The position numbers were made by a program, and so were the translations under genes. A stretch of DNA of 64,000 nucleotides, taken from assembly GCA_003989085.1 (NCBI GenBank), contig RXIV01000001.1:744001-808000 (forward strand), given 5' to 3'. Within the stretch, counting starts at the first letter, position 1. Every line of letters starts with the position of its first letter. The notes below the pieces were generated by a model that was not told where the DNA came from, made no database searches, and saw only the letters and a list, made by a program, of their open reading frames with translations. Shown one piece after another: positions 1 through 64,000 of the stretch. The DNA is from Candidatus Competibacteraceae bacterium. Its GTDB lineage: Bacteria > Pseudomonadota > Gammaproteobacteria > Competibacterales > Competibacteraceae.

Positions 1-291
1 GGCGCGGATACGCTGTTGCAGGGTGTCGCCTGGGAGGTACTCCATCGACAGATAGTAGGTCTGCTCATAGGAGGCGATGTCATAGACGGTGACGATGTGC
101 GGATCGCTGAGCTGGGCAATGATCCGGCCTTCGCGAAGAAAACGCTGAGCGAATTCCTCATCGGTGGTGAGGATCGGCTTGATGACTTTCAAGGCGACAT
201 GGCGGTGCAGCGACTCTTGCATGGCGAGGTAAACTATCGCCATGCCGCCTTGGCCGAGTTCGCGCTCGATTTGATAGCCTGGAATCTGCAT
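1..291 (-). CDS. Serine/threonine protein kinase, N-terminal part (runs off window)
   Basis: The minus strand reads 97 codons from ATG at 291 to the window edge and shows the N lobe of a Hanks-type kinase. A glycine-rich loop (LGQGGMAIVYLA, about residues 12-23) is followed by the VALK lysine (K35), the helix-C glutamate (E54 in FLREGR) and the hinge LSMEYLPGDTL. It should phosphorylate proteins on Ser/Thr. The catalytic loop, any membrane segment and any sensor domain lie outside the window, so substrate and localisation are unknown. The frame is open to the edge, which makes this a truncation by the window and not a broken gene. Confidence 0.9.
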   Translation of the reverse strand, partial: MQIPGYQIERELGQGGMAIVYLAMQESLHRHVALKVIKPILTTDEEFAQRFLREGRIIAQLSDPHIVTVYDIASYEQTYYLSMEYLPGDTLQQRIRA

Positions 292-556
292 ATTTGAATC
301 TCGTGGTAGGCAGTGACCGCATTCCGGCGGCATGATCGTGCCCGGTTAGACCGGGGTCGCGGATGCGGCGTCGAATCGGCGCTCCATGACCTATGCTCTG
401 AATTTTAGGAAGTCGCCCGGCTTCCGGCAAAAAATCTGCTCGGGGTGGGGTGCTGTCCACACGCTTTCGGCATGCTTTGCGCCGATTCATTCAATATTCA
501 TGCAACGTCTGGCGGCGCAGGATGGCGGCGCTGGCCGGCTAAGGATTGGGATTCGC

Positions 557-1684
557 ATGTCCGGCAACACCTTTGGCAAACTGTTCGCTGTCACCACCTT
601 TGGCGAAAGCCACGGCCCCGCGCTGGGCGCGATTGTTGACGGCTGCCCGCCCGGCCTGGCGCTGGCCGAGGCCGATTTACAGCGCGATCTGGATCGACGG
701 CGGCCCGGCCAGAGCCGCCATACCACCCAGCGCCGCGAACCGGATCAGGTCCGCATCCTGTCTGGGGTGTTTGAAGGCCGAAGCACCGGTGCGCCCATCG
801 GGTTGCTGATTGAGAATGTGGATCAGCGATCCAAAGATTATGGTGAAATTATGGATCGGTTTCGGCCAGGCCACGCCGATTATTCCTACCACCATAAATA
901 CGGCCTCCGCGACTACCGGGGCGGCGGTCGCTCCTCAGCGCGGGAGACGGCGCTACGAGTGGCGGCGGGGGCGATTGCCCGCAAATATCTGCGGGAGCGT
1001 TACGGAGTGGTCATTCGCGGCTATCTGGCCCAACTTGGCCCGATTCGCCCGGCTCGATTGGTGTGGGAGGCAGTCGACAACAATCCGTTTTTCTGCCCGG
1101 ACCCGGATAGAGTAGCGGAATTGGAGCAGTTCATGGACGCGCTGCGTAAATCCGGTGATTCCATCGGGGCGCGGGTCACGGTGATCGCCAGTGGGGTTCC
1201 GGTGGGTTGGGGCGAACCGGTGTTTGACCGGCTGGACGCCGACATTGCTCATGCGCTGATGAGCATCAATGCAGTCAAGGGGGTAGAGATTGGGGCAGGG
1301 TTTGCTGTGGTGGAACAGCGCGGCACGGAGCATCGGGATGAACTGACGCCGGAGGGGTTTTTGAGCAATCATGCTGGCGGGATTGTGGGCGGAATCGCCA
1401 CCGGTCAGGACATCATCGCCAGTATGGCGTTGAAGCCGACCTCCAGCCTGCGCCTACCGGGGCGAACGATTAACCTGCGTGGCGAACCGGTCGAAGTCGT
1501 GACCCAGGGCCGCCATGATCCCTGCGTCGGGATCCGGGCGACCCCGATTGCCGAGGCGATGTTGGCGCTGGTGCTGATGGATCACGCCTTGCGGCACCGG
1601 GCGCAGAATCTGGATGTGCAGACCTCGACGCCGGTGATTCCGGGCGCAATCAGCGGAACGGGATCGCGCCCGGAACCCACTTAG
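557..1684 (+). CDS. aroC: Chorismate synthase
   Basis: This enzyme makes chorismate from 5-enolpyruvylshikimate 3-phosphate, the last shikimate step, using reduced FMN. From ATG 557 it is 375 residues, close to the usual 360-390. Family signatures are visible: GESHG near residue 17, [11 protein letters not shown] in the middle and [11 protein letters not shown] near the C terminus. An upstream in-frame start at 386 would add a 57-residue tail unlike the family, so 557 ([10 protein letters not shown]) is preferred. Its last four bases overlap the end of the convergent carbonic anhydrase gene. The 265 bp upstream hold no other gene. Confidence 0.96.
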
Positions 1685-2523
1685 CTGAATAACACCTCGA
1701 CCAGCCCACTGTCCAGATCGTAGCGGCCGCCGACGATCTTAAGCTGGCCGCTGTCTATCGCGGCCGCCAGAACCGGCGATTTTTTCAGTCGGGACATGGT
1801 CAGTAATACATTAGCCCGCATGGCGTTTTCGGCCAGATCACCCATGCCCCAGGCGCGGGCTTTATCAATCGCCGGTTTGATGCCTTTGACCAGATAGCCA
1901 ATCTCGCCCGGCTCGGCGCTGGGTTTGGCTTTACCTCTACTTTTGCCTTTGCCGTGGGCTTCGCCGCCGTGCTCCAGCGCCTCAATGCTGGCCTTGACCG
2001 CGCCGCAGCGTTCATGGCCCAAGACCAGGATCAGCGGGATTTTCAGTTCCAGGCTGCCAAATTCGATGCTGCCCAGCACCGCTTCGTCGATGACCTGACC
2101 GGCAGTGCGGATCACGAACAGATCGCCCAGCCCCTGATCGAAAATAATTTCTGGCGGCACCCGCGAGTCAACGCAGCCGAAAATGGTGGCGAAGGGCTGC
2201 TGCGACTTGGAAATCTCGGCGCGGCGTTCCGGCGAGTGATTCGGTTCGAGCAGGCGGTTGGCGACGAAACGTTGGTTGCCGTTCAGCAGCCGTTGCAGGG
2301 CGTCTTGCGGAGAAGCGGGCACAGTTTCAGCGGCTTTGAAACCGGGTGCGGCGCTAGCCGTATCGACTACATCCATCCCGCCGGGTGTTTTCGGGATGGG
2401 CGGCGGCATCGAGTCCTGCTCTGCCCACGCCGGGCGACCGGCGTAAGCAGCGACCGTAGCGCCCAGAGCGGCGACGCTCGACCGGCGCAGGAACGTGCGG
2501 CGTGACAAATCAAGTTCAGGCAC
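1681..2523 (-). CDS. Beta-class carbonic anhydrase with Tat signal
   Basis: Interconverts CO2 and bicarbonate. The zinc ligands of the beta class are present: C117 and D119-R121 in CVDSRVPPE, and H170 and C173 in GHERCGA. The N terminus carries a twin-arginine motif (SRRTFLRR) and a hydrophobic stretch ending AYAGRPAWA, so the 280-residue precursor is predicted to be exported folded to the periplasm. Residues about 186-204 form a Gly/Lys-rich insertion in an otherwise normal family member. The neighbour upstream on the same strand is another Tat-exported protein (HiPIP), 132 bp away. Confidence 0.93.
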
Positions 2524-2655
2524 AAGGATTCTCCCGGTTGAGGATGGGTAGGCGGTGGACTTCAGGCGGGCCGGAACGCTGTCAGAGCGCGAGTGACGCG
2601 GCTCATTAGGGCTGTTGCGCAGAACGCTGGCGCTTTCCGGCAGAGAGCTTATGGA

Positions 2656-2985
2656 TCAAGCGGCCTTTTTGAGCCAGGCGCTGCACCAGCCATTGGCGGA
2701 AACCAGTTTGCCCTGGAATATGGCGCAGGGGCCATTGGCCTCGCCCGGCTTGCCGGTGTAGTGCGTACAATTACTGCACAACGCCGTTGTATCGGTACGT
2801 TTGTCGGCCTTGGTCGCATCCGCTTTGTAGCCCAGCGCGGCGGCCATCGGGTCGGTCTCGGTGACCATGTCGGCGGCTAAGGCAGTCCCGCCCAGCAGCA
2901 CTTCGGCAAATGGCGCAGCAACCAGGCTGGCGGCGGTCAGTTTGATGAAACGGCGACGGTTGTTATCAGGCGTGTGGCTGCTCAT
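2656..2985 (-). CDS. High-potential iron-sulfur protein (HiPIP)
   Basis: Small periplasmic electron carrier with one [4Fe-4S] cluster. The four cysteines C70, C73, C87 and C101 give the spacing C-x2-C-x13-C-x13-C typical of HiPIPs, and the mature part ends with the usual aromatic/lysine tail. A Tat signal (NNRRRFIKLTAAS, then an Ala-rich hydrophobic segment to ALAA) occupies about the first 38 residues, as expected for cofactor-loaded HiPIPs. Total length 109 residues. In purple sulfur and related bacteria HiPIPs shuttle electrons between the bc1 complex and a reaction centre or terminal oxidase; which applies here cannot be told. Confidence 0.95.
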   Translation of the reverse strand: MSSHTPDNNRRRFIKLTAASLVAAPFAEVLLGGTALAADMVTETDPMAAALGYKADATKADKRTDTTALCSNCTHYTGKPGEANGPCAIFQGKLVSANGWCSAWLKKAA

Positions 2986-3132
2986 TGCGGTTTCCTCAGG
3001 AGGTTATTGCGGAGTGGAATCCCGCGCGATGGGACTTGCGCGAGAGTGGGAATAATAACATGGGCGATCAACCGGGTAATCTGATATGGGACAATGATCG
3101 CCCCAACTTTCCAACCAAGCCGCCCCGCCCCT

Positions 3133-3906
3133 ATGCCCGTTCGCGCTCAGTTTATTGCCCTGCAAACTATCCTGATTAAGGAAACCCTGCGTTTTCTGCG
3201 CATCTGGATTCAGACGCTGTTGCCACCGGCGGTGACCACCGCGTTGTATTTCATCATCTTTGGTCAGTTGATCGGCAGCCAACTGGGGCCGGTGGACGGG
3301 CTCAGCTATAACCAGTTTATCGCGCCCGGTTTGATCATGATGGCGGTCATCACCAACGCCTACGCTAACGTGGTGTCCTCGTTTTATGGCGCCAAGTTTC
3401 AGCGTCATGTCGAGGAAATGATCGTGTCGCCGTTGCCCAATACGATCATCGTGCTGGGGTTTGTCGGCGGCGGGGTAGCGAGAGGGTTGGCGGTTGGCGC
3501 GGTGGTGACGGCGATTGCGTTGTTTTTTGCCGACCTGCACTGGCATGATCCGCTGCTGACTTTCGTGGTGATGGTGCTGACCTCGATGCTGTTTGCCCTC
3601 AGCGGCTTGATCAACGCCATTTTCGCCCAGAGTTTCGACGACATCTCGCTGATCCCGACCTTCGTGCTGACTCCGCTGACCTACTTTGGCGGGATTTTCT
3701 ACTCGATCAAGATGCTGCCGCCGTTCTGGCAGAGCGCCTCGCAGCTCAACCCGATTCTGTACATGATCAACGCCTTCCGCTACAGCATTCTGGGGGTATC
3801 GGACATCAGCATTTACCTGGCCCTGGCGATTATCGTGGTGCTGACCGCCGCCCTGTTTGGCTACAGCCTGTGGTTACTGGATCGCGGGGTTGGGATTCGC
3901 AATTAG
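3133..3906 (+). CDS. yadH: ABC-2 type transporter permease, YadH-like
   Basis: Inner-membrane permease of the ABC-2 family with about six hydrophobic segments. Conserved blocks resemble E. coli YadH along the whole length: FRFLRIWIQTLLPP-like start, QFIAPGLIMMAVITNAYANV, GAKFQRHVEEM and SFDDISLIPTFVLTPLTYFGG. Start at ATG 3133 (257 residues) matches the YadH length; an in-frame start at 3094 would add 13 residues. The partner ATPase (YadG) usually sits directly upstream; here the upstream gene is HiPIP on the other strand, so no ATPase is visible nearby. The stop overlaps the recN end by four bases. Confidence 0.9.
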   Translation: MPVRAQFIALQTILIKETLRFLRIWIQTLLPPAVTTALYFIIFGQLIGSQLGPVDGLSYNQFIAPGLIMMAVITNAYANVVSSFYGAKFQRHVEEMIVSPLPNTIIVLGFVGGGVARGLAVGAVVTAIALFFADLHWHDPLLTFVVMVLTSMLFALSGLINAIFAQSFDDISLIPTFVLTPLTYFGGIFYSIKMLPPFWQSASQLNPILYMINAFRYSILGVSDISIYLALAIIVVLTAALFGYSLWLLDRGVGIRN

Positions 3907-5582
3907 CCGGCTGCCCGGCCCGCCTTCGCCACCATCTCCCGGGCATGCGCCAGGCTGTGGGCAGTCAATTCCAGTCCACCCAGCATCCGGGCGATTTCCG
4001 TGACCCGTTCACCGGCATCCAGCGCCAGCACTTGGGTATGGGTGCGTTCGCCATCGCTTTGTTTTTCGACTTTGAACTGTTGATGCGCCTGCGCCGCCAC
4101 TTGCGGCAGGTGAGTCACGCACAGCACTTGCCGATGGCTCCCCAGTTCGCGCAGTTGCCGCCCCACCACTTCTGCTACGCCGCCGCCAATCCCGGTGTCG
4201 ACCTCGTCGAAAATCAGGGTCGGGATCCGGGCGGCATGGGCGGCAATCACTTGAATCGCCAGACTGATTCGCGACAGTTCACCACCGGACACTACTTTGG
4301 ACAGGGGCCGTAAGGGTTGGCCGGGATTGGCGCTAACCTGAAATTCCACTGTTTCCAGCCCGCCCGGCGTCGGCTGCTCCAGCCGTTCCAAGGCAATGGC
4401 AAACCGTCCACCCGGCATACCCAGCCCGGTCAGCGCCCCGGAAATGCGCTCACTCAGGTCCCGTGCCGCAGCCGTCCGTTGCTCACTTAATTGCCCAGCG
4501 CCCGCCCGATATCCCGCCAGCGCTTCCTGCACCGCCTGCTGCAAGTCCTCCAGCCGGGTTTCGCTGTGTTCGAGCGTATCCAGTTCTGCTTCGAACCGGG
4601 TTTGTAAACCCGGCAGTTCCTCCACCGTCAGCCGGTGTTTACGGGCCAGGTGGTGAGCGGCGGTCAGGCGCTGTTCCACTCGCGCCAGATGAGCAGGGTC
4701 AAGATCGAGCGCCTCTACATAAGTACGCAGCTCGCTACCCGCCTCCTGAAGCTGAATCAGCGCAGCGTTGAGCAATTCACTGACCGGGATCAGGCGGGGA
4801 TCAAGCCGAATCAATCCATCCAGCTCCCGCAGGCTGTGATTCAGCCGGTCGGCAAGGGCGTTTTCGTCGCTTTCGGTCAGGCTGTTGAGCAGTTGTTGGC
4901 TGGTATCCAGTAATTGACTGGCGTGAGCCAGACGCCGTTGCTCGGATTCCAGTGTTGCGACTTCGCCCTCGGTCAGATTCAGCGCCGCCAGTTCTCGCAG
5001 GTGATGCCGCAGGATATCCAGCCGGGCATCGCGTTCGCTGCTGGCCTGCTGTAATTGGCGCAACTCCCGGCGCAGCCGCTTCCAGCTTCGATACTGCTCG
5101 GCCACTGTCGCCGCTAGAGTCTGATGGCCGGCATAATCATCCAGCAGTTGCCGTTGGACCTCGCGCCGCAGCAGCGATTGATGTTCGTGCTGACCGTGAA
5201 TGTCCACCAGTAACTCACCCAATTCCCGCAGCGCCTGCGCCGGTTGCGGAACGCCGTTGATGTAATTGCGGGAGCGACCATTGCCGGCAGCTACAACTCG
5301 CCGCAGGTGACATTCCCGATCCCGATCCAGATCGCGCTCGGCCAGCCAGTTCTGCGCCGTCGGCAATCGCTCCAGATCAAAGGCGGCGCTGAGATCGGCC
5401 CGCTCTGCGCCGTGGCGAATCACGCCACTATCGGCCCGATCGCCCAGCAACAGGCCAATGGCGTCCACCAGGATCGACTTGCCGGCTCCGGTTTCGCCAG
5501 TGACCGCCGTCATCCCGGCGGTCAGGTCCAGTTCCAGCGCCTCGACGATGGCGAAATCACGGATGCACAGATGGGTCAGCAT
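3903..5582 (-). CDS. recN: DNA repair protein RecN
   Basis: SMC-like ATPase of double-strand break repair. Walker A GETGAGKS lies near residue 30, followed by a long Gln/Glu/Leu-rich coiled-coil region and the C-terminal ABC signature VSGGELSRISLA with Walker B TLIFDEVDTGIGG. With ATG 5582 (MLTHLCIRDFAIVE) it has 559 residues, near the E. coli length; a longer frame starting at 5633 would overlap nadK and add an atypical 17-residue tail. It lies 22 bp downstream of nadK on the same strand, the usual nadK-recN arrangement. No LexA-type box was seen just upstream of either gene. Confidence 0.96.
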   Translation of the reverse strand: MLTHLCIRDFAIVEALELDLTAGMTAVTGETGAGKSILVDAIGLLLGDRADSGVIRHGAERADLSAAFDLERLPTAQNWLAERDLDRDRECHLRRVVAAGNGRSRNYINGVPQPAQALRELGELLVDIHGQHEHQSLLRREVQRQLLDDYAGHQTLAATVAEQYRSWKRLRRELRQLQQASSERDARLDILRHHLRELAALNLTEGEVATLESEQRRLAHASQLLDTSQQLLNSLTESDENALADRLNHSLRELDGLIRLDPRLIPVSELLNAALIQLQEAGSELRTYVEALDLDPAHLARVEQRLTAAHHLARKHRLTVEELPGLQTRFEAELDTLEHSETRLEDLQQAVQEALAGYRAGAGQLSEQRTAAARDLSERISGALTGLGMPGGRFAIALERLEQPTPGGLETVEFQVSANPGQPLRPLSKVVSGGELSRISLAIQVIAAHAARIPTLIFDEVDTGIGGGVAEVVGRQLRELGSHRQVLCVTHLPQVAAQAHQQFKVEKQSDGERTHTQVLALDAGERVTEIARMLGGLELTAHSLAHAREMVAKAGRAAG

Positions 5583-5604
5583 GGGAAGAAGGTTGGCGCG
5601 GTGC

Positions 5605-6504
5605 TCAGGTGAATGGTGAGGCTTCCGGGCCAAGACCCCAGCGCAGCTTGGCGCGCAGCAATTTGAAATAGTCGTGGTTGATGGGGTGGATCAGCCGCAT
5701 TTTGATTTCTTTTTTGCGGATGACAATCCGGTCGCCGGGTTCGATAGCCAGACTGACCTGACCGTCGCAGGTGACCAGGGTATCCGTGGTATTGGCGGCG
5801 TTCAATGCTACTTCAATGACGCTGTCCGCCTTGACCACGATGGGCCGGTTGGTCAGGGTATGCGGGCAGATCGGCACCAGCACCACGGCTTCCAGCCCCG
5901 GATGAATGATTGGCCCGCCGCCCGCCAGTGCATAAGCAGTGGAGCCGGTCGGGGTGGAAATAATCAGCCCGTCCGCCCGGTAGGCATTGAGAAAGCGCCC
6001 GTCCACAAAGGCTTCTACTTCGATCATCCGCGCCACTTCGCGCTTGTGGACGACGACATCGTTGAGAGCATCAGCCTCGCTGGCGACCTGGCCGTCATGG
6101 ATCACTTGGGCGTGCAGCAGCGAACGGCGGGCTTCGCGAAATTGCCCGGCCAGCACTTCGTCGAGGCTGTGGGGAATTTCGCTGGGTGAGACATCGGCCA
6201 GAAAGCCGAGTCGCCCCAGGTTGACCCCCAGAATCGGCACCTCGTAATTGACCAGTGAGCGAGCGGCATTGAGCATGGTGCCGTCGCCACCCAGCACGAT
6301 CACCAGATCGCACTGTTGGCCAATGGTGGCTCGGCTGACGACTTCCAGACTGTTATCAGGAATCTGCCGGGCCGAACTTTCGTCGATCAGCACCCGCAAC
6401 TGGCGCTGCCGCAGATGATCGGCGATCTGGCTGAGGGTGGCGGAGAAATGAGGATCGCCGAATTTACCGATCAGGCCGATGGTGTGAAAAACCGGGTTGG
6501 ACAT
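5605..6504 (-). CDS. nadK: NAD kinase
   Basis: Phosphorylates NAD+ to NADP+ in the cytoplasm. The diagnostic GGDGTML motif, the NLGRLGFL block, PTGSTAYALAGGGPI and the C-terminal CDGQ motif are all present. ATG 6504 (MSNPVFHTIGLIGK) gives 299 residues, normal for proteobacterial NadK; an in-frame start at 6552 is possible but adds residues outside the family. First gene of a likely nadK-recN transcript, reading away from the divergent HD-GYP regulator. Confidence 0.96.
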   Translation of the reverse strand: MSNPVFHTIGLIGKFGDPHFSATLSQIADHLRQRQLRVLIDESSARQIPDNSLEVVSRATIGQQCDLVIVLGGDGTMLNAARSLVNYEVPILGVNLGRLGFLADVSPSEIPHSLDEVLAGQFREARRSLLHAQVIHDGQVASEADALNDVVVHKREVARMIEVEAFVDGRFLNAYRADGLIISTPTGSTAYALAGGGPIIHPGLEAVVLVPICPHTLTNRPIVVKADSVIEVALNAANTTDTLVTCDGQVSLAIEPGDRIVIRKKEIKMRLIHPINHDYFKLLRAKLRWGLGPEASPFT

Positions 6505-6978
6505 CGTCTTGTACTGGGTGGGCGCTGGAAGAGGTGAAAAGTCAAAGGTCAAAAAGCAACAGGGTGGTAGGCCAAAATCATGAACACAAGCAACTTATCA
6601 CTTTAGGGGAAAACGCGCCAAGCACCGGAGAGACCACTTGGGGTTAGGCGGGACGGCGCGACCGGGATTATTGTCGTGTAAACTGTAAGGGTTGCCGATG
6701 ATGCGGACGGCTATTCAGGAATTCACCAGGTAGCAGGATTAAATGAAAACAATGAGTTGAATTCATTGTTGCCGCATGTAATACGGTATGATCTAGTGAA
6801 ACTTCGGCTATTTTCGCGATCATAAAGTATAAATCTATTTAAAATCATGATGTTGTGCATTTAAATAAAGTCAATGAACGTCCAAGCTCAAGCCCTCTAG
6901 CAATATAAATCAATCGGTTGGTAAATAAGGGGATACCGAATAGTCATGACGATGGCTATTCGTAGGTAGAGGAAATTT
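6505..6978. other. AT-rich divergent intergenic region
   Basis: About 470 bp between nadK (minus) and the HD-GYP regulator (plus) without a convincing gene. From about 6740 onward it is clearly AT-richer than its surroundings and contains the inverted repeat listed separately at 6748-6770. A plausible sigma-70 -35 element (TTGAAT near 6757) followed by TAATAC 16 bp downstream overlaps that repeat. The promoters of both flanking transcripts must lie here. Confidence 0.5.
6748..6770. promoter_or_regulatory. Inverted repeat, candidate operator
   Basis: AACAATGA and TCATTGTT form a perfect 8-bp inverted repeat with a 7-bp spacer. It overlaps a possible -35 element in the region driving the HD-GYP/hybrid-kinase genes. 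The spacing fits a dimeric regulator site better than a transcription terminator because no T-run follows. The regulator is unknown. Confidence 0.45.
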
Positions 6979-8136
6979 ATGACCGGCCTTGCTGCGTCAG
7001 TCACTCGCCAGACGATTCTGATTGTTGATGACCAGCCGGAGAATCTTGCGGCGCTGGGTGAGTTGCTGCAATCCGCCTATCAGGTACGGGCGGCTGTTTC
7101 CGGGCAGCGCGCCTTGCAAATCGCCGTCTCTGACCTAGCCCCTGATCTGATCCTGCTCGACGTGATGATGCCGGAGCTGGACGGCTATGCGATTTTGGCC
7201 CGCCTGCGCTGGGATGTTCGCACCTGCAATATCCCGGTCATCTTCCTCACCGCGAGGGATACCATCGAAGATGAGCAGCTCGGCCTCGATCTCGGCGCGG
7301 TGGATTACCTTAGCAAGCCGGTTCAGCCTGCCATTCTGTTAGCGCGGGTGCGCACCCAACTGGAATTGAAGCAGGCCCGTGACCGGCTTCAGGATCAGAA
7401 TGCTTTTCTGGAAGCAGAAGTGGCGCGGCGAATGGGCGAGAACCTGCTGATTCAGGAAGTCAGCATTCACGCCTTGGCGCATTTGGCGGAAACCCGCGAT
7501 CCAGAGACCGGCAACCACCTGCGCCGCACCAAGGAATATATGCGGACTCTTGCCAGGCAATTGCAAAATCATCCTCGATTCGCCGCCTTTTTGAGCGATC
7601 GCAATATTGACCTGCTGGTCTGGTCGGCGCTGCTCCACGATATTGGCAAGGTCGGCATTCCCGATCACATTTTGCTCAAGCCGGGGCCACTGACCCCCGA
7701 CGAATGGGTGATCATGAAGACACACAGCCAGTTGGGCAGCGCAGCGATTGAACAGGCTGAGCGGGACGCCGAGAAGCCGGTGGAGTTTCTGACCCTAGCC
7801 AAGGAGATTACCCATTGGCATCACGAAAAATGGGACGGCAGCGGTTATCCGGATGGATTGGTCGGCGAGGCGATTCCTCTGTCCGCCCGACTGATGGCGC
7901 TGGCCGACACCTTCGATGCACTGATCAGCCGGCGGGTCTACAAGCCGTCTATGCCATTCGTCCAGGCCCGGACCGTTATCGCGGGTGAGCGTGACCGGCA
8001 ATTCGATCCGGATGTGGTCGATGCGTTTCTGGCGGTCGCTACTGAGTTCCAGGCCATCGCCGAGCGTTATGGTGACGGCGGTGAAGCCTTGATCCTCAGG
8101 CAGTCTGCCGCTGTTTCGCAAGAACCCGCCTCATGA
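6979..8136 (+). CDS. Two-component response regulator with HD-GYP domain (c-di-GMP phosphodiesterase)
   Basis: RpfG-like regulator of 385 residues. The N-terminal REC domain shows the acidic pair D17-D18, phospho-acceptor D61, T91 and K113. A short coiled linker leads to an HD-GYP domain with H220-D221 in [12 protein letters not shown] and the [11 protein letters not shown] motif (GYP at 289-291), so it should be catalytically competent and hydrolyse c-di-GMP. The start at 6979 is supported by AGAGGAAA just upstream. It overlaps the next gene by four bases (ATGA), so the downstream hybrid kinase is its probable phosphate source. Confidence 0.95.
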
Positions 8137-11100
8137 CCGCCGGATCCCGCCCCACTGAAATGTCACGCGAAAGCGGGGCGCTGTTTTGCAGCCTGTTTGA
8201 ACATTCGCCAGTGGCCTATCAGTCCCTTGACAGTGAAGGACGCCTGATCGACTTCAACCACAAGCTGTGCGATCTGCTGGGCTATTCGCCTGCTGAATTG
8301 CTGGGCAGATCATTTGGCGAGTTTTGGGCGCAAGACGCCCGGCCGGGTTTTTCGGCTCAATTCGCTCAGTTTAAACAAGCTTGCGAGGTCAGCAGCGAGT
8401 TGCGGCTGCTCAGAAAGGACGGCGCAGAAATCTGCGTCCTTCTCGAAGGACGGGTTCAACGCGACCAGGACGGCCGCTTTATCCAGAGCTACTGCATCCT
8501 GTCCGATATTACCGAGCGTCGACGTAGTGAGCTGCGGATTCAACACCTCAACCGGGTCTATGCCGTGTTGAGCGCCATCAACCAGATGATTGCCCGTGAG
8601 CAGAACATTGATCGGGTATTTGAAGGCGCCTGCCGGATCGCCGTGGAGATCGGCGGATTTCGGATGGCCTGGGTCGGGCTGAATGACCCAGGCGCCAGAG
8701 AGTTACGTCCGGCGGCGTGTGCTGGAGTCGCCGAAGACTACCTGCGCTATGTTCACATTTCGCTCAACGATGATGAGCAAGGGCGTGGGCCGACCGGGAC
8801 CGCCTTGCGCGACGGATGCCATGTGCTGTGCCATGACTTCGCCACCGACCTGCGGATGGGTCCCTGGCGGGAACGGGCGCTGCGTCTGGGCTATCGCTCC
8901 TCGGCGGCTTTTCCGTTGGTCGTGGCGGGGATGGTGCGCGGGGTCTTCACCCTGTATGCCGGCGTTCCGGAATTCTTTAACGACGAGGAAGTGCGGTTGC
9001 TCGATGGTCTGGCCGCCGACATCAGCTTTGCCATGTCTGCGGCAGAAGCTGAGAGCGCCCGCCAACAGGCCGAGGCGCAACTCCTGCGCAGCGAGGCGCG
9101 ATTCTCCAGCATTTTTCACGGCAGCCCGCTGGCGATTGGGATTGGCTCCTATGAGGTTGGTGGGGCGCTGGTCGAGGTCAACGAGGCTTGGTTGCGGCTG
9201 CTCGGTTATGCGCGGCACGAGGTGATCGGCTGTTCGACCGAAGAGCTGAATCTCTATGTCCAGCCCGGTCAGCGCGATGCGATCATTGACCTGCTGCGCC
9301 AAGGCGTCCGGATTGAAAGCCGTGATATGCAAATGCGGCGCAAGTCCGGGGACGTCATTGATGTTCAGTACTCCGCCGAGTCCATTGACATCAGCGGTCG
9401 GCAACATCTTCTGGTCATGCTGGCCGACGTGACCAAGCTGCGCGAGGCGCAACGGGCGCTGGAAGACCATCAGGAGCGACTCGAAGATCTGGTGATCCAG
9501 CGCACCGCTGAACTAGCCACCGCCAAGGATGCCGCTGAAACCGCCAATCGCGCCAAGAGCGTATTTCTGGCCAACATGAGCCACGAGATTCGCACCCCGC
9601 TCAACGCCATTCTCGGCTTGGTCCATCTGTTACGCCGTCACGCCCGTGATCCTGACCAGGGTGACAAGCTGAACAAGGTGGCGGATGCAGCGCGGCATTT
9701 GCTGCAAATCATCAACGATATTCTCGACCTGTCCAAGATCGAGGCCGGCAAGCTGGCGCTGGAGCAGACTGAATTCGAGCTGGACACGGTGCTGCGCAAG
9801 GTCTGTGCGCTGGTGGCCGGTAAAGCGCAGGATAAGGATTTGGAGCTGGTGATGGCGATGGATCCGGAGTTGTCCTGCACCCGGATGCTGCGCGGCGATC
9901 CGACCCGACTGGCGCAAGCTCTGCTTAATTACCTCGGCAACGCAGTCAAGTTTACCGAGCGCGGATCGATCCTCCTGCGCGGGTGGGTGCTGGAGGACAA
10001 CGCCACCGATCTGCTAGTTCGGTTTGAGGTGCGAGACACCGGCATCGGCATTGTCCCGGAGGCGTTGCCGCGTCTGTTCGAGGCCTTCGAGCAAGCGGAT
10101 GGCTCCATCACCCGCCACCACGGCGGCGCTGGCCTGGGGTTGACCATCAATCGCCGGCTGGCGCAGTTAATGGGTGGCGCGGTGGGCGTCGAAAGCACGC
10201 CGGGTGTGGGCAGCCTCTTCTGGATCACTGTCCGGCTGAGCAAGAGCGCCCAGCCGCTGGCTGCGCGGGTCAGCGCCGGGTTACGGGGGCGACGGGTATT
10301 ACTAGCCGACGACTTGCCGGAAGCCCGGGCGGCGCTGGGCGATATGCTGAACATTCTGGGGCTGCGGACTACGATGGTTGAGTCCGGGACAGCAGCGCTG
10401 GAAGCGGTGGCCGCTGCTGACGCAACCGACGATCCCTTTGATCTGATTCTGCTGGACTGGCGGATGCCGGTGCTGGATGGTCTGGAAACCGCCTGCCGTT
10501 TGCAAACCCTGGCGCTGGCCCAGCCGCCGGTGGGCGTGTTGGTGACCGCCTACGATGGTCAGCATCTGCGGGAAGCTGCCCGACAAGCCGGGTTGCAGAC
10601 CGTACTGGCTAAACCGGTGACGCTCTCGGCGTTGCACGATGCGTTGGCGCAGGCCATGCACCGTCCAAATGAACCGGCGCCCGCCACGCTAAGTCCCTCA
10701 GCTGCCGAGCGGCTGCTGCGCCGTGATTATCGCTGCGCCCGGTTGCTGCTGGCCGAGGACAATGCGATCAATCAGGAAGTCGCGCTGGAATTGCTGCGCG
10801 AGGTCGGGTTGACGGTTGATCTGGCGGTGAATGGCGCTCAAGCGGTGGAGAAGGCGCGGCAAACCGCGTATGACCTGATCCTGATGGACGTGCAAATGCC
10901 GGTGCTGGATGGTCTGGAGGCGACGCGGGCCATCCGGCGATGGCCGGGCCGGGAACATACCCCCATCCTGGCCATGACTGCCAACGCTTTTGGCGAAGAC
11001 CGGGCTATTTGTCTGGCGGCGGGAATGAATGACCATATTGGTAAGCCGGTCGATCCCGACGTGCTGTTCACCGCCCTGCTGCAATGGTTGCCGCAACCAT

Positions 11101-11789
11101 TGGGCGATCGACTTCCAGCCGCGCCTGTGTGGGAGGAGGTTCCGGTGGCAGAGCCGATGTCGGCTGAACCCGCCATCCGGTTGGCAACGATTTCTGGTCT
11201 GGATGTCCATCGGGGGTTGCAGGGCGCACACGGACACATGGACCGTTACTTGCGGATTTTGCGGATTTTTGTGGATCACCACGCCGGAGAAATGACCGAT
11301 ATGCGCCGTGCTGTGGAAACCGGTCATGTGGATCAGATCGGGCAGCAGCTTCATTCGTTGCGCGGCGCCGCCGGGGTAGCGGGCGCGGTCCAGTTGCAGG
11401 CGCTGGCTACCGATTTGGAGAAGGCGCTTCGGGCCGGTCAGCCGCTGGCGGAACTGGCCTCCGGGGTTGAGGCATTGGCAGCGGCTCATACTGCGTTGAT
11501 TGCAGCGCTGGCGGCGGTGCTGCCGCCGGTCGAGGGCGATGTAGCGGCTGTTGTTGACTGGATACAGGTGCAAAGAGCAGTGGATCGGCTGGACGCCCTG
11601 CTGGCTGAGGACGATATTCAGGCCAATGCGGTTTTTCGGGAGGCCGCACCGACGCTGCGGGCGGCATTTGGCGAAGTCGCTACGGTTTTGGAGCGACAGA
11701 TCAACGGTTTTGCGTATCCGCAAGCCCTCGAAACTCTGCGCAGGATCAAGGCCGATGGTCCAACATTGCGCGGCGATCAAACTGGTTGA
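8133..11789 (+). CDS. Hybrid sensor histidine kinase (PAS-GAF-PAS-HisKA-HATPase-REC-REC-HPt)
   Basis: Large 1218-residue phosphorelay protein. In order: a PAS domain (about 15-135), a GAF domain (about 150-305), a second PAS (about 320-440), a coiled coil, the H box [11 protein letters not shown] with H484, an ATPase domain with DTGIGI and GAGLGL boxes, two receiver domains with acceptors D775 and D919, and an HPt domain with H1074 in LHSLRGAAG. No transmembrane segment is apparent, so it is probably cytoplasmic. The first receiver is more divergent than the second. The 3' end lies 18 bp before hrcA, so transcription may continue into the heat-shock genes. Confidence 0.93.
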
Positions 11790-11807
11790 ATCCAAAGGAT
11801 CAACGCC

Positions 11808-12875
11808 ATGTCCAGTACTGAATCGACCGCAACGGCTTACCCCGCTCTCAGCGAGCGCGCGCAGCATTTACTGAAAGTGTTGGTCGAGCGCCATATTCGC
11901 GATGGCCAGCCAGTCGGATCGCGGACCTTGGCGCGGGATGCCGGCCTGGACCTGAGTTCGGCCACGGTGCGCAACGTCATGGCCGATCTGGAGGAACTTG
12001 GTTATCTCCGCGCCCCGCACACCTCCGCCGGTCGCGTGCCGACCGCACGCGGTTACCGCTTTTTCATCGACGCCCTGCTGAATGTGCGGCCACTGGATGA
12101 ACAGGCGGTGGAAACACTGCGTCGGCGGATTGATCAGCCGGTGCAAAACAGCGCCGAACTGGCCCGGTCGGTTTCTGATCTGCTGTCCGGCGTGACGCAT
12201 CTGGCCGGGGTGGTGATGCTGCCGCGCCGCAATGCGATCACCTTGCGCCATGTCGAGTTTTTGCCGCTGTCTGAAAACCGGGTGCTGGTCATTCTGGTGC
12301 TGAACAGTCAGGAGGTGCAAAACCGGATCATCCAGACCCGTCGGCCCTATAACGCCACCGAACTGCAACAAGCCGCTAATTACCTGAACGCCCAGTTCTC
12401 CGGCAAGAGTATCCGGCAGGTGCGGGAATCGTTGTTATCCGATTTGCGCGAGACCCGCGATAGTCTGGACCGGCTGATGCAAACCGTGGTCGAAATGGCC
12501 GAGCAGACCTTTGAAACTGAGGCGGATGGCGAAGATTATGTCGTCGCCGGCCAGACCCATCTAATGCAATGCGCGGATTTGTCGGACCTCGATAAACTGC
12601 GGCAGCTATTCGATGCCTTTAACCACAAGCAGGATTTACTGCACTTGTTCGATCAATGTCTGCATGCTGATGGCGTACAGATTTTCATTGGCGAGGAATC
12701 CGGTTTTGATGCGCTCAAGGGCTGTAGCGTGGTGACTGCGCCTTATACCGTTGAAGGACAGGTTTTAGGTGTGCTGGGCGTCATCGGACCCACCCGGATG
12801 GCTTACGGTCGAGTCATTCCAGTAGTGGACGTGACCGCCCGGTTGTTGGCGGCGGCGTTGAACAGCCGGGACTGA
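11808..12875 (+). CDS. hrcA: Heat-inducible transcription repressor HrcA
   Basis: Repressor that normally binds CIRCE elements upstream of chaperone operons. The winged-helix N terminus (VERHIRDGQPVGSRTLA, then LSSATVRNVMADLEELGYL and SAGRVPTARGYRFFID) is textbook HrcA, and the C-terminal GAF-like domain ends with YGRVIPVVDVTARLL. Length 355 residues. It lies directly downstream of the hybrid kinase and upstream of grpE-dnaK-dnaJ. I found no CIRCE repeat upstream of hrcA, grpE, dnaK or dnaJ, so its target site is not evident in this window. Confidence 0.95.
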   Translation: MSSTESTATAYPALSERAQHLLKVLVERHIRDGQPVGSRTLARDAGLDLSSATVRNVMADLEELGYLRAPHTSAGRVPTARGYRFFIDALLNVRPLDEQAVETLRRRIDQPVQNSAELARSVSDLLSGVTHLAGVVMLPRRNAITLRHVEFLPLSENRVLVILVLNSQEVQNRIIQTRRPYNATELQQAANYLNAQFSGKSIRQVRESLLSDLRETRDSLDRLMQTVVEMAEQTFETEADGEDYVVAGQTHLMQCADLSDLDKLRQLFDAFNHKQDLLHLFDQCLHADGVQIFIGEESGFDALKGCSVVTAPYTVEGQVLGVLGVIGPTRMAYGRVIPVVDVTARLLAAALNSRD

Positions 12876-12908
12876 AGCTCTGCTGTCCATCCGTTTTGCA
12901 GCGTTTCG

Positions 12909-12937
12909 CTTGAAATAGCCCGCGTTCATCCCCACTT
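12909..12937 (+). promoter_or_regulatory. Sigma-32 (heat-shock) promoter for grpE
   Basis: CTTGAAA at 12909-12915, a 14-bp spacer, then CCCCACTT at 12930-12937 closely match the sigma-32 consensus CTTGAA-N13-17-CCCCATnT. It lies in the hrcA-grpE gap, about 60 bp before the grpE ATG. The same 14-bp spacing occurs in the dnaK promoter. Confidence 0.8.
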
Positions 12938-12999
12938 CCCCGCTGCTCAGGGGCATGCAGCCCCGCCCAAATGTTCAAGAGTGACGGAGACCGCATCTC

Positions 13000-13620
13000 A
13001 TGACCCCTACTGACCCAACGCTCGATTCCCGCGCCCGCTCGGAGACCGCCGGATCGATCCACCCGTTTACTGAGGCTGAGGCTGCGCCGGTGCTTGAGGA
13101 AGAGCCGGCGGCCCTGGTCAATCGCGAGGAGATCGAAGTGTTGCAACGGGATCTCGACCAGGCGCTGGCCAAAGCCGACGACCACTGGAAACTCTATCTG
13201 GGCGCTCATGCCGAGATGGAAAACCTGCGTAAACGCACCGAGCGCGATGTGCAAAACGCCCACAAATTCGCCCTGGAACGGTTTTTCAGCGAGTTGCTGC
13301 CGGTGCGCGACAGTCTGGAACTGGGTCTGGCAGCGGCGGATGATGCGGCGGATGTGGCGCAGTTGCGGGCCGGGATGGAACTGACCCTGAAGCAGCTGGC
13401 GGCGGCGATGGAAAAGTCCGGCGCCCATGAGGTGAATCCAGCGGTCGGCGTTAAGTTCAATCCCGCCGAACACGAGGCGATGGCGATGATTCCGACTGAT
13501 CAGCAGGAAGCCAACACTATAGTGCAAGTCATGCAAAAAGGCTGTCGGCTCAATGAACGGCTGATCCGTCCAGCGAAGGTGTTGGTCGCTCAGGCTGTGC
13601 CTAAACCCGCCGCCGGGTGA
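13000..13620 (+). CDS. grpE: Nucleotide exchange factor GrpE
   Basis: Releases ADP from DnaK. A low-complexity acidic N terminus is followed by a helical stretch (EVLQRDLDQALAKADDHWK), the MENLRKRTERDV block, and a C-terminal beta domain with HEVNPAVGVKFNPAEHEAM and RPAKVLV, all typical of GrpE. Length 206 residues. It sits between hrcA and dnaK and has its own sigma-32-like promoter upstream. Confidence 0.96.
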   Translation: MTPTDPTLDSRARSETAGSIHPFTEAEAAPVLEEEPAALVNREEIEVLQRDLDQALAKADDHWKLYLGAHAEMENLRKRTERDVQNAHKFALERFFSELLPVRDSLELGLAAADDAADVAQLRAGMELTLKQLAAAMEKSGAHEVNPAVGVKFNPAEHEAMAMIPTDQQEANTIVQVMQKGCRLNERLIRPAKVLVAQAVPKPAAG

Positions 13621-13625
13621 ATTTT

Positions 13626-13649
13626 CCCTTCCTTGGCCTTGAGGAAGGG
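13626..13649. terminator. Hairpin between grpE and dnaK
   Basis: CCCTTCC and GGAAGGG form a perfect 7-bp stem with a 10-base loop just after the grpE stop codon. No T-run follows, so it may be a weak terminator, pause site or RNA-stability element and not a strong intrinsic terminator. Confidence 0.4.
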
Positions 13650-13690
13650 ATGCGCGAAACGCCGGGGTGGCTTGATCCGCGCCCGTTCCC

Positions 13691-13719
13691 ATTGAAAACC
13701 GGTTGCGCCGCCCCCACCT
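13691..13719 (+). promoter_or_regulatory. Sigma-32 (heat-shock) promoter for dnaK
   Basis: ATTGAAA at 13691-13697, a 14-bp spacer and CCCCACCT at 13712-13719 match the sigma-32 consensus with a single mismatch in the -35. It lies about 55 bp before the dnaK start and gives dnaK its own heat-inducible start separate from that of grpE. Confidence 0.7.
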
Positions 13720-13772
13720 TTGAGGCAGGCAAAGAGTCAACCACCAGATTTCGAGTTCAGAGAGCGTAGCTA

Positions 13773-15731
<1,959 letters not shown>

Positions 15732-15755
15732 CTGTTTCGGCTGCGATAGACTATG

Positions 15756-15790
15756 AATCCGGGGACGCCAAGCGCGTTCCCGGATTTTTG
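15756..15790 (+). terminator. Terminator or attenuator after dnaK
   Basis: AATCCGGG at 15756-15763 pairs with CCCGGATT at 15779-15786 and is followed by TTTGGTTT. The stem plus short T-run resembles a Rho-independent terminator. Because dnaJ starts 50 bp later on the same strand, it probably attenuates read-through and lowers dnaJ relative to dnaK (inference). Confidence 0.65.
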
Positions 15791-15835
15791 GTTTCTGACA
15801 GGCCCAACCCGGCGAGCACCCGCAAGTTTAAAACT

Positions 15836-16981
15836 ATGTCCAAACGCGATTATTACGAAACTCTCAATCTGAGCCGCAACGCCAGCGAAGCTGAAGTCAA
15901 GCAGGCGTACCGGCGGTTGGCGATGAAACATCATCCGGATCGCAATCCCGGCGATCAGGTCTCGGAGGAAAAATTCAAGGAAGCTAAAGAGGCCTATGAA
16001 GTCCTGAGCGATCCGCGCAAGCGGACTGCCTATGACCAGTTCGGCCATGCCGGCGTGGATCATTCAGTAGGCGGCGCCGGGGGCTTTGGTGGTGGTTTCG
16101 GTAACGCCGCTGATTTGGGTGACATTTTCGGTGGGGTATTCCGCGACATTTTCGGCGCTGGGCGCAGTGGCGGTGGTCAACAGGGCTATCGAGGCGCTGA
16201 CCTGCGCTACACCCTGGATTTAACCCTCGAGGAAGCGGTGTTCGGCACCACCGCCAAAATCCGGGTGCCGACCCTGGTGAGTTGCGCGGCCTGCGTCGGC
16301 ACCGGGGCCAAGCCCGGCACCAAGCCGACCACTTGTCCGACCTGCCGGGGTGTGGGCCAGGTGCGGATGCAGCAGGGATTCTTTTCGATCCAGCAGACTT
16401 GCCCACGCTGTCAGGGACGCGGCACCTTTATTCCTGAGCCGTGCGAGACCTGTCGGGGCGCTGGTCGGGTCGAGGAGCAGAAAACCCTGTCGGTCAAGGT
16501 GCCGTCCGGGGTGGATAACGGCGATCGGATTCGCCTGTCTGGAGAAGGGGAGGCCGGCGAGCAGAGCGGGCCGGCGGGCGATTTGTATGTGCAGATTCGG
16601 GTCAAGCCGCATCCGATTTTCACCCGTGAAGACAGTGACTTGTATTGCGATGTGCCGATCAGTTTCACCTCGGCGGCGCTGGGTGGAGAATTGGAAGCGC
16701 CGACCCTGGATGGGCGGGTTAGCCTGAAAATCCCGCCAGAAACCCAAACCGGCAAGGTGTTCCGGTTGCGCGGCAAGGGCGTCAAGCCGGTGCGCGGCGG
16801 GGCGACCGGCGATCTGTTGTGCCGGGTGGTGGTCGAGACCCCGGTTAACCTGACCAAGGAGCAGAAAGAGCTGTTGCAGAAACTGGCCGAGTCGATGGAA
16901 GCGGGCGGCAAACAGCACACCCCGCAGGAAGGCAGTTGGCTGGATGGCGTCAAGAAGTTCTTCGAGGAGATGAAGTTCTAA
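15836..16981 (+). CDS. dnaJ: Chaperone protein DnaJ (Hsp40)
   Basis: Co-chaperone that stimulates the DnaK ATPase. The J domain ([20 protein letters not shown], with HPD in [10 protein letters not shown]), a Gly/Phe-rich region, four CxxCxGxG zinc-finger repeats ([32 protein letters not shown]) and the C-terminal substrate domain are all intact. ATG 15836 gives 381 residues, the family norm; an in-frame start at 15788 would place the start inside the preceding terminator hairpin. Confidence 0.97.
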
Positions 16982-17188
16982 AAAGCGGCTTGGCGCGAGC
17001 TTGCGTCCCTTTGATCAAGGCTGTTTAATCAAATGGTTATACAAAGCAGCCTTGTGCAGTGTTGCTATGGATTGTTGAAAATTGCGGTAAACGAGAGAAT
17101 GCAGCGGATTTGAACGCCAATTTAGCGTGTGCACTGTGGGGATGAGAAAGGGCGGCTGACGCCATTCCCACCTTGCCGAGATGATCTG

Positions 17189-19207
17189 ATGCAAATCACC
17201 AAAGTAATACTCAAGCAAGTTGTGTTGGCCTGCCTGGGGATCATCATGGGGCAGGCCAGGGGGGCCGAGGAGCCAGACTTAACCCAGCTTAGCATCGAGG
17301 AACTGATGCAGGTGAAGGTGGTGTCGGCGGCAAAGATCGAACAAGCCTTGCAAGACACGGCGGCGGCGGTTTTCGTCATAACCGCCGACGACATCCGCCG
17401 GTCGGGGGTAACCAACGTGATGGAGTCGCTGCGGCTCGCGCCCGGCGTGGAAGTGACCCGGATCGATTCCAGCCGCTGGGCCATCACCATTCGCGGTTTT
17501 AACGGCCGGTTTGCCAACAAGCTGTTGGTCTTGATTGACGGCCGTTCGGTCTATACCTCGCAGTTTTCCGGTGTGTATTGGGAAATCCAAGACCTGTTCT
17601 TGCCCGACATCGAACGGATCGAGGTCATTCGCGGTCCCGGCGGCAGTTTGTGGGGCAGCAACGCGGTCAACGGCGTCATTAACATCATCACCAAAAATAG
17701 CAAGAATACCCAAGGCGGGTTGGTGACGCTGACCGCTGGCAATGAAGAGCGGACCATTGCCGGAGTTCGCTATGGCGGCAAGCTCGGTGATAACGCGCAA
17801 TATCGAATTTATGGGCAGTTCAGTGACCGCGATGGTCTGGTTATGCCCGATGGTCGCGATGCCGGAGATGAATGGAGCATCGGCCGGGGCGGATTCCGTT
17901 TGGATTGGACGCCCTCTGCCCAGGACACGGTCGCCGTGCAAGGTGACCACTATAACGGAGATTTCGATCAGAATTATGTGGTCCCTACCTTCGTTTCGCC
18001 GTATTCCAAGCAGTCATTGTTCCAGGCTAATGACTCAGGTGGTAGCGTGCAGGCGCGCTGGGAGCATCAATACTCCGCGACATCACGGATGGGATTACAA
18101 GTTTATTATCAAAATGCCGATCGTAGCGATCCTCTTTACATAGCGGATTCGAAGACGTTTGATCTGGATTTTCAGCATAATTTCGCACTGACTGATCGAC
18201 AAGAAGTAGTCTGGGGCGTGGGGTATCGTCGTAATCAGGATCATTTTACCGATACCGAGTTTAGCGTCGTTAGCCCTAATCAATTGACGACGGATTTGTT
18301 TAGCGCCTTCGCACAGGATCAAGTGGAACTGATCCCGGAGCAATTGCGCCTGACCGGTGGCGTTAAGGTCGAGCACAATGATTACACGGGTTGGGAATGG
18401 CAGCCCAGCATCCGCATGATCTGGACACCGCATACCGACCAGCGGTTGTGGGCGGCGATATCGCGCGCTGTCCGCACGCCCTCGCGCGGTGAGGAGGACG
18501 CACGGGTAAATCTGTATGTCATACCACCCTCCCCCTTGACAGGTAATCTGCCCACGCTCTTTTCCATTTATGGTAACAGTCAACTCAATTCGGAAACGCT
18601 GATTGCCTATGAGATGGGTTATCGCACCCGGTTGGCAGAACGTCTTTCCGTGGATGCTACCGCTTTCTACAATGACTACAACCAGATTATCTCCGCAGTC
18701 GCAGGAGCGCCGTTTCCAGAAACCAGAATCATCCCACCCTATTTGGTGGTGCCGCTCCAATTGCAAAATTCTGCATCGGGTTATAACACTGGATTTGAAT
18801 TGGCGGCGGACTGGCGTCCGACTCAAGACTGGCGGCTGCAATTCGCCTATTCGTATTTGCATCAGGACATCATTGGAAGCAATGGGCCAGTCTTTGGCAG
18901 CGGCAATCTGAATCAGATTTCGCTACTTTCATCCTGGACGTTACCCAATCAACTCGAATTGGATGCATGGGGGCGTTACGTCAATTTTGATGGCGAGATT
19001 CGCACCCTTTCCCCATTCGGCAACGTCCAGATCGATCCTTATTTCAACCTGAGCCTGCGCTTGGGATGGCGGCCCCGCAAGGATTGGGAATTGTCGCTGG
19101 TAGGCACCAATCTGCTGGGCAGTCACTTGGAATATGTGCAGGAAGCCTACACGTTTCCGGTCGAAGTCCAACGCAGCATCTACGGCCAGGTGAAATGGTC
19201 GTTCTAA
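17189..19207 (+). CDS. TonB-dependent receptor
   Basis: Outer-membrane beta-barrel with N-terminal plug. ATG 17189 gives a 25-30-residue signal peptide (ITKVILKQVVLACLGIIMG..ARGAEE). The plug shows VKVVSAAKIEQALQDTAAAV, LRLAPGVEV, GFNGRFANKLLVLIDGRSVY and IERIEVIRGPGGSLWGSNAVNGVINIITK; the C terminus ends with an aromatic (VKWSF) as in barrel proteins. Length about 672 residues. A family TonB box is not obvious. The gene overlaps the next gene, a YfiR-like protein, suggesting it is the outer-membrane part of a signalling cascade and not a simple nutrient importer. Ligand unknown. Confidence 0.92.
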   Translation: MQITKVILKQVVLACLGIIMGQARGAEEPDLTQLSIEELMQVKVVSAAKIEQALQDTAAAVFVITADDIRRSGVTNVMESLRLAPGVEVTRIDSSRWAITIRGFNGRFANKLLVLIDGRSVYTSQFSGVYWEIQDLFLPDIERIEVIRGPGGSLWGSNAVNGVINIITKNSKNTQGGLVTLTAGNEERTIAGVRYGGKLGDNAQYRIYGQFSDRDGLVMPDGRDAGDEWSIGRGGFRLDWTPSAQDTVAVQGDHYNGDFDQNYVVPTFVSPYSKQSLFQANDSGGSVQARWEHQYSATSRMGLQVYYQNADRSDPLYIADSKTFDLDFQHNFALTDRQEVVWGVGYRRNQDHFTDTEFSVVSPNQLTTDLFSAFAQDQVELIPEQLRLTGGVKVEHNDYTGWEWQPSIRMIWTPHTDQRLWAAISRAVRTPSRGEEDARVNLYVIPPSPLTGNLPTLFSIYGNSQLNSETLIAYEMGYRTRLAERLSVDATAFYNDYNQIISAVAGAPFPETRIIPPYLVVPLQLQNSASGYNTGFELAADWRPTQDWRLQFAYSYLHQDIIGSNGPVFGSGNLNQISLLSSWTLPNQLELDAWGRYVNFDGEIRTLSPFGNVQIDPYFNLSLRLGWRPRKDWELSLVGTNLLGSHLEYVQEAYTFPVEVQRSIYGQVKWSF

Positions 19208-19815
19208 AACCACCATCGGAATCGGCCTCGTCCGGTGGGGGCGAGACCGGCAGTCAAGGGTTGGCATTAGGCCACGTCTGCCATCAGTCCCAGTGGCGGA
19301 AGATCTTGGCGAAATTACTGCTGGGCAGTCTGCTGCTAGGAAGCAATGTCTGGGCTACCGAATTCGACGAATATGCAGTCAAGGCCGCTTATTTATACAA
19401 TTTCGCCAAATTTATAGAATGGCCACCAGGAGCATTCGCCAGCACCGATGCGCCGCTGTGGATTTGCATTGTCGGAGACAATCCATTCGGCAATGCACTG
19501 GCGGCGCTCTATGGCAAGACTGTAGAGAAGCATCCAGTGGCGATGCGCCCTATCTCCACAGAGGGCTTCGACCAGTGCCATATCGTGTTCATCGGTCACA
19601 TTGAGGCGGGCAGCTTCAAGACTCTTCTGGCAAAACTCCGGCGCTTGCCGATCTTGACCGTCAGCGACATCAGCGACTTCGCACGGACCGGTGGCATGAT
19701 TGGCCTGGTTGAGACTGACCAGCACATTCGTTTTGACATTAACCTAACCGCGACCCGCCAGGCTGGCCTCAAGCTAAGTTCCCAACTACTCAAGCTGGCT
19801 ACCATCGTAGAGTAG
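19195..19815 (+). CDS. YfiR-like periplasmic protein (DUF4154 family)
   Basis: The mature part starts after a hydrophobic signal (KILAKLLLGSLLLGSNVWA) and carries the family pattern EYAVKAAYLYNFAKFIEWP, ICIVGDNPFG, CHIVFIGH and ILTVSDISDFARTGGMIGLV, ending in NLTATRQAGLKLSSQLLKLA. In Pseudomonas, YfiR is a periplasmic repressor of the diguanylate cyclase YfiN. Start is uncertain: ATG 19195 overlaps the receptor stop by 13 bases and gives a long N-terminal extension; TTG 19261, preceded by CAAGGG, would give a normal 32-residue signal peptide. Next comes a membrane hybrid kinase, its likely partner. Confidence 0.85.
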   Translation: MVVLKPPSESASSGGGETGSQGLALGHVCHQSQWRKILAKLLLGSLLLGSNVWATEFDEYAVKAAYLYNFAKFIEWPPGAFASTDAPLWICIVGDNPFGNALAALYGKTVEKHPVAMRPISTEGFDQCHIVFIGHIEAGSFKTLLAKLRRLPILTVSDISDFARTGGMIGLVETDQHIRFDINLTATRQAGLKLSSQLLKLATIVE

Positions 19816-19832
19816 AACAGCGGAATACCTGA

Positions 19833-22316
19833 ATGATTACCTTTGGCAAGCTGTCGGTAAAAAACAAATTGATGGTGGTCATGTTGCTGACCAATGCCTT
19901 GGTGTTGCTGGCGGTTGGAGTGGCGCTGGTCGTTAACGAAACTTATTCTCAGCGCAAAGCCGCCCAGGCTCAACTGATGACGCTGGCTAACATCATCAGC
20001 GCTAATGTCGCTTCCGCGCTGGTTTTCAACGACCTCAAGGCCGCCGCGCAGAATCTGGCGGTGCTGCGCACCAAACCTGATGTGCCCTATGCCTCCATTG
20101 ATGATCTCCAGGAGAAAATACTGGTCGAATACCGAGCAGACGGACTGACGGACCCACAACGGGATCAGTTACGGCGCTGGGAAGTAGATGAATTGAAAAA
20201 GGGCTATGAAAAACAGGAGGCGACCACCGAGCAGGCGATGCTCAGGGAGGCCGGACTGTTCGGAATCCAAGGCCGAATACTGGCTGTCAAAGTGCTGATC
20301 CAACAGGATGGACAGACGCTCGGCTATGTTGACCTCTATTCGGATTTACGTGAGCTGAGCGAAAGTCTGGATCGCTATTACTGGATCCTGGCCGGGCTGT
20401 TGGTGGCCTCGCTGACGCTGGCGGCGCTGCTGGCCGCACGGTTTCAGGTATTGATTTCGGGGCCGATCCTGCGCTTGCGCAAGACCATGAGCAGCGTCGC
20501 CGATACCCGCGATTACACCATGCGGGTGCGGCGCACCAACGATGATGAGTTGGGCGCGTTGGTGGACGGTTTCAACGATATGCTCCAACAGATTCACCGC
20601 CGTGATGCTGAACTGGCCCTCTACAACACCCGCCTGGAAACCGAAGTCGCTACCCGCACCGCCGATCTGTCGGTCGCCAATACCGAGTTGCAAAGCCTGG
20701 TCGCGGCACTTAGCGCGGCCAAGGAAGCGGCAGAGGCGGCCAGTCGGGCCAAGTCGCAGTTCCTGGCGACAATGAGCCACGAAATTCGCACCCCGATGAA
20801 TGGAGTACTGGGGATGAATGAGCTGTTGCTGGATACCGAGTTGAACTCGACCCAGCGGCATTACGCGAAAACGATTCACAGTTCGGGGCAAGCCCTGCTG
20901 GAGATCATTAATGATATTCTTGATTTTTCCAAGATCGAAGCTGGGCGTCTGGAACTAGAGCGAACTGATTTTGACCCATGTGAAATAGTAAAAAGCGTAG
21001 TAGAAATGCTGGCGGAACGGGCGCAGCGCAAGCGCTTGGCGCTGGTCTGCCAGATTATGTCGGAGGTGCCGTCAATGGTGCGGGGCGATCCCCACCGGCT
21101 GCGGCAAGTGCTGGTCAATCTGGTCGGCAACGCCATCAAATTCACCGAGAGCGGTGAGGTGGTGGTCAATCTGAAGCGGGAATCTGACACCGGAGAGACA
21201 GTGATATTGCGCGGTACGGTGCGCGACACCGGCATCGGCATCGAACCGAAGGCGCAAGCCCTTCTGTTTCAGGCATTTTCCCAGGCTGACAGCTCGCATG
21301 CCCGCCGCTTTGGCGGAACCGGCCTGGGGCTGGCCATCACCCGGCAATTGATTGAATTGATGGGCGGAACGATCCAAGTGGACAGTATACCCGGTCAAGG
21401 TTCAACCTTCAGCTTCACCGTGGCGCTGGCACCATCGGATCAGGTACACGGCGCGCACGGCCGAATGAATACCCTGTCTCCTGCATCGCCATCGAACAGC
21501 GCGGTTCCCCGTCTGAACATCCATGTACTGTTGGTGGAAGATAACCCCGTCAATCAACAGGTGACCCTGTGCATGCTGGAGAATCCGGGCTATCGGATCG
21601 ATGTGGTGGAAAATGGCCGCCATGCGCTGCAAGCCCTCAGCACCACCCGCTACGACCTGGTCTTGATGGACTGTCAGATGCCAGAAATGGACGGTTTCGA
21701 GGCCACCCGTCAATGGCGCGCCCAGGAACGGTCTCGCGGTAGCGACCGAATTCCGATCATCGCTGTAACCGCCAATGCCCTGTATGGGGACCGGGAAACC
21801 TGTCTAGCTAACGGCATGGACGATTTCCTGCCCAAGCCATTCACTCAGCAGGCATTGGTAACGATGCTGCGGCGCTGGACGCCGACCATATTGGCGAGCG
21901 CCGCGCCTGGCCCTGAGGCGGAACCGGAACCGGTGGTGGAGTCGAAACCGGTGACCGCCATGCTCGACCCGGCCACGCTGGGAGCAATCCGCGCCTTGCA
22001 GACGCCATGCAGGCCTGATTTTCTGGCCCAGATCATCGGTGTTTACCTGAACAATGCTCAACAACTGGTCAGCGCGATTGAAACCGCGTATACCACCGAT
22101 CAGCGGGAAATTCTGCTGCGTTCCGCGCACACCCTGAAATCCAGTAGCACAAATATCGGTGCGCTGGACTTCGCAGCCCGCTGTCGCGAGATCGAAACCG
22201 CCACCCGCGCCGGTCAACCTGAACAGGTAGACGAGCAAATTCAAACCTTGCGCCCGGAATTTAACCGGGTAGAAGCCGCCCTTCGCGCCATGCTGGGAGG
22301 CATCACTCATGAATAA
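19833..22316 (+). CDS. Membrane hybrid histidine kinase (CHASE8-like sensor, HAMP, HisKA, HATPase, REC, HPt)
   Basis: 827 residues. A TM helix (about 12-35) and a second (about 182-205) bracket a periplasmic domain of about 145 residues resembling the YfiN/CHASE8 sensor ([21 protein letters not shown]). A HAMP domain and coiled coil precede the H box with H316 ([13 protein letters not shown]), the ATPase domain ([14 protein letters not shown]), a receiver with D613 and an HPt domain with H766 (AHTLKSSS). It starts 17 bp after the YfiR-like gene and overlaps the next gene by 8 bp. The inferred route is periplasmic YfiR-like input to a His-Asp-His relay. Confidence 0.93.
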
Positions 22317-24696
22317 TCGGATCACGAACATTCTGGTGGTGGACGATGACCCGGTGATGCGCCTGCTCGCCCACGAAATTTTGGAGCAGGACGGGTTCGC
22401 AGTGCGAGAGGCAGACAACGGTCAAGAGGCGCTCCGACAGTTTGCCGCAACCGGCGCTGATCTCATCCTGCTGGATGTGATTATGCCGGGATGGGATGGG
22501 TTCGCTACCTGTAGGCGGTTACGCCAAGCGCCAGCGGGGGAGCGGACACCCATTGTGATGATGACCGGACTGGACGACGCGGAATCCATCCAGTGTGCTT
22601 ATGATGTGGGCGCCACCGATTTCATCGTCAAACCGATCATCGGCCCCATTCTGGTTCAGCGGGTGCGCTATGTGTTACGCGCCAACGCTGCTCTGCGGGA
22701 AGTGGCGGCGCGGGCTGATTTTCAGCGGGCGCTGGTCGAAACCACGCCCGTGCCGATCTGTGTAGAGGATGCCCAAGGCCGCTCTCTGATCTGCAACCCA
22801 GCCTTTCAAGCCCTGTTTAGCGGGCAGCAGATACCTAAACTGACGGCTCTGGCCTCCCCCAACCGGTCAGGCCCACAGGTTTACGAAGCCGAAATGCTGA
22901 GTTCCCGTCAGGAACAACGTTCGGTCATCATCCACCGGGCAGCGTTTATCTTGCCCGGATCGGATGAACCCGGCATCATCAGCGCCATCCTGGACATCAC
23001 CGAGCGCAAGCAAAACGAAGATCGGCTGCGACTGGCCGAAACCGTGTTCCAGGCTGCGGCGGACGCGATCATGGTCATCGACGCTACGGGAGTGATCCAA
23101 TCGGTCAACCCCGCCTTCACCCACATTACCGGCTACTCTTACACGGAAGCCGTCGGCCAAACCCCACGTCTGCTGAGATCGGAGCGCCGTGACACGTTGT
23201 TCTACACCAGGTTCTGGCAAACCCTGGCTGAAACCGGGCGGTGGTCGGGCGAGGTGTGGCAACGCCACAAGAATGGCAAGACATATCTGACGTGGAAATC
23301 CATTGATGTCATTCGCGACCCGGACAGGCGGATTGTTCAATATGTCGCCTTCTTCAGCGACATCACCCAGCGCAAGCTGGCGGAACAGCAGCTTTTTTTC
23401 AATGCCAATTATGATCCGCTCACTGGCCTGCCCAATCGCAACCTGCTGCACGAACGTATTGAACAGGCGATGAAGCGGGCACACCGCCACAATCAACGGG
23501 TGGCGCTGATGTTTCTGGACCTCGACCGATTCAAGCAGGTTAACGATACCCTGGGACACGCCTGGGGCGATACCCTGCTGTGTCAGACCGCCCATCGGCT
23601 GAAAACCTGTGTACGTGAAACCGATACCGTGGCCCGTTACAGCGGCGATGAATTCGTGCTGGTGCTGGTAAATATAATCGGTGATCAGGATACCCACGCG
23701 CTGGCCGAGAAAGTCATCAAGCAGCTTTCGGAACCATTCGACCTGGACGGCACCACCATCCACATCGGGGTCAGTCTCGGGATCGTGCTGTACCCTGACC
23801 ACGGCACGGACACGGCGACCCTGTTGCGCTACGCCGATCTGGCGATGTACCGGGCCAAGATGGCTGGACGCAACACTTACCAGAAATACGAATCGGCCAT
23901 GACCGACCAGATGTTGTTGCGCACATCGATGGAGGCTGATCTGCGACTCGCCCTGGAGCGCGGGGAACTGACAGTGTATTACCAGCCGATCATTAACGTC
24001 ATCAGCGGCGGTCTGGCCGGCGCTGAAGCGCTGGTGCGCTGGCAACACCCACAGCGCGGGCTAGTACCGCCGGACGATTTCATTCCGTTGGCTGAGGAAA
24101 CCGGCCTTATCCGGGAAGTGGGTTTCTGGGTACTGGAACGGGTATGTCAGACCATTGTGCAATGGCGACGGATCGGTTTGTGCGTACCGATCTCGGTTAA
24201 TCTGTCGAGCGGCCAAATTTCGCGCGGCCTGACGGTGGAGGCGGTGCGGGCGCTGCTTCAACGCTATGATCTACACTCGGAGTGTCTGGCCTTTGAAATT
24301 ACCGAAAGTATGCTGATCAGCGACACACCCCAAGCGCAGCGGTGGCTGGAAGCCATCCACGCACTGGGGATCCGCGTGGACATGGACGATTTTGGCACTG
24401 GTTACTCCTCACTGGCTTATCTGAAGCTGTTTCCCATTGACCGAATCAAGATTGATCGCTCTTTTGTGCGCGACATCACTTCCAACGCCAATGATCGTTC
24501 CCTGGTGGAAGCCATGCTGGCGATGGCCTCCAATCTGCACCTTCAGGTGGTGGCGGAGGGGGTCGAGGACGCCAATCAACTGGCTTTGCTCGGGCGCTTG
24601 GGTTGCGAATATGCGCAAGGGTTCTACTTCTCCCGCCCGGTGCCGGAGCAGGAATTTATCAAGATTGCCGGTGAACTGGGCGCTATCCATAACTAG
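22309..24696 (+). CDS. Response regulator with PAS-PAS-GGDEF-EAL (c-di-GMP metabolism)
   Basis: 795 residues. The receiver has phospho-acceptor D56 ([13 protein letters not shown]); two PAS domains span about 135-245 and 250-370. The cyclase domain shows [10 protein letters not shown] and a near-canonical site SGDEF at 445-449, with Ser replacing the first Gly. The EAL domain has E573-[20 protein letters not shown] and VVAEGVED, so phosphodiesterase activity looks intact; the cyclase activity is uncertain. It overlaps the hybrid kinase gene by 8 bp and is the likely output of that relay. Confidence 0.94.
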
Positions 24697-24793
24697 AGTC
24701 TATTGGGCCTATTAATGCGTTGACTTTAACTTTATATTTTTAAACTGTATTTATCATTTTTTTTGAGAAGATAAAGCCCTAAAGACAGCGCAG

Positions 24794-24825
24794 ACAAAAA
24801 AGCCTTGCCGGAAACCCGATAAGGC
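24794..24825 (-). terminator. Intrinsic terminator of tRNA-Thr
   Basis: On the minus strand GCCTT at 24825-24821 and AAGGC at 24806-24802 flank inner CGG/CCG pairing and are followed by a run of six or more T (A-run 24796-24801 on the plus strand). It sits 12 bp beyond the tRNA 3' end. Confidence 0.8.
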
Positions 24826-24836
24826 ATTGGTTTATC

Positions 24837-24912
24837 TGGTGCCGGAAAGAGGAATCGAACCTCCGACCTGCTAATTACGAATCAGCTGCTCTACCGACTG
24901 AGCTATTCCGGC
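24837..24912 (-). tRNA. tRNA-Thr (anticodon CGT)
   Basis: A 76-nt cloverleaf on the minus strand. The acceptor stem GCCGGAA/TTCCGGC is fully paired; the D arm is GCTC..GAGC; the anticodon stem GCTGA/TTAGC encloses loop TTCGTAA with anticodon CGT (reads ACG); the T arm is GGAGG-TTCGATT-CCTCT. The 3' CCA is encoded. A promoter and terminator of its own flank it, so it is a single-gene transcription unit. Confidence 0.96.
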
Positions 24913-24931
24913 GAATTGGGAAAGGGCGCTC

Positions 24932-24960
24932 AATATAGCCAACCCGAACCCGGCGTACAA
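24932..24960 (-). promoter_or_regulatory. Sigma-70 promoter of tRNA-Thr
   Basis: Minus strand: TTGTAC (24960-24955), exactly 17 bp, then TATATT (24937-24932), followed by a GC-rich discriminator GAGCGCCC as is usual for stable-RNA promoters under stringent control. Predicted transcription start is about 10 bp before the mature tRNA 5' end. Confidence 0.75.
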
Positions 24961-25026
24961 GCGCCAATCCGTCATTCTAGATTTATCAGCCTGTTGATCC
25001 AGCCGGCGCGACGCCCGGTTCAGTCT

Positions 25027-25758
25027 TCAAGCAGCCTGAATGAATCGGCGGATGGCTGGGAGGTGACGACGGCTCACTTCCAGCCGGTCGGGAATTTCGT
25101 CGAACACCAGGCTAACGCGGCCATCCGCTGTTTTCTCCAGCCCGGCGATCCGCACCGCCATCGCCAGCGCATTGCGATGCACCCGCACGACCCGCGAGCC
25201 AAGCGCCTGTTCCAGCGTTTTCAAAGAATCTTCAATCAACGCCTCGCCGTGGCGGTGACGAACCGTAACGTATTTCTGATCGGCCTGAAGATAAAACACA
25301 TCGGCGAACGGGATTAATTCTACCCGTTGTCCGATCCTCGCTCGAAGATGAGTATGACTGGATTGTGCCTGCTCCGCCGCTAGGCCAGCCAACTGAGCGC
25401 GGTTGATGCGGCCAGCGCCAGCGAGGGCCTGTTCAAGACGTTCCAGGCGAACCGGCTTGAGTAAATAGGCGACCGCCTGGACCTCGAAAGCCTCCAGCGC
25501 ATATTGGCCATAAGCTGTAGTAAAAATGACGGCGGGAGGTTGCGGGAGATCAGCCAGTTGCCGGGCTGTTTCCAGACCACTCAGACCGGGCATCTGGATG
25601 TCCAGCAGCACAATGTCAGGATGGAGCAGCTTTGTCAGCCGGAGCGCTTCTGCGCCATTGCCGGCCTCTCCGCAGGGTTCGTAATCTGGCAAGCGGTTCA
25701 GTAAATTCCGCAGTCGGTCGCGAGCCAGAGGTTCGTCGTCAACGATCAGCACATTCAT
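25027..25758 (-). CDS. algR: LytTR-type response regulator, AlgR-like
   Basis: 243 residues. The receiver domain has the acidic pair D7-D8, acceptor D53 (IVLLDIQMPGLSG) and the KPV lysine near 106. The C-terminal LytTR DNA-binding domain runs from about 135 (ARIGQRVELIPFADVFYLQADQKYV, VRVHRNALA, EVSRRHLPAIR). This resembles AlgR of Pseudomonas, which controls alginate, pili and virulence genes. It overlaps the upstream sensor gene by four bases, so the two form a co-translated pair. Its targets here are not known. Confidence 0.9.
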   Translation of the reverse strand: MNVLIVDDEPLARDRLRNLLNRLPDYEPCGEAGNGAEALRLTKLLHPDIVLLDIQMPGLSGLETARQLADLPQPPAVIFTTAYGQYALEAFEVQAVAYLLKPVRLERLEQALAGAGRINRAQLAGLAAEQAQSSHTHLRARIGQRVELIPFADVFYLQADQKYVTVRHRHGEALIEDSLKTLEQALGSRVVRVHRNALAMAVRIAGLEKTADGRVSLVFDEIPDRLEVSRRHLPAIRRFIQAA

Positions 25759-26786
25759 GATCGGCCCAGCGGAATAGCGAAGCTGACTTGATAATGGTCC
25801 GCCGTAGCAACAATCACCAGCGGATCGGTGGTTTCATAAGCCAGTTGCAGGCGCTGACGGACATTATTCTGCGCGAGGCGCTGGCCGGGTTCCACTGTTT
25901 CGCCGCTGGTCGGGAGTGGGTTAGCGACGCTGAACCACAGCTTACCCGGTTGCCGTTCGACCCGGATACTCACCGTTCCGCCTTCCGGCAGTCGTTGAAT
26001 GCCGTGGCGAATGGCGTTTTCAACCAGAGGTTGCAACAGCAGCGGCGGCAGTAGCGTATCCAGCGGTAATTGATCTTCCAGATGCCAATCCACGTTCAAT
26101 CGTTCGCCCATCCGCAGTTTTTCGATAGCCAAATAGCGGCGGGTTAGCTCCAATTCCTCGGCCAGTGAAGCGGATGACCGATCCTCCTCCGCTAAGGCGG
26201 AACGGAGCAAATCCGCCAGATCAAGTAAGGCCTGTTCGGCTTGATCCGGGCGACCCGGGATCAGACTGGTAATGGCGTTCAAGGTGTTGAACAGAAAATG
26301 GGGATGAATCCGGGCTTGCAAGGCGCGCAGACGGGCGCGTGTTTCAGCTTCGATCTGCTGTTGCCACTGGTGCTGAACGTAGAAGTAGCGCAGCGCCAAC
26401 AGGGTGATGATGGCGCTGATGGCCTGATGGCGGACGACGACCGACAGAGTGGCGCTGACTCCAAAACCAGCGTTGGCCGCTAGCCAGAGCACCGGCGATG
26501 AACACAGCAGGGTGATGGTTTGGGCGATGCCGAATGTCGCCAGCGTCGTTGCGGCAGGGCCGAACCGGGCCAGCCGGCGGCGCCCCCGGCAAAGGATCGC
26601 CGCAACGCCCAGCGCCACCCATTGCATGAACAATGAGGTCAGCGCCAGCTGCGACCAAAAATCATCCCAGGCGCGAGAATCAGCCAAAGCCAGTACGAAG
26701 GCCAGCAACTCGACGACTAACACAGTCAGGAATACGGTGCGGTTAGCGCAGAAGTTGGGAAGAAAGCCCCGATCGGGTGGATTCAA
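25755..26786 (-). CDS. algZ: LytS-family sensor histidine kinase, AlgZ-like
   Basis: 343 residues. About four N-terminal hydrophobic segments (20-140) are followed by the His_kinase motif [15 protein letters not shown] (H163) and an ATPase domain with [11 protein letters not shown] and a short GxG region. It lacks periplasmic sensor domains, as AlgZ/FimS does. It overlaps algR downstream and the ispH stop upstream by four bases each (ATGA), so it is translationally coupled to both. Family assignment is good; the name follows synteny with algR. Confidence 0.87.
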
Positions 26787-27721
26787 CGCAACTCTCTCGG
26801 CAGGGCGAACACCACGTTTTCCTCCCGCCCGGCGGTTTCCGTCACCGTCGCTGCGCCCAGTTCCCGTAACCGGGCGATAACCTGTTGCACTAATACTTCG
26901 GGAGCCGAGGCGCCGGCAGTGACGCCAATAGTGGTTTTATCCACCAGCCAGGCAGGGTCAATGTCGGCTGGTCCATCGATCAGATAAGCCGGTGCGCCCG
27001 CCTTTTCAGCTAGTTCCCGCAGCCGGTTGGAATTGGAGCTACTGCGCGAGCCGACCACCAGCAGCAACTCGCAGCGGCCCGACAATTCCTTGACCGCGTC
27101 TTGGCGGTTCTGGGTGGCGTAACAGATATCATCCTTGCGCGGTCCCTGAATCGCTGGAAAGCGGTCGCGCAGGGCGGCGATGATTTGCGCCGTATCGTCC
27201 ACCGATAAGGTGGTTTGGGTCACATAAGCCAACTCGTCCGGATCATGGACTTCCAGCGTTTGCACATCGGCGACGGTTTCCACCAGATACATCCGCCGGT
27301 CCTGACTGGCGTCATACTGACCCATCGTGCCTTCAACTTCGGGATGGCCGGCGTGACCGATCAGAATCACTTCACGACTGGCGCGGCCGTGGCGGCTAAC
27401 CTCGGTATGCACCTTGGTAACCAGAGGACAGGTAGCGTCGAATACCTTGAGGCCGCGCCGCGCAGCCTGCTCCTGCACTGCCCGCGACACGCCGTGGGCG
27501 CTGAAAATCACCGTCGCGCCATCGGGAATTTCATCCAGTTCCTCGACGAATACCGCACCACGCCGGCGCAGATCATCTACTACAAAGCGGTTATGCACGA
27601 CTTCATGGCGAACATAGATCGGTGCGTCATACCGATCCAGCGCCTGTTCAACGATGCCAATCGCCCGGTCGACGCCGGCGCAGAAACCACGGGGATTAGC
27701 AAGATAAATGTGCGTGCTCAA
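26783..27721 (-). CDS. ispH: 4-hydroxy-3-methylbut-2-enyl diphosphate reductase
   Basis: Last MEP-pathway enzyme, an iron-sulfur protein making IPP and [18 protein letters not shown] near the N terminus, HEVVHN, the [10 protein letters not shown] cysteine and the [10 protein letters not shown] cysteine are present. I prefer TTG 27721 as start: AGGAG sits six bases upstream and the resulting 312-residue protein begins like the family ([13 protein letters not shown]). A longer ATG at 27778 would overlap lspA. It lies just downstream of lspA as in many gammaproteobacteria, though the usual fkpB between them is missing. Confidence 0.95.
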
Positions 27722-27744
27722 GGGCGTCTCCTGGCGAAGGTTGC

Positions 27745-28224
27745 TTAATTCAACCGGGGACTGGCTTCCCGCGACCAAAAGCTATCCAGCACCAGCAGCG
27801 TTGCGCCCAGAGTGATGGCTGAATCGGCGATGTTGAAAGCCGGCCAGTACCAGTGGTCGTAATAAAGCTGGATGAAGTCGATGACCTGGCCCAGCCAAGC
27901 TCGGTCGATCAGGTTGCCGATCGCCCCACCCAGAATCAGAGCCAGCGCCGCCGCCAGCCGTTTTTCCTCAGGTTTAAGCCGATATAGCCAAGCGACTAGG
28001 CCAATGCTGACCATCAGTCCAAGACTCAGGAAAAACCAGCGTTGCCAGCCGCCGGCATCCGCCAGAAAGCTGAAGGCCGCGCCTGTGTTATAGGTCAACA
28101 TCAGATTAAACGAAGGCAACACCGGAATGGGCCGATGGATGACCAGCAGCGCCTCGGCAAGGTATTTCGCAGCCTGATCCAGCACAATGACCAGCAGGCT
28201 AAGCCATCCCCAAGATTTGAGCAT
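27745..28224 (-). CDS. lspA: Lipoprotein signal peptidase (signal peptidase II)
   Basis: Inner-membrane aspartyl protease that cleaves prolipoprotein signal peptides after lipidation. 159 residues with four hydrophobic segments. Catalytic aspartates lie in [15 protein letters not shown] and [11 protein letters not shown]. It normally follows ileS directly; here an Rpn-nuclease fragment of about 450 bp separates the two. Confidence 0.96.
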
Positions 28225-28238
28225 TAGCTTGTTCCGGG

Positions 28239-28754
28239 CTAGTCGAATACCGCATCCAGCAGCGTAGCGTCAAGCACACGGTCAGCCCAGGCGTCCAGCT
28301 GCACTGGCGTCGCCTCGTGCAACCGGGTTTCGGCCCAAGTGGGCAATGGTCCAAACCGTCGTTCAAGCAACCGTGTCAATAGTTCAGCCTTGCCCTCTGC
28401 CTTGCCCTCTGCCTTGCCCTCCGCCTTGCCTTCGTTGAGACCTTTTTGAAAGCCTCGGTCAATCGCCATCCGTTCAATGGTAGATAGGTAGCGCACTTTC
28501 TGTACCTCCTCAGTGGCCTGCACTTCGTTCCACAAATGATTTTCCAGCCCGGCTGGCAGTTCCAGCACCCAATCGATAAAGCGGAACAGCTCCAATATAT
28601 CCTGCCGTTGCCAGCCCCGCCGATACAGGCTTTTGATCAGATGCAGCTTGGCTTGATAGCGGGCAACGGTGTCGTGTTGGGTTTCCCGCACATGATTCAG
28701 GCAAACCGCCGCGCTTCCCCCGCTCCAAATGCATTGTCCACACAGCGCCCGCAT
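28239..28754 (-). pseudogene. C-terminal fragment of Rpn/PD-(D/E)XK recombination-promoting nuclease family protein
   Basis: The frame resembles only the C-terminal half of Rpn-like putative transposase/nuclease proteins: RYQAKLHLIKSLYRRGW, QDILELFRFIDWVLELP, STIERMAIDRGFQKG, then a GKAE repeat and a Leu-rich DUF4351-like tail. Recognisable homology begins almost exactly at the ileS stop (28697); the catalytic N-terminal half is missing. The longest frame starts at ATG 28754 inside ileS; GTG 28688 is an alternative. It is probably the residue of an insertion or deletion between ileS and lspA. Whether any product is made is unknown. Confidence 0.7.
28387..28434 (-). repeat. Four 12-bp tandem repeats encoding GKAE
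   Basis: Four head-to-tail copies of GCCTTGCCCTCT (the last two with 1-2 changes) inside the Rpn fragment encode repeated Gly-Lys-Ala-Glu. A 12-bp unit keeps the frame and could vary in copy number by slippage. Such EGKAEGKAE stretches are common in the linker before the C-terminal domain of this protein family. Confidence 0.9.
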
Positions 28755-31531
28755 AACTCAGGATGCTCGGCGTTATGGCCCACATCTTCTCGATGATGCC
28801 AGCAGCGCACGCATTTAGCGTGGGTGCTGGGCGTTACCCGAATCGCCAGCGTTTGCCCATCGATCTGGACTGCCGTTGCATCATCTAGTTTAGCGGCCAG
28901 AGGCTGAATCCGGGCGTAGGAGGTAATCAGGAAGAAGCGCAGTTCATCGCTGATCCGGCCCAAATCAGCCGCCAGTTCACCCTCGCTGTAAAGGTCGATC
29001 TCGGCATCCAGCCCGGAACCAATCCCGCCTGCGACCCGCAGTTTTTCCAGTTCCTTGCTGACTGCCTCACGCACTGCGATCAGGCGATCCCAATAAGCAG
29101 CATTCAATGCTTCCTCATCGCTGACCGCAAACAGCCCTTGATACCAAGTGGTCAGAAACACCGATGGGCCGCGCTCGCCGGGCAGGTTCCGCCACAGTTC
29201 CTCGGCGGTGAAACTCAGGATCGGGGCCAGCCAGCGGGTCATCGCTTCGAGAACATGCTGCATCGCGGTCTGCGCCGAGCGGCGGGCGATGCTGTCGCGG
29301 CCAGTGGTGTACTGGCGATCTTTGATGATGTCCAGATACAGACTGCCCAAATCCACTGAACAGAAGTTGTGAATCTTCTGGTAAATCAGGTGGAACTGGT
29401 ACTGGTCGTAAGCCTCCAGGATTTCCTTCTGCAACCGCCAGGTCCGATCCACCGCCCACCGATCCAACGCCAGCATCTGCTCAGGCGGTAAGGTATGTTG
29501 CGCTGGATCGAAACCGTTGAGATTGGCGAGCAGAAAGCGGGCAGTGTTCCGCATCCGTCGGTAGGAATCGGCCATCCGCTTGAGAATTTCGTCGGACACG
29601 CCCATTTCGGCGCGATAGTCGGTCGCCGCCACCCACAGCCGCAGCACGTCCGCGCCCAGTGAATTGACCACTTTCTGCGGCGCGACCACATTGCCCATGG
29701 ACTTGGACATCTTCCGGCCCTGGGCGTCGACGGTGAAGCCGTGGGTCAACAAGCCTTTGTACGGCGCAATGTCGCGCATCGCCACTGAAGCCAACAAAGA
29801 GGACTGGAACCAGCCACGGTGTTGATCCGAACCTTCCAGGTATAAGTCTGCCGGGAAATGTAGTTCCGGGCGACGTTCCAGCACCGAAAGATGGGTGGTG
29901 CCGGAATCAAACCAGACGTCTAGCGTGTCCGGCGTCTTGGTGTAATTCGCCGTATCAGCGCCGAGTAATTCCGCTGGATCAAGTTCAAACCAGGCGTTGA
30001 TTCCCCCCTGTTCAATCCGTTGCGCGACCTGTTCCATGAGTTCCAACGTATTGGGATGCAACTCGCCAGTCTGATTGTGAATAAACAACGTAATCGGCAC
30101 GCCCCAATAGCGTTGTCGGGAAATACACCAGTCCGGGCGATTAGCGACCATGCCCTGAATCCGCGCTTCACCCCAGTCGGGAGTAAATCGCACCTTTTTG
30201 ATTTCCTCCAAAGCGCGGGCGCGGAGACCATGTTGCTCCATGCTGATGAACCATTGCGGAGTGGCGCGGAAAATGACCGGTGTTTTATGCCGCCAGCAAT
30301 GTGGATAACTGTGCTTGAGGCTGGCGACCCGCAATAGCATCCCGTGCGCTTTGAGTGTATCGATGACCCGTTCGTTAGCCGCAAAGACGTGCAATCCGGC
30401 GAACAGCGGGGTGTCGGCCAAAAACCGGCCGTCCGGCCCAACCGGATTGTCTACCGGCAACCCATAGCGGCAACCGACCGCGTAATCTTCCTGACCGTGG
30501 GCGGGCGCGGTATGCACTGCGCCGGTGCCGGCTTCGGTAGTGACGTGATCGCCGAGAATGATCGGGACTTCACGGTCATAAAACGGGTGGCGCAACAACA
30601 GCCCTTCCAAATCGCTGCCCGACCCATACGCGATGATTTGATAACTCTCAACCTGCCAGCGGGCCAGCGATTCCTGCAATAACGGTTCGGCGACCAGTAA
30701 TCGTTCCTGGCCCCGCTCGGTTTCAACCTGCGCCAGCACATATTCAAAGCCGGGATTGACCGCCACGCCCCGGTTGGCCGGCAAGGTCCACGGTGTGGTC
30801 GTCCAAATCACTACTGAAAGAGCGCCCTTGCCGTCATGGCCTTCAACATGATGGAGCCGCGCCAGCAACACCTCGGGATTGGCGACCGGAAAGCGCACAT
30901 CAATTGCCAGCGACTCACGGTCTTCATATTCTACTTCAGCTTCGGCTAGCGCCGACCCGCAGTCGATGCACCAATGCACCGGCTTGGAACCGCGATGCAA
31001 ATGACCGTTGGCGATGATCTTCGCCAGTGACCGCACGATGTCAGCCTCGGCCCGAAAGTCCATCGTCAAATAGGGATTCTCCCAATCGCCCAGCACTGCC
31101 AGCCGCTGAAAATCAGCGCTCTGGCTGGCGACTTGTTCGGCGGCGAACGCCCGGCAGGCATCACGGAACTGGGGGGCGTCCACTTTGACCCCGACCTTGC
31201 CCAGCTTCTTTTCCACCACCTGCTCAATCGGCAGACCGTGGCAATCCCAGCCCGGCACATAAGGCGCGTCGAAACCGCTGAGCGTCCGTGATTTGACGAT
31301 CATGTCCTTCAACACCTTGTTCACCGCATGGCCGATGTGAATCACGCCATTGGCATAGGGCGGACCGTCATGCAGCACGAATTTAGGCCGTCCGGCACAT
31401 TCGGCGCGTTGCCGGTGATACAAGTCAAGTTCCCGCCAATAGCGCAGTAACTCCGGCTCGCGCTTGGCGAGATCGGCTTTCATCGGGAAAGCAGTCTGGG
31501 GAAGATTGAGAGTGTTTTTGTAATCGGCCAC
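28697..31531 (-). CDS. ileS: Isoleucyl-tRNA synthetase
   Basis: Class I synthetase charging tRNA-Ile. HIGHA (from [11 protein letters not shown]) and KMSKS ([10 protein letters not shown]) motifs, the editing domain with [14 protein letters not shown], and a C-terminal zinc cluster ([19 protein letters not shown]) are present. 944 residues, near the E. coli length of 938. It is intact despite the foreign-looking fragment starting at its 3' end. Upstream is ribF, downstream lspA, the classical ribF-ileS-lspA order. Confidence 0.98.
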
Positions 31532-31617
31532 AGTAAACCTCGAAAAACCGGTGCGAAAATTCCCTGCTCCTCGCGGGCGCGGGGTTGAAAGGCGATCGGG
31601 GGAAGGTCATCACCCAC

Positions 31618-32598
31618 TCAGTCGGAACCCTCCGGCTCCAAAGGCAGCATCGGCGAATGGCGAATGCCTTGGGCAGAGAAATAACCGCGAGCCTGGCGCA
31701 CATCACGCTGGATTTGTTGCCGCAACGCCTCCAGCGACTCGAAGCGCTGTTCCGGGCGAAGATAGTGCAGAAAATCGACCTTGACGTGTTGGCCGTACAG
31801 ATCGCCCTGAAAATCGAGCAGATGCACTTCAAGTTGCTCGCGGACGCCCTGCACGGTAGGACGGCGACCAATGTTGGCGACGCCCGGCCAGAGTTGCAGG
31901 CCAGGGCCGCTCATCAGCACCGCATAGACCCCGTAGACCGGAGTGGCGCGGCGGTGTAGGTGAATGTTGGCCGTAGGAAAACCCAGGGTGCGGCCGATTC
32001 GGTCGCCGTGCGCGACTCGTCCATTCATGCCATAGGGCCGGCCCAGCAATCGCGCTGCCTGTTCAAGATGGCCCTGCGCCAGCGCCTGGCGAATCCGGGT
32101 GCTGCTGACCCGCTCGCCATCCACCAGATAGCTTCGGTTATCAACGACCTCAAAACCGTGTTGCTGGCCTGCCGCCGCCAGCAGAGCAAAATCGCCGGCG
32201 CGGTGGTGGCCAAAGCGGAAATCATCGCCGATGACCAGATAGCGGACGCCCAACCGGCCCACTAGCAGATCGTCAATAAACTCCGCCGCTGGCAGGGCCG
32301 CCAAACGCTGTCCAAACTCCAGACATAACACCCGCTCGACGCCCAGTCCGTCCAGCGCCAGCAATTTCTCGCGCAGCCGCATCAATCGGGCCGGCGGGGA
32401 TTTGGGGCCGGCGAAGAATTCCATCGGCTGTGGCTCAAAGGTAATGACCAGTCGGGGCAGGCGAAACCGGGCCGCCTGCTCGGCTAGTTGGGCGAAAATC
32501 GCCTGATGACCCAGATGAGCGCCATCGAAATTACCAATGGTAGCGACGCAGCCCCGATGACGGGGGCGGAGGTTGTGTTGACCGCGAATCAGTTCCAT
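31618..32598 (-). CDS. ribF: Bifunctional riboflavin kinase / FAD synthetase
   Basis: Makes FMN and then FAD. The N-terminal nucleotidyltransferase domain shows IGNFDGAHLGHQAI and the C-terminal kinase domain GRPYGMNGRVAHGDRIGRTLGFPTAN. ATG 32598 (MELIRGQHNLRPRHRG) gives 326 residues, near the family norm; the upstream in-frame start at 32643 is unlikely. First gene of the ribF-ileS-lspA-ispH-algZ-algR minus-strand series. Confidence 0.96.
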   Translation of the reverse strand: MELIRGQHNLRPRHRGCVATIGNFDGAHLGHQAIFAQLAEQAARFRLPRLVITFEPQPMEFFAGPKSPPARLMRLREKLLALDGLGVERVLCLEFGQRLAALPAAEFIDDLLVGRLGVRYLVIGDDFRFGHHRAGDFALLAAAGQQHGFEVVDNRSYLVDGERVSSTRIRQALAQGHLEQAARLLGRPYGMNGRVAHGDRIGRTLGFPTANIHLHRRATPVYGVYAVLMSGPGLQLWPGVANIGRRPTVQGVREQLEVHLLDFQGDLYGQHVKVDFLHYLRPEQRFESLEALRQQIQRDVRQARGYFSAQGIRHSPMLPLEPEGSD

Positions 32599-32698
32599 AC
32601 GGGTTATTGGGGATCGGGGACGGTGGCGGGCGGGAATCGGCATTATAGAAACAATCCACCGGTTCTTGGCGCGTTTTCGACCATGATGAGCGGTTGTG

Positions 32699-32728
32699 TT
32701 GACGCCGGCGTCCTGAACACCCTAGATT
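32699..32728 (+). promoter_or_regulatory. Candidate sigma-70 promoter for cysD
   Basis: TTGACG (32699-32704), 18 bp, TAGATT (32723-32728), about 50 bp before the cysD ATG. Match to consensus is moderate and no CysB site could be recognised. Confidence 0.4.
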
Positions 32729-32778
32729 GATGGCCTCTCCGCTGCGCGATCCCGCGCCAAACCCGTGATTCTGGATTT

Positions 32779-33687
32779 ATGGACCCTCACCACCCCACCC
32801 ATCTCAAGCAACTTGAAGCCGAGAGCATCCACATCATCCGTGAAGTGGCTGCTGAATTTGAAAAGCCGGTGATGCTGTACTCCATCGGCAAGGATTCGGC
32901 GGTAATGCTGCATCTGGCGCTGAAAGCTTTTTATCCCGGCAAGCCGCCTTTTCCGCTGCTGCACGTTGACACTACCTGGAAATTCCGGGAAATGATCCAG
33001 TTCCGCGACGAACTGATGCAGCGGTTGGGACTGGAACTGCTGGTGCATAGTAATGAAGAAGGCTTGCGCCAGGGGATTAACCCCTTCACCCACGGCTCGC
33101 GGGTGCATACCGACGTGATGAAAACCCAGGCGCTCAAACAGGCATTGGATCGTTACGGCTTTGACGCCGCATTTGGCGGCGCCCGGCGGGACGAAGAACG
33201 ATCACGGGCCAAGGAGCGGGTTTATTCCTTCCGGGATCGCAATCATCGTTGGGATCCTAAAAACCAGCGGCCTGAACTGTGGAACCTGTACAACGGCCGG
33301 GTGCATAAAGGCGAAAGTATCCGGGTGTTTCCGCTCTCTAACTGGACTGAACTGGATATCTGGCAATACATCCACTTGGAGAACATCCCGATTGTACCGC
33401 TGTATCTGGCGGCGGAACGGCCAGTCGTGGATCGGGACGGGACGCTGATCATGGTGGACGATGAACGGATGCCGCTGGAACCAGGTGAAACGCCAAAACG
33501 GGAATGGGTGCGTTTCCGCACGCTGGGTTGCTACCCACTCACCGGCGCGATTCGGTCGCGGGCAACGACCTTGCCGGAGATCATCCAGGAAATGCTGCTG
33601 ACCCGGTTTTCGGAACGCCAAGGCCGGCTGATTGATCACGACGCCGCCGGATCAATGGAAGAGAAGAAACGCCAAGGGTATTTTTAA
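32779..33687 (+). CDS. cysD: Sulfate adenylyltransferase subunit 2
   Basis: PP-loop subunit that, with CysN, forms adenosine 5'-phosphosulfate from sulfate and ATP. The loop [20 protein letters not shown], the [11 protein letters not shown] block, [15 protein letters not shown] and the C-terminal EKKRQGYF ending are typical. 302 residues. One base separates its stop from the cysNC ATG. The product feeds assimilatory sulfate reduction; in sulfur oxidisers the reverse direction is usually handled by Sat, so assimilation is the likelier role. Confidence 0.97.
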
Positions 33688-33688
33688 C

Positions 33689-35611
33689 ATGTCTCACGCC
33701 TCCCCGCTGATTGAAACCGACATCCAGGCTTATCTGGACGCCCACGAGCACAAAGATCTGCTGCGTTTTATTACTTGCGGCAGCGTCGATGACGGCAAAA
33801 GCACCTTGATTGGCCGTCTACTCTACGACACGCAATTGATCCACGAAGATCAACTCGCCGCTGTGCGCCGTGATACGACCCGCTACGGCACCACTGGCGA
33901 AGAATTCGATCTGGCGCTGCTGGTGGATGGCTTGCAGGCCGAGCGCGAGCAGGGCATCACCATTGATGTGGCTTACCGCTATTTCTCCACCGAAAAGCGC
34001 AAGTTTATTATCGCCGACACCCCCGGCCATGAGCAGTACACCCGCAATATGGCGACTGGCGCGTCCACTGCACAACTGGCGATCCTGCTGGTGGACGCTC
34101 GCCGGGGCGTACAGGTGCAGACCCGCCGCCACAGCTTCATCGTTTCCCTGCTCGGCATCCGTCATCTGGTGGTCGCCGTCAACAAGATGGATTTGGTGGA
34201 CCACGATCCGTCCGTGTTCAACCGTATCCGCGATGACTATCTGGAGTTCGCCGCCAAACTGGGTGTGCGGGATGTGCAGTGCATCCCGGTGTCGGCGCTA
34301 CGTGGCGATAACATCGTGGAACCGTCCACGGTCATGCCCTGGTACCACGGGCCAACCCTGCTGCATCTGCTAGAGACCGTCGAGGTTGCCGCTGACCGCA
34401 ACCTGCGCGATTTCCGTTTTCCAGTGCAGTATGTCAATCGGCCCAATCTGAATTTTCGCGGTTTTTGCGGCACCCTTGCCGCCGGCGTGGTTCGGCCCGG
34501 CGATGAAATCGTGGCGCTGCCTTCAGGCCGACGCAGCCGGGTGGCAAGCATCGTCACGGCTGGCGGCCCTCTTGATCAGGCCTTCGCCGGCGAGGCGGTG
34601 ACGCTGACTCTAAGCGATGAAATCGATGTCAGTCGCGGCGATTTGCTGGCGCATCCCGACAGCTTGCCAGCGGTCGCCGATAGCTTCGATGCTCGCGTGG
34701 TATGGATGGCGGATGCGCCGCTGTTGCCAGGCCGTCAGTACGATCTGAAACTTGGCGCCCGCGTGATCCCGGCGACCCCGACCACGATTCACCACAGGAT
34801 CGATATCAACACGCTCGAACATCAGCGGGCTGAGGAACTGGGGCTGAATGAAATCGGCTATTGCGGTTTTAGCCTGAATCAGCCCGTTCCCTTTGATCCC
34901 TACCACGAGATTCCGGGCACCGGCGGTTTTATCCTGATCGACCGCATCACCAACATCACGGTTGGAGCCGGGATGATCGTTCGTCCGGCGACCCAGTCGC
35001 TGGTGGACAAGACGCATAACGTGGTCTGGCACGAGCACAAGGTCACCAGAACCCAACGCGCCAACCAGAAGGCGCAACAACCTTGCGTGATCTGGCTGAC
35101 CGGGCTGTCAGGCTCGGGCAAATCCACCTTGGCGAATGCGCTGGAGCAGCGGCTGTTGCAGCGCGGCTATCACAGCTATCTGCTGGATGGCGACAACATC
35201 CGTCACGGCCTGAATCGGGATTTGGGCTTTTCCAAGGATGATCGCATCGAAAACATTCGCCGGGTAGGCGAGGTGGCGGCGTTGTTCGCTGATGCCGGCT
35301 TGATTGTGATCACCGCATTCATTTCACCCTTCCGGGCGGATCGGGCGCTGGCGCGGGCGCTGGCTCCGGAAGGCGAGTTTATTGAAGTCTACGTTCACGC
35401 CTCGCTGCAAACGTGCGAGCGGCGAGATCCTAAGGGGCTGTACGTCAAAGCTCGCGCTGGCGTCATTCAGGATTTCACCGGCATTGACTCGCCTTATGAA
35501 GCGCCAGAAGAACCGGAATTAACTCTCGACACCGAGCGCGATTCGTTGGAGGCCAATCTGGATCGGCTACTGGCCTATCTCGGTGAACGGCGCATCCTGC
35601 GCGGGAATTGA
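33689..35611 (+). CDS. cysNC: Fused sulfate adenylyltransferase subunit 1 / APS kinase (CysNC)
   Basis: The N-terminal GTPase part (about 1-440) shows [34 protein letters not shown] and NKMDLVD and supplies the GTP-driven stimulation of CysD. The C-terminal APS kinase part (about 455-640) shows [30 protein letters not shown] and the [13 protein letters not shown] end; it converts APS to PAPS. ATG 33689 gives 640 residues; the earlier in-frame start at 33632 lies inside cysD. E. coli has separate cysN and cysC; the fusion is common in other proteobacteria. Confidence 0.97.
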
Positions 35612-35623
35612 CGGTTAAGCGGC

Positions 35624-35648
35624 TGCCCCCCTTTGCCAAAGGGGGGCA
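35624..35648. repeat. Perfect GC-rich palindrome (12-bp arms)
   Basis: TGCCCCCCTTTG and CAAAGGGGGGCA form a perfect inverted repeat around a single C, between the 3' ends of convergent cysNC and the higA-like gene. No T-run follows on either strand. Similar C/G-rich palindromes lie elsewhere in the window (44.9, 51.3, 57.0 kb), suggesting a dispersed REP-like element that may also act as a bidirectional terminator. Confidence 0.6.
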
Positions 35649-35677
35649 GGGGGGATCGGTTAGGACGGAAAAGACAG

Positions 35678-36892
35678 TTAATCCCTGTTGATGCCTAACA
35701 TGGCTCGTATCTTCCCTTGTCCAATGAGGTGCTTAAACATTTTGTAGTCCCTGAGTTCAAAGCGCAGGCGGCCAGCGGGGATTGCCGGGCTGATACGGAG
35801 CTTCTCGGCAAATTTTACGATGCTGCTCGGCAGGGAGTGTTTCGTGAGCTGTTCTTCGCTCCAAGCCGCTTCAGGAATTAACGCTTCTGACGCCATGCGG
35901 TCTGCTTCCTTCTCGCATTGATCTTTCCCGCCTTCCGTTAGATCGTCAAAGAATGCTCCCGCTGCGTCTTGATCAAGATGCAGTGCGACATGGGCCAATT
36001 CGTGAAAGAGAGTGAACCAGAAGTTGTCGAGTCGGTCATGCCTTAATGTGAGCGCGACCACGGGGGAGCCACTCGGTAGCTTCAAGGCCGCGCCATCAAG
36101 GTGCGTTTTTGGCAGATGGGGTTCGCAAACCACATGAATGCCGCTCTTGTTGAGAAACTCCTTTGCGAGTAGCGGGCCAGTGGCCAGATAGCTCAGGTGG
36201 GCCAGTTCCTGAAGAAAATTTATGGTGACTGTGCCCGGCTGATAAGCAGCGGGAAGCGATTCGCTCAGCGCCAGATTCGCCACGCGGATTCGCCACGCGG
36301 TTAGTGCATGTTCATCTTGTTGGCTGGTATTGCGGATATGCTGGCGGTTTAGCGCGGGTATTAGGGTATTTGGCCCTAACGCGCCGACAAAGCCATTCAA
36401 TAAATCTTCCAGATGGTTTTTCGCCTCTGTGATGGTTCCCTGAAATCCAGGGAACCATCCGCGCTTCACCATTTCCGCTATCGGAAAATGGCGACCTTGG
36501 TGAAGTACGGTATCTGCGGGTAGTGTTGCTCCCGGTTTCTTGAGCAGCACTTCCGCCGGAATCCCTAGCCCATCAACCAGGTTGCGAATCATGGCGAGGC
36601 TCAGCGTCCGCTGACCGGAGAAAATTTCCGAAACCTTGGAGGCGCTGCCGATGTAGGGGATTAGATCCTTCTTCTTGAGGCCCTGCTGTTCCATCCGAAA
36701 TTTGATGGCTGACACCGGATCGGGCAGATCCATCGGATACATTTCTTCTTCGTAGCGCCCAACGAGCAGGCAGAGCAATTCCAAATCTTCTCCCTCAGCG
36801 GAAGTGGGTTCGGGATCGTTCTCCATGAGCGCGTCGATTTGGAGCAGGGCCGCTTCATAGTCGGCTTCGTTGCGGATGATCTTGGGTTTCAT
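35678..36892 (-). CDS. HigA-type antitoxin fused to ImmA/IrrE-like metallopeptidase
   Basis: 404 residues from ATG 36892. The N-terminal part (IRNEADYEAALLQIDALME) resembles the HigA leader, followed by an XRE-type helix-turn-helix at about 62-118 (KKDLIPYIGSASKVSEIFSG). The C-terminal half has an HExxH zinc motif, H297-E298-L-A-H301, and a downstream E329 in EKEADRMASEALIP, the pattern of ImmA/IrrE-like zincins. It starts 13 bp after the HigB-type toxin gene. It is inferred to neutralise HigB and repress the operon; the peptidase part could sense a signal or cleave a regulator, but no substrate is known. Confidence 0.85.
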   Translation of the reverse strand: MKPKIIRNEADYEAALLQIDALMENDPEPTSAEGEDLELLCLLVGRYEEEMYPMDLPDPVSAIKFRMEQQGLKKKDLIPYIGSASKVSEIFSGQRTLSLAMIRNLVDGLGIPAEVLLKKPGATLPADTVLHQGRHFPIAEMVKRGWFPGFQGTITEAKNHLEDLLNGFVGALGPNTLIPALNRQHIRNTSQQDEHALTAWRIRVANLALSESLPAAYQPGTVTINFLQELAHLSYLATGPLLAKEFLNKSGIHVVCEPHLPKTHLDGAALKLPSGSPVVALTLRHDRLDNFWFTLFHELAHVALHLDQDAAGAFFDDLTEGGKDQCEKEADRMASEALIPEAAWSEEQLTKHSLPSSIVKFAEKLRISPAIPAGRLRFELRDYKMFKHLIGQGKIRAMLGINRD

Positions 36893-36905
36893 GGTTGGCG
36901 CCCTT

Positions 36906-37199
36906 TCAAATGGTCTTCGCATCAATCTTGTTGTATTCGGCATGGGTTCCTACAAAGCGGACGAAGACCTTTCCGGTTTTGTAGGCAATCTTGACCACCA
37001 GCCGGTATTTGTTCCCACCAATGTTGAAAATCACTCGGTTGTCGGCCACTCCGTCTGCGCTTCCGTAGGCCGCTTTTACGTCAGAAAAGTTGGCCCATGT
37101 GGTGTGGCTGACTTCCGCGAACCACATATCCAGTGGGTTTTTTGCTGGGGGGTGTTTTTCCGAGAATTCGCGGAGTGGTTTGCGGCTGATGATGTGCAT
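36906..37199 (-). CDS. HigB-type toxin (mRNA interferase family)
   Basis: 97 residues. MHIISRKPLREFSEKHP at the start and NRVIFNIGGNKYRLVV followed by RFVGTHAEYNKID at the end are typical of the HigB_toxin family, a RelE-fold endoribonuclease that cuts translated mRNA. It precedes the HTH-zincin gene by 13 bp, toxin-first as in other higBA operons. Its start ATG lies at 37199 with little upstream leader. Confidence 0.9.
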   Translation of the reverse strand: MHIISRKPLREFSEKHPPAKNPLDMWFAEVSHTTWANFSDVKAAYGSADGVADNRVIFNIGGNKYRLVVKIAYKTGKVFVRFVGTHAEYNKIDAKTI

Positions 37200-37357
37200 A
37201 GTTACCCAGATTTAGCGGGGCTGCAATGAAAAAAGTTCCCATTTTGGGAAATTATTACTGATTACACCACATTTTCGGGCTAGGATTCGCTGGAGCGAGG
37301 GCAAGCGCTCTCCGTGGCGCATTCAATTCCTACTCGGGCTGCGGGGCAGGCAACACC

Positions 37358-37447
37358 TCAAATTCCGGGCCGGTGCGACCGAGGCGCGGCCATGAGGGCA
37401 GCGCTGAACAGCAATAGGCCGCTGGCGACTACGGTACGCATGGACAT
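37358..37447 (-). CDS. Possible small exported peptide, perhaps frameshifted
   Basis: AAGGAG lies six bases before an ATG at 37447 that opens a signal-peptide-like 29-residue frame (MSMRTVVASGLLLFSAALMA). The frame stops soon after the hydrophobic part. A one-base shift near the AAP codons would continue it to GRTGPEFEVLPAPQPE and a stop 40 bp further on, so it may be a broken small gene. No homologue is recognised. Confidence 0.3.
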   Translation of the reverse strand: MSMRTVVASGLLLFSAALMAAPRSHRPGI

Positions 37448-37620
37448 GGTTTTCTCCTTAGGCTGGTTGTAGCCAACCGAGCCTAACCCGCCGATCCTCT
37501 GTTGCCGCAATAGGACATACTAAAAGATTAACCCGATGCCCGATCCGTCCGCTGCCGCCAGATGGCTTGCCGCTAGTTCAGTCCGAATCCAGTAGAGTAG
37601 ATCACAGTTCATAACGAGAC

Positions 37621-37645
37621 TAAATATTTAATTTATTGATATTTA
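37621..37645. promoter_or_regulatory. AT-rich inverted repeat, candidate operator of the HTH-zincin/PIN operon
   Basis: TAAATAT and ATATTTA form a perfect 7-bp inverted repeat with an 11-bp spacer inside an AT-rich block about 80 bp before the start of the HTH-zincin gene. A possible -35 (TTGATA) overlaps its right arm. Autoregulation by the HTH protein is plausible but only inferred. Confidence 0.4.
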
Positions 37646-37722
37646 ATAATAAAACAAAATGACTGCCTGATTTTTTCGGCTATCCTTAACGCAGATCGAT
37701 TAATTATTTTGGAGGGGCGCTC

Positions 37723-38775
37723 ATGGAACTAAGAACGGTCATTGCCGGTAGACTCAAGCAAGAAATGCATCGTAAAGGTTTTACCTCAGACCGGCTGGCC
37801 CGCGCCGCCCAACTTGCCCCGCCTATCGTTGAGGGTTATTTGAGCGGGAATCGGGAATTGCAGTTTTCTGAATTGCGGCCCTTGTGCGATGCGTTGATGC
37901 TGCGGTTGATGCGGCTGTTGTCGGCGAGCTTTGCGAGTTCTCAACTTCAATATCGGTCGACGGGCGGGCGTGATCCGGAGCGGGCGGCGGCTATTGAAAA
38001 TGCGTTTCTGACCGTCATGGATTGGTTGCCGACGCCACAGTCGTTGCCAACTCTAATTGAGGATTGTGAGGATGATGTTCCTTGGCTGATCAATGCGGTT
38101 TGGCAAGTGGTCGAGCCGCTGTTGAAAAAGTATCCGACCGTGGAAGCGTTGTATCACGCTACCCGGTTGCCCGTATTGCCAGTCCATGCCGGACCAGGAC
38201 CTGATGCGTTTGATGCGTTCCTTCTGCGATCAGGGAAGAAGGCGCTGGTTTGTGTGAATCTCGATAAGTCCCTCACCCGGATTCATTTTTCGCTGCTGCA
38301 TGAGATGGCCCATTACCTGTTTCACGCCAGAATTGAGTTGCCGATTGATGTGTTGCCCAGCGATTTGTACAACGATACGGTGAGTGCTAAAACACGCCCG
38401 GAATACATTGCCAATAAGTTTGCTCAGTTCTTTCTGGTGCCGTTCCCAGATGCGGAAAGGATGGCTCAGCGTTGGCCGCGAATGGAACTGCCTGATGGTT
38501 ATCTGATCCAGCAGCGCACCAGTCCGCAAGTCGTGGCGAATGCGATTTATGATTGGTTGCGGATTAGGGGCGGCACGATACCCCGGTATATGGAGGTTAA
38601 AGAGGCGGTGGAAACGGCGGCGGCGATGGCCGGTTATGCTGGCGACGATGGTTTGCGGACGTTTCTGGAGCAGGAAGGGGCGGCTTTGAAGGCGCTGATC
38701 ACGGGGCGACGGGATGAGTTTGCTGACGAAGTCTGGGCGTCGATGCGGGCTGCGTGGGACATCACTGATGCGTAA
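37723..38775 (+). CDS. HTH domain protein with ImmA/IrrE-type metallopeptidase domain
   Basis: 350 residues. An XRE-like N-terminal HTH (about 5-65, FTSDRLARAAQLAPPIVEGYLSG) is followed by a linker and a zincin with H193-E194-M-A-H197 and the family pattern EYIANKFAQFFLVP about 35 residues later. A strong ribosome site (GGAGGGG) precedes ATG 37723. The last eight bases overlap the PIN-type gene, so the two are translationally coupled. In known families such proteins act as antitoxin or as repressor-cleaving protease; here it is likely the regulator/antitoxin of the PIN protein (inference). Confidence 0.82.
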   Translation: MELRTVIAGRLKQEMHRKGFTSDRLARAAQLAPPIVEGYLSGNRELQFSELRPLCDALMLRLMRLLSASFASSQLQYRSTGGRDPERAAAIENAFLTVMDWLPTPQSLPTLIEDCEDDVPWLINAVWQVVEPLLKKYPTVEALYHATRLPVLPVHAGPGPDAFDAFLLRSGKKALVCVNLDKSLTRIHFSLLHEMAHYLFHARIELPIDVLPSDLYNDTVSAKTRPEYIANKFAQFFLVPFPDAERMAQRWPRMELPDGYLIQQRTSPQVVANAIYDWLRIRGGTIPRYMEVKEAVETAAAMAGYAGDDGLRTFLEQEGAALKALITGRRDEFADEVWASMRAAWDITDA

Positions 38776-39367
38776 AGGTCGCCTGGTGGTTTTTGATACT
38801 AATTTTTTCGGATGGCTGAACCAGATTGATGCTCATTGTGAATTGGTTGATCTAATCTGCGATGTCTTTGATGGAGACGGTGTTGCTGACCATTCTCAAT
38901 TACTTAAGATGGATTACTGTCCAGGGCTTATCCGAATTCTGTCTCACCATCGCGTTACTGATGAGCAAGTAGCTTTATTACTAATGACCTACAAGGGTCC
39001 ATTAAAGCTTGAAATTATTCATAATGACGATCCAACCGATTTGAAACTAATCGTGTTTGCCGCTCAAAATAAAGGATCTACCCTTCTAACCTGTGAGGGA
39101 GCGCTGCTGCAATTGAGTGATGAGTTGGATTTGAATCACTGGTGCTTAAAAGCGGTCATTCACCGGGTTGACCAAGACACCGGTGGTTTTTTCGACCAAC
39201 CGGGCTATAAAACCCAAGCAATGTTTGATGAATTTGGTAAACATTCTTTTTTTCATTATGGCGCTAACAAACGCTGCCCTCAGTGCGATTCAAAAAATAA
39301 GTGTTCAACCAAGAGCCAACCCCCCGAAAAAATGCTGTCGATTACACACAAGTCGCTAAGCCATTGA
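38768..39367 (+). CDS. PIN-like ribonuclease domain protein (candidate toxin), C terminus altered by insertion
   Basis: 199 residues from ATG 38768. The N terminus has the PIN-like motif VVFDTNFFGWL (D10, N12), a central acidic DDPTDLKLIVFAA (D91) and a TLLTCEGALLQLSD block (E110) where PIN proteins carry T-x-D/E. A Cys cluster CPQCDSKNKC near the end could bind a metal. The gene is visibly AT-richer than its neighbours, which suggests transfer. Its last ten codons (LSITHKSLSH) and stop come from a MITE-like insertion, so the original C terminus has been replaced. It resembles PIN-type partners of ImmA/IrrE genes, but the exact family is uncertain. Confidence 0.7.
   Translation: MRKGRLVVFDTNFFGWLNQIDAHCELVDLICDVFDGDGVADHSQLLKMDYCPGLIRILSHHRVTDEQVALLLMTYKGPLKLEIIHNDDPTDLKLIVFAAQNKGSTLLTCEGALLQLSDELDLNHWCLKAVIHRVDQDTGGFFDQPGYKTQAMFDEFGKHSFFHYGANKRCPQCDSKNKCSTKSQPPEKMLSITHKSLSH
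39326..39334. repeat. Left 9-bp target site duplication
   Basis: GAAAAAATG immediately left of the 127-bp element is repeated exactly at 39462-39470 immediately right of it. Confidence 0.85.
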
Positions 39368-39461
39368 ATATTAATATATTTGAAAGGCGAGCGTTTTTCA
39401 AAAAAGCTCAGTCAATTCAATAGTTTTTTGCGCTGCGCCGCAACATATGTGTAATCGACAG
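39335..39461. mobile_element. 127-bp MITE-like element
   Basis: Perfect 14-bp terminal inverted repeats, CTGTCGATTACACA at 39335-39348 and TGTGTAATCGACAG at 39448-39461, enclose about 100 bp of AT-rich sequence with a further ATTGAAT/ATTCAAT inverted pair. Both ends abut an identical 9-bp sequence, as expected for transposase-mediated insertion. There is no transposase gene inside, so it must have been mobilised in trans. It supplies the stop codon of the PIN gene. A 9-bp duplication is compatible with several IS families, such as IS4 or IS1 groups; the parent is not identified. Confidence 0.85.
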
Positions 39462-39470
39462 GAAAAAATG
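39462..39470. repeat. Right 9-bp target site duplication
   Basis: GAAAAAATG copy flanking the right terminal inverted repeat; it is identical to 39326-39334. Confidence 0.85.
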
Positions 39471-39501
39471 GGGGGATTTCCCATCTATGGATTCCCGGCG
39501 C

Positions 39502-40020
39502 TCACCGCTCCCGCAGGCGCGGCAGCAACTCCACCAGATTGCAGGGTCGGGTGCGGGCGTCCAGTTGCGGTTGCAGAATGCGATCCCAGCCGGTGCGACA
39601 GGCGCCGGTCGATCCGGGTAGGCAGAAAATGAAGGTGGCGTTCGCCAATCCGCCCAGCGCCCGCGATTGCAGGGTTGAAGTCCCGATCTCCTCCCACGAC
39701 AGCATTCGGAACAATTCGCCGAATCCATCGATTTCCTTGTCGAGCAAGGGGCGGATGGCTTCGGGCGTGCTGTCGCGGCCAGTCATGCCGGTGCCGCCGG
39801 TGATCAGCACGATCTGCACTGCTGGATCGGTGATCCAGGCGGAGACGACCGCCCGGATCCGATAAATGTCGTCAGGAACGATAGCCCGCCCCGCCAGTCG
39901 GTGACCGGCGGCGATCAAGCGATCGACCAAGGTTTGACCCGAAGCATCGTCGGCTTCGGTGCGGGTGTCGGACACCGTCAATACCGCGATTAACAGCGGC
40001 AAAAATTCTCGTTCGTTCAT
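39502..40020 (-). CDS. moaB: Molybdenum cofactor biosynthesis protein MoaB
   Basis: MogA/MoaB fold protein of molybdopterin biosynthesis. Family motifs: [55 protein letters not shown] and [18 protein letters not shown] 40020 gives 172 residues, close to the E. coli 170; an in-frame start at 40074 would overlap the heat-shock promoter region of the divergent hsp20 gene. Its 3' end faces the island with the MITE. Confidence 0.95.
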
Positions 40021-40063
40021 TGCTAAATCCCGGTGTTGGCAAGAAGAAAAACGGCGGGTCCCG

Positions 40064-40091
40064 CTTGAAATCAATGCTCATGGCCTTATTT
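40064..40091 (+). promoter_or_regulatory. Candidate sigma-32 promoter for hsp20
   Basis: A perfect -35 CTTGAAA (40064-40070), 13-bp spacer and CCTTATTT (40084-40091), two bases off the CCCCATnT consensus. It rules out the in-frame start at 40090 and favours ATG 40126 for the small heat-shock protein. Confidence 0.55.
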
Positions 40092-40125
40092 GAAACTCAA
40101 CATCCATTCCATGAGGTTTTTTGCC

Positions 40126-40572
40126 ATGAACCCGAGTCGTCACGAACCCTGGCGTCATATCCACCACCTCCGCAATGAACTCGACCGGTTGTTTGAACCC
40201 TACCACAGAGTAGCGGACGAGGATCGGTCCAGTGTCGCAACCTGCGATTGGATCCCGGCAGTCGACATCAAGGAGGAGAAGGATCGCTATGTATTGTGGG
40301 CTGACATTCCCGGCGTTGATCCTAAGACTATCGAAATTCTCGCCGAGAACGGGGTGCTGACCATTCGCGGCGTTCGCTCCGGCGGCGTCCGCGACAGCCA
40401 GGTTGGTTATAGCCGGATTGAGCGGCCCTGCGGGACGTTCTATCGTCGCTTCAGTCTGCCCGATACCGCTGATCTGGCGCAAATCAGCGCCCGCAGCGTC
40501 AACGGTGTTTTGGAGATCGGCATTCCCAAGCTGACGCACACCCTATCGCGCACTATCAAGGTTGAAGCTTAA
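40126..40572 (+). CDS. Small heat-shock protein (Hsp20/alpha-crystallin family)
   Basis: ATP-independent holdase. 148 residues from ATG 40126, preceded by TGAGG. The alpha-crystallin domain shows IPAVDIKEEKDRYVLWADIPGVD, VLTIRG, SRIERPCGTFYRRFSLPD and the conserved NGVLEIGIPK near the end. First gene of a proteostasis group with cbpA-like and degQ genes, driven by a probable sigma-32 promoter. In-frame starts at 40090 and 40111 exist; the first overlaps the promoter. Confidence 0.92.
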   Translation: MNPSRHEPWRHIHHLRNELDRLFEPYHRVADEDRSSVATCDWIPAVDIKEEKDRYVLWADIPGVDPKTIEILAENGVLTIRGVRSGGVRDSQVGYSRIERPCGTFYRRFSLPDTADLAQISARSVNGVLEIGIPKLTHTLSRTIKVEA

Positions 40573-40632
40573 CTCGCCAGCCGGCAGCTCACCTCTGCCG
40601 GCTTTACTCCTGAAAAATAGTCTGGAACCGGC

Positions 40633-41601
40633 ATGAAATATAAGGATTACTATCAAATCCTTGGTCTTACCCGCGACGCCTCGGCGGAAGACATTAAAAA
40701 AGCCTATCGCCGGCTGGCCCGCAAGTATCACCCGGATGTGAGCAAGGAGGCACAGGCCGAGGAGCATTTCAAGGCGGTTTCTGAAGCCTATGAGGTGCTG
40801 CGCGACTCCGAAAAACGCGCTGCCTACGATCAACTGGGCAGCAACTGGCAAGCCGGGCAGGATTTCCGTCCACCGCCCGGTTGGCAAGGCGGGCCGCGTC
40901 CCCATGTGGGTCCTGGCGGCTTCGGCAATCAGGATTTCAGCGACTTTTTTGAATCGCTCTTCGGTGGGCTGGGCGGACAAGCCGGGTTTGCCGGTCGACG
41001 CAGCGGCGCCCGTGGTTTCCAGGCTACTGGCCAGGATCAGACGGTGCCGCTGGAGATTACCCTGGAAGAAGCCTATCAGGGCGGCCAGCGGTCGCTACAA
41101 CTGCAAGTCCCGGAACGGGATGCCAATGGTCATATTGTAACGCATCCTCGCACCCTGAACGTCAAAATTCCCGCTGGAGTGGTCAATGGCCAGAAAATTC
41201 GGTTGGGCGGTCAAGGTGGTCCCGGACACGGCGGCGGCGCGAGTGGCGACCTTTATCTGGAAATCAGCATCCGTCACCACCCGTGGTACAGGTTGCAGGG
41301 CCGCGATCTGACGCTGGAGTTGCCGTTGGCCCCGTGGGAAGCAGCGTTGGGCTGCAAGGTCGAAGTGCCAACCCTGGGCGGGACGGTGACGCTTAACATT
41401 CCGGCTAATGCAAAAAACGGCCAGAAATTGCGATTGCGTGGGCGTGGCTTACCCGGTCAACCGCCCGGCGATCAACTGACAGTATTGCGGATCGTTAATC
41501 CACCGGCGGATAGCGAAACCGCACGGGAAGCGTTTCAGCGCTTGGAGCGGGAACTACCGTTCGATCCTCGCGCTCAATGGCGTTCGGGGGTTAAAGGTTA
41601 A
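40633..41601 (+). CDS. cbpA: DnaJ-class chaperone, CbpA-like
   Basis: 322 residues. The J domain ([23 protein letters not shown] in [10 protein letters not shown]) is followed by a Gly/Phe-rich region and two C-terminal substrate domains ([34 protein letters not shown]). The four-cysteine zinc finger of DnaJ is missing, as in CbpA. The CbpM partner that often follows is not present; the next gene is a DegQ-type protease. It stands 60 bp after hsp20 on the same strand. Confidence 0.92.
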
Positions 41602-41672
41602 AGAAACGTAGCTTTAACATTTAATCTTTTCCTGTTTTCCGTATTCCCGTGGATATAAGGTTGATTTTATTC

Positions 41673-43049
41673 ATGAATATCCGACGTGTTTTGTTCCCTG
41701 CGGTCATATTGGCAATCAGTCTTTCCATCGCTCTTCCCTCTCCGGTCGAGGCGGGTCTGCCGGCGCTCATGGACAACCAGACCCTGCCGTCGCTGGCGCC
41801 CATGCTGGAGCGCGCCACCCCGGCAGTCGTCAATATCGCGACCGAAAGCCGGATCGCCTCACGCCGTAATCCACTGCTGGAAGATCCGGTTTTCCGCCAT
41901 TTCTTCAACATTCCCGATCAGCAGCTTGAACGTAAGGCGCAAAGCGTCGGCTCCGGGGTGGTGGTGGATGCCCAGCGTGGCTACATCATCACTAATCATC
42001 ATGTGGTTGAAGGTGCCGACACGATCACCGTGACCTTGCGTGATGGGCGCAAGCTCAACGCCAAAGTTATCGGTTCGGATTCGCAAAGCGATGTTGCCGT
42101 TATCCAGATTCCCAGCAGCAATCTGACCGCCCTGCCGCTGGCGGATACTGACAACTTGCGGGTGGGAGATTTCGTGGTTGCGGTCGGTAATCCGTTCGGG
42201 CTGGGCCAGACCGTCACTTCAGGCATCGTCAGCGCCCTGGGCCGCACTGGACTGGGTATTCAGGGTTATGAGGATTTCATCCAAACCGACGCCTCAATCA
42301 ATCCCGGTAATTCCGGCGGGGCGCTGCTCAACCTACGGGGCGAACTGGTCGGGATTAACACCGCGATCATCGCACCCGGCGGCGGCAATGTCGGAATCGG
42401 CTTTGCCATTCCGGCTAACATGGTGGCGCGGCTGATGAACCAGATTGTGGCACATGGTTCGGTGCGGCGTGGTCAACTTGGCGTGTCGGTGCAAGATCTC
42501 ACCCCCGATTTGGCGCGGGCCTTCAACATCCCGGCCAGTCAGGGCGCTGTCATCGCCCAGGTCAGCCCCCGATCCGCCGCCGCCCGCGCCGGTTTGCGGG
42601 AAGGCGATGTGGTATTGAATATCAACGGTCGGCCAATACGTGACGGCAGCGCCTTGCGTAACGCTATTGGTCTCGTAGAAGTGAACGAAGCAGTGCGGCT
42701 GGACATTCTGCGGGACGGCAAAGCGCTGACCTTGGACGCCAAGCTTGGCGAATACGCCCCAATTCGAGTTGATGGCAAGACAGTTCATCCCCAGTTGGTA
42801 GGCGCGACGCTGGAAGAGATCGGGCTGAATTCGCCGCTGGCTGGGCGGGTGCAGGGGGTGCTGGTCGCCGAGGTGGAATCGCGCAGTCCCGCTGCTCGCA
42901 CCGGATTGCGTAAGGGGGATGTAATTTTAGCAATGAACCAGCAGCGCGTCACCAACCCTACCGATTTGCAACAACTAGCCGCCAGCAGCAATACGCTGTT
43001 GATCAATTTGTTGCGCGGACAGGAAGAACTGGTGTTGGCATTACACTAG
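41673..43049 (+). CDS. degQ: Periplasmic serine protease, DegQ/DegP (HtrA) family
   Basis: Signal peptide (NIRRVLFPAVILAISLSIALPSPVEA) directs it to the periplasm. The chymotrypsin-like triad is H110 (TNHHVV), D140 (SDVAVIQI) and S214 (NPGNSGGALLN), followed by two PDZ domains (about 270-360 and 380-455; LREGDVVLNINGRPI, LRKGDVILAMNQQRV). ATG 41673 gives 458 residues; 41649 is an alternative eight codons upstream. It degrades or refolds damaged envelope proteins and completes the hsp20-cbpA-degQ group. DegQ, DegP and MucD are hard to separate from sequence alone. Confidence 0.93.
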   Translation: MNIRRVLFPAVILAISLSIALPSPVEAGLPALMDNQTLPSLAPMLERATPAVVNIATESRIASRRNPLLEDPVFRHFFNIPDQQLERKAQSVGSGVVVDAQRGYIITNHHVVEGADTITVTLRDGRKLNAKVIGSDSQSDVAVIQIPSSNLTALPLADTDNLRVGDFVVAVGNPFGLGQTVTSGIVSALGRTGLGIQGYEDFIQTDASINPGNSGGALLNLRGELVGINTAIIAPGGGNVGIGFAIPANMVARLMNQIVAHGSVRRGQLGVSVQDLTPDLARAFNIPASQGAVIAQVSPRSAAARAGLREGDVVLNINGRPIRDGSALRNAIGLVEVNEAVRLDILRDGKALTLDAKLGEYAPIRVDGKTVHPQLVGATLEEIGLNSPLAGRVQGVLVAEVESRSPAARTGLRKGDVILAMNQQRVTNPTDLQQLAASSNTLLINLLRGQEELVLALH

Positions 43050-43086
43050 ATGCGGTGCGCTGGATCGCGATAGCGAGTTGCGGCGT

Positions 43087-44673
43087 TTATTCGCCGCTGT
43101 AAATCACGAGCCGGTTGCCACCGGTGGCCTTGGCCTGTTTCAGGGCATGTTCGGCAGCTTGGAGCAGTTGATCAATCGAATCACAATTAGCCAGCCCGGT
43201 TTCTGGATATGTGGACAGACCAATGGAAACGCTTAAGCGGGCGTTATGCCGACTGCCCCGTTCGGGTCGCCAGTCCCGGATCAAAGCCAGCATCCGGTCA
43301 AATAGCGGGCGGGTCACTTTGATCCCGCTGGCGGGCAATACTAGCGCGAACTCATCGCTATCATAGCGGGCCACCAGGTCTTGGCGACGGATATTACGGC
43401 CTAGCAGTCCCCCGAGCGTGGTGAGGAGCTGATCACCCACCCCATTGCCATGAACCTCGTTGATCTGCCTGTAACCATCCAGGCCCACCAGCGCCACGCT
43501 CAGCGGCCAATGACCACTCCGGGCATGGGCCAGCTCCTGACTCAGACTGTCGTTCAGATACTGGCGGCTGAACAGGCCAGTTAGTGCATCGAAAGTGTAG
43601 TGCCGGTCCAGCCGTGGGCCGGGAGCCGCACTGCGCCGGTCGGACACGGCGGTTTCAACGGGTTGCTCCGGCATTGTTCGGGGCGATGGGGCAGCAGGGA
43701 CAGGGGCAGGGGCGGATTGGCACTGAGCGCTGCGGAACGCCAGTGCTTCTCGCGCCTGATCGAGGATGCCGGCAATCTCAAAGGTGTCCAGAGAGCGAAT
43801 CTGGAACAGATTGGCAATGTCTGGAAATTTTTCGCCAATTGCTTCCAACACCGCCAGATAATCGTCCTCATCCAGGCCAAACCACTGCTGAACCTGTTCT
43901 GCAATCTGTGGTGAAGTCTGCCAGGAGTCCGGGCGGATCCAGATATCGGCGATCTGCACGGCCAGCGCCACGCATCGGATCAGCGGCTGGTAGGCTCCAG
44001 CTCCAATGGCGCGAGTCGGGTCAAGGCTACCAGCAGCGGCGCGGCACAGGTAATCCGGCAGTTTCCAGTGGCGCAACAGCCAGGCGCCTACCTCGGTGTG
44101 ATCCGCTTGTAACTTCTCCCGCTCCAGTTTAGCCAGCCACCAGCAATCCAGCACCGCAGGTCCTTTCGTCTGCGGCGTGGTGGCCTCGTTCAGCAGAACA
44201 CCGTATTGATCCGGCATCATCAACGCCAACACTAGAATGCCAATCCCGCGCAGTAGTCCCGCCAGAAACAGTTCATCCGAATTGTTCATGCCCAGCCGCT
44301 CGCCGAGGATGCGGCTGGCAGTTCCAGTCAGCAATGAGCGACGCCAGAATTGTTCGGTATCCAACGGGATAGTGTTGGTCGTATGCGAACTAGTCATCAG
44401 CGAAAAACCGAGCGCTAGCGCCAGCGTTCCCTGCAAGCCCAGCAGATTGAGTACCTGCCGTAGGTTAGTTGCCTGGCGGCGCATCCCGTAAAGCGGCGAG
44501 TTGGCCGCACGGAACAGCTTGGTCACCAGCGCCGGGTCCAATTCAATGACCTTCACTAAATCGTTCAGTTGCACGTCTGGATTATTGGCAAGATCAATAA
44601 CTTGTAAGGCTACCGCCGGCAAACTTGGTAAACTGCCGCAGAAGCGCAGGCGTTGCTCCAGTTCAGCGTGCAT
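43087..44673 (-). CDS. HDOD domain protein with degenerate GGDEF domain
   Basis: 528 residues. The N-terminal HDOD domain (about 10-210; LPSLPAVALQVIDLANNPDV, NSPLYGMRRQATNLRQVLNLLG) is linked by a Pro-rich stretch to a GGDEF-like domain (about 355-525; DALTGLFSRQYLNDSL) whose signature reads DSDEF instead of GGDEF. The lost glycines make cyclase activity doubtful; it may bind c-di-GMP or GTP as a sensor. The gene stands alone, convergent with degQ. Confidence 0.88.
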   Translation of the reverse strand: MHAELEQRLRFCGSLPSLPAVALQVIDLANNPDVQLNDLVKVIELDPALVTKLFRAANSPLYGMRRQATNLRQVLNLLGLQGTLALALGFSLMTSSHTTNTIPLDTEQFWRRSLLTGTASRILGERLGMNNSDELFLAGLLRGIGILVLALMMPDQYGVLLNEATTPQTKGPAVLDCWWLAKLEREKLQADHTEVGAWLLRHWKLPDYLCRAAAGSLDPTRAIGAGAYQPLIRCVALAVQIADIWIRPDSWQTSPQIAEQVQQWFGLDEDDYLAVLEAIGEKFPDIANLFQIRSLDTFEIAGILDQAREALAFRSAQCQSAPAPVPAAPSPRTMPEQPVETAVSDRRSAAPGPRLDRHYTFDALTGLFSRQYLNDSLSQELAHARSGHWPLSVALVGLDGYRQINEVHGNGVGDQLLTTLGGLLGRNIRRQDLVARYDSDEFALVLPASGIKVTRPLFDRMLALIRDWRPERGSRHNARLSVSIGLSTYPETGLANCDSIDQLLQAAEHALKQAKATGGNRLVIYSGE

Positions 44674-44984
44674 AGTGTGAGTACCTGGTTCAGATCTTGC
44701 AGATTTGTATGTAAGGAGCGGCTAAAAGCGTTAAAAAACTATCAATCCATTTACGGGGGGTAATAAGAATAGCACATCGGCCATTGTGGGCAGACCAGGT
44801 GGACGAACTGCCAAACGCACTGCCTGCCTTTGAACGGCATTCAGGACAGAATCGCAGCATGGATTCGACCGGTAGAGTGCGGGTTGATGATCGTTCAGAA
44901 GCAGATTTAGAACCGCCTCCCTCCTTGGTTTAAAGAGGGGGCGAAACAACGGGGGATGGTTTAAAGCGCGGAGACTACACTGCG
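44674..44984. other. Non-coding stretch
   Basis: About 310 bp. It contains only an imperfect C/G-rich palindrome (44914-44943) similar to other dispersed palindromes in the window. A short open frame here lacks a ribosome site and family features and is not called. Confidence 0.5.
44914..44943. repeat. Imperfect C/G-rich palindrome (REP-like)
   Basis: CGCCTCCCTC on the left and GAGGGGGCG on the right form an imperfect inverted repeat around TTGGTTTAAA. The layout resembles the perfect palindrome at 35624-35648, where TTTG/CAAA also borders the C- and G-runs. Confidence 0.45.
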
Positions 44985-45260
44985 TCAAGAAACAGAGACA
45001 TGGCGTGGCCGCCCGGACTGTGGGATTTTCAGCCAGCGGTACAGCGCGAAATCCGCGTTATTTTCTTCCAGACAGCGAACCGAGTGCAATTGGGTGCTCC
45101 GAATGGGCGCATCCCCGCCATAGCCGCCACAGTAGCTGCCGCCACTCGCGCTCACGCACGAGACCGCACCACGATACGGGCAACTGTGCCTGTCAACGGG
45201 CATCAAGCCTTCGTTACCATAACGCTTGGCTTTTACCGGCCGGGTAATCTCGTTTTTCAT
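44985..45260 (-). CDS. Small Cys/Gly-containing protein of unknown function
   Basis: 91 residues from ATG 45260, which has a very good ribosome site (AGAGGA, seven bases upstream). The N terminus is basic (KNEITRPVKAKRYGNEG); the centre, DRHSCPYRGAVSCVSASGG, leads to SYCGGYGGD; a fourth cysteine is C63. Cys27, 35, 44 and 63 could bind a metal or form disulfides. There is no signal peptide. No family is recognised; a modified-peptide precursor is conceivable, but no modification enzyme is next to it. An 8-bp hairpin lies in its leader. Confidence 0.55.
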   Translation of the reverse strand: MKNEITRPVKAKRYGNEGLMPVDRHSCPYRGAVSCVSASGGSYCGGYGGDAPIRSTQLHSVRCLEENNADFALYRWLKIPQSGRPRHVSVS

Positions 45261-45302
45261 TGTGAAATCCTCTTTGGTGGTTGGTAGCCTCACAGCTCCC
45301 CC

Positions 45303-45325
45303 AAGTACGGGCCGGGACCGTACTT
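45303..45325. promoter_or_regulatory. Hairpin in the leader of the Cys-containing protein
   Basis: AAGTACGG and CCGTACTT form a perfect 8-bp stem with a 7-base loop about 45 bp before the start codon on the minus strand. On the plus strand it is followed by TTCTTATTTTTT and would resemble a terminator, although no plus-strand gene ends there. Confidence 0.4.
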
Positions 45326-45519
45326 TTCTTATTTTTTAGAGTGTTACCGAGTTAACCCTTACCTCCGGCGCGGCTTATATTAAAGTCTGGCCTTGTGGAG
45401 TAAATAAGGGATTTCGCGAGTGAGATCATGGTTTTTACTATCCCTGGTGCGCTGAGAAAACAGATTGCTCTAAAGATCAGTCCCCATCAGTTTTACCCTC
45501 AACTGGTAAAATTCTGAAT

Positions 45520-46485
45520 ATGCCATCGTCAACTACTCGCCATGTTAGCCCGTCAGGTTTACTGATTGCCGCCGGTGTCCTGACTGTTCTCGCCACACTG
45601 GCTGGATTCGCTGCCCGATTTTGGTGGATTTTTGAGCTGTCCTCCCATTTTCGGGTCCAGTACGCGCTGTTTCTCAGTCTTGGGGCGCTAGCGCTACTGG
45701 TTTGGCGGCGTTATTGCTGGGTAACGGTGTTTGCCGTCTTCGCCTTGATGAACATCGCGACCATCGCCCCCCGTTTGCTGCCCGTCGTTGCGGCGTCCAC
45801 CGATAGCGCCGGCCCGATCTTTCGGGCGTTGTTGGCTAATGTTCATTCTGGTAATCGCGATGATGACCGCATTCGTCACGCTATCACCACCACCAACCCT
45901 GATTTCATCATGCTGTTGGAAGTCACACCCTGGTTGATGGAACGCTTGGCGAATTTGAGGGACCGCTATCCGTATTGGATCGCTGAACCTCGTGAGGATA
46001 ACTTTGGCATCGCCTTGTTCAGCCGATGGCCAATACTGAATGCGGCAGTGATGCAGATCGGCCCGGCAGGATTGCCCTCTATCCGCACCGTTCTGGACAG
46101 CGGTGGCTGTCGTTTTACGCTGCTGGGCGCCCATCCGCCGCCGCCGATTAGCGCGGCGCTGGCCCAGGATCGCAACGATCAACTGGCCGATTTGGCCCGG
46201 CTAGTCCGGCAAACCCGGCAACCCACGCTGCTGCTGGGCGATCTCAATCTGTCGCCTTGGTCGCCCTATTTTGCACAACTGCTGGCCGATGCCGGTTTGC
46301 AGGACAGCGCTGCCGGACGTAGCATTCAAGCCAGTTGGCCGGTGGCCTGGCCCCTGTTGTGGATTCCGATTGACCATGCGTTGTATTCAGACGGCATCCG
46401 GATTCGCTACCGGGAGACCGGGCCGGCCATTGGCTCCGACCATTATCCGGTGATTGTCGATTTCCAAGTCGTCTCCGGCCCATAA
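45520..46485 (+). CDS. Endonuclease/exonuclease/phosphatase family membrane protein
   Basis: 321 residues. Three N-terminal hydrophobic segments (about 12-90) anchor a periplasmic EEP domain with LANVHSGNRDDDRI (Asn), FIMLLEVTP (catalytic Glu), LLGDLNLSPW (Asp-x-Asn) and GSDHYPVIVDF (Asp-His) in the family order. These metal-dependent enzymes cut phosphodiesters in nucleic acids or lipids; the substrate cannot be told. The next gene starts about 50 bp downstream on the same strand. Confidence 0.88.
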   Translation: MPSSTTRHVSPSGLLIAAGVLTVLATLAGFAARFWWIFELSSHFRVQYALFLSLGALALLVWRRYCWVTVFAVFALMNIATIAPRLLPVVAASTDSAGPIFRALLANVHSGNRDDDRIRHAITTTNPDFIMLLEVTPWLMERLANLRDRYPYWIAEPREDNFGIALFSRWPILNAAVMQIGPAGLPSIRTVLDSGGCRFTLLGAHPPPPISAALAQDRNDQLADLARLVRQTRQPTLLLGDLNLSPWSPYFAQLLADAGLQDSAAGRSIQASWPVAWPLLWIPIDHALYSDGIRIRYRETGPAIGSDHYPVIVDFQVVSGP

Positions 46486-46535
46486 TTTGCGGCCATTCGT
46501 TGCACCGTCATTCCTTCCGACCAGAGGCTGTCGTT

Positions 46536-47558
46536 ATGCTGCTCATTCCGCCACCAAACTTAGATTCTGGCCGCGAATCCGACCTGATTCCTCATCCGGA
46601 ACGCCGCCGGTTTCTGGCCGGACTGGGTATCTTGCTGGGGAGCGCCTGCGGAACAGCGCCGCTGATCGCCGCTGCCGCTCGCTGGACTGAACCGCCGCCG
46701 GTCGCTCGCCCCTTCCAATTCCACACTCCCGTCGCCGCGCACCCGCAATCCCGGCGTACAACCACCCTCAACGCCACGATTTTGCGCTATCTGCGTGATC
46801 TGCGCCGGGTAGGCCGATTGGCCGCCAACGAACGCACTGCCTGGCTGGTTTATGACTTCACCAGCCAGCGCTATCTGGCCGCGATCAATGCCGGCATCCC
46901 TTACCAAAGCGCCAGCATGATCAAGCCGTTTATTGCGCTGGCGTTTTTCGATAAGGTCCGCGATGGAACGCTTCAGTACACGGCTGATCGCCGCGCCCGG
47001 ATGGAGGCGATGATCCAGCGCAGCGATAATCAGGCCGCCAACTATTTCATTGCCCTGTTGGATCAAACCAGCCGTCGTTCCGGCCCCGCTGAAGCGGAAT
47101 ACACCCTTAAACGACGGCAACCGAGTATTTTCCGGCATACCCGAATCGTGGAGCGGATTCCCCCCGGCGGCCGTTCCTACCGCAATCGGGCGTCTGCAGT
47201 CGACTACCATCGGTTCCTGGCGGCGCTTTGGTATGATCAGTTGCCCTATTCCGCTGAACTCAAGCGGTTAATGCACCTACCCAACCGTGACCGCATTTAC
47301 ACCAATGCCTCTGGAGTGGCGCGGCAAACCCAGGTCTTCGACAAAACCGGCACCACCGCCCGCTTATGCGGCAATATGGGTATTTTGGTTGCGCGGGGCC
47401 ACGATGGTCGCAGCTATCCCTACACATTTATCGGCATCATCGAAAAAAGCCGATCAGCCAGCGATTACGGTAGCTGGAAAGATGCACGCGGTGACGTGAT
47501 CCGAACGGTTTCTGGCATCGCGTACCGCCATCTGCGCCAACTGCACGATCTGGTTTGA
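46536..47558 (+). CDS. Serine hydrolase of the class A beta-lactamase/PBP fold
   Basis: About 340 residues from ATG 46536 (AGAGG upstream); TTG 46500 is possible. An arginine pair and hydrophobic run (ERRRFLAGLGILLGSACG) look like a Tat or lipoprotein signal. The three active-site motifs are there: SMIK (in SASMIKPFIAL), SDN (QRSDNQAANYF) and KTG (DKTGTTARLCGN). The enzyme is therefore an exported D-Ala-D-Ala peptidase-like or beta-lactamase-like hydrolase. The omega-loop glutamate of true class A beta-lactamases is not obvious, so resistance should not be assumed. Confidence 0.83.
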   Translation: MLLIPPPNLDSGRESDLIPHPERRRFLAGLGILLGSACGTAPLIAAAARWTEPPPVARPFQFHTPVAAHPQSRRTTTLNATILRYLRDLRRVGRLAANERTAWLVYDFTSQRYLAAINAGIPYQSASMIKPFIALAFFDKVRDGTLQYTADRRARMEAMIQRSDNQAANYFIALLDQTSRRSGPAEAEYTLKRRQPSIFRHTRIVERIPPGGRSYRNRASAVDYHRFLAALWYDQLPYSAELKRLMHLPNRDRIYTNASGVARQTQVFDKTGTTARLCGNMGILVARGHDGRSYPYTFIGIIEKSRSASDYGSWKDARGDVIRTVSGIAYRHLRQLHDLV

Positions 47559-47562
47559 ATCA

Positions 47563-49143
47563 TCAAGGCGGCAACAGCTCCAGCCCGCTTGGCTTAGCGG
47601 GCGGGGTCGTTGGTCCAGCATAGAGTGGGCCGAAGCGGCGAATCTGGCGCATGTCGATAACCAGATCAAATCGCTCGCCCTTCGGCGGCGGCTGGATTCC
47701 CGCTTCCAACTGGTAGTCATGATCAGGGTTGGCCCGGTTCGGAAAGTGTTTATGGATTAGGTGCTTGAACATTTCCTTAGGCGCCCAGTCGGAACCGGCG
47801 ACTAACGCGCCGCTGGTTGACAGTGCGCCAAATTCATCGTGATAGGAAATTTCAGTCGGGCTGTCTTCGGGTAGCGGTTGCACGAAATAAATCCGCAGCG
47901 GCGGTGTGCGCAGCACGATCCGATCCACAATCCGCTCCAGAATTTGCAGTTCCTCGCCCTGGGGCATGGCAATGAGGGAGTAGGCATGGCCCCGCGCCAG
48001 CGCTACCGCAATCGCCAGCAGGATCACATAACCCGATACCTCGATAGTCCGGCTAACCCGCCCTGCCAGACTGCACAGGTTTTGCCAGGACAGGGTCAGA
48101 AACGCCAGCAGCACCGCCGTCAGCGCAAAGATCGTCCGATAAGTAGCAAAACGCTCCGCCGCGACCAGATTGACCACCAGCGCCGCCGGCAATAAGGTCG
48201 CCAGCAACAACAGCCAGAACCCGCCCGCCTGTCTGCCTCGCCGCCAACTTTCCACGCCTAGGCCCGCCACCAGCAGCACCGCCGTGATCCCGGCGCTTAC
48301 CCGGTAAGCGATTCGGTTCCCTCCTTCATCGTCATTGAGCACCAACAGGTTGAGCGCGTTCAACAGCGGTTCACTCAAAAACCACCCCATCTTGCCGATG
48401 GGATCATGCTCGAATGCGATCCGGTCCGAGGCCGTAAATACCCCGGTGGCATACGCCAGTTTCATGATCAGAAAGGCGGCGGCAAGACCGGCGGCCACCA
48501 GGGCGAGATGGACGCCCACCCAGCGCAGTCGGCGTTCCAGCGGCTGTCCGCGTAAAACAGGCAGAGTCGCAACGATCCCTACCAGGTACAGCAGGCTATT
48601 GGGCTGATAGATCAGGGCGCTGACCGTAATAAGCAACACGGCGCTCATCTGACGCAGCCAATAGCCGCTCTCACGGTTGTGATGAGTCAGCGTGAATCCA
48701 CCGAGCGCCAGCAGCGTCGCCAGGGTGTAAGGCCAGGTGGTGGCCCAGCCAGCCACGATTTGTGCGGCGGGCGCCAATACCGTCATGGCGGCGGCGAACC
48801 CGGCCGCCGACCAGCCCCAGCCCACCCGCACCAACAATCCAAACAAAACTACCGCTGTCAGACCTAATCCTGCTGCGCCCATAAGGCGCAGCCATTCCAG
48901 ATCGGTAATCCCATCGATCCGTTCGAAAGACTGTTGCAATAGCCATCCGTAGACCGGACGGGCATGCGAGGCGGTAAATTGAAGAATTTTTCCCGGCTCC
49001 TCGTGCGCCTCACGCAGGTTCGCGTAATCATCACGCAAACCAAAGTCATGAAACGTGGTGTTCCAATAGGTCGCCAGCGGCAGAACTAACAGCAACAGTG
49101 CAACCACTATCTCAGCGAGATGCGTGTTTTTTATTGTTTTCAT
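47563..49143 (-). CDS. Multi-pass membrane protein, GT-C glycosyltransferase-like
   Basis: 526 residues with about ten or more hydrophobic segments. An Asp-Asp pair in the first periplasmic loop (HDFGLRDDYANLREAHEEPG) and the following SHARPVYGWLLQQ resemble GT-C fold transferases that use polyprenyl-phosphate sugars. The C-terminal soluble part is about 100 residues. No dedicated polysaccharide cluster surrounds it. Assignment rests on topology and the DD motif only. It is convergent with the hydrolase gene, four bases apart. Confidence 0.6.
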   Translation of the reverse strand: MKTIKNTHLAEIVVALLLLVLPLATYWNTTFHDFGLRDDYANLREAHEEPGKILQFTASHARPVYGWLLQQSFERIDGITDLEWLRLMGAAGLGLTAVVLFGLLVRVGWGWSAAGFAAAMTVLAPAAQIVAGWATTWPYTLATLLALGGFTLTHHNRESGYWLRQMSAVLLITVSALIYQPNSLLYLVGIVATLPVLRGQPLERRLRWVGVHLALVAAGLAAAFLIMKLAYATGVFTASDRIAFEHDPIGKMGWFLSEPLLNALNLLVLNDDEGGNRIAYRVSAGITAVLLVAGLGVESWRRGRQAGGFWLLLLATLLPAALVVNLVAAERFATYRTIFALTAVLLAFLTLSWQNLCSLAGRVSRTIEVSGYVILLAIAVALARGHAYSLIAMPQGEELQILERIVDRIVLRTPPLRIYFVQPLPEDSPTEISYHDEFGALSTSGALVAGSDWAPKEMFKHLIHKHFPNRANPDHDYQLEAGIQPPPKGERFDLVIDMRQIRRFGPLYAGPTTPPAKPSGLELLPP

Positions 49144-49295
49144 CGAGGATATACAGGTGAAAAAAACTATTTTGCCGAATCATCGCCCGCTCTGCACCAG
49201 AGCGCCATTCAGAGGATTGGAAATGCCTTGGGGGCCGAGGGAACGACTCGACCCTACATGGTCTATGGTCAACACTTTCACTGCCGGAGCATAAC

Positions 49296-49913
49296 GTGAT
49301 ACGCCAACTGCTGTTGTTGCTGAGCCTGCTGCTGATGGCGCCGGCCTGGGGTTCTTCGCCGTCGCCGGTGCAGCGTTATTTTCAGGACTTGCGATCGTTG
49401 CGGGCCGATTTCATCCAGCGGGTGTTCGATGAGCGTTCGCAACTGTTGCAGAGTTCCAGCGGCCAGATGTTAATGCAGCGGCCCGGCAAGTTCCGCTGGG
49501 ATTATCAAACGCCCACTGCACAGGTCATTGTCGCTGACGGCCAACGGTTGTGGGCCTACGATGTCGATCTGGCGCAAGTGACGGTTCGCAAACTCGATCA
49601 GGCGCTCAGCGCAACGCCGCTGGCGCTGTTGAGCGGAGCGGCGCCGATTGAAGACACCTTCACCGTCGGCGTGGTTCGCAACCAGGATGGGTTGACCTGG
49701 TATGAACTGACGCCCAAACAGCCCCAGCCGGAATTTCGGCTGCTGCGAGTCGCGTTCAAGGGTGATGCCCTGGTCAGCCTGGAGCTGGAAGACAGTCTCG
49801 GCCAGCGCACCCGGCTGGATTTTCAGAAGCTGGAGCGCAACCCGACGCTGGACCCGGCGCTGCTCAAATTCACCACGCCGCCCAATGTGGATGTGGTCGG
49901 TGATGCCGGCTGA
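49296..49913 (+). CDS. lolA: Outer-membrane lipoprotein carrier protein LolA
   Basis: Periplasmic chaperone that moves lipoproteins from LolCDE to LolB. GTG start at 49296 is preceded by CGGAG. Signal peptide IRQLLLLLSLLLMAPAWGS, then the family pattern LRADFIQRVFDE, SSGQMLMQRPGKFRWDY, VIVADGQRLWAYD and a C-terminal FTTPPNVDVV. 205 residues, normal length. The usual ftsK and rarA neighbours are absent. Confidence 0.94.
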   Translation: MIRQLLLLLSLLLMAPAWGSSPSPVQRYFQDLRSLRADFIQRVFDERSQLLQSSSGQMLMQRPGKFRWDYQTPTAQVIVADGQRLWAYDVDLAQVTVRKLDQALSATPLALLSGAAPIEDTFTVGVVRNQDGLTWYELTPKQPQPEFRLLRVAFKGDALVSLELEDSLGQRTRLDFQKLERNPTLDPALLKFTTPPNVDVVGDAG

Positions 49914-50014
49914 TTCATATCAGCGGGTGATTTCCCAGTAATTTGCTATCCTAATCGCAGCGACATTCGCTGTGATACCCACTACTACCCATTGCAATCA
50001 GGAGAGGTCATCCC

Positions 50015-51250
50015 ATGAGTCGGCTTAAAGGTAAAGTCGTGATCGCCCAAGGCGGCGGCCCTACCGCAGTCATCAATCAAAGTCTGGTCGGGGCGGTGCT
50101 GGAATCCCGCAAGTTCCCGGAAATCACCGATGTATGGGGCGCGCTGCACGGAGTGCGGGGCATCGTTAACGAAAATTTTGTCAACCTGTCCGAAGCCACC
50201 ACCCACAACCTCGAACTGGTTGCCCAAACCCCGTCCTCGGCGCTCGGTTCGACCCGCGACAAGCCTGATGCCGAGTATTGCAACCGTATTTTCAATGTAT
50301 TCAAGAAGCACGACGTTCGCTACTTCTTCTACATCGGTGGCAATGATTCCTCGGATACGGTGCGGATCGTCAACGAACACGCTGACCGGGAAGGCTACGA
50401 ACTACGGGCCATCCACATCCCCAAGACGGTCGATAATGATCTGCCGATCAATGATCATTGCCCCGGCTATCCTTCCGCTGCCCGCTTCGTCGCCTGCGCG
50501 ATCAACGGGGTCAATGCCGATAATGCCGCGCTGCCGGGTGTCTACATTGCAGTGGTCATGGGCCGTCACGCTGGCTGGCTGACGGCGGCGGCGGCACTGG
50601 CCCGCAAGCATGATGACGATGGCCCGCATCTGATCTATGTGCCGGAGCGGCAGTTCTCGATCGATCGCTATCTGGGCGACATTGATCGCGTTTACAAGCA
50701 ACAGGGCCGCTGCATTGTGGCGCTGTCGGAAGGGGTTTGGGCCACCCGCGATGAAAAGGGCAAGGAAGTGCCGCTGGCGGCTGATCTGATGCGCAAGGCC
50801 GGGCGCGAGCCGCAGGTCGATGATCACGGCAATATCCAGTTATCTGGCGGGGCGTTGGCTGACGAACTGGCCGATGTGGTGCAAAAACGCCTCGGCATCA
50901 AGCGGGTCCGCTCGGATACCTTTGGTTATCTACAACGCTCATTCCCTGGCGTGGTGTCCAATGTCGATGCTCGCGAGGCCCGTGAAGTCGGTGAAAAAGC
51001 CGCACATTACGCCTGCTGGCACAATGTGGATGGCTCTGTGGTCATCAAGCGCACCGGCGACTACGCGGTGAAGTACGAACTGGCGCGGTTGGAAGACATC
51101 GCCGCCAAGACCCGCCATATGCCGGATGAGTTCCTCAACGCCGATGGCAACCACGTCACTGACGCCTTCCGCAGCTACCTGCGGCCCTTGCTTGGTGATG
51201 ACATGCCCTATCTGGAACGGTTGTGGGCGCCGGCAGCCAAGATCCTGTAA
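50015..51250 (+). CDS. Pyrophosphate-dependent 6-phosphofructokinase
   Basis: 411 residues. It belongs to the PPi-dependent group: the phosphate loop reads GGNDSS with N110-D111 where ATP enzymes have D-G, and PKTVDND has K137 where ATP enzymes have Gly. IAQGGGPTAVINQSLVG, MGRHAGWL, VPERQFSID and SEGVW are further signatures. The reaction is reversible (fructose-6-P + PPi to fructose-1,6-bisP + Pi), so it can serve both glycolysis and gluconeogenesis or a Calvin cycle. AGGAGAGG precedes ATG 50015. Confidence 0.95.
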   Translation: MSRLKGKVVIAQGGGPTAVINQSLVGAVLESRKFPEITDVWGALHGVRGIVNENFVNLSEATTHNLELVAQTPSSALGSTRDKPDAEYCNRIFNVFKKHDVRYFFYIGGNDSSDTVRIVNEHADREGYELRAIHIPKTVDNDLPINDHCPGYPSAARFVACAINGVNADNAALPGVYIAVVMGRHAGWLTAAAALARKHDDDGPHLIYVPERQFSIDRYLGDIDRVYKQQGRCIVALSEGVWATRDEKGKEVPLAADLMRKAGREPQVDDHGNIQLSGGALADELADVVQKRLGIKRVRSDTFGYLQRSFPGVVSNVDAREAREVGEKAAHYACWHNVDGSVVIKRTGDYAVKYELARLEDIAAKTRHMPDEFLNADGNHVTDAFRSYLRPLLGDDMPYLERLWAPAAKIL

Positions 51251-51275
51251 GGCGGATTCCCGCTAACTACATGAC

Positions 51276-51301
51276 CCCCTCTCTCGCTAGCGGGAGAGGG
51301 G
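51276..51301. repeat. Palindrome between convergent genes (terminator-like)
   Basis: CCCCTCTC-T-CGCT and AGCG-G-GAGAGGGG form a 26-bp palindrome with one T/G mismatch, between the 3' ends of the PPi-PFK gene and the HPr-like protein gene. A short TAAATCTAA but no T-run follows. It has the look of a dispersed REP-like unit. Confidence 0.55.
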
Positions 51302-51320
51302 TAAATCTAAACAGTGAAAT

Positions 51321-52856
51321 CTACCGCCGCAGATAGCCCAGTTCCTTGGGCAAAGTCGTATTGTTGCCGAAGTGATCCTCGCCATAACCCGACTGGGCCA
51401 GCAGTTCCAGATCATCCAGCACCCGTTGATCGCCCGTAAACCGGATACTCAAATCTGCCCGGATATCAATTTGGCCGGTTGCCTGCAACCGGGCGATTTC
51501 GGCAGTCACTTTTTCCAGAAGAATACCGTCGTGACTGAATTCATTGGATAACTGCAAAGGTTGTTGATAGAGAATAATCTTGCCTTCCTGGGCCAGTTTC
51601 AGCACTACATGCAACACTGCCGCCCGGATTTGGCTCTCGTTGAGATTGCCTCTGGGAGGAGGGATGCGTTCAATTTCGGCCACCAGCCAGCGCCGTTTCC
51701 AAGCGTTGATCTTTTCATTAGCCCGGAAGATATCCATGGGCGATCCGGCATCATAAATTTGACCGTCCAGTTCCATTCGGATATCACTACCGTAATGCCT
51801 GACGATCTTGGCAATCAGCGTGGCGGGACGAACGTGAAACCCCCGGTAAGAAGGGACCGGCACATCCACATTGCCCACTTCGGCATAACGCTTGAGCATG
51901 GTGTGGCAAAAACGCTGACCGAGATCAAGGTATTGTCCGGCGTAAGCAATAGCATAATCCATTAGCATGGCTAATAGCGTCTTGGCGGAAATAATCGGTT
52001 GGCGACGCAGTGAGGAATCGCCGGTCCGGGCATTCAAATGACGCTCGTAGTAATGGGCAAGATCCGTGGCAATCTCCAGCAAATGATAAACCACGCTGAT
52101 ATGTCCACGCAGCACCGGCAAACCGGTATCAAGAAATTCAATCTCGGTTTCAGAGACATGGGTATCGTAAAGCGATTGCAGGCTATGAAACCGGAATTTC
52201 AAATAACGGATGTTATCTTCACTGAGCGGATTCGGGAAACAACTGGGATACTGCGACGGCTTGACCCGTTCGGCCAGATGCAACGATTCGCTCTCCGCCG
52301 CCAGATTCAGATAAGCAGTAGCCAAGTATGTAATGATATCGACTGCACTTTTGATCTGGCGCATGGGTCGATCCTGCGACAACCGGCCCGGCGGCAATGG
52401 CTCAGCATAATCGGCAGCGCCAAGTGGATCAGCCAGCAAAGGCAAATTCAGGCGGGTAACCTGGGCCAGCAGTCCATCCGCCGCACGCGCCAACAGATCC
52501 CGGATCAATTCCAGCGACTGCGCGGTCGCTACCGAAAAATCACGCTCGACTGGCGGCAACTGGTAAAAAGGCAGGGAGTGCTGGATATGTAGCAGCTTGT
52601 AGCCAACATTGGCGAACAACTTGAGCGTAGCCGTCAGCGACCGAAACCGCGACCACTGGCGGTTATTGCGCGCTCCATAAGCATCGAGTAGTTCTTCCAT
52701 TTGAACCGCCTGGGACAACAGATCGCCGACCAGCGGACGGGTCAGAGTGTCTGGCGGTGATCGCGCCGCCAACCAGTGGGCGATAGACAACAGTCTGCCG
52801 GCGCGAATCGCGATCAGTTCGGCAAATTCACTAGGGTTGATCATGACTGGACGCAT
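51321..52856 (-). CDS. Large uncharacterised protein with HPr-like domain
   Basis: 511 residues (an internal start at 52844 would drop four). About 320 helical residues without a recognised domain precede a region like the PTS phosphocarrier HPr: NVDVPVPSYRGFHVRPATL (H341 at the position of HPr His15, followed by V-R-P-A), AKIVRHYGSDIRMEL, then GSPMDIFRANEK, where HPr carries its Ser46 segment. About 100 C-terminal residues follow. It may bind or accept phosphate or work as a regulator. It is convergent with PPi-PFK. No PTS enzyme I or II is in the window. Confidence 0.75.
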   Translation of the reverse strand: MRPVMINPSEFAELIAIRAGRLLSIAHWLAARSPPDTLTRPLVGDLLSQAVQMEELLDAYGARNNRQWSRFRSLTATLKLFANVGYKLLHIQHSLPFYQLPPVERDFSVATAQSLELIRDLLARAADGLLAQVTRLNLPLLADPLGAADYAEPLPPGRLSQDRPMRQIKSAVDIITYLATAYLNLAAESESLHLAERVKPSQYPSCFPNPLSEDNIRYLKFRFHSLQSLYDTHVSETEIEFLDTGLPVLRGHISVVYHLLEIATDLAHYYERHLNARTGDSSLRRQPIISAKTLLAMLMDYAIAYAGQYLDLGQRFCHTMLKRYAEVGNVDVPVPSYRGFHVRPATLIAKIVRHYGSDIRMELDGQIYDAGSPMDIFRANEKINAWKRRWLVAEIERIPPPRGNLNESQIRAAVLHVVLKLAQEGKIILYQQPLQLSNEFSHDGILLEKVTAEIARLQATGQIDIRADLSIRFTGDQRVLDDLELLAQSGYGEDHFGNNTTLPKELGYLRR

Positions 52857-52954
52857 CGGTTGAGCCTGGGCATTGCCAAAGCAGGGCGGCGGATGGTTTC
52901 ATGCGGCGCCGGCTGGTGGCGGCATACCGGTCTACTGGATACGGAGGGACGAAC

Positions 52955-53092
52955 ATGCGAACCAAAATCTCCCGTCGATCTTTCCGCAACTCAAACAGGA
53001 TTACCATGCCAAATCAACCGGTATTGCAGCGCTTATCCGCGTTGTCTGCACCGGAAAACCCGCTTGACCCCCTGATCCTTGTAACGGTCTAA
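52955..53092 (+). CDS. Possible small basic protein upstream of miaB
   Basis: A 45-residue frame starting [16 protein letters not shown] with a strong GGAGG seven bases upstream of ATG 52955, ending 8 bp before the miaB start. It could be a leader peptide coupling to miaB or chance. No family is recognised. Confidence 0.3.
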
Positions 53093-53100
53093 TCATCGCC

Positions 53101-54468
53101 ATGACCCGTAAACTGTACATCAAAACTCACGGCTGCCAGATGAACGAATACGACTCCGCGAAAATGGCGGACGTATTATGGGCGGCCCACGGTCTGGAAC
53201 GCACCGACGATCCCGATCAGGCCGACGTGCTGCTGCTCAATACCTGCTCGATCCGCGAGAAGGCCCAAGATAAGGTCTTTTCACAACTGGGCGTCTGGAA
53301 GGCGCTGAAAACCCAACGCCCCGATGTGGTGATTGGGGTCGGCGGCTGCGTCGCCAGTCAGGAAGGTGCAACGTTGCGGGAGCGAGCGCCGCAAGTAGAC
53401 CTGGTGTTCGGCCCGCAAACCTTGCACCGGTTGCCAGAGATGTTGAACGCCGTTTGGGCGGGCCAGCCGCCGGTGGTCGATGTCTCTTTCCCGGAAATCG
53501 AGAAATTCGACCGGCTGCCGGAACCCCGCGCTGAAGGTCCAACCGCCTTCGTGTCGATCATGGAAGGATGCAGCAAGTACTGCACGTTCTGCGTGGTGCC
53601 CTATACCCGGGGCGAAGAGGTCAGCCGGCCACTGATCGCGGTGCTGGCGGAAATCACTGCGCTGGCGCGGCAAGGCGTGCGCGAGATCACCCTGCTCGGC
53701 CAGAACGTTAACGCTTACCGGGGTGCGACCGACGATGATGATCAGGCGGATCTGGCGCTGCTGATCGAACACATTGCGACGATTCCCGGCATTGCCCGCA
53801 TCCGCTACACCACCTCGCACCCGGTGGAGCTTTCTGACCGGCTGATTACGGCTTACGCCCATGTCCCGCAACTGGTCAGCCACCTGCATCTGCCGGTGCA
53901 AAGCGGTTCTGATCGGATTCTGGCCCTGATGAAACGCGGCCATACTGTGCCGGAGTACCGGGCCAAGGTTCGCAAGCTTCGCGCCGTGCGGCCTGATCTC
54001 AGCCTGTCTACCGATTTTATTGTGGGTTTCCCCGGCGAAACCGAGCAGGATTTTGCCGCAACCATGACCCTGATTGACGAAATCGGTTTCGATCACAGTT
54101 TCAGTTTTCTCTACAGTCCCCGGCCCGGCACCCCCGCCGCCAATCTGCCGGATGCGACGCCAATCCCTGTCAAGAAGGCGCGGCTGGCGCAGTTGCAAAG
54201 CCGCATTGAAACGCAAGCGCAGGCGATCAGCCGGCGGATGATCGGCACGGTGCAGCGGGTCCTGGTTGAGCGGCCTGCCCGCAAGGACGAGCGTCAACTG
54301 GCCGGGCGCACCGAAAACAACCGGGTGGTCAATTTTGACGGCCCAGCGATGTTGATAGGTCAGCTGGTGGATGTTGTGATTACCGAGGCGTTGCCCAATT
54401 CCCTGCGAGGTCGGCTGGCCGCTATTCCCGATCCTGCCGTCACGAAGCCGGCTGGTTGCCCCGCATGA
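53101..54468 (+). CDS. miaB: tRNA-2-methylthio-N6-dimethylallyladenosine synthase MiaB
   Basis: Radical SAM methylthiotransferase acting on i6A37 of tRNA. The N-terminal UPF0004 domain ([33 protein letters not shown]) holds three cysteines for one cluster, the radical SAM CxxxCxxC is in [16 protein letters not shown], and a C-terminal TRAM domain follows ([11 protein letters not shown]). 455 residues. First of a miaB-phoH-ybeY-corC-lnt run; its TGA overlaps the phoH ATG (ATGA). Confidence 0.97.
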
Positions 54469-55454
54469 CCGCCGCTCATTTTCAGGATGTGCTGTTGGAG
54501 CCGGAGGACAATGAGCGGTTGGCTAGTCTGTGCGGCCAGTTGGACGAACATCTGCGCCAGATCGAACGCCGATTGGGTGTGGAGCTTAACAATCGGGGCC
54601 ACCAGTTCCGCATTATCGGCGAACCGCACGCGGTCACACTGGCGGCGGCGTTGCTGGCAGCGCTGTATCAAAGCACCCGCGATGAACCGTTGACGCCGGC
54701 GCGAGTGCATCTTTACTTGCAGGAAGCGGGCGCTGATGCGCTGCTGACCGACGAGCCGGAAACCGACGAGGTGACGATCCGCACCCGGCGCGGACTGATT
54801 CGCGGGCGTGGTCCCAATCAGCAACGCTATCTGTGGAATATCCACCATCACGATCTCAACTTTGGCGTCGGCCCGGCGGGTACTGGTAAAACCTATCTTG
54901 CCGTTGCCTGTGCGGTGGATGCGCTGGAGAGCAACACAGTGCGGCGGCTGATTCTGGTGCGGCCCGCCGTGGAAGCCGGTGAGCGCCTGGGCTTTCTGCC
55001 GGGCGATCTGTCGCAGAAAATCGATCCTTATCTCCGCCCGCTGTATGACGCTCTGTATGAAATGCTGGGCTTCGAACGGGTCGCCAAGCTGATCGAACGC
55101 AACGTCATTGAAGTCGCGCCGCTGGCGTTTATGCGGGGCAGGACGCTCAATGATTCCTTTATCATTCTCGACGAGGCCCAGAACACCACGGTGGAACAGA
55201 TGAAAATGTTCCTGACCCGAATCGGTTTTGGTTCCACTGCGGTCGTCACCGGCGATGTGACCCAGGTGGATTTGCCACGTCATGTTGCCTCCGGGCTGCG
55301 GCAAGTCTTGCAGGTGCTCAAAGACGTGGACGGCATCAGCATGACTTTTTTCAACGCTCGTGATGTGGTCCGCCATCCACTGGTGCAGCGGATCGTCAAT
55401 GCCTACCAGATTTGGGAGCAGAATCTTGAGCAGCAGGACGCCGCTAAAGGGTAG
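54465..55454 (+). CDS. ybeZ: PhoH family protein (YbeZ)
   Basis: ATPase of the PhoH family, partner of YbeY in RNA metabolism. Walker [14 protein letters not shown], the [17 protein letters not shown] block, Walker [12 protein letters not shown] and [11 protein letters not shown] are present. ATG 54465 overlaps miaB by four bases and gives 329 residues. The order miaB-ybeZ-ybeY-corC-lnt is the same as in E. coli. Confidence 0.96.
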
Positions 55455-55566
55455 AACCGCCGCCTTCGATCCCGAATATGCACGATAAGCAAATAGCGAG
55501 AAGTGAAAAATCCCGCTGAACAAAAAACTGAATCTAATTCGCCTCTTTACCGACAGGATCATATAG

Positions 55567-56037
55567 ATGGCTTTGGAACTGGACTTGCAGATCGCTCTGG
55601 AGATGCCGGGTTTACCCGCAGCAACCGATTTTCAGCGTTGGGCGGAAGCGGCGCTGACCGGCGCCAATGATCAGCGCGATGCTGAAATAACCGTGCGCAT
55701 TGTCAATGAAGTTGAAAGCACCGCGTTGAACGAAACCTATCGCCACAAGCAAGGGCCGACCAATGTCCTGTCCTTCCCTTTCGAGGCTCCGCCCGAAGTG
55801 GAAAGCTCGCTGCTGGGCGATATTGTGATTTGCGCCCCCGTCGTCCTGCGCGAGGCGGTCAGTCAGGGTAAATCGCCCGCGGCGCACTGGGCGCATCTGG
55901 TCATTCATGGCGTTCTGCATCTGCTCGGCTATGATCATGATGAATTACAGGCCGACGCCATGGAGTCCCTAGAAATCCGCATTCTGGCTGGACTCGGCTA
56001 TCCCGATCCTTATGGAGACCCGCAAGACCCACCATGA
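55567..56037 (+). CDS. ybeY: Endoribonuclease YbeY
   Basis: Zn-dependent RNase of 16S rRNA maturation and ribosome quality control. The metal motif [16 protein letters not shown] (H-x3-H-x5-H) is intact, and [15 protein letters not shown] and [12 protein letters not shown] precede it. 156 residues. The last four bases overlap corC (ATGA). Confidence 0.96.
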
Positions 56038-56906
56038 ATGACGAGCGATCCGAACCCAGCCATAAATCGTGGCTGGCGCGTTTGAGCCTTGCCCTGGTAG
56101 GCGAACCCAAGGATCGGGACGCGCTGATGACTATCCTGCGCGACGCGCAACAGAGGGAATTGCTGGACACCGATACCCTGTCCATGATGGAAGGGGTAAT
56201 GAAAGCGCCGGAACTGCAAGTGCGGGACGTCATGCTGCCCCGCGCCCAGATGGTGGTGCTAGAGCATGACTGGAGCCTGGAACGGCTGATCGCCGCCGTC
56301 GTCGAATCCGGCCATTCCCGTTTCCCAGTGATTGGCGACAGCAAGGACAATGTGATTGGCATCCTGATTGTTAAGGATCTGCTGGCCCACGCCTTCGACC
56401 GCCGCGAGGATTTTGATCTCCGCGCCTTGCTTCGTCCGGCTAAGTTTATCCCTGAAAGCAAGCGTCTGAATGTTCTGCTTAAGGAATTTCGCAGTAACCG
56501 CCTGCACATGGCGATAGTCGTGGATGAATACGGCGGGGTGGCCGGCCTGATCACCATCGAGGACGTGCTGGAAGAGATCGTCGGTGAAATTGACGATGAA
56601 CACGATGCCGCCGATGACAGCGTATTTATCCGGCCTCAGGGCGAAGCGTTCATTATCCGGGCGCTGACCCCGGTTGAGGAATTCAACCGGCATTTCCACG
56701 CTGAACTCAGCGACGAACGGGCCGACACCATCGGCGGGCTGGTGATGATGGAACTGGGTCGTTTGCCCAAGGGCGGCGAGACGGTGGATCTGAACCGGTT
56801 CCGCTTTCAGGTGCTGCGGGCCGATAACCGACGGATTCATCTGCTGGAAATGACCCTCGGCGATCCGCAGGAAACCCCACGCCCCGCCGCTGAACCGGAA
56901 GACTGA
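56034..56906 (+). CDS. corC: CorC/YbeX-type protein with CBS pair
   Basis: Contains two CBS domains (about 65-185; [50 protein letters not shown]) and a C-terminal CorC_HlyC domain ([27 protein letters not shown]). 290 residues, soluble. Linked to Mg/Co efflux and ribosome maintenance in other species. It overlaps ybeY and precedes lnt by 35 bp. Confidence 0.94.
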
Positions 56907-56941
56907 GCCACGGTTTTATCCGCTGCTGGTGATCCTACTGC

Positions 56942-58501
56942 TTGAAAAACTACCCTCACCCTTGCCCTTCGCCCGCTGGCGGTCGGGGGGTTATCAATTT
57001 TAAAAGCCGTCATCCCCGCCTTGTCGATCTACTGATGCTCGCCGCCGGGGCGCTGTTGCCGCTGGCTTTTGCGCCCTTCGGCGATTGGCTGCTGGCGATT
57101 CTGCTGCCAGTGCTGTTGCTGTGGGGTTGGGATGGAGCGACGCCGGGCCGGGCCGCCAGACGCGGCGGACTGTTCGGACTGGGACTGTTCGGTTTTGGCA
57201 TCTACTGGATTTTCATCAGCCTGCACGACTACGGCAACGCACCAGTCCCATTCGCGGCGCTGGCCACTTTTGCCGTGGTGCTGTTGATGGCGCTGTATCC
57301 CGCTGTCACTGGTTGGCTGCTGGTGCGCTGGGGGCCGCCGCCAGGTCTGATCCGCTGGCTGCTGGTTTTCCCGGCGCTATGGACGCTGCTGGACTGGGTA
57401 CGAAGCTGGCTGTTCACCGGTTTCCCCTGGTTGGCGGTCGGCTACAGCCAGATTGAGTCGCCACTCGGCCAGATCGCCCCGTATCTGGGCGTTTTTGGCA
57501 TTGGTTGGGCGGTCATGGCGAGTGCTGGCCTGCTCTGGGCGCTGCTCAACTGCGCGGGCGGGCGGGATCGACTGACGTTACTGGGTCTGCTGACGATCCT
57601 GTGGCTCGGCGCGTGGAGTCTGGGAACGGTCAACTGGGTTGATCCGGTAGGGCCACCGCTCCGCATCGCCTTGATTCAAGGCAATATCGCCCAAGATCAG
57701 AAATGGCTGCCAACCACCCTTGATGATACCTTGTCCCGCTATGTCCAGCTCAGCCTGCCCGAACAGAGCCGCAGTGAGGTGATCATCTGGCCGGAAACCG
57801 CGATCCCGGTATTCTATGAAGATGTTCAGCCGTTCATCACGGCACTGGCCGCCAAGGCTCGTGAGGACCGGGTGGATTATGTGACCGGCATCCCGACCGG
57901 CTCGTGGGAAACTGGCATTTTCCACAACAGCGTCCTGAGTCTCGGCACGACCATCAATTTCTATCACAAGCGCCGGTTGTTGATTTTTGGCGAGTATCTG
58001 CCGTTGCGCTGGCTGTTCCAGTTTTTCCGCCACTGGGTGACCATTCCAATGGCCGATTTTATTCCCGGCCACCACGATCAACCCCTGTTACGGGCCGGCG
58101 GTCAACCAGTCGGCGTTTCCATCTGTTTTGAAGCCGTGTTTGGCGAGGACCTTCGCCTTGATCTGCCGGAAGCGACCTGGCTGATCAACGTCAGCAACGA
58201 CGCCTGGTTCAAGGACTCGACTGCCCCGCATCAGCATTTGCAGATTGCCCGGCTGCGGGCGCTGGAGCTGGGGCGGTTTATGGCCCGTGCGACCAATACC
58301 GGTATTTCCGCCCTGATTGACCCGCACGGCCGGATCGTCGCGCAGGGGCCGCAATTCCAGGCCGAGGCGATTCGCGGCGTGGTGCAGCCCTTGCGCGGCC
58401 TGACGCCATATGCCCGGTTTGGGGATTTGCCGACAGTGATTTTGATGGTAGCGTTATTAGCCTTCGGACTCTTTTTTGCTCGCCGTCCTGTCGCCCTATG
58501 A
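56942..58501 (+). CDS. lnt: Apolipoprotein N-acyltransferase
   Basis: Inner-membrane enzyme that adds the third acyl chain to lipoproteins. About six N-terminal TM segments precede a nitrilase-like domain with catalytic Glu in WPETAIPVFYED, Lys in HKRRLLIFGEYLPLR and Cys in GVSICFEAVFGED. The start is uncertain: TTG 56942 has no ribosome site, and the first 16 codons are translated C/G-rich repeat (KNYPHPCPSPAGGRG); ATG 57033 would begin inside the first TM helix. 519 residues from 56942. It overlaps the next gene by four bases. Confidence 0.92.
   Translation: MKNYPHPCPSPAGGRGVINFKSRHPRLVDLLMLAAGALLPLAFAPFGDWLLAILLPVLLLWGWDGATPGRAARRGGLFGLGLFGFGIYWIFISLHDYGNAPVPFAALATFAVVLLMALYPAVTGWLLVRWGPPPGLIRWLLVFPALWTLLDWVRSWLFTGFPWLAVGYSQIESPLGQIAPYLGVFGIGWAVMASAGLLWALLNCAGGRDRLTLLGLLTILWLGAWSLGTVNWVDPVGPPLRIALIQGNIAQDQKWLPTTLDDTLSRYVQLSLPEQSRSEVIIWPETAIPVFYEDVQPFITALAAKAREDRVDYVTGIPTGSWETGIFHNSVLSLGTTINFYHKRRLLIFGEYLPLRWLFQFFRHWVTIPMADFIPGHHDQPLLRAGGQPVGVSICFEAVFGEDLRLDLPEATWLINVSNDAWFKDSTAPHQHLQIARLRALELGRFMARATNTGISALIDPHGRIVAQGPQFQAEAIRGVVQPLRGLTPYARFGDLPTVILMVALLAFGLFFARRPVAL
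56953..56990. repeat. REP-like C/G-rich element at the lnt 5' end
   Basis: A run of CCCTCACCC followed by CGCCCGCTGGCGGTCGGGGGG with internal dyad symmetry. Translated in the lnt frame it gives the PHPCPSPAGGRG sequence typical of such repeats read through by a gene, so the true lnt start is probably downstream or was changed by the insertion. Confidence 0.5.
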
Positions 58502-59139
58502 CCGAATCCGCCGCGCCCTTGCCCGTCAGCAACGCCCAGAAATTCTGGGTGATAGCCGGTTTCTACGGCTTCTTGCTCATTTTGCCTCTGGTGTCCTGCA
58601 CCACCGCTCCACCGCGCAATGTTAATGACGCCTGCGCTATTTTCGCCGAGTATGACGACTGGTATCCCGACGCCAAGGCCGCCAGCCGGCGCTGGAACGT
58701 CCCGATTCCGGTAGTGCTGGCGATCATTCATCAGGAGTCGGCATTCCGGGCCGATGCCCAGCCGCCACGTCGCTGGTATCTCGGCTTCATTCCGGGGGCT
58801 CGCCCCTCCTCAGCCTATGGTTACAGCCAAGCGCTGGACGGCACTTGGGATCGCTATACCGCTGCGACGGGTAATCAGGGTGCAGACCGCGATGACTTTG
58901 ACGATGCGGTGGATTTCATCGGCTGGTATATCAACGAAACTACCCGGCGCACGGGCATCGCTCGCAGCGATGCCTACAACCAGTACCTGGCTTATCATGA
59001 AGGGCAGGAAGGTTTTGTCAGGGGAAGCTACTGGCGCAAGCCGTGGCTGATGGAGCGGGCGCGAAAGGTCCGCCGCCAGGCGGCCCGTTACAGTGCGCAA
59101 CTGGCCCGCTGCCCACCGCAACGCCTGGCCGGGAACTGA
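58498..59139 (+). CDS. Lytic transglycosylase (SLT domain) lipoprotein
   Basis: 213 residues. A hydrophobic N-terminal segment ends in a lipobox-like LVSC at about residue 34, then an SLT domain with catalytic Glu in IIHQESAFRADA, SAYGYSQALDGTWDRY and YHEG. It cuts murein between MurNAc and GlcNAc. ATG overlaps the lnt stop, so the two are coupled; this order, with Lnt acting on lipoproteins, fits an outer-membrane lipoprotein. Confidence 0.88.
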   Translation: MTESAAPLPVSNAQKFWVIAGFYGFLLILPLVSCTTAPPRNVNDACAIFAEYDDWYPDAKAASRRWNVPIPVVLAIIHQESAFRADAQPPRRWYLGFIPGARPSSAYGYSQALDGTWDRYTAATGNQGADRDDFDDAVDFIGWYINETTRRTGIARSDAYNQYLAYHEGQEGFVRGSYWRKPWLMERARKVRRQAARYSAQLARCPPQRLAGN

Positions 59140-59149
59140 AGCAGCGGGC

Positions 59150-59181
59150 AAAAAAAACCGCCAGCAAATCCAGCTAGCGGT
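59150..59181 (-). terminator. Strong intrinsic terminator on the minus strand
   Basis: On the minus strand ACCGCTAGC and GCTGGCGGT pair with one G-U around a 7-base loop and are followed by seven or eight T (A-run 59150-59157 on plus). The plus-strand lytic transglycosylase stop is 10 bp away and gains no T-run from it, so it serves a minus-strand transcript. Confidence 0.75.
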
Positions 59182-59300
59182 CAAGACAAGAATTATTGAG
59201 CTTGAAACCCACCTTTACTGTGGAAATCAGCTCAAGCGGAGGCTAGTAGAAAGTAATCCAGCCCTTGGGTAAATCAGGACTATCAGCAATCCAGCCAAGG
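59150..59300 (-). ncRNA. Candidate small RNA
   Basis: Just upstream (minus strand) of the terminator lies a nested hairpin: TTGAGCT (59235-59229) with AGCTCAA (59202-59196) enclosing CCAC/GTGG. A hairpin, a short AT-rich single-stranded linker and a terminator, with no open frame, is a typical sRNA layout. The 5' end is a guess; only a weak promoter-like TTTACC-N17-TCTACT is visible near 59245-59275. Not matched to any known RNA family. Confidence 0.4.
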
Positions 59301-59620
59301 TTTACGCTTAGGCGCTGCGGGTTAAAAGACGAGACCCGCCGGGCGCGTTCAGCGTTCAGCCCTCACCATCGATCCGGTAGCCATACCCCTGTTCGGTCAG
59401 GCGTGTGGTCAATGGTTGCCCAATCGACGCGCCGCCAGATCTATTGTTCCCAGGCGCTTGCGGCTCGACCGCCCGGAAGAGACTGCGCCTTGTGGTATTG
59501 ACTGTTTCTGCTATTTACGACGATGGCCTGACTTTTGCTAAATCCCGCTGATTACGCTATTCATGGTTCTCGGCGTGGCGTGGTCATCCCCGTGAAACGA
59601 ATACAGACTGGATGACCATA

Positions 59621-59654
59621 CCGTGATGCCATAACCCGGATCACCGCATCACGG
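59621..59654. promoter_or_regulatory. 9-bp inverted repeat upstream of oadG
   Basis: CCGTGATGC (59621-59629) and GCATCACGG (59646-59654) are perfect inverted copies with a 16-bp spacer, about 105 bp before the oadG ATG. This could be an operator or a leader hairpin of the decarboxylase operon. Confidence 0.4.
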
Positions 59655-59758
59655 GTTTCATTGCGCCCGATAACCCCGTTATCCTTAGTACCCGTAATCA
59701 CTGTATGGCTACTGAGTTTCTCTCCATCGCCGTCATCGGCGCATCCAGGACCTAATGT

Positions 59759-59971
59759 ATGGAAGATCCCAATCTGCTACTTGTTTGTCTTAATGCCTTC
59801 GTCGCGGTGCTGGGCCTGCTGACGGTGCTCGCTGGCGCAATCCGGGGATTGATCGAGCTGTTCCCTGAACGACCGCCCAAGACAGATACCGTTGTTGCCG
59901 TCGCCATCGCCGCTGCGGTCAACACCATCGCCCCTGGCGCCTGCGTCACTCGCATTGAAGAAATCCGTTAA
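59759..59971 (+). CDS. oadG: OadG-like small subunit of a sodium-pumping decarboxylase
   Basis: 70 residues. One TM helix (LLVCLNAFVAVLGLLTVLAGAI) is followed by a charged/Pro-rich cytosolic tail (ELFPERPPKT, AVAIAAAVNTIAPG). This is the layout of OadG/gamma subunits that hold alpha and beta subunits together. AGGA precedes ATG 59759; oadA follows 29 bp later. The sequence is short and divergent, so assignment leans on position. Confidence 0.8.
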   Translation: MEDPNLLLVCLNAFVAVLGLLTVLAGAIRGLIELFPERPPKTDTVVAVAIAAAVNTIAPGACVTRIEEIR

Positions 59972-60000
59972 GCCACAGCCATCCTAACCCTGGAGTTATC

Positions 60001-61860
60001 ATGATTTTTGCCCAAACTGACAAGAAAATCCGTGTGATGCTGACCGCCTTCCGCGACGGCCTGCAAAGCGTATTCGGCGGCAAGGTCCGCGTCGGCGATA
60101 TTTTGCCGGCCATGCAGGCCGCAGCCGGGATGGGCGTGCGGCATTTCGAGTTTGGTGGCGGGGCCCGTTATCAAGCGCCTTATTTCTACGCGGGCGAAGA
60201 CCCCTTTGCATGCATGGACCAGATGCGCGATGCGGTTGGACCAGGCGCTGATCTGCAAATCCTGACCCGCTCGGTCTCCGGCGTCACCCTGACTACCCAG
60301 CAGCTCAAGGCGCTGGAAATGCAGGCGCGGTTGATGAAGAAGCACGGTACCACGATTGACCGCAATTTCGACTTCATGAACGACGTGGACAACCTGGTCA
60401 AGACCGGCCAGCCGATCGTAGACGCCGGGATGCACCATCAGGTCTGCGTGGCAATGATGGGGCTGCCCTATCTGTCGGATCGGGTGCATACCCCGGAGTT
60501 CTATATCCGCGTAGTGGAAAAACTGCTTGCTTCGGGCATCCATTTTGATTCGGTGTGCATGAAGGACGCCTCCGGCACCACTGACCCGCATACTTGCTAT
60601 GAAACAGCCAAGGGTCTGAAAAAAATCCTGCCGCCGGAAATTCCGCTGTCGATGCACACCCACGACACTGCGTCGATGGCGGTGGCCTGCTACATGGCGG
60701 GCATTGCCGGCGGAGTAGACAGCGTCGATCTATCCGTGCGGCCTATGGCGTCCGGTACCTCTCAACCGGATGTGCGCTCGATGTGGCACGCCCTCAAGGG
60801 CACTGGTTACTCGCTGGATATTGACGCCAGCAAGATGGGCGAACTGGAAAAACTGCTCGACGAGGCGCTTAAGGAGTACGACTTCAACCCGGTGACCACC
60901 ACTGCCGACGCCCGAGTGGTCAACTTCCCGATGCCGGGCGGCGCGATTGGCCCCAACGTCCACATGATGGCCGAAGCCGGCATTCTCAATCGTTACAGCG
61001 AAGTACTGGCTGAATTCCCCGAAGTAGTGCGGGCCGGTGGGGCTTGGACCAGCGTGACGCCGGGCAGTCAGCAGTATTGGCTGCAAGCCTTCAACAACGT
61101 ACTGCATGGCCGCTGGAAGAAGATCGACGCCGGTTATGGCCGGGCGGTGCTGGGCTACTTTGGCCGCACCCCGGAAGCGCCGGATCCGGAAGTCATCAAG
61201 ATAGCCGCTGAGCAGTTGAAGCTGGAACCTTTCACCGGCGATCCGTTGGAAAAAGCCCCGGATAGCCTGGTTATCGCCGAAGCAGCGCTGAGCGAACGGA
61301 TGTTGCCGTTGACCGAGGAGAATATCTTTCTGGTGGCTTCCGCTATCGTTCCTGGCAAGAACATGGAGTTGAATGAAGGTATCCGCCTGTTGACCGGCAA
61401 GGCGCGGATCAACCTGCCGCTGAAAGCGAAGGGCCAGCCGGCGGAGATCGCTCCAGTCGTCACGGTTCCAGCCGCGCCGGCGACCTTCACCGGCCCGGTC
61501 ACGACCCAATGCACCGTGGTTGAGGGCGGGGTGACCCGCAATTTCCGCATCACCATCGAAGCGCCCGCCGGGACGAGCGCCGGTGTTGCCGTCGCGCCCG
61601 CAGTTGGAACAGTGGCGCCGGCTCCAGCGACCGGCCAGCGTACTCCGGTGTTCTCGCCGTTCGAGGGCAAGGTGGAACTGGTCGAAATCAGCGTCAAGAC
61701 TGGCGATGCAGTACAACAGGGTCAGGTGGTCGCGGCGGTGGAAGCAATGAAAGCCAAGCACGATGTGCGAGCGCCCTGCGCTGGCCTCGTGGTGGAAATC
61801 CATGCCAGTCTGGGCAGTGAGGTTTCCGCCAGCAAGCCTATCCTGACCATTGGCGGGTAA
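60001..61860 (+). CDS. oadA: Biotin-dependent decarboxylase alpha subunit, OadA-like (divergent)
   Basis: 619 residues. The carboxyltransferase domain (1-~460) keeps the metal-site pattern: Asp in TAFRDGLQS, Lys in CMKDASGTTDP and His-x-His in SMHTHDT. Motifs around substrate binding are unusual: GGGARYQAPYFYAGEDPF replaces the common GGATFDxxxRFL block and no RGxNxxGY is seen. A Pro/Ala-rich linker leads to a C-terminal biotinyl domain with K584 in VEAMKAKHDV. It transfers CO2 from a keto acid to biotin. Oxaloacetate is the default guess; another substrate is possible. Confidence 0.9.
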   Translation: MIFAQTDKKIRVMLTAFRDGLQSVFGGKVRVGDILPAMQAAAGMGVRHFEFGGGARYQAPYFYAGEDPFACMDQMRDAVGPGADLQILTRSVSGVTLTTQQLKALEMQARLMKKHGTTIDRNFDFMNDVDNLVKTGQPIVDAGMHHQVCVAMMGLPYLSDRVHTPEFYIRVVEKLLASGIHFDSVCMKDASGTTDPHTCYETAKGLKKILPPEIPLSMHTHDTASMAVACYMAGIAGGVDSVDLSVRPMASGTSQPDVRSMWHALKGTGYSLDIDASKMGELEKLLDEALKEYDFNPVTTTADARVVNFPMPGGAIGPNVHMMAEAGILNRYSEVLAEFPEVVRAGGAWTSVTPGSQQYWLQAFNNVLHGRWKKIDAGYGRAVLGYFGRTPEAPDPEVIKIAAEQLKLEPFTGDPLEKAPDSLVIAEAALSERMLPLTEENIFLVASAIVPGKNMELNEGIRLLTGKARINLPLKAKGQPAEIAPVVTVPAAPATFTGPVTTQCTVVEGGVTRNFRITIEAPAGTSAGVAVAPAVGTVAPAPATGQRTPVFSPFEGKVELVEISVKTGDAVQQGQVVAAVEAMKAKHDVRAPCAGLVVEIHASLGSEVSASKPILTIGG

Positions 61861-61861
61861 T

Positions 61862-63016
61862 ATGGACACCTTGCTGGAATTGATCGCCCAGAGTGGGTTT
61901 CTGGGTCTGAGCTGGCGAAATATGGTGATGTTTTTCGTCGCCGGATTGCTGATTTATCTGGCGGTGCGGAAGAACTACGAGCCGCTGCTGCTGATCCCGA
62001 TTGGTTTTGGCGCAATGCTGGCCAACCTGCCTGAGGCGTTTCTCAGCGCTTCCAGCGGCTATCACGCCGAACCGGGGCAGACCGTGCCATTGTTGCAGTT
62101 CATCTACAACACGGGCATCAAGACTCAGTTGCTGCCCCCGGTAATCTTCCTGGGGGTCGGGGCGCTGACTGATTTCCGGCCATTGTTGAGCCGGCCAATC
62201 ACTTTGCTCCTGGGCGCTGCGGCCCAGTTGGGCATTTTCGTCGCCGCGCTCGGCGCATTCTACCTTTTTGGCTTCAAGGCCGAAGAGGCGGCATCGATTG
62301 GCATTATCGGTGGCGCGGACGGCCCGACTTCGATCTACCTGACCGCCATTCTTGCCCCACACTTGCTGGGCGCGGTGGCGGTAGCCGCTTACAGCTACAT
62401 GGCGTTGGTGCCAGTCATTCAACCGCCAATTTTGCGCTTGCTGACAACGGCCAAGGAACGGGCCATCAACATGCCGCAGGCCCGGCCCGTGTCCCGCACC
62501 GCAGTCATCATCTTTCCGGTGTTCATCACCATGCTGACTGCGCTGGCGATTCCCTCCAGCGCCCCGTTGATCGGAATGCTGATGTTCGGCAACTTGCTGC
62601 GTGAGGCGGGCGTGACCGACCGGCTGAGCAAGACCGCCGGTGGTGAACTGATCAACATTGTGACCATTTTCCTGGGACTGGTGGTTGGTGCGACCATGAA
62701 CGGCAACACTTTTCTGCAACCGCAGACCCTGTTCATCCTGGTGCTGGGCGCAGTGGCGTTCGCTTTCAGCACGGCGGGCGGCATCCTGTTTGCCAAACTG
62801 TTGAACCTGTTCCTGCCGGAAAGCAAGCGCATCAATCCTTGCATTGGCGCGGCGGGGGTGTCAGCGGTGCCGATGTCGGCGCGGGTAGTGCAGAAGTTTG
62901 TCTCTGATTGTACCGAGGGCCGGGTCAACCCGTTGATGGCGGCAATGGGTCCCAATGTCGCCGGGGTGATCGGTTCGGCGGTCGCCGCTGGAATGTTCCT
63001 CGCGTTGCTGCGTTAG
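61862..63016 (+). CDS. oadB: Sodium ion-translocating decarboxylase beta subunit, OadB-like
   Basis: 384 residues from ATG 61862; TTG 61850, overlapping the oadA stop, is an alternative. About nine to eleven TM segments. The conserved GGADGPTSIY block with its Na+-linked aspartate, GFGAMLANLP, and NPCIGAAGVSAVPMSARVVQ are typical of OadB/GcdB/MmdB. It decarboxylates carboxybiotin and pumps Na+ outward. A 12-bp inverted repeat follows the stop. Confidence 0.94.
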   Translation: MDTLLELIAQSGFLGLSWRNMVMFFVAGLLIYLAVRKNYEPLLLIPIGFGAMLANLPEAFLSASSGYHAEPGQTVPLLQFIYNTGIKTQLLPPVIFLGVGALTDFRPLLSRPITLLLGAAAQLGIFVAALGAFYLFGFKAEEAASIGIIGGADGPTSIYLTAILAPHLLGAVAVAAYSYMALVPVIQPPILRLLTTAKERAINMPQARPVSRTAVIIFPVFITMLTALAIPSSAPLIGMLMFGNLLREAGVTDRLSKTAGGELINIVTIFLGLVVGATMNGNTFLQPQTLFILVLGAVAFAFSTAGGILFAKLLNLFLPESKRINPCIGAAGVSAVPMSARVVQKFVSDCTEGRVNPLMAAMGPNVAGVIGSAVAAGMFLALLR

Positions 63017-63024
63017 TTGCTTTA

Positions 63025-63064
63025 CTGGAAGGCATGACGCCGCGACTTGCGCCATGCCTTCCAG
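63025..63064 (+). terminator. Large hairpin after oadB
   Basis: CTGGAAGGCATG (63025-63036) and CATGCCTTCCAG (63053-63064) form a perfect 12-bp stem with a 16-base loop, 9 bp after the oadB stop. No T-run follows, but the stem strength and position suit the end of the oadGAB transcript. Confidence 0.6.
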
Positions 63065-63137
63065 CCTACTGCTAAAAATCGATCTGATCCTCGTTCCCCG
63101 CTCGTCAAACCTGCACCATTCCTGTCCGGTCATCGCC

Positions 63138-64000
63138 ATGCGCTTTCCAAGGCTGTTACTGTTTTTGCTCGGGCTGCTGTTGCTGACTATCGGCATCGTC
63201 CTCCCGGCTCGCGCTGACAACGACGATCCTATAGTGTTGGTTCACGGCTTCATCGGCTGGGGTCGGGATGAGCTGTTCGGCTTCAAATACTGGGGCGGTT
63301 TTGGCGATGTGCAGGAAGTCCTCAACCGGGCTGGCTACCGTACCTACACCGGCGTAGTTGGCCCTTTCGCGAGTAACTGGGATCGGGCCTGCGAGCTGTA
63401 CGCCCAGATTAAGGGCGGAACGGTGGATTATGGGCAGGCCCACGCCACAGCCTACGGTCATGCCCGCTATGGCCGAAGCTTTCCTGGCCTGTATCCCGAC
63501 TGGGGCACGCCGGATGCCCACGGTCGGCCACGCAAAATTCACCTGATCGGTCACAGTCAGGGCGGCCAAACCATCCGGGTATTGACGACGCTACTGGAAC
63601 GGGGCGATCCAAGCGAGGTCGCCGCCACTCTGACAACCGAACGGTCGCCGCTGTTTACGGGCGGCAAATCCTGGGTGCGTAGCGTGACGACCCTCGCCAC
63701 GCCGCATGACGGGACCAGCCTCGCCACAGGGATCGACCGCCTGCTGCCCTTCGCCCGTCATGCGCTACTCAGCTTTGCAGCTATCATTGGCGTCGAGCCG
63801 GACCGGCTACCCTATGATTTCAAGCTGGATCAATGGGGCTTGCGCCGTGCGCCGGCTGAGTCCTTCAACGCTTACCTGAGTCGGGTGGAGCACAGTCCGA
63901 TCTGGCGTTCCCATGACATCAGCGCCTGGGATCTCAGTCCTGATGGGGCGCGGGAATTGAACCGGCGTTTCCCGGCCCAGCCTGCGGTGTACTATTTTTC
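63138..64000 (+). CDS. Secreted lipase, family I.5-like (partial, runs off window)
   Basis: 287 codons visible. Signal peptide RFPRLLLFLLGLLLLTIGIV ending PARA, then IVLVHGFIGWGRDELFGFKYWGG, RACELYAQIKGGTVDYG, nucleophile S140 in GHSQGG, LATPHDGTSLATG and YDFKLDQWGLRR. These match the Geobacillus/Staphylococcus lipase family (I.5). H102 and H108 have the spacing of its zinc-binding histidines. The catalytic Asp/His lie beyond the window. Predicted triacylglycerol lipase, secreted or periplasmic. Confidence 0.88.
   Translation, partial: MRFPRLLLFLLGLLLLTIGIVLPARADNDDPIVLVHGFIGWGRDELFGFKYWGGFGDVQEVLNRAGYRTYTGVVGPFASNWDRACELYAQIKGGTVDYGQAHATAYGHARYGRSFPGLYPDWGTPDAHGRPRKIHLIGHSQGGQTIRVLTTLLERGDPSEVAATLTTERSPLFTGGKSWVRSVTTLATPHDGTSLATGIDRLLPFARHALLSFAAIIGVEPDRLPYDFKLDQWGLRRAPAESFNAYLSRVEHSPIWRSHDISAWDLSPDGARELNRRFPAQPAVYYF

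Follow-up and report, generated by a model that had tools for sequence, protein, structure and literature searches.

What does a protein of 511 residues with an HPr-like segment do beside a gene for PPi-dependent phosphofructokinase (PPi-PFK)? In the window (the whole 64,000-nucleotide stretch of Competibacteraceae DNA that was analysed), the open reading frame lies on the minus strand exactly where a reading of the sequence alone had placed it, and it is indeed convergent with the PPi-PFK gene. Judging from the sequence comparisons described below, the encoded protein, hereafter the split-HPr protein, is probably a regulatory protein phosphorylated by the PTS. The features to which we refer are the following (positions in the window):

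51321..52856, minus strand: open reading frame of the split-HPr protein, 511 aa (Met5 is a possible alternative start)
51879..52856, minus strand: residues 1-326, all-helical domain (AlphaFold pLDDT 91.5 when modelled alone; conserved between short and long forms)
51726..51878, minus strand: residues 327-377, first HPr part (b1-a1-b2-b3 and the start of a2, containing H341 and S372), from profile matches, AlphaFold and alignment
51834..51836, minus strand: codon of H341, equivalent to HPr His15 (invariant in 92 of 92 sequences)
51741..51743, minus strand: codon of S372, equivalent to HPr Ser46 (Ser in 63 of 72 long and 20 of 20 short forms)
51450..51725, minus strand: residues 378-469, insert of 92 residues that separates a2 (the Ser46 helix) from b4 of HPr, from short relatives (10 residues there) and AlphaFold
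51372..51449, minus strand: residues 470-495, last HPr part (b4-a3), from structure alignment; directly joined to HPr in short relatives
50015..51250, plus strand: PPi-PFK (NF010675), convergent neighbour, from the family model and the GGND and PKTVDND motifs
51276..51301, no strand assigned: 11-bp G+C-rich hairpin between both convergent stop codons (z -3.9; missed by the consensus terminator scan)

The resemblance to HPr is far beyond chance. In the GFHVRPAT motif, H341 occupies the position of the HPr active-site histidine, and S372 of the GSPMDIF segment aligns with Ser46, both as the sequence-only reading had proposed. PTS-HPr (PF00381) was the sole Pfam match (residues 332-377, E 1.6e-4), its 22.1 bits falling just under the curated cut-off of 23, and the protein scored 25.1 bits against the same model in a genome-wide search; the NCBIfam HPr family model TIGR01003 matched the same stretch with E 1.4e-6 and 28.1 bits, below its cut-off of 47.9. 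The PTS-HPr model was matched individually by 60 of 67 homologues, among which G339, H341, V342, R343 and P344 are invariant when aligned, and across the full set of 92 aligned sequences (72 long forms and 20 short ones, drawn from two phyla) H341, R343 and P344 never vary. A PDB sequence search returned HPr alone, at E 0.05 or weaker.

The AlphaFold model of the whole protein, built on the 67-sequence alignment, has a mean pLDDT of 89.2 and a pTM of 0.85. Residues 327..495 of this model align with residues 1..89 of solved HPr structures, the best partner being HPr of T. tengcongensis (Z 12.3, 1.5 Å, 83 of 89 residues), and do so only when residues 378-469 are skipped; for this reason, we describe the predicted HPr domain as complete but split, with b1-a1-b2-b3-a2 followed by a 92-residue insert and then by b4-a3. 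With the insert skipped, the predicted model has the b-a-b-b-a-b-a fold of HPr, although not as one uninterrupted domain of about 85 residues. The fold had been expected at residues 325-410, and what stands is the fold itself, its range running instead from 327 to about 495 with the interruption at 378-469.

The insert opens with a strongly conserved (F)RANExINAxKRR motif, and shorter relatives independently confirm that it is a true insertion. Among 294 Planctomycetota genomes we found about ten long forms along with some 50 shorter relatives, many of the latter matching profile positions 3-375 and two also matching 470-510. The 20 short planctomycete forms retrieved consist of the helical domain and HPr, with 10 residues in place of the 92 and b4-a3 following directly, and all of them keep H341, R343, P344 and S372. 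The PTS-HPr cut-off of Pfam was exceeded by seven of the eight short relatives scanned, some of which span 13-78 of the 81 model positions. Since the short forms have 10 residues at this place, the parent family combines a helical domain with HPr, and the long clade is distinguished by the insert. In the tree, short and long forms are separated with full support, and the Phycisphaerae long forms make up one group adjoining the proteobacterial ones. At least one transfer of the long-form gene between phyla is likely, because two phyla share it at about 50% identity; the joining branches of the tree are long.

Searching 84,980 species of bacteria and archaea gave 134 relatives, the best 80 of which belong to Competibacteraceae, Accumulibacter/Dechloromonas and Phycisphaerae. 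Conservation extends along the entire 511-residue protein in Competibacteraceae, Accumulibacter and Phycisphaerae. Among 59 Competibacteraceae relatives searched, 28 carry the gene, with 57-92% identity, and the copies from Accumulibacter/Dechloromonas and Phycisphaerae show about 47-55%. Of 398 evenly sampled Pseudomonadota genomes, the window's own was the sole one with the gene, viral contigs and plasmids held no relatives, and PHROGs and PADLOC gave no match to the protein. A 1074-aa frame in Dechloromonas (L079) resembles an N-terminal fusion, but its extension was rejected as a domain because it is read-through of an open frame rich in G+C. Separately, Competibacteraceae-type copies with an adjacent PPi-PFK occur in records titled Synechococcaceae (L046) and Phycisphaerales (L058), which are probably mislabelled or contaminated bins, and the Competibacter phosphatis copy (L076, 7884-9525) lies in two overlapping frames, a frameshift or assembly error.

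PPi-PFK is the next gene in 22 of the 27 Competibacteraceae loci with downstream sequence, either as a convergent NF010675 gene, as in the window (13 loci), or as a co-directional NF005121 gene (nine loci, with gaps mostly of 9-185 nt), and both families bear the PPi-type signatures GGD/N-D and PKTxDND. In the window the two genes converge on a terminator-like hairpin and do not form an operon; the hairpin at 51276-51301 is likely a terminator shared by both. Conserved linkage to PPi-PFK holds within Competibacteraceae but was not seen in other groups: in Accumulibacter and Planctomycetota, distances of up to 8 kb showed none, and because of this PPi-PFK cannot be a general partner. Planctomycete neighbours are instead LysR/HAD/lipoprotein/flavodoxin/FabZ-like genes or exonuclease III/Tex.

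The adjacency may thus be inherited synteny of a single family and functionally meaningless, an explanation that is compatible with other readings of the protein and to which we give slightly less than an even chance. In its favour, beside the restriction to Competibacteraceae, three loci (L047, L050, L057) have the split-HPr gene, an NF005121 PFK and an NF010675 PFK in a row, while most others keep one PFK, as loss from such a row would explain; the convergent and co-directional states may come from one ancestral arrangement, and other neighbours (lolA, serS, rarA) are housekeeping genes. Against it, PFK stays adjacent while the other neighbours differ between loci, and three near-complete Competibacteraceae genomes (G006, G009, G016) lack both the split-HPr gene and the two PPi-PFK types, with two exceptions to this pairing elsewhere (G008 has the gene without either PPi-PFK type, G011 a PFK without the gene).

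Other arrangements were observed outside the family. Many Phycisphaerae (L068, L072, L077, L080 and similar loci) have a co-directional run of LysR, HAD phosphatase, lipoprotein-like, split-HPr, flavodoxin and FabZ-like genes, and the short gene of Planctomycetota (L141-L160) has parB, hemW and pyrF close by in a conserved block. A sigma-70 family gene lies near the short helical-HPr gene in eight of 20 planctomycete loci, and, given the binding of HPr to Rsd in E. coli, a link to transcription is conceivable.

The part of the protein that the sequence-only reading had left unrecognised, residues 1-326, matched no family in the profile libraries either (Pfam, NCBIfam, PHROGs, PADLOC). The domain is all-helical when modelled alone, and fold comparison gave no convincing relative, the best scores lying within the range of unrelated helical bundles (best Z 12.2, to a designed bundle; CHAD Z 7.8, within the helical-bundle noise). 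CHAD, Rsd, vinculin and CheA P1 were each considered as relatives, and none rose above this noise, a result that does not in itself argue against kinship; hhalign showed no internal duplication. Overall sequence identity in the domain is low, and E213, H224, Q227, Y230, D231, S254, H268, E271 and R272 are invariant across short and long forms, with R217, T237, R250, H258 and H273 nearly so. Such polar residues suggest a binding or catalytic site, or a contact with the HPr domain. The domain could accordingly be an enzyme or a metabolite-binding domain, with HPr giving or taking phosphate inside the same chain, the transfer running between H341 and a substrate that the invariant H/R/E/D residues would hold; that nine polar residues are kept in both forms despite the low identity points to a site more than to a scaffold, but the domain matches no enzyme family or fold and the same residues might just as well form the contact surface with HPr, and we consider this reading unlikely.

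Regarding PTS partners, the sequence-only reading had supposed a PTS-independent protein, and this part of it finds no support. The same genome holds a textbook cluster lptA-lptB-rpoN-hpf-ptsN-hprK-rapZ-ptsH-ptsI (L131, 55-7789), together with an EIIAGlc-HPr-EI fusion and a FruB-type fusion adjoining fruK; both enzyme I (EI) and HprK, which had been named as partners to look for, are therefore present, with five EI N-domains in total and, besides the split-HPr protein, one free-standing HPr as well as two HPr domains in fusions. Enzyme I occurs in 32 of 33 other long-form genomes and in 29 of 31 short-form genomes. We do not take this co-occurrence as positive evidence, because enzyme I is nearly universal in the background as well (19 of 20 planctomycetes that gave no significant match), and its presence is permissive only.

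The distribution of HprK bears on a further possibility, namely that the HPr fold is kept as an unphosphorylated docking module, similar to Crh, acting through the Ser46-type site or through shape. HprK is encoded in the window's own genome and in all nine other proteobacterial carriers, and S372 is mostly Ser; however, HprK is absent from all 24 planctomycete carriers, so that Ser phosphorylation by HprK is not the family-wide mode, and H341, R343 and P344 never vary whereas the Ser site is replaced by L, A or T in some long forms. Such docking without phosphorylation is for us quite improbable. Least probable of all is a true phosphocarrier, a bulky alternative HPr feeding an unlinked EII or EIIA, since, even with a complete HPr active site and with PtsN and fused EIIA proteins in the genome, a free HPr and two fused HPr domains are already there, no EII gene is linked and a conserved 326-residue helical domain would be superfluous for a carrier. 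Neither Pfam nor NCBIfam found an EIIA, EII or EI domain in the chain, and since EII accompanies the protein neither as a domain nor as a gene, we would sooner take it for a regulator than for a phosphocarrier.

We therefore return to the PTS-phosphorylated regulatory protein. In the mechanism that we propose, an N-terminal helical effector domain is joined to a complete HPr domain split by the insert; phosphorylated enzyme I would phosphorylate H341 according to the PEP/pyruvate ratio, and the phosphorylation state, read via the helical domain and the insert, would alter target binding. In Competibacteraceae the likeliest target would be the neighbouring PPi-PFK, and PPi-driven glycolysis from glycogen would in this way track the carbon and energy state. 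Phosphorylation by EI, the switching and the target are all inferred, and we regard the explanation as a whole as about evenly balanced between right and wrong; that PPi-PFK is the direct target is, on its own, rather unlikely. Nevertheless, E. coli HPr binds PfkB and PykF (PMC8167557), structures of HPr with glycogen phosphorylase exist in the PDB (9s8b) and, for these reasons, HPr-type control of phosphofructokinase in a glycogen-accumulating family is plausible by analogy.

A bolder proposal, which we hold to be improbable, is that these proteins form a new class of PTS output, in which the insert and the helical domain turn the His-phosphorylation state into direct control of PPi-PFK in glycogen-accumulating bacteria, and of other targets in Planctomycetota. 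The family is retained by phyla whose PTS is thought to be largely regulatory; Planctomycetes have EI of group R without PTS transporters (PMC2405797). If the regulatory reading is true, the missing output of such a regulatory phosphorelay would be supplied, and wastewater bacteria that accumulate glycogen or polyphosphate might have a means of switching PPi-based glycolysis.

In the open literature on Competibacter, Accumulibacter and Planctomycetes, we found no description of such a protein. With the HPr/NPr family (PF00381, TIGR01003) it shares the fold, the HxRP active site and the Ser46 position; free HPr is a protein of about 85-90 aa, whereas here HPr forms the C-terminal part of 511 residues and contains the 92-residue insert. 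The multiphosphoryl transfer proteins (FPr/FruB and EIIAGlc-HPr-EI, both types present in the same genome) also have HPr inside a larger protein, but they carry EIIA or EI, while the split-HPr protein has neither, and its all-helical N-terminal domain is not related to them. Crh of Bacillus is likewise an HPr-like regulatory protein; it lacks the active histidine, which in the split-HPr family is invariant. Finally, HPr of E. coli binds Rsd, an anti-sigma protein, and its interactions with Rsd and with PfkB/PykF provide a precedent for HPr binding that controls a helical regulator or glycolytic enzymes; in those cases the partners are separate proteins, and our comparisons revealed no tie, in sequence or in fold, to the helical domain that is here joined to HPr in one chain.

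Follow-up and report, generated by a model that had tools for sequence, protein, structure and literature searches.

A conserved intergenic locus of Candidatus Competibacteraceae as a candidate gene for a trans-acting small RNA

Described small RNAs of similar layout

Trans-encoded, Hfq-dependent small RNAs (sRNAs) of Gammaproteobacteria typically end in an intrinsic terminator with a U run of at least six, a feature shared by a locus in the window (the whole 64,000-nt stretch of a Candidatus Competibacteraceae genome analysed here). Like these sRNAs, the locus is intergenic, has a predicted promoter of its own, and would specify an RNA of ~90 nt with a 5' stem-loop, a linker, and a U-tailed terminator. 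It differs in being restricted to one family in the genomes searched and in being known from sequence alone. The U tail is of the kind bound by Hfq in known sRNAs. A second recognised class comprises sRNAs derived from mRNA 3' ends, such as SdhX. The locus resembles this class because it usually lies downstream of a same-strand gene, whose terminator it would share, but it has its own conserved predicted promoter and persists where the upstream gene is missing. The best reading is that the candidate is a previously unlisted sRNA gene of a well-known kind, the trans-acting and probably Hfq-assisted sRNAs.

At the Rfam gathering threshold, no family was found for the sRNA in the window or at the loci of five relatives, in keeping with the original prediction of a possibly new sRNA; the sole window hit was a distant tRNA. 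The best sub-threshold match is Hrs13 of Erwinia amylovora (RF02631; E 0.008 in a 701-bp search), whose layout and terminator are similar. The score of 21.4 bits is far under the gathering score of 52, and membership was rejected. Hrs13 is reported to be conserved in Erwinia but not in other Enterobacteriaceae, and to lie beside ansP (PMC4070566). SdsR/RyeB (RF00111) also shares a stem and U-tailed terminator with the sRNA, but the match is at chance level (19.6 of 38 bits, E 0.74) and was likewise discarded. Ca. Competibacteraceae are largely uncultured, glycogen-accumulating wastewater bacteria, and no described sRNA was found among the literature matches listed for Competibacter, Competibacteraceae, or glycogen accumulating organisms. 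The sRNA could be added to Rfam.

Locus and parts of the candidate gene

The gene-free gap that holds the locus measures 619 bp, from the stop of a transglycosylase gene (58498-59139, Pfam SLT_4) to an ORF start at 59759, close to the ~620 bp first noted. On the minus strand, the terminator stem GACCGCTAGC / GCTGGCGGTT (59182-59156) has 10 pairs, six of them G-C, and a 7-nt loop, and its eight T's occupy 59157-59150. The arms TTGAGCT (59235-59229) and AGCTCAA (59202-59196) precede it, as had been described. The minus-strand ORFs to the right (59752-59955 and 59968-60663) overlap plus-strand ORFs; thus, no upstream minus-strand gene requires the terminator, which was also the original view. For the 116-nt minus strand the folding energy is -35.4 kcal/mol, whereas shuffles average -26.9 +/- 3.4 (z -2.47), and 2 of 200 of them fold as well. 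A simple scan found six terminators versus 2.8 +/- 2.0 expected, which is weak taken alone. The locus exceeds chance because it is conserved, with matches at E < 1e-4 in 27 of 59 genomes, its own included.

Table 1. Predicted parts of the inferred sRNA gene, in window coordinates
Feature	Position	Strand	Mean pairwise identity	Basis or remark
Upstream conserved box, likely regulator site	59299..59310	-	80%	~61-72 bases before inferred start; predicted
-35 element TTTACC	59268..59273	-	99%	
-10 element TCTACT (family TTNACT)	59245..59250	-	71%	17 bp after -35
Inferred sRNA, ~89 nt	59150..59238	-		Start inferred from -10; covariance model match
5' hairpin region	59196..59235	-	79%	Several mutually exclusive registers (folds, covariation tests)
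Linker, candidate pairing region	59183..59195	-	87%	Single-stranded in predictions
Intrinsic terminator, 10-bp stem and eight T's	59150..59182	-	92%	Stem nearly invariant in 26 sequences

In the family alignment of 26 sequences, the upstream part consists of the box TARGTANAAACC(M)TGATT, a near-invariant GATTTACC, a variable 17-bp spacer, and TTNACT. The transcript part runs from CGCTTRAGC...TTTAAGCTC through the linker AATATCCTGTACTTTGACC to the terminator CCGCCAGCCGGATTTGCTGGCGG with 6-8 T's. The window copy has diverged from the linker consensus, and its box reads TAAGCGTAAACC, followed by a diverged part, where the family consensus is TARGTANAAACCMTGATT. Covariance model R1 matches the window at 59151-59247 (G000:C1:803151-803247) with 85.2 bits. 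No ORF is apparent in the RNA in the 26-sequence alignment and loci, where a common GTG runs straight into TTT TAA. Alignments A1 and A2 omit a remnant in genome G002 (L027) and two spurious matches (L028 and L029); in the model alignment, A3, L027 is retained and L039 is a further member.

Conservation outside the transcript points to a promoter. Mean pairwise identity is 29% just upstream of the box, whose value in Table 1 refers to alignment columns 30-47, and 50% in the spacer. The resulting high-low-high succession at the -35, spacer, and -10 has the shape of a promoter, and the conservation pattern is that expected if the sRNA has its own sigma70-like promoter in the intergenic region. 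The -10 of the window is a weak match to consensus, and a promoter scan of the window did not list the sRNA promoter. A box with at most one mismatch stands at 24 of the 27 sRNA promoters; that of the window, degenerate with ~5 mismatches by eye, is not among them.

No part of the transcript is more conserved than the terminator, which faces a convergent transglycosylase gene in 16 of 27 loci, as would be seen if it were a bare conserved terminator between convergent genes and its RNA had no function. Such a terminator needs neither the conserved 5' hairpin and linker nor the conserved -35, however, and the window has no upstream minus-strand gene, which makes this explanation very unlikely. 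The terminator loop also carries a GGA kept in 25 of 26 aligned sequences (the exception is L023), and the RNA might therefore bind a protein, for example as a minor CsrA/RsmA ligand, rather than pair with other RNAs. Known CsrA sponges bear several GGA-type sites, whereas here one site lies in the loop and the whole terminator is frozen without the loop being singled out. A protein-binding RNA of this type is the most improbable of the readings considered.

The sequence features argue instead for an independent small regulatory RNA gene with a sigma70-like promoter and its own terminator, most likely acting in trans (probability roughly 0.78). RNA polymerase would start near 59238 at the sigma70-like promoter TTTACC-17-TCTACT, a step in which a regulator bound to the box ~65 bases upstream would probably assist, and the terminator would end transcription at 59150. 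In the ~89-nt product, the 5' hairpin would be followed by a linker that is mostly single-stranded and then by the U-tailed terminator. Hfq would probably bind the U tail and assist the sRNA, and the linker would most likely pair with mRNAs in trans. A promoter of its own, a structured 5' part, an unpaired linker, and a terminator with a U tail jointly fit a trans-acting, probably Hfq-assisted base-pairing RNA.

The fold of the 5' hairpin is less uniform, since several overlapping pairings reuse the same arms. Single-sequence folds are divided between registers, and the minimum-energy fold in the window is TTGAGCT/AGCTCAA. As a conserved fold this register is not favoured: 15 of the 25 distinct sequences disrupt the central G-C pair, and no double change restores it. 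Two overlapping registers, GCUURA/UUUAAGC and CGCUU..AAGCG, appear to do better. In the former, three pairs are changed on both sides, which 1 of 500 shuffles reaches. The latter, with an inner GCUG/CAGC, has two covarying pairs in a plain alignment (89 of 500 shuffles) and three in an alignment fitted to that register (11 of 500). Covariation in the 5' stem is modest, and the nearly invariant terminator stem provides no covariation evidence. The original prediction had staked a structured minus-strand small RNA with its own terminator on conservation of both stems in relatives. The stems are conserved, which supports such an RNA; this holds for the terminator stem and the 5' hairpin region, but not for the exact TTGAGCT/AGCTCAA register.

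Distribution and gene neighbourhood

All 27 genomes matched by the 206-base minus-strand query belong to Ca. Competibacteraceae. Many of the matches start around query position 63-68 and most end at ~195-205, that is, from ~59283 to the T run. Across 39 genomes of the family, model R1 detects 27 full copies (E <= 3.7e-13) and the G002 remnant (E 0.004). No R1 match was found in G001, G003, G006, G008, G009, G011, G012, G016, G019, G036, and G403, a set that includes several incomplete genomes, or in the sister-family genome G037. The own genome has one match at E <= 0.001, and each positive family genome has a single R1 match, which is not the pattern of a dispersed, REP-like repeat.

Beyond the family, 4 of 369 class-sampled genomes match R1 at E <= 0.05, namely the own genome and three weak matches (L031-L033). 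The latter were rejected as homologs outside the family, as they have neither linker nor promoter and resemble unrelated terminators or chance. With its strict filters and only 11 candidates scored in each genome, this search may have overlooked distant relatives. The exact terminator pattern, sought in one genome each of 84,980 species, matched 23 stretches once each, and 19 of them carry the name Competibacteraceae, Competibacter, or Contendobacter in their titles. The remaining four are titled 'Phycisphaerales', 'Synechococcaceae', and, in two cases, as generic proteobacterial MAGs; these public contigs probably correspond to the family contigs G029:C60, G034:C119, G020:C213, and G013:C27. 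On present evidence, the sRNA thus appears restricted to Ca. Competibacteraceae within the genomes searched. The titles Phycisphaerales (L060) and Synechococcaceae (L069) look wrong, their contigs probably being those of the Competibacteraceae genomes G029 and G034.

At 24 of the 27 full loci, the RNA is preceded on its own strand by a DUF1451 zinc-ribbon gene, at a distance of 56-86 bp, and once 161 bp, from the model start. Its assignment to PF07295 was tested on the L008 copy, and other copies were recognised by sequence motif. This usual neighbour raises the alternative that no separate gene exists and that the DUF1451 mRNA has the RNA as its 3' untranslated region and terminator, from which a 3'-derived sRNA might be processed. 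The G002 remnant, where the 3' half directly follows a TusA-like ORF, also favours this alternative. However, a conserved -35/-10 pattern and a conserved box separate the DUF1451 stop from the RNA, and the unit is retained without the upstream gene. Three loci lack it: L020, at a contig edge, and those of G005 and the window genome. In the window genome, DUF1451 lies at G000:C1:243528, ~560 kb from the sRNA, and the promoter and RNA are kept with a degenerate box. In G005 (62% complete), no DUF1451 match was found, and box, promoter, and RNA are all kept (L024). The persistence of promoter and RNA in these two genomes indicates that the unit is independent of DUF1451. An origin from mRNA 3' ends without an own promoter was rejected on these grounds, and the DUF1451 alternative as a whole is unlikely; the DUF1451 mRNA may be a second source of the RNA.

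At L024, the nearest upstream gene is phosphatidyltransferase-like (by eye) and is located beyond DUF1451 in several relatives; the arrangement looks as if DUF1451 had been deleted and the sRNA retained. The convergent loci downstream include L016, where the transglycosylase gene overlaps the T run by one base.

With the promoter kept even without the usual neighbour and the RNA present in 27 of 39 genomes, the stand-alone sRNA is a clear candidate for a family regulator. It is missing or halved in relatives within the genus of the window. DUF1451 and the transglycosylase gene nearly abut in G001 (L101, ~1000) and G003 (L102, ~900), with ~27 and ~36 nt between their matches and no sRNA. The layout in these two genomes resembles the outcome of a deletion of the sRNA gene from between its neighbours. 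In G002 (L027, 1055-1140, minus strand), only the linker and terminator are left; the TusA-like ORF (named by eye) occupies the expected position of the promoter and 5' hairpin, and the 3' half of the sRNA forms the 3' tail of this ORF. Because two of three same-genus genomes lack the sRNA, it is dispensable. Relatives with intact, half, and missing copies offer a natural comparison for the loss of an sRNA gene or its conversion to a 3' tail.

Hfq, candidate pairing, and the shared upstream box

The host encodes Hfq (G000:C2:346492-346668, E 7.3e-29), and an hfq gene occurs in 36 of the 39 genomes of the family, its own included. The original prediction had the sRNA perhaps acting near lnt, the transglycosylase gene, or oad. 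When duplexes with 49 gene starts of the window were crudely ranked, from crude gene calls and ignoring accessibility, these came 30th, 44th, and 28th, and 11 of the 27 loci have no transglycosylase gene as their downstream neighbour. Action in cis on these genes was consequently discarded for its low pairing rank. The linker 15-mer, with at most two mismatches, has 3 to 12 matches per genome in 14 genomes, counting the sRNA itself. Among 20 non-self matches inspected, the recurring ones lie within open frames, and several of them look, by eye, to be antisense to coding genes. The pattern TACAGGATA-N(1-10)-ATG gave seven matches in 6 of the 14 genomes, and the same gene never recurs (by eye). 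Overall, these limited pattern and duplex searches found no conserved mRNA target.

The upstream box is shared with other genes. A search of the 39 family genomes for TARGTANAAACCMTGAT with at most one mismatch gives 39 matches, and the reversed-pattern control gives one. Of the 39, 24 stand at sRNA promoters and 15 at other sites. Seven of these other matches, each in a different genome and one of them in that of the window, lie 172-238 bp upstream of the same conserved gene for a protein of ~89 aa (G000:C1:191308-191324 [L117], L118, L119, L120, L121, L123, and L128). The copy of this protein that was tested matches no NCBIfam family, and its best Pfam match (E 0.048) falls short of the cut-off. 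Pairing of the sRNA with the 5' region of this second box-bearing gene does not rise above shuffles (z -0.46 to 1.47, seven genomes). The occurrence of one box at sRNA promoters and other genes suggests a common regulator acting through it.

A broader proposal, which we regard as doubtful, is that the sRNA is the post-transcriptional arm of a Competibacteraceae-specific regulon. Its putative regulator would bind TARGKANAAACCMTGAT boxes before the sRNA and the ~89-aa gene and might be tied to the storage-polymer lifestyle, and the sRNA arm would be undergoing dismantling in the genus of the window. The dismantling rests on the two genus genomes without the sRNA, the one with its 3' half as the tail of the TusA-like gene, and the mostly lost box of the window.

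Two further boxes, L125 (G006) and L126 (G009), adjoin an ETF-ubiquinone-oxidoreductase-like gene (by eye), and the sRNA was not found in either of these genomes. In the window genome, the box before the ~89-aa gene (L117) extends to a palindrome, AAACCATGAT-TTA-ATCATGGTTT.
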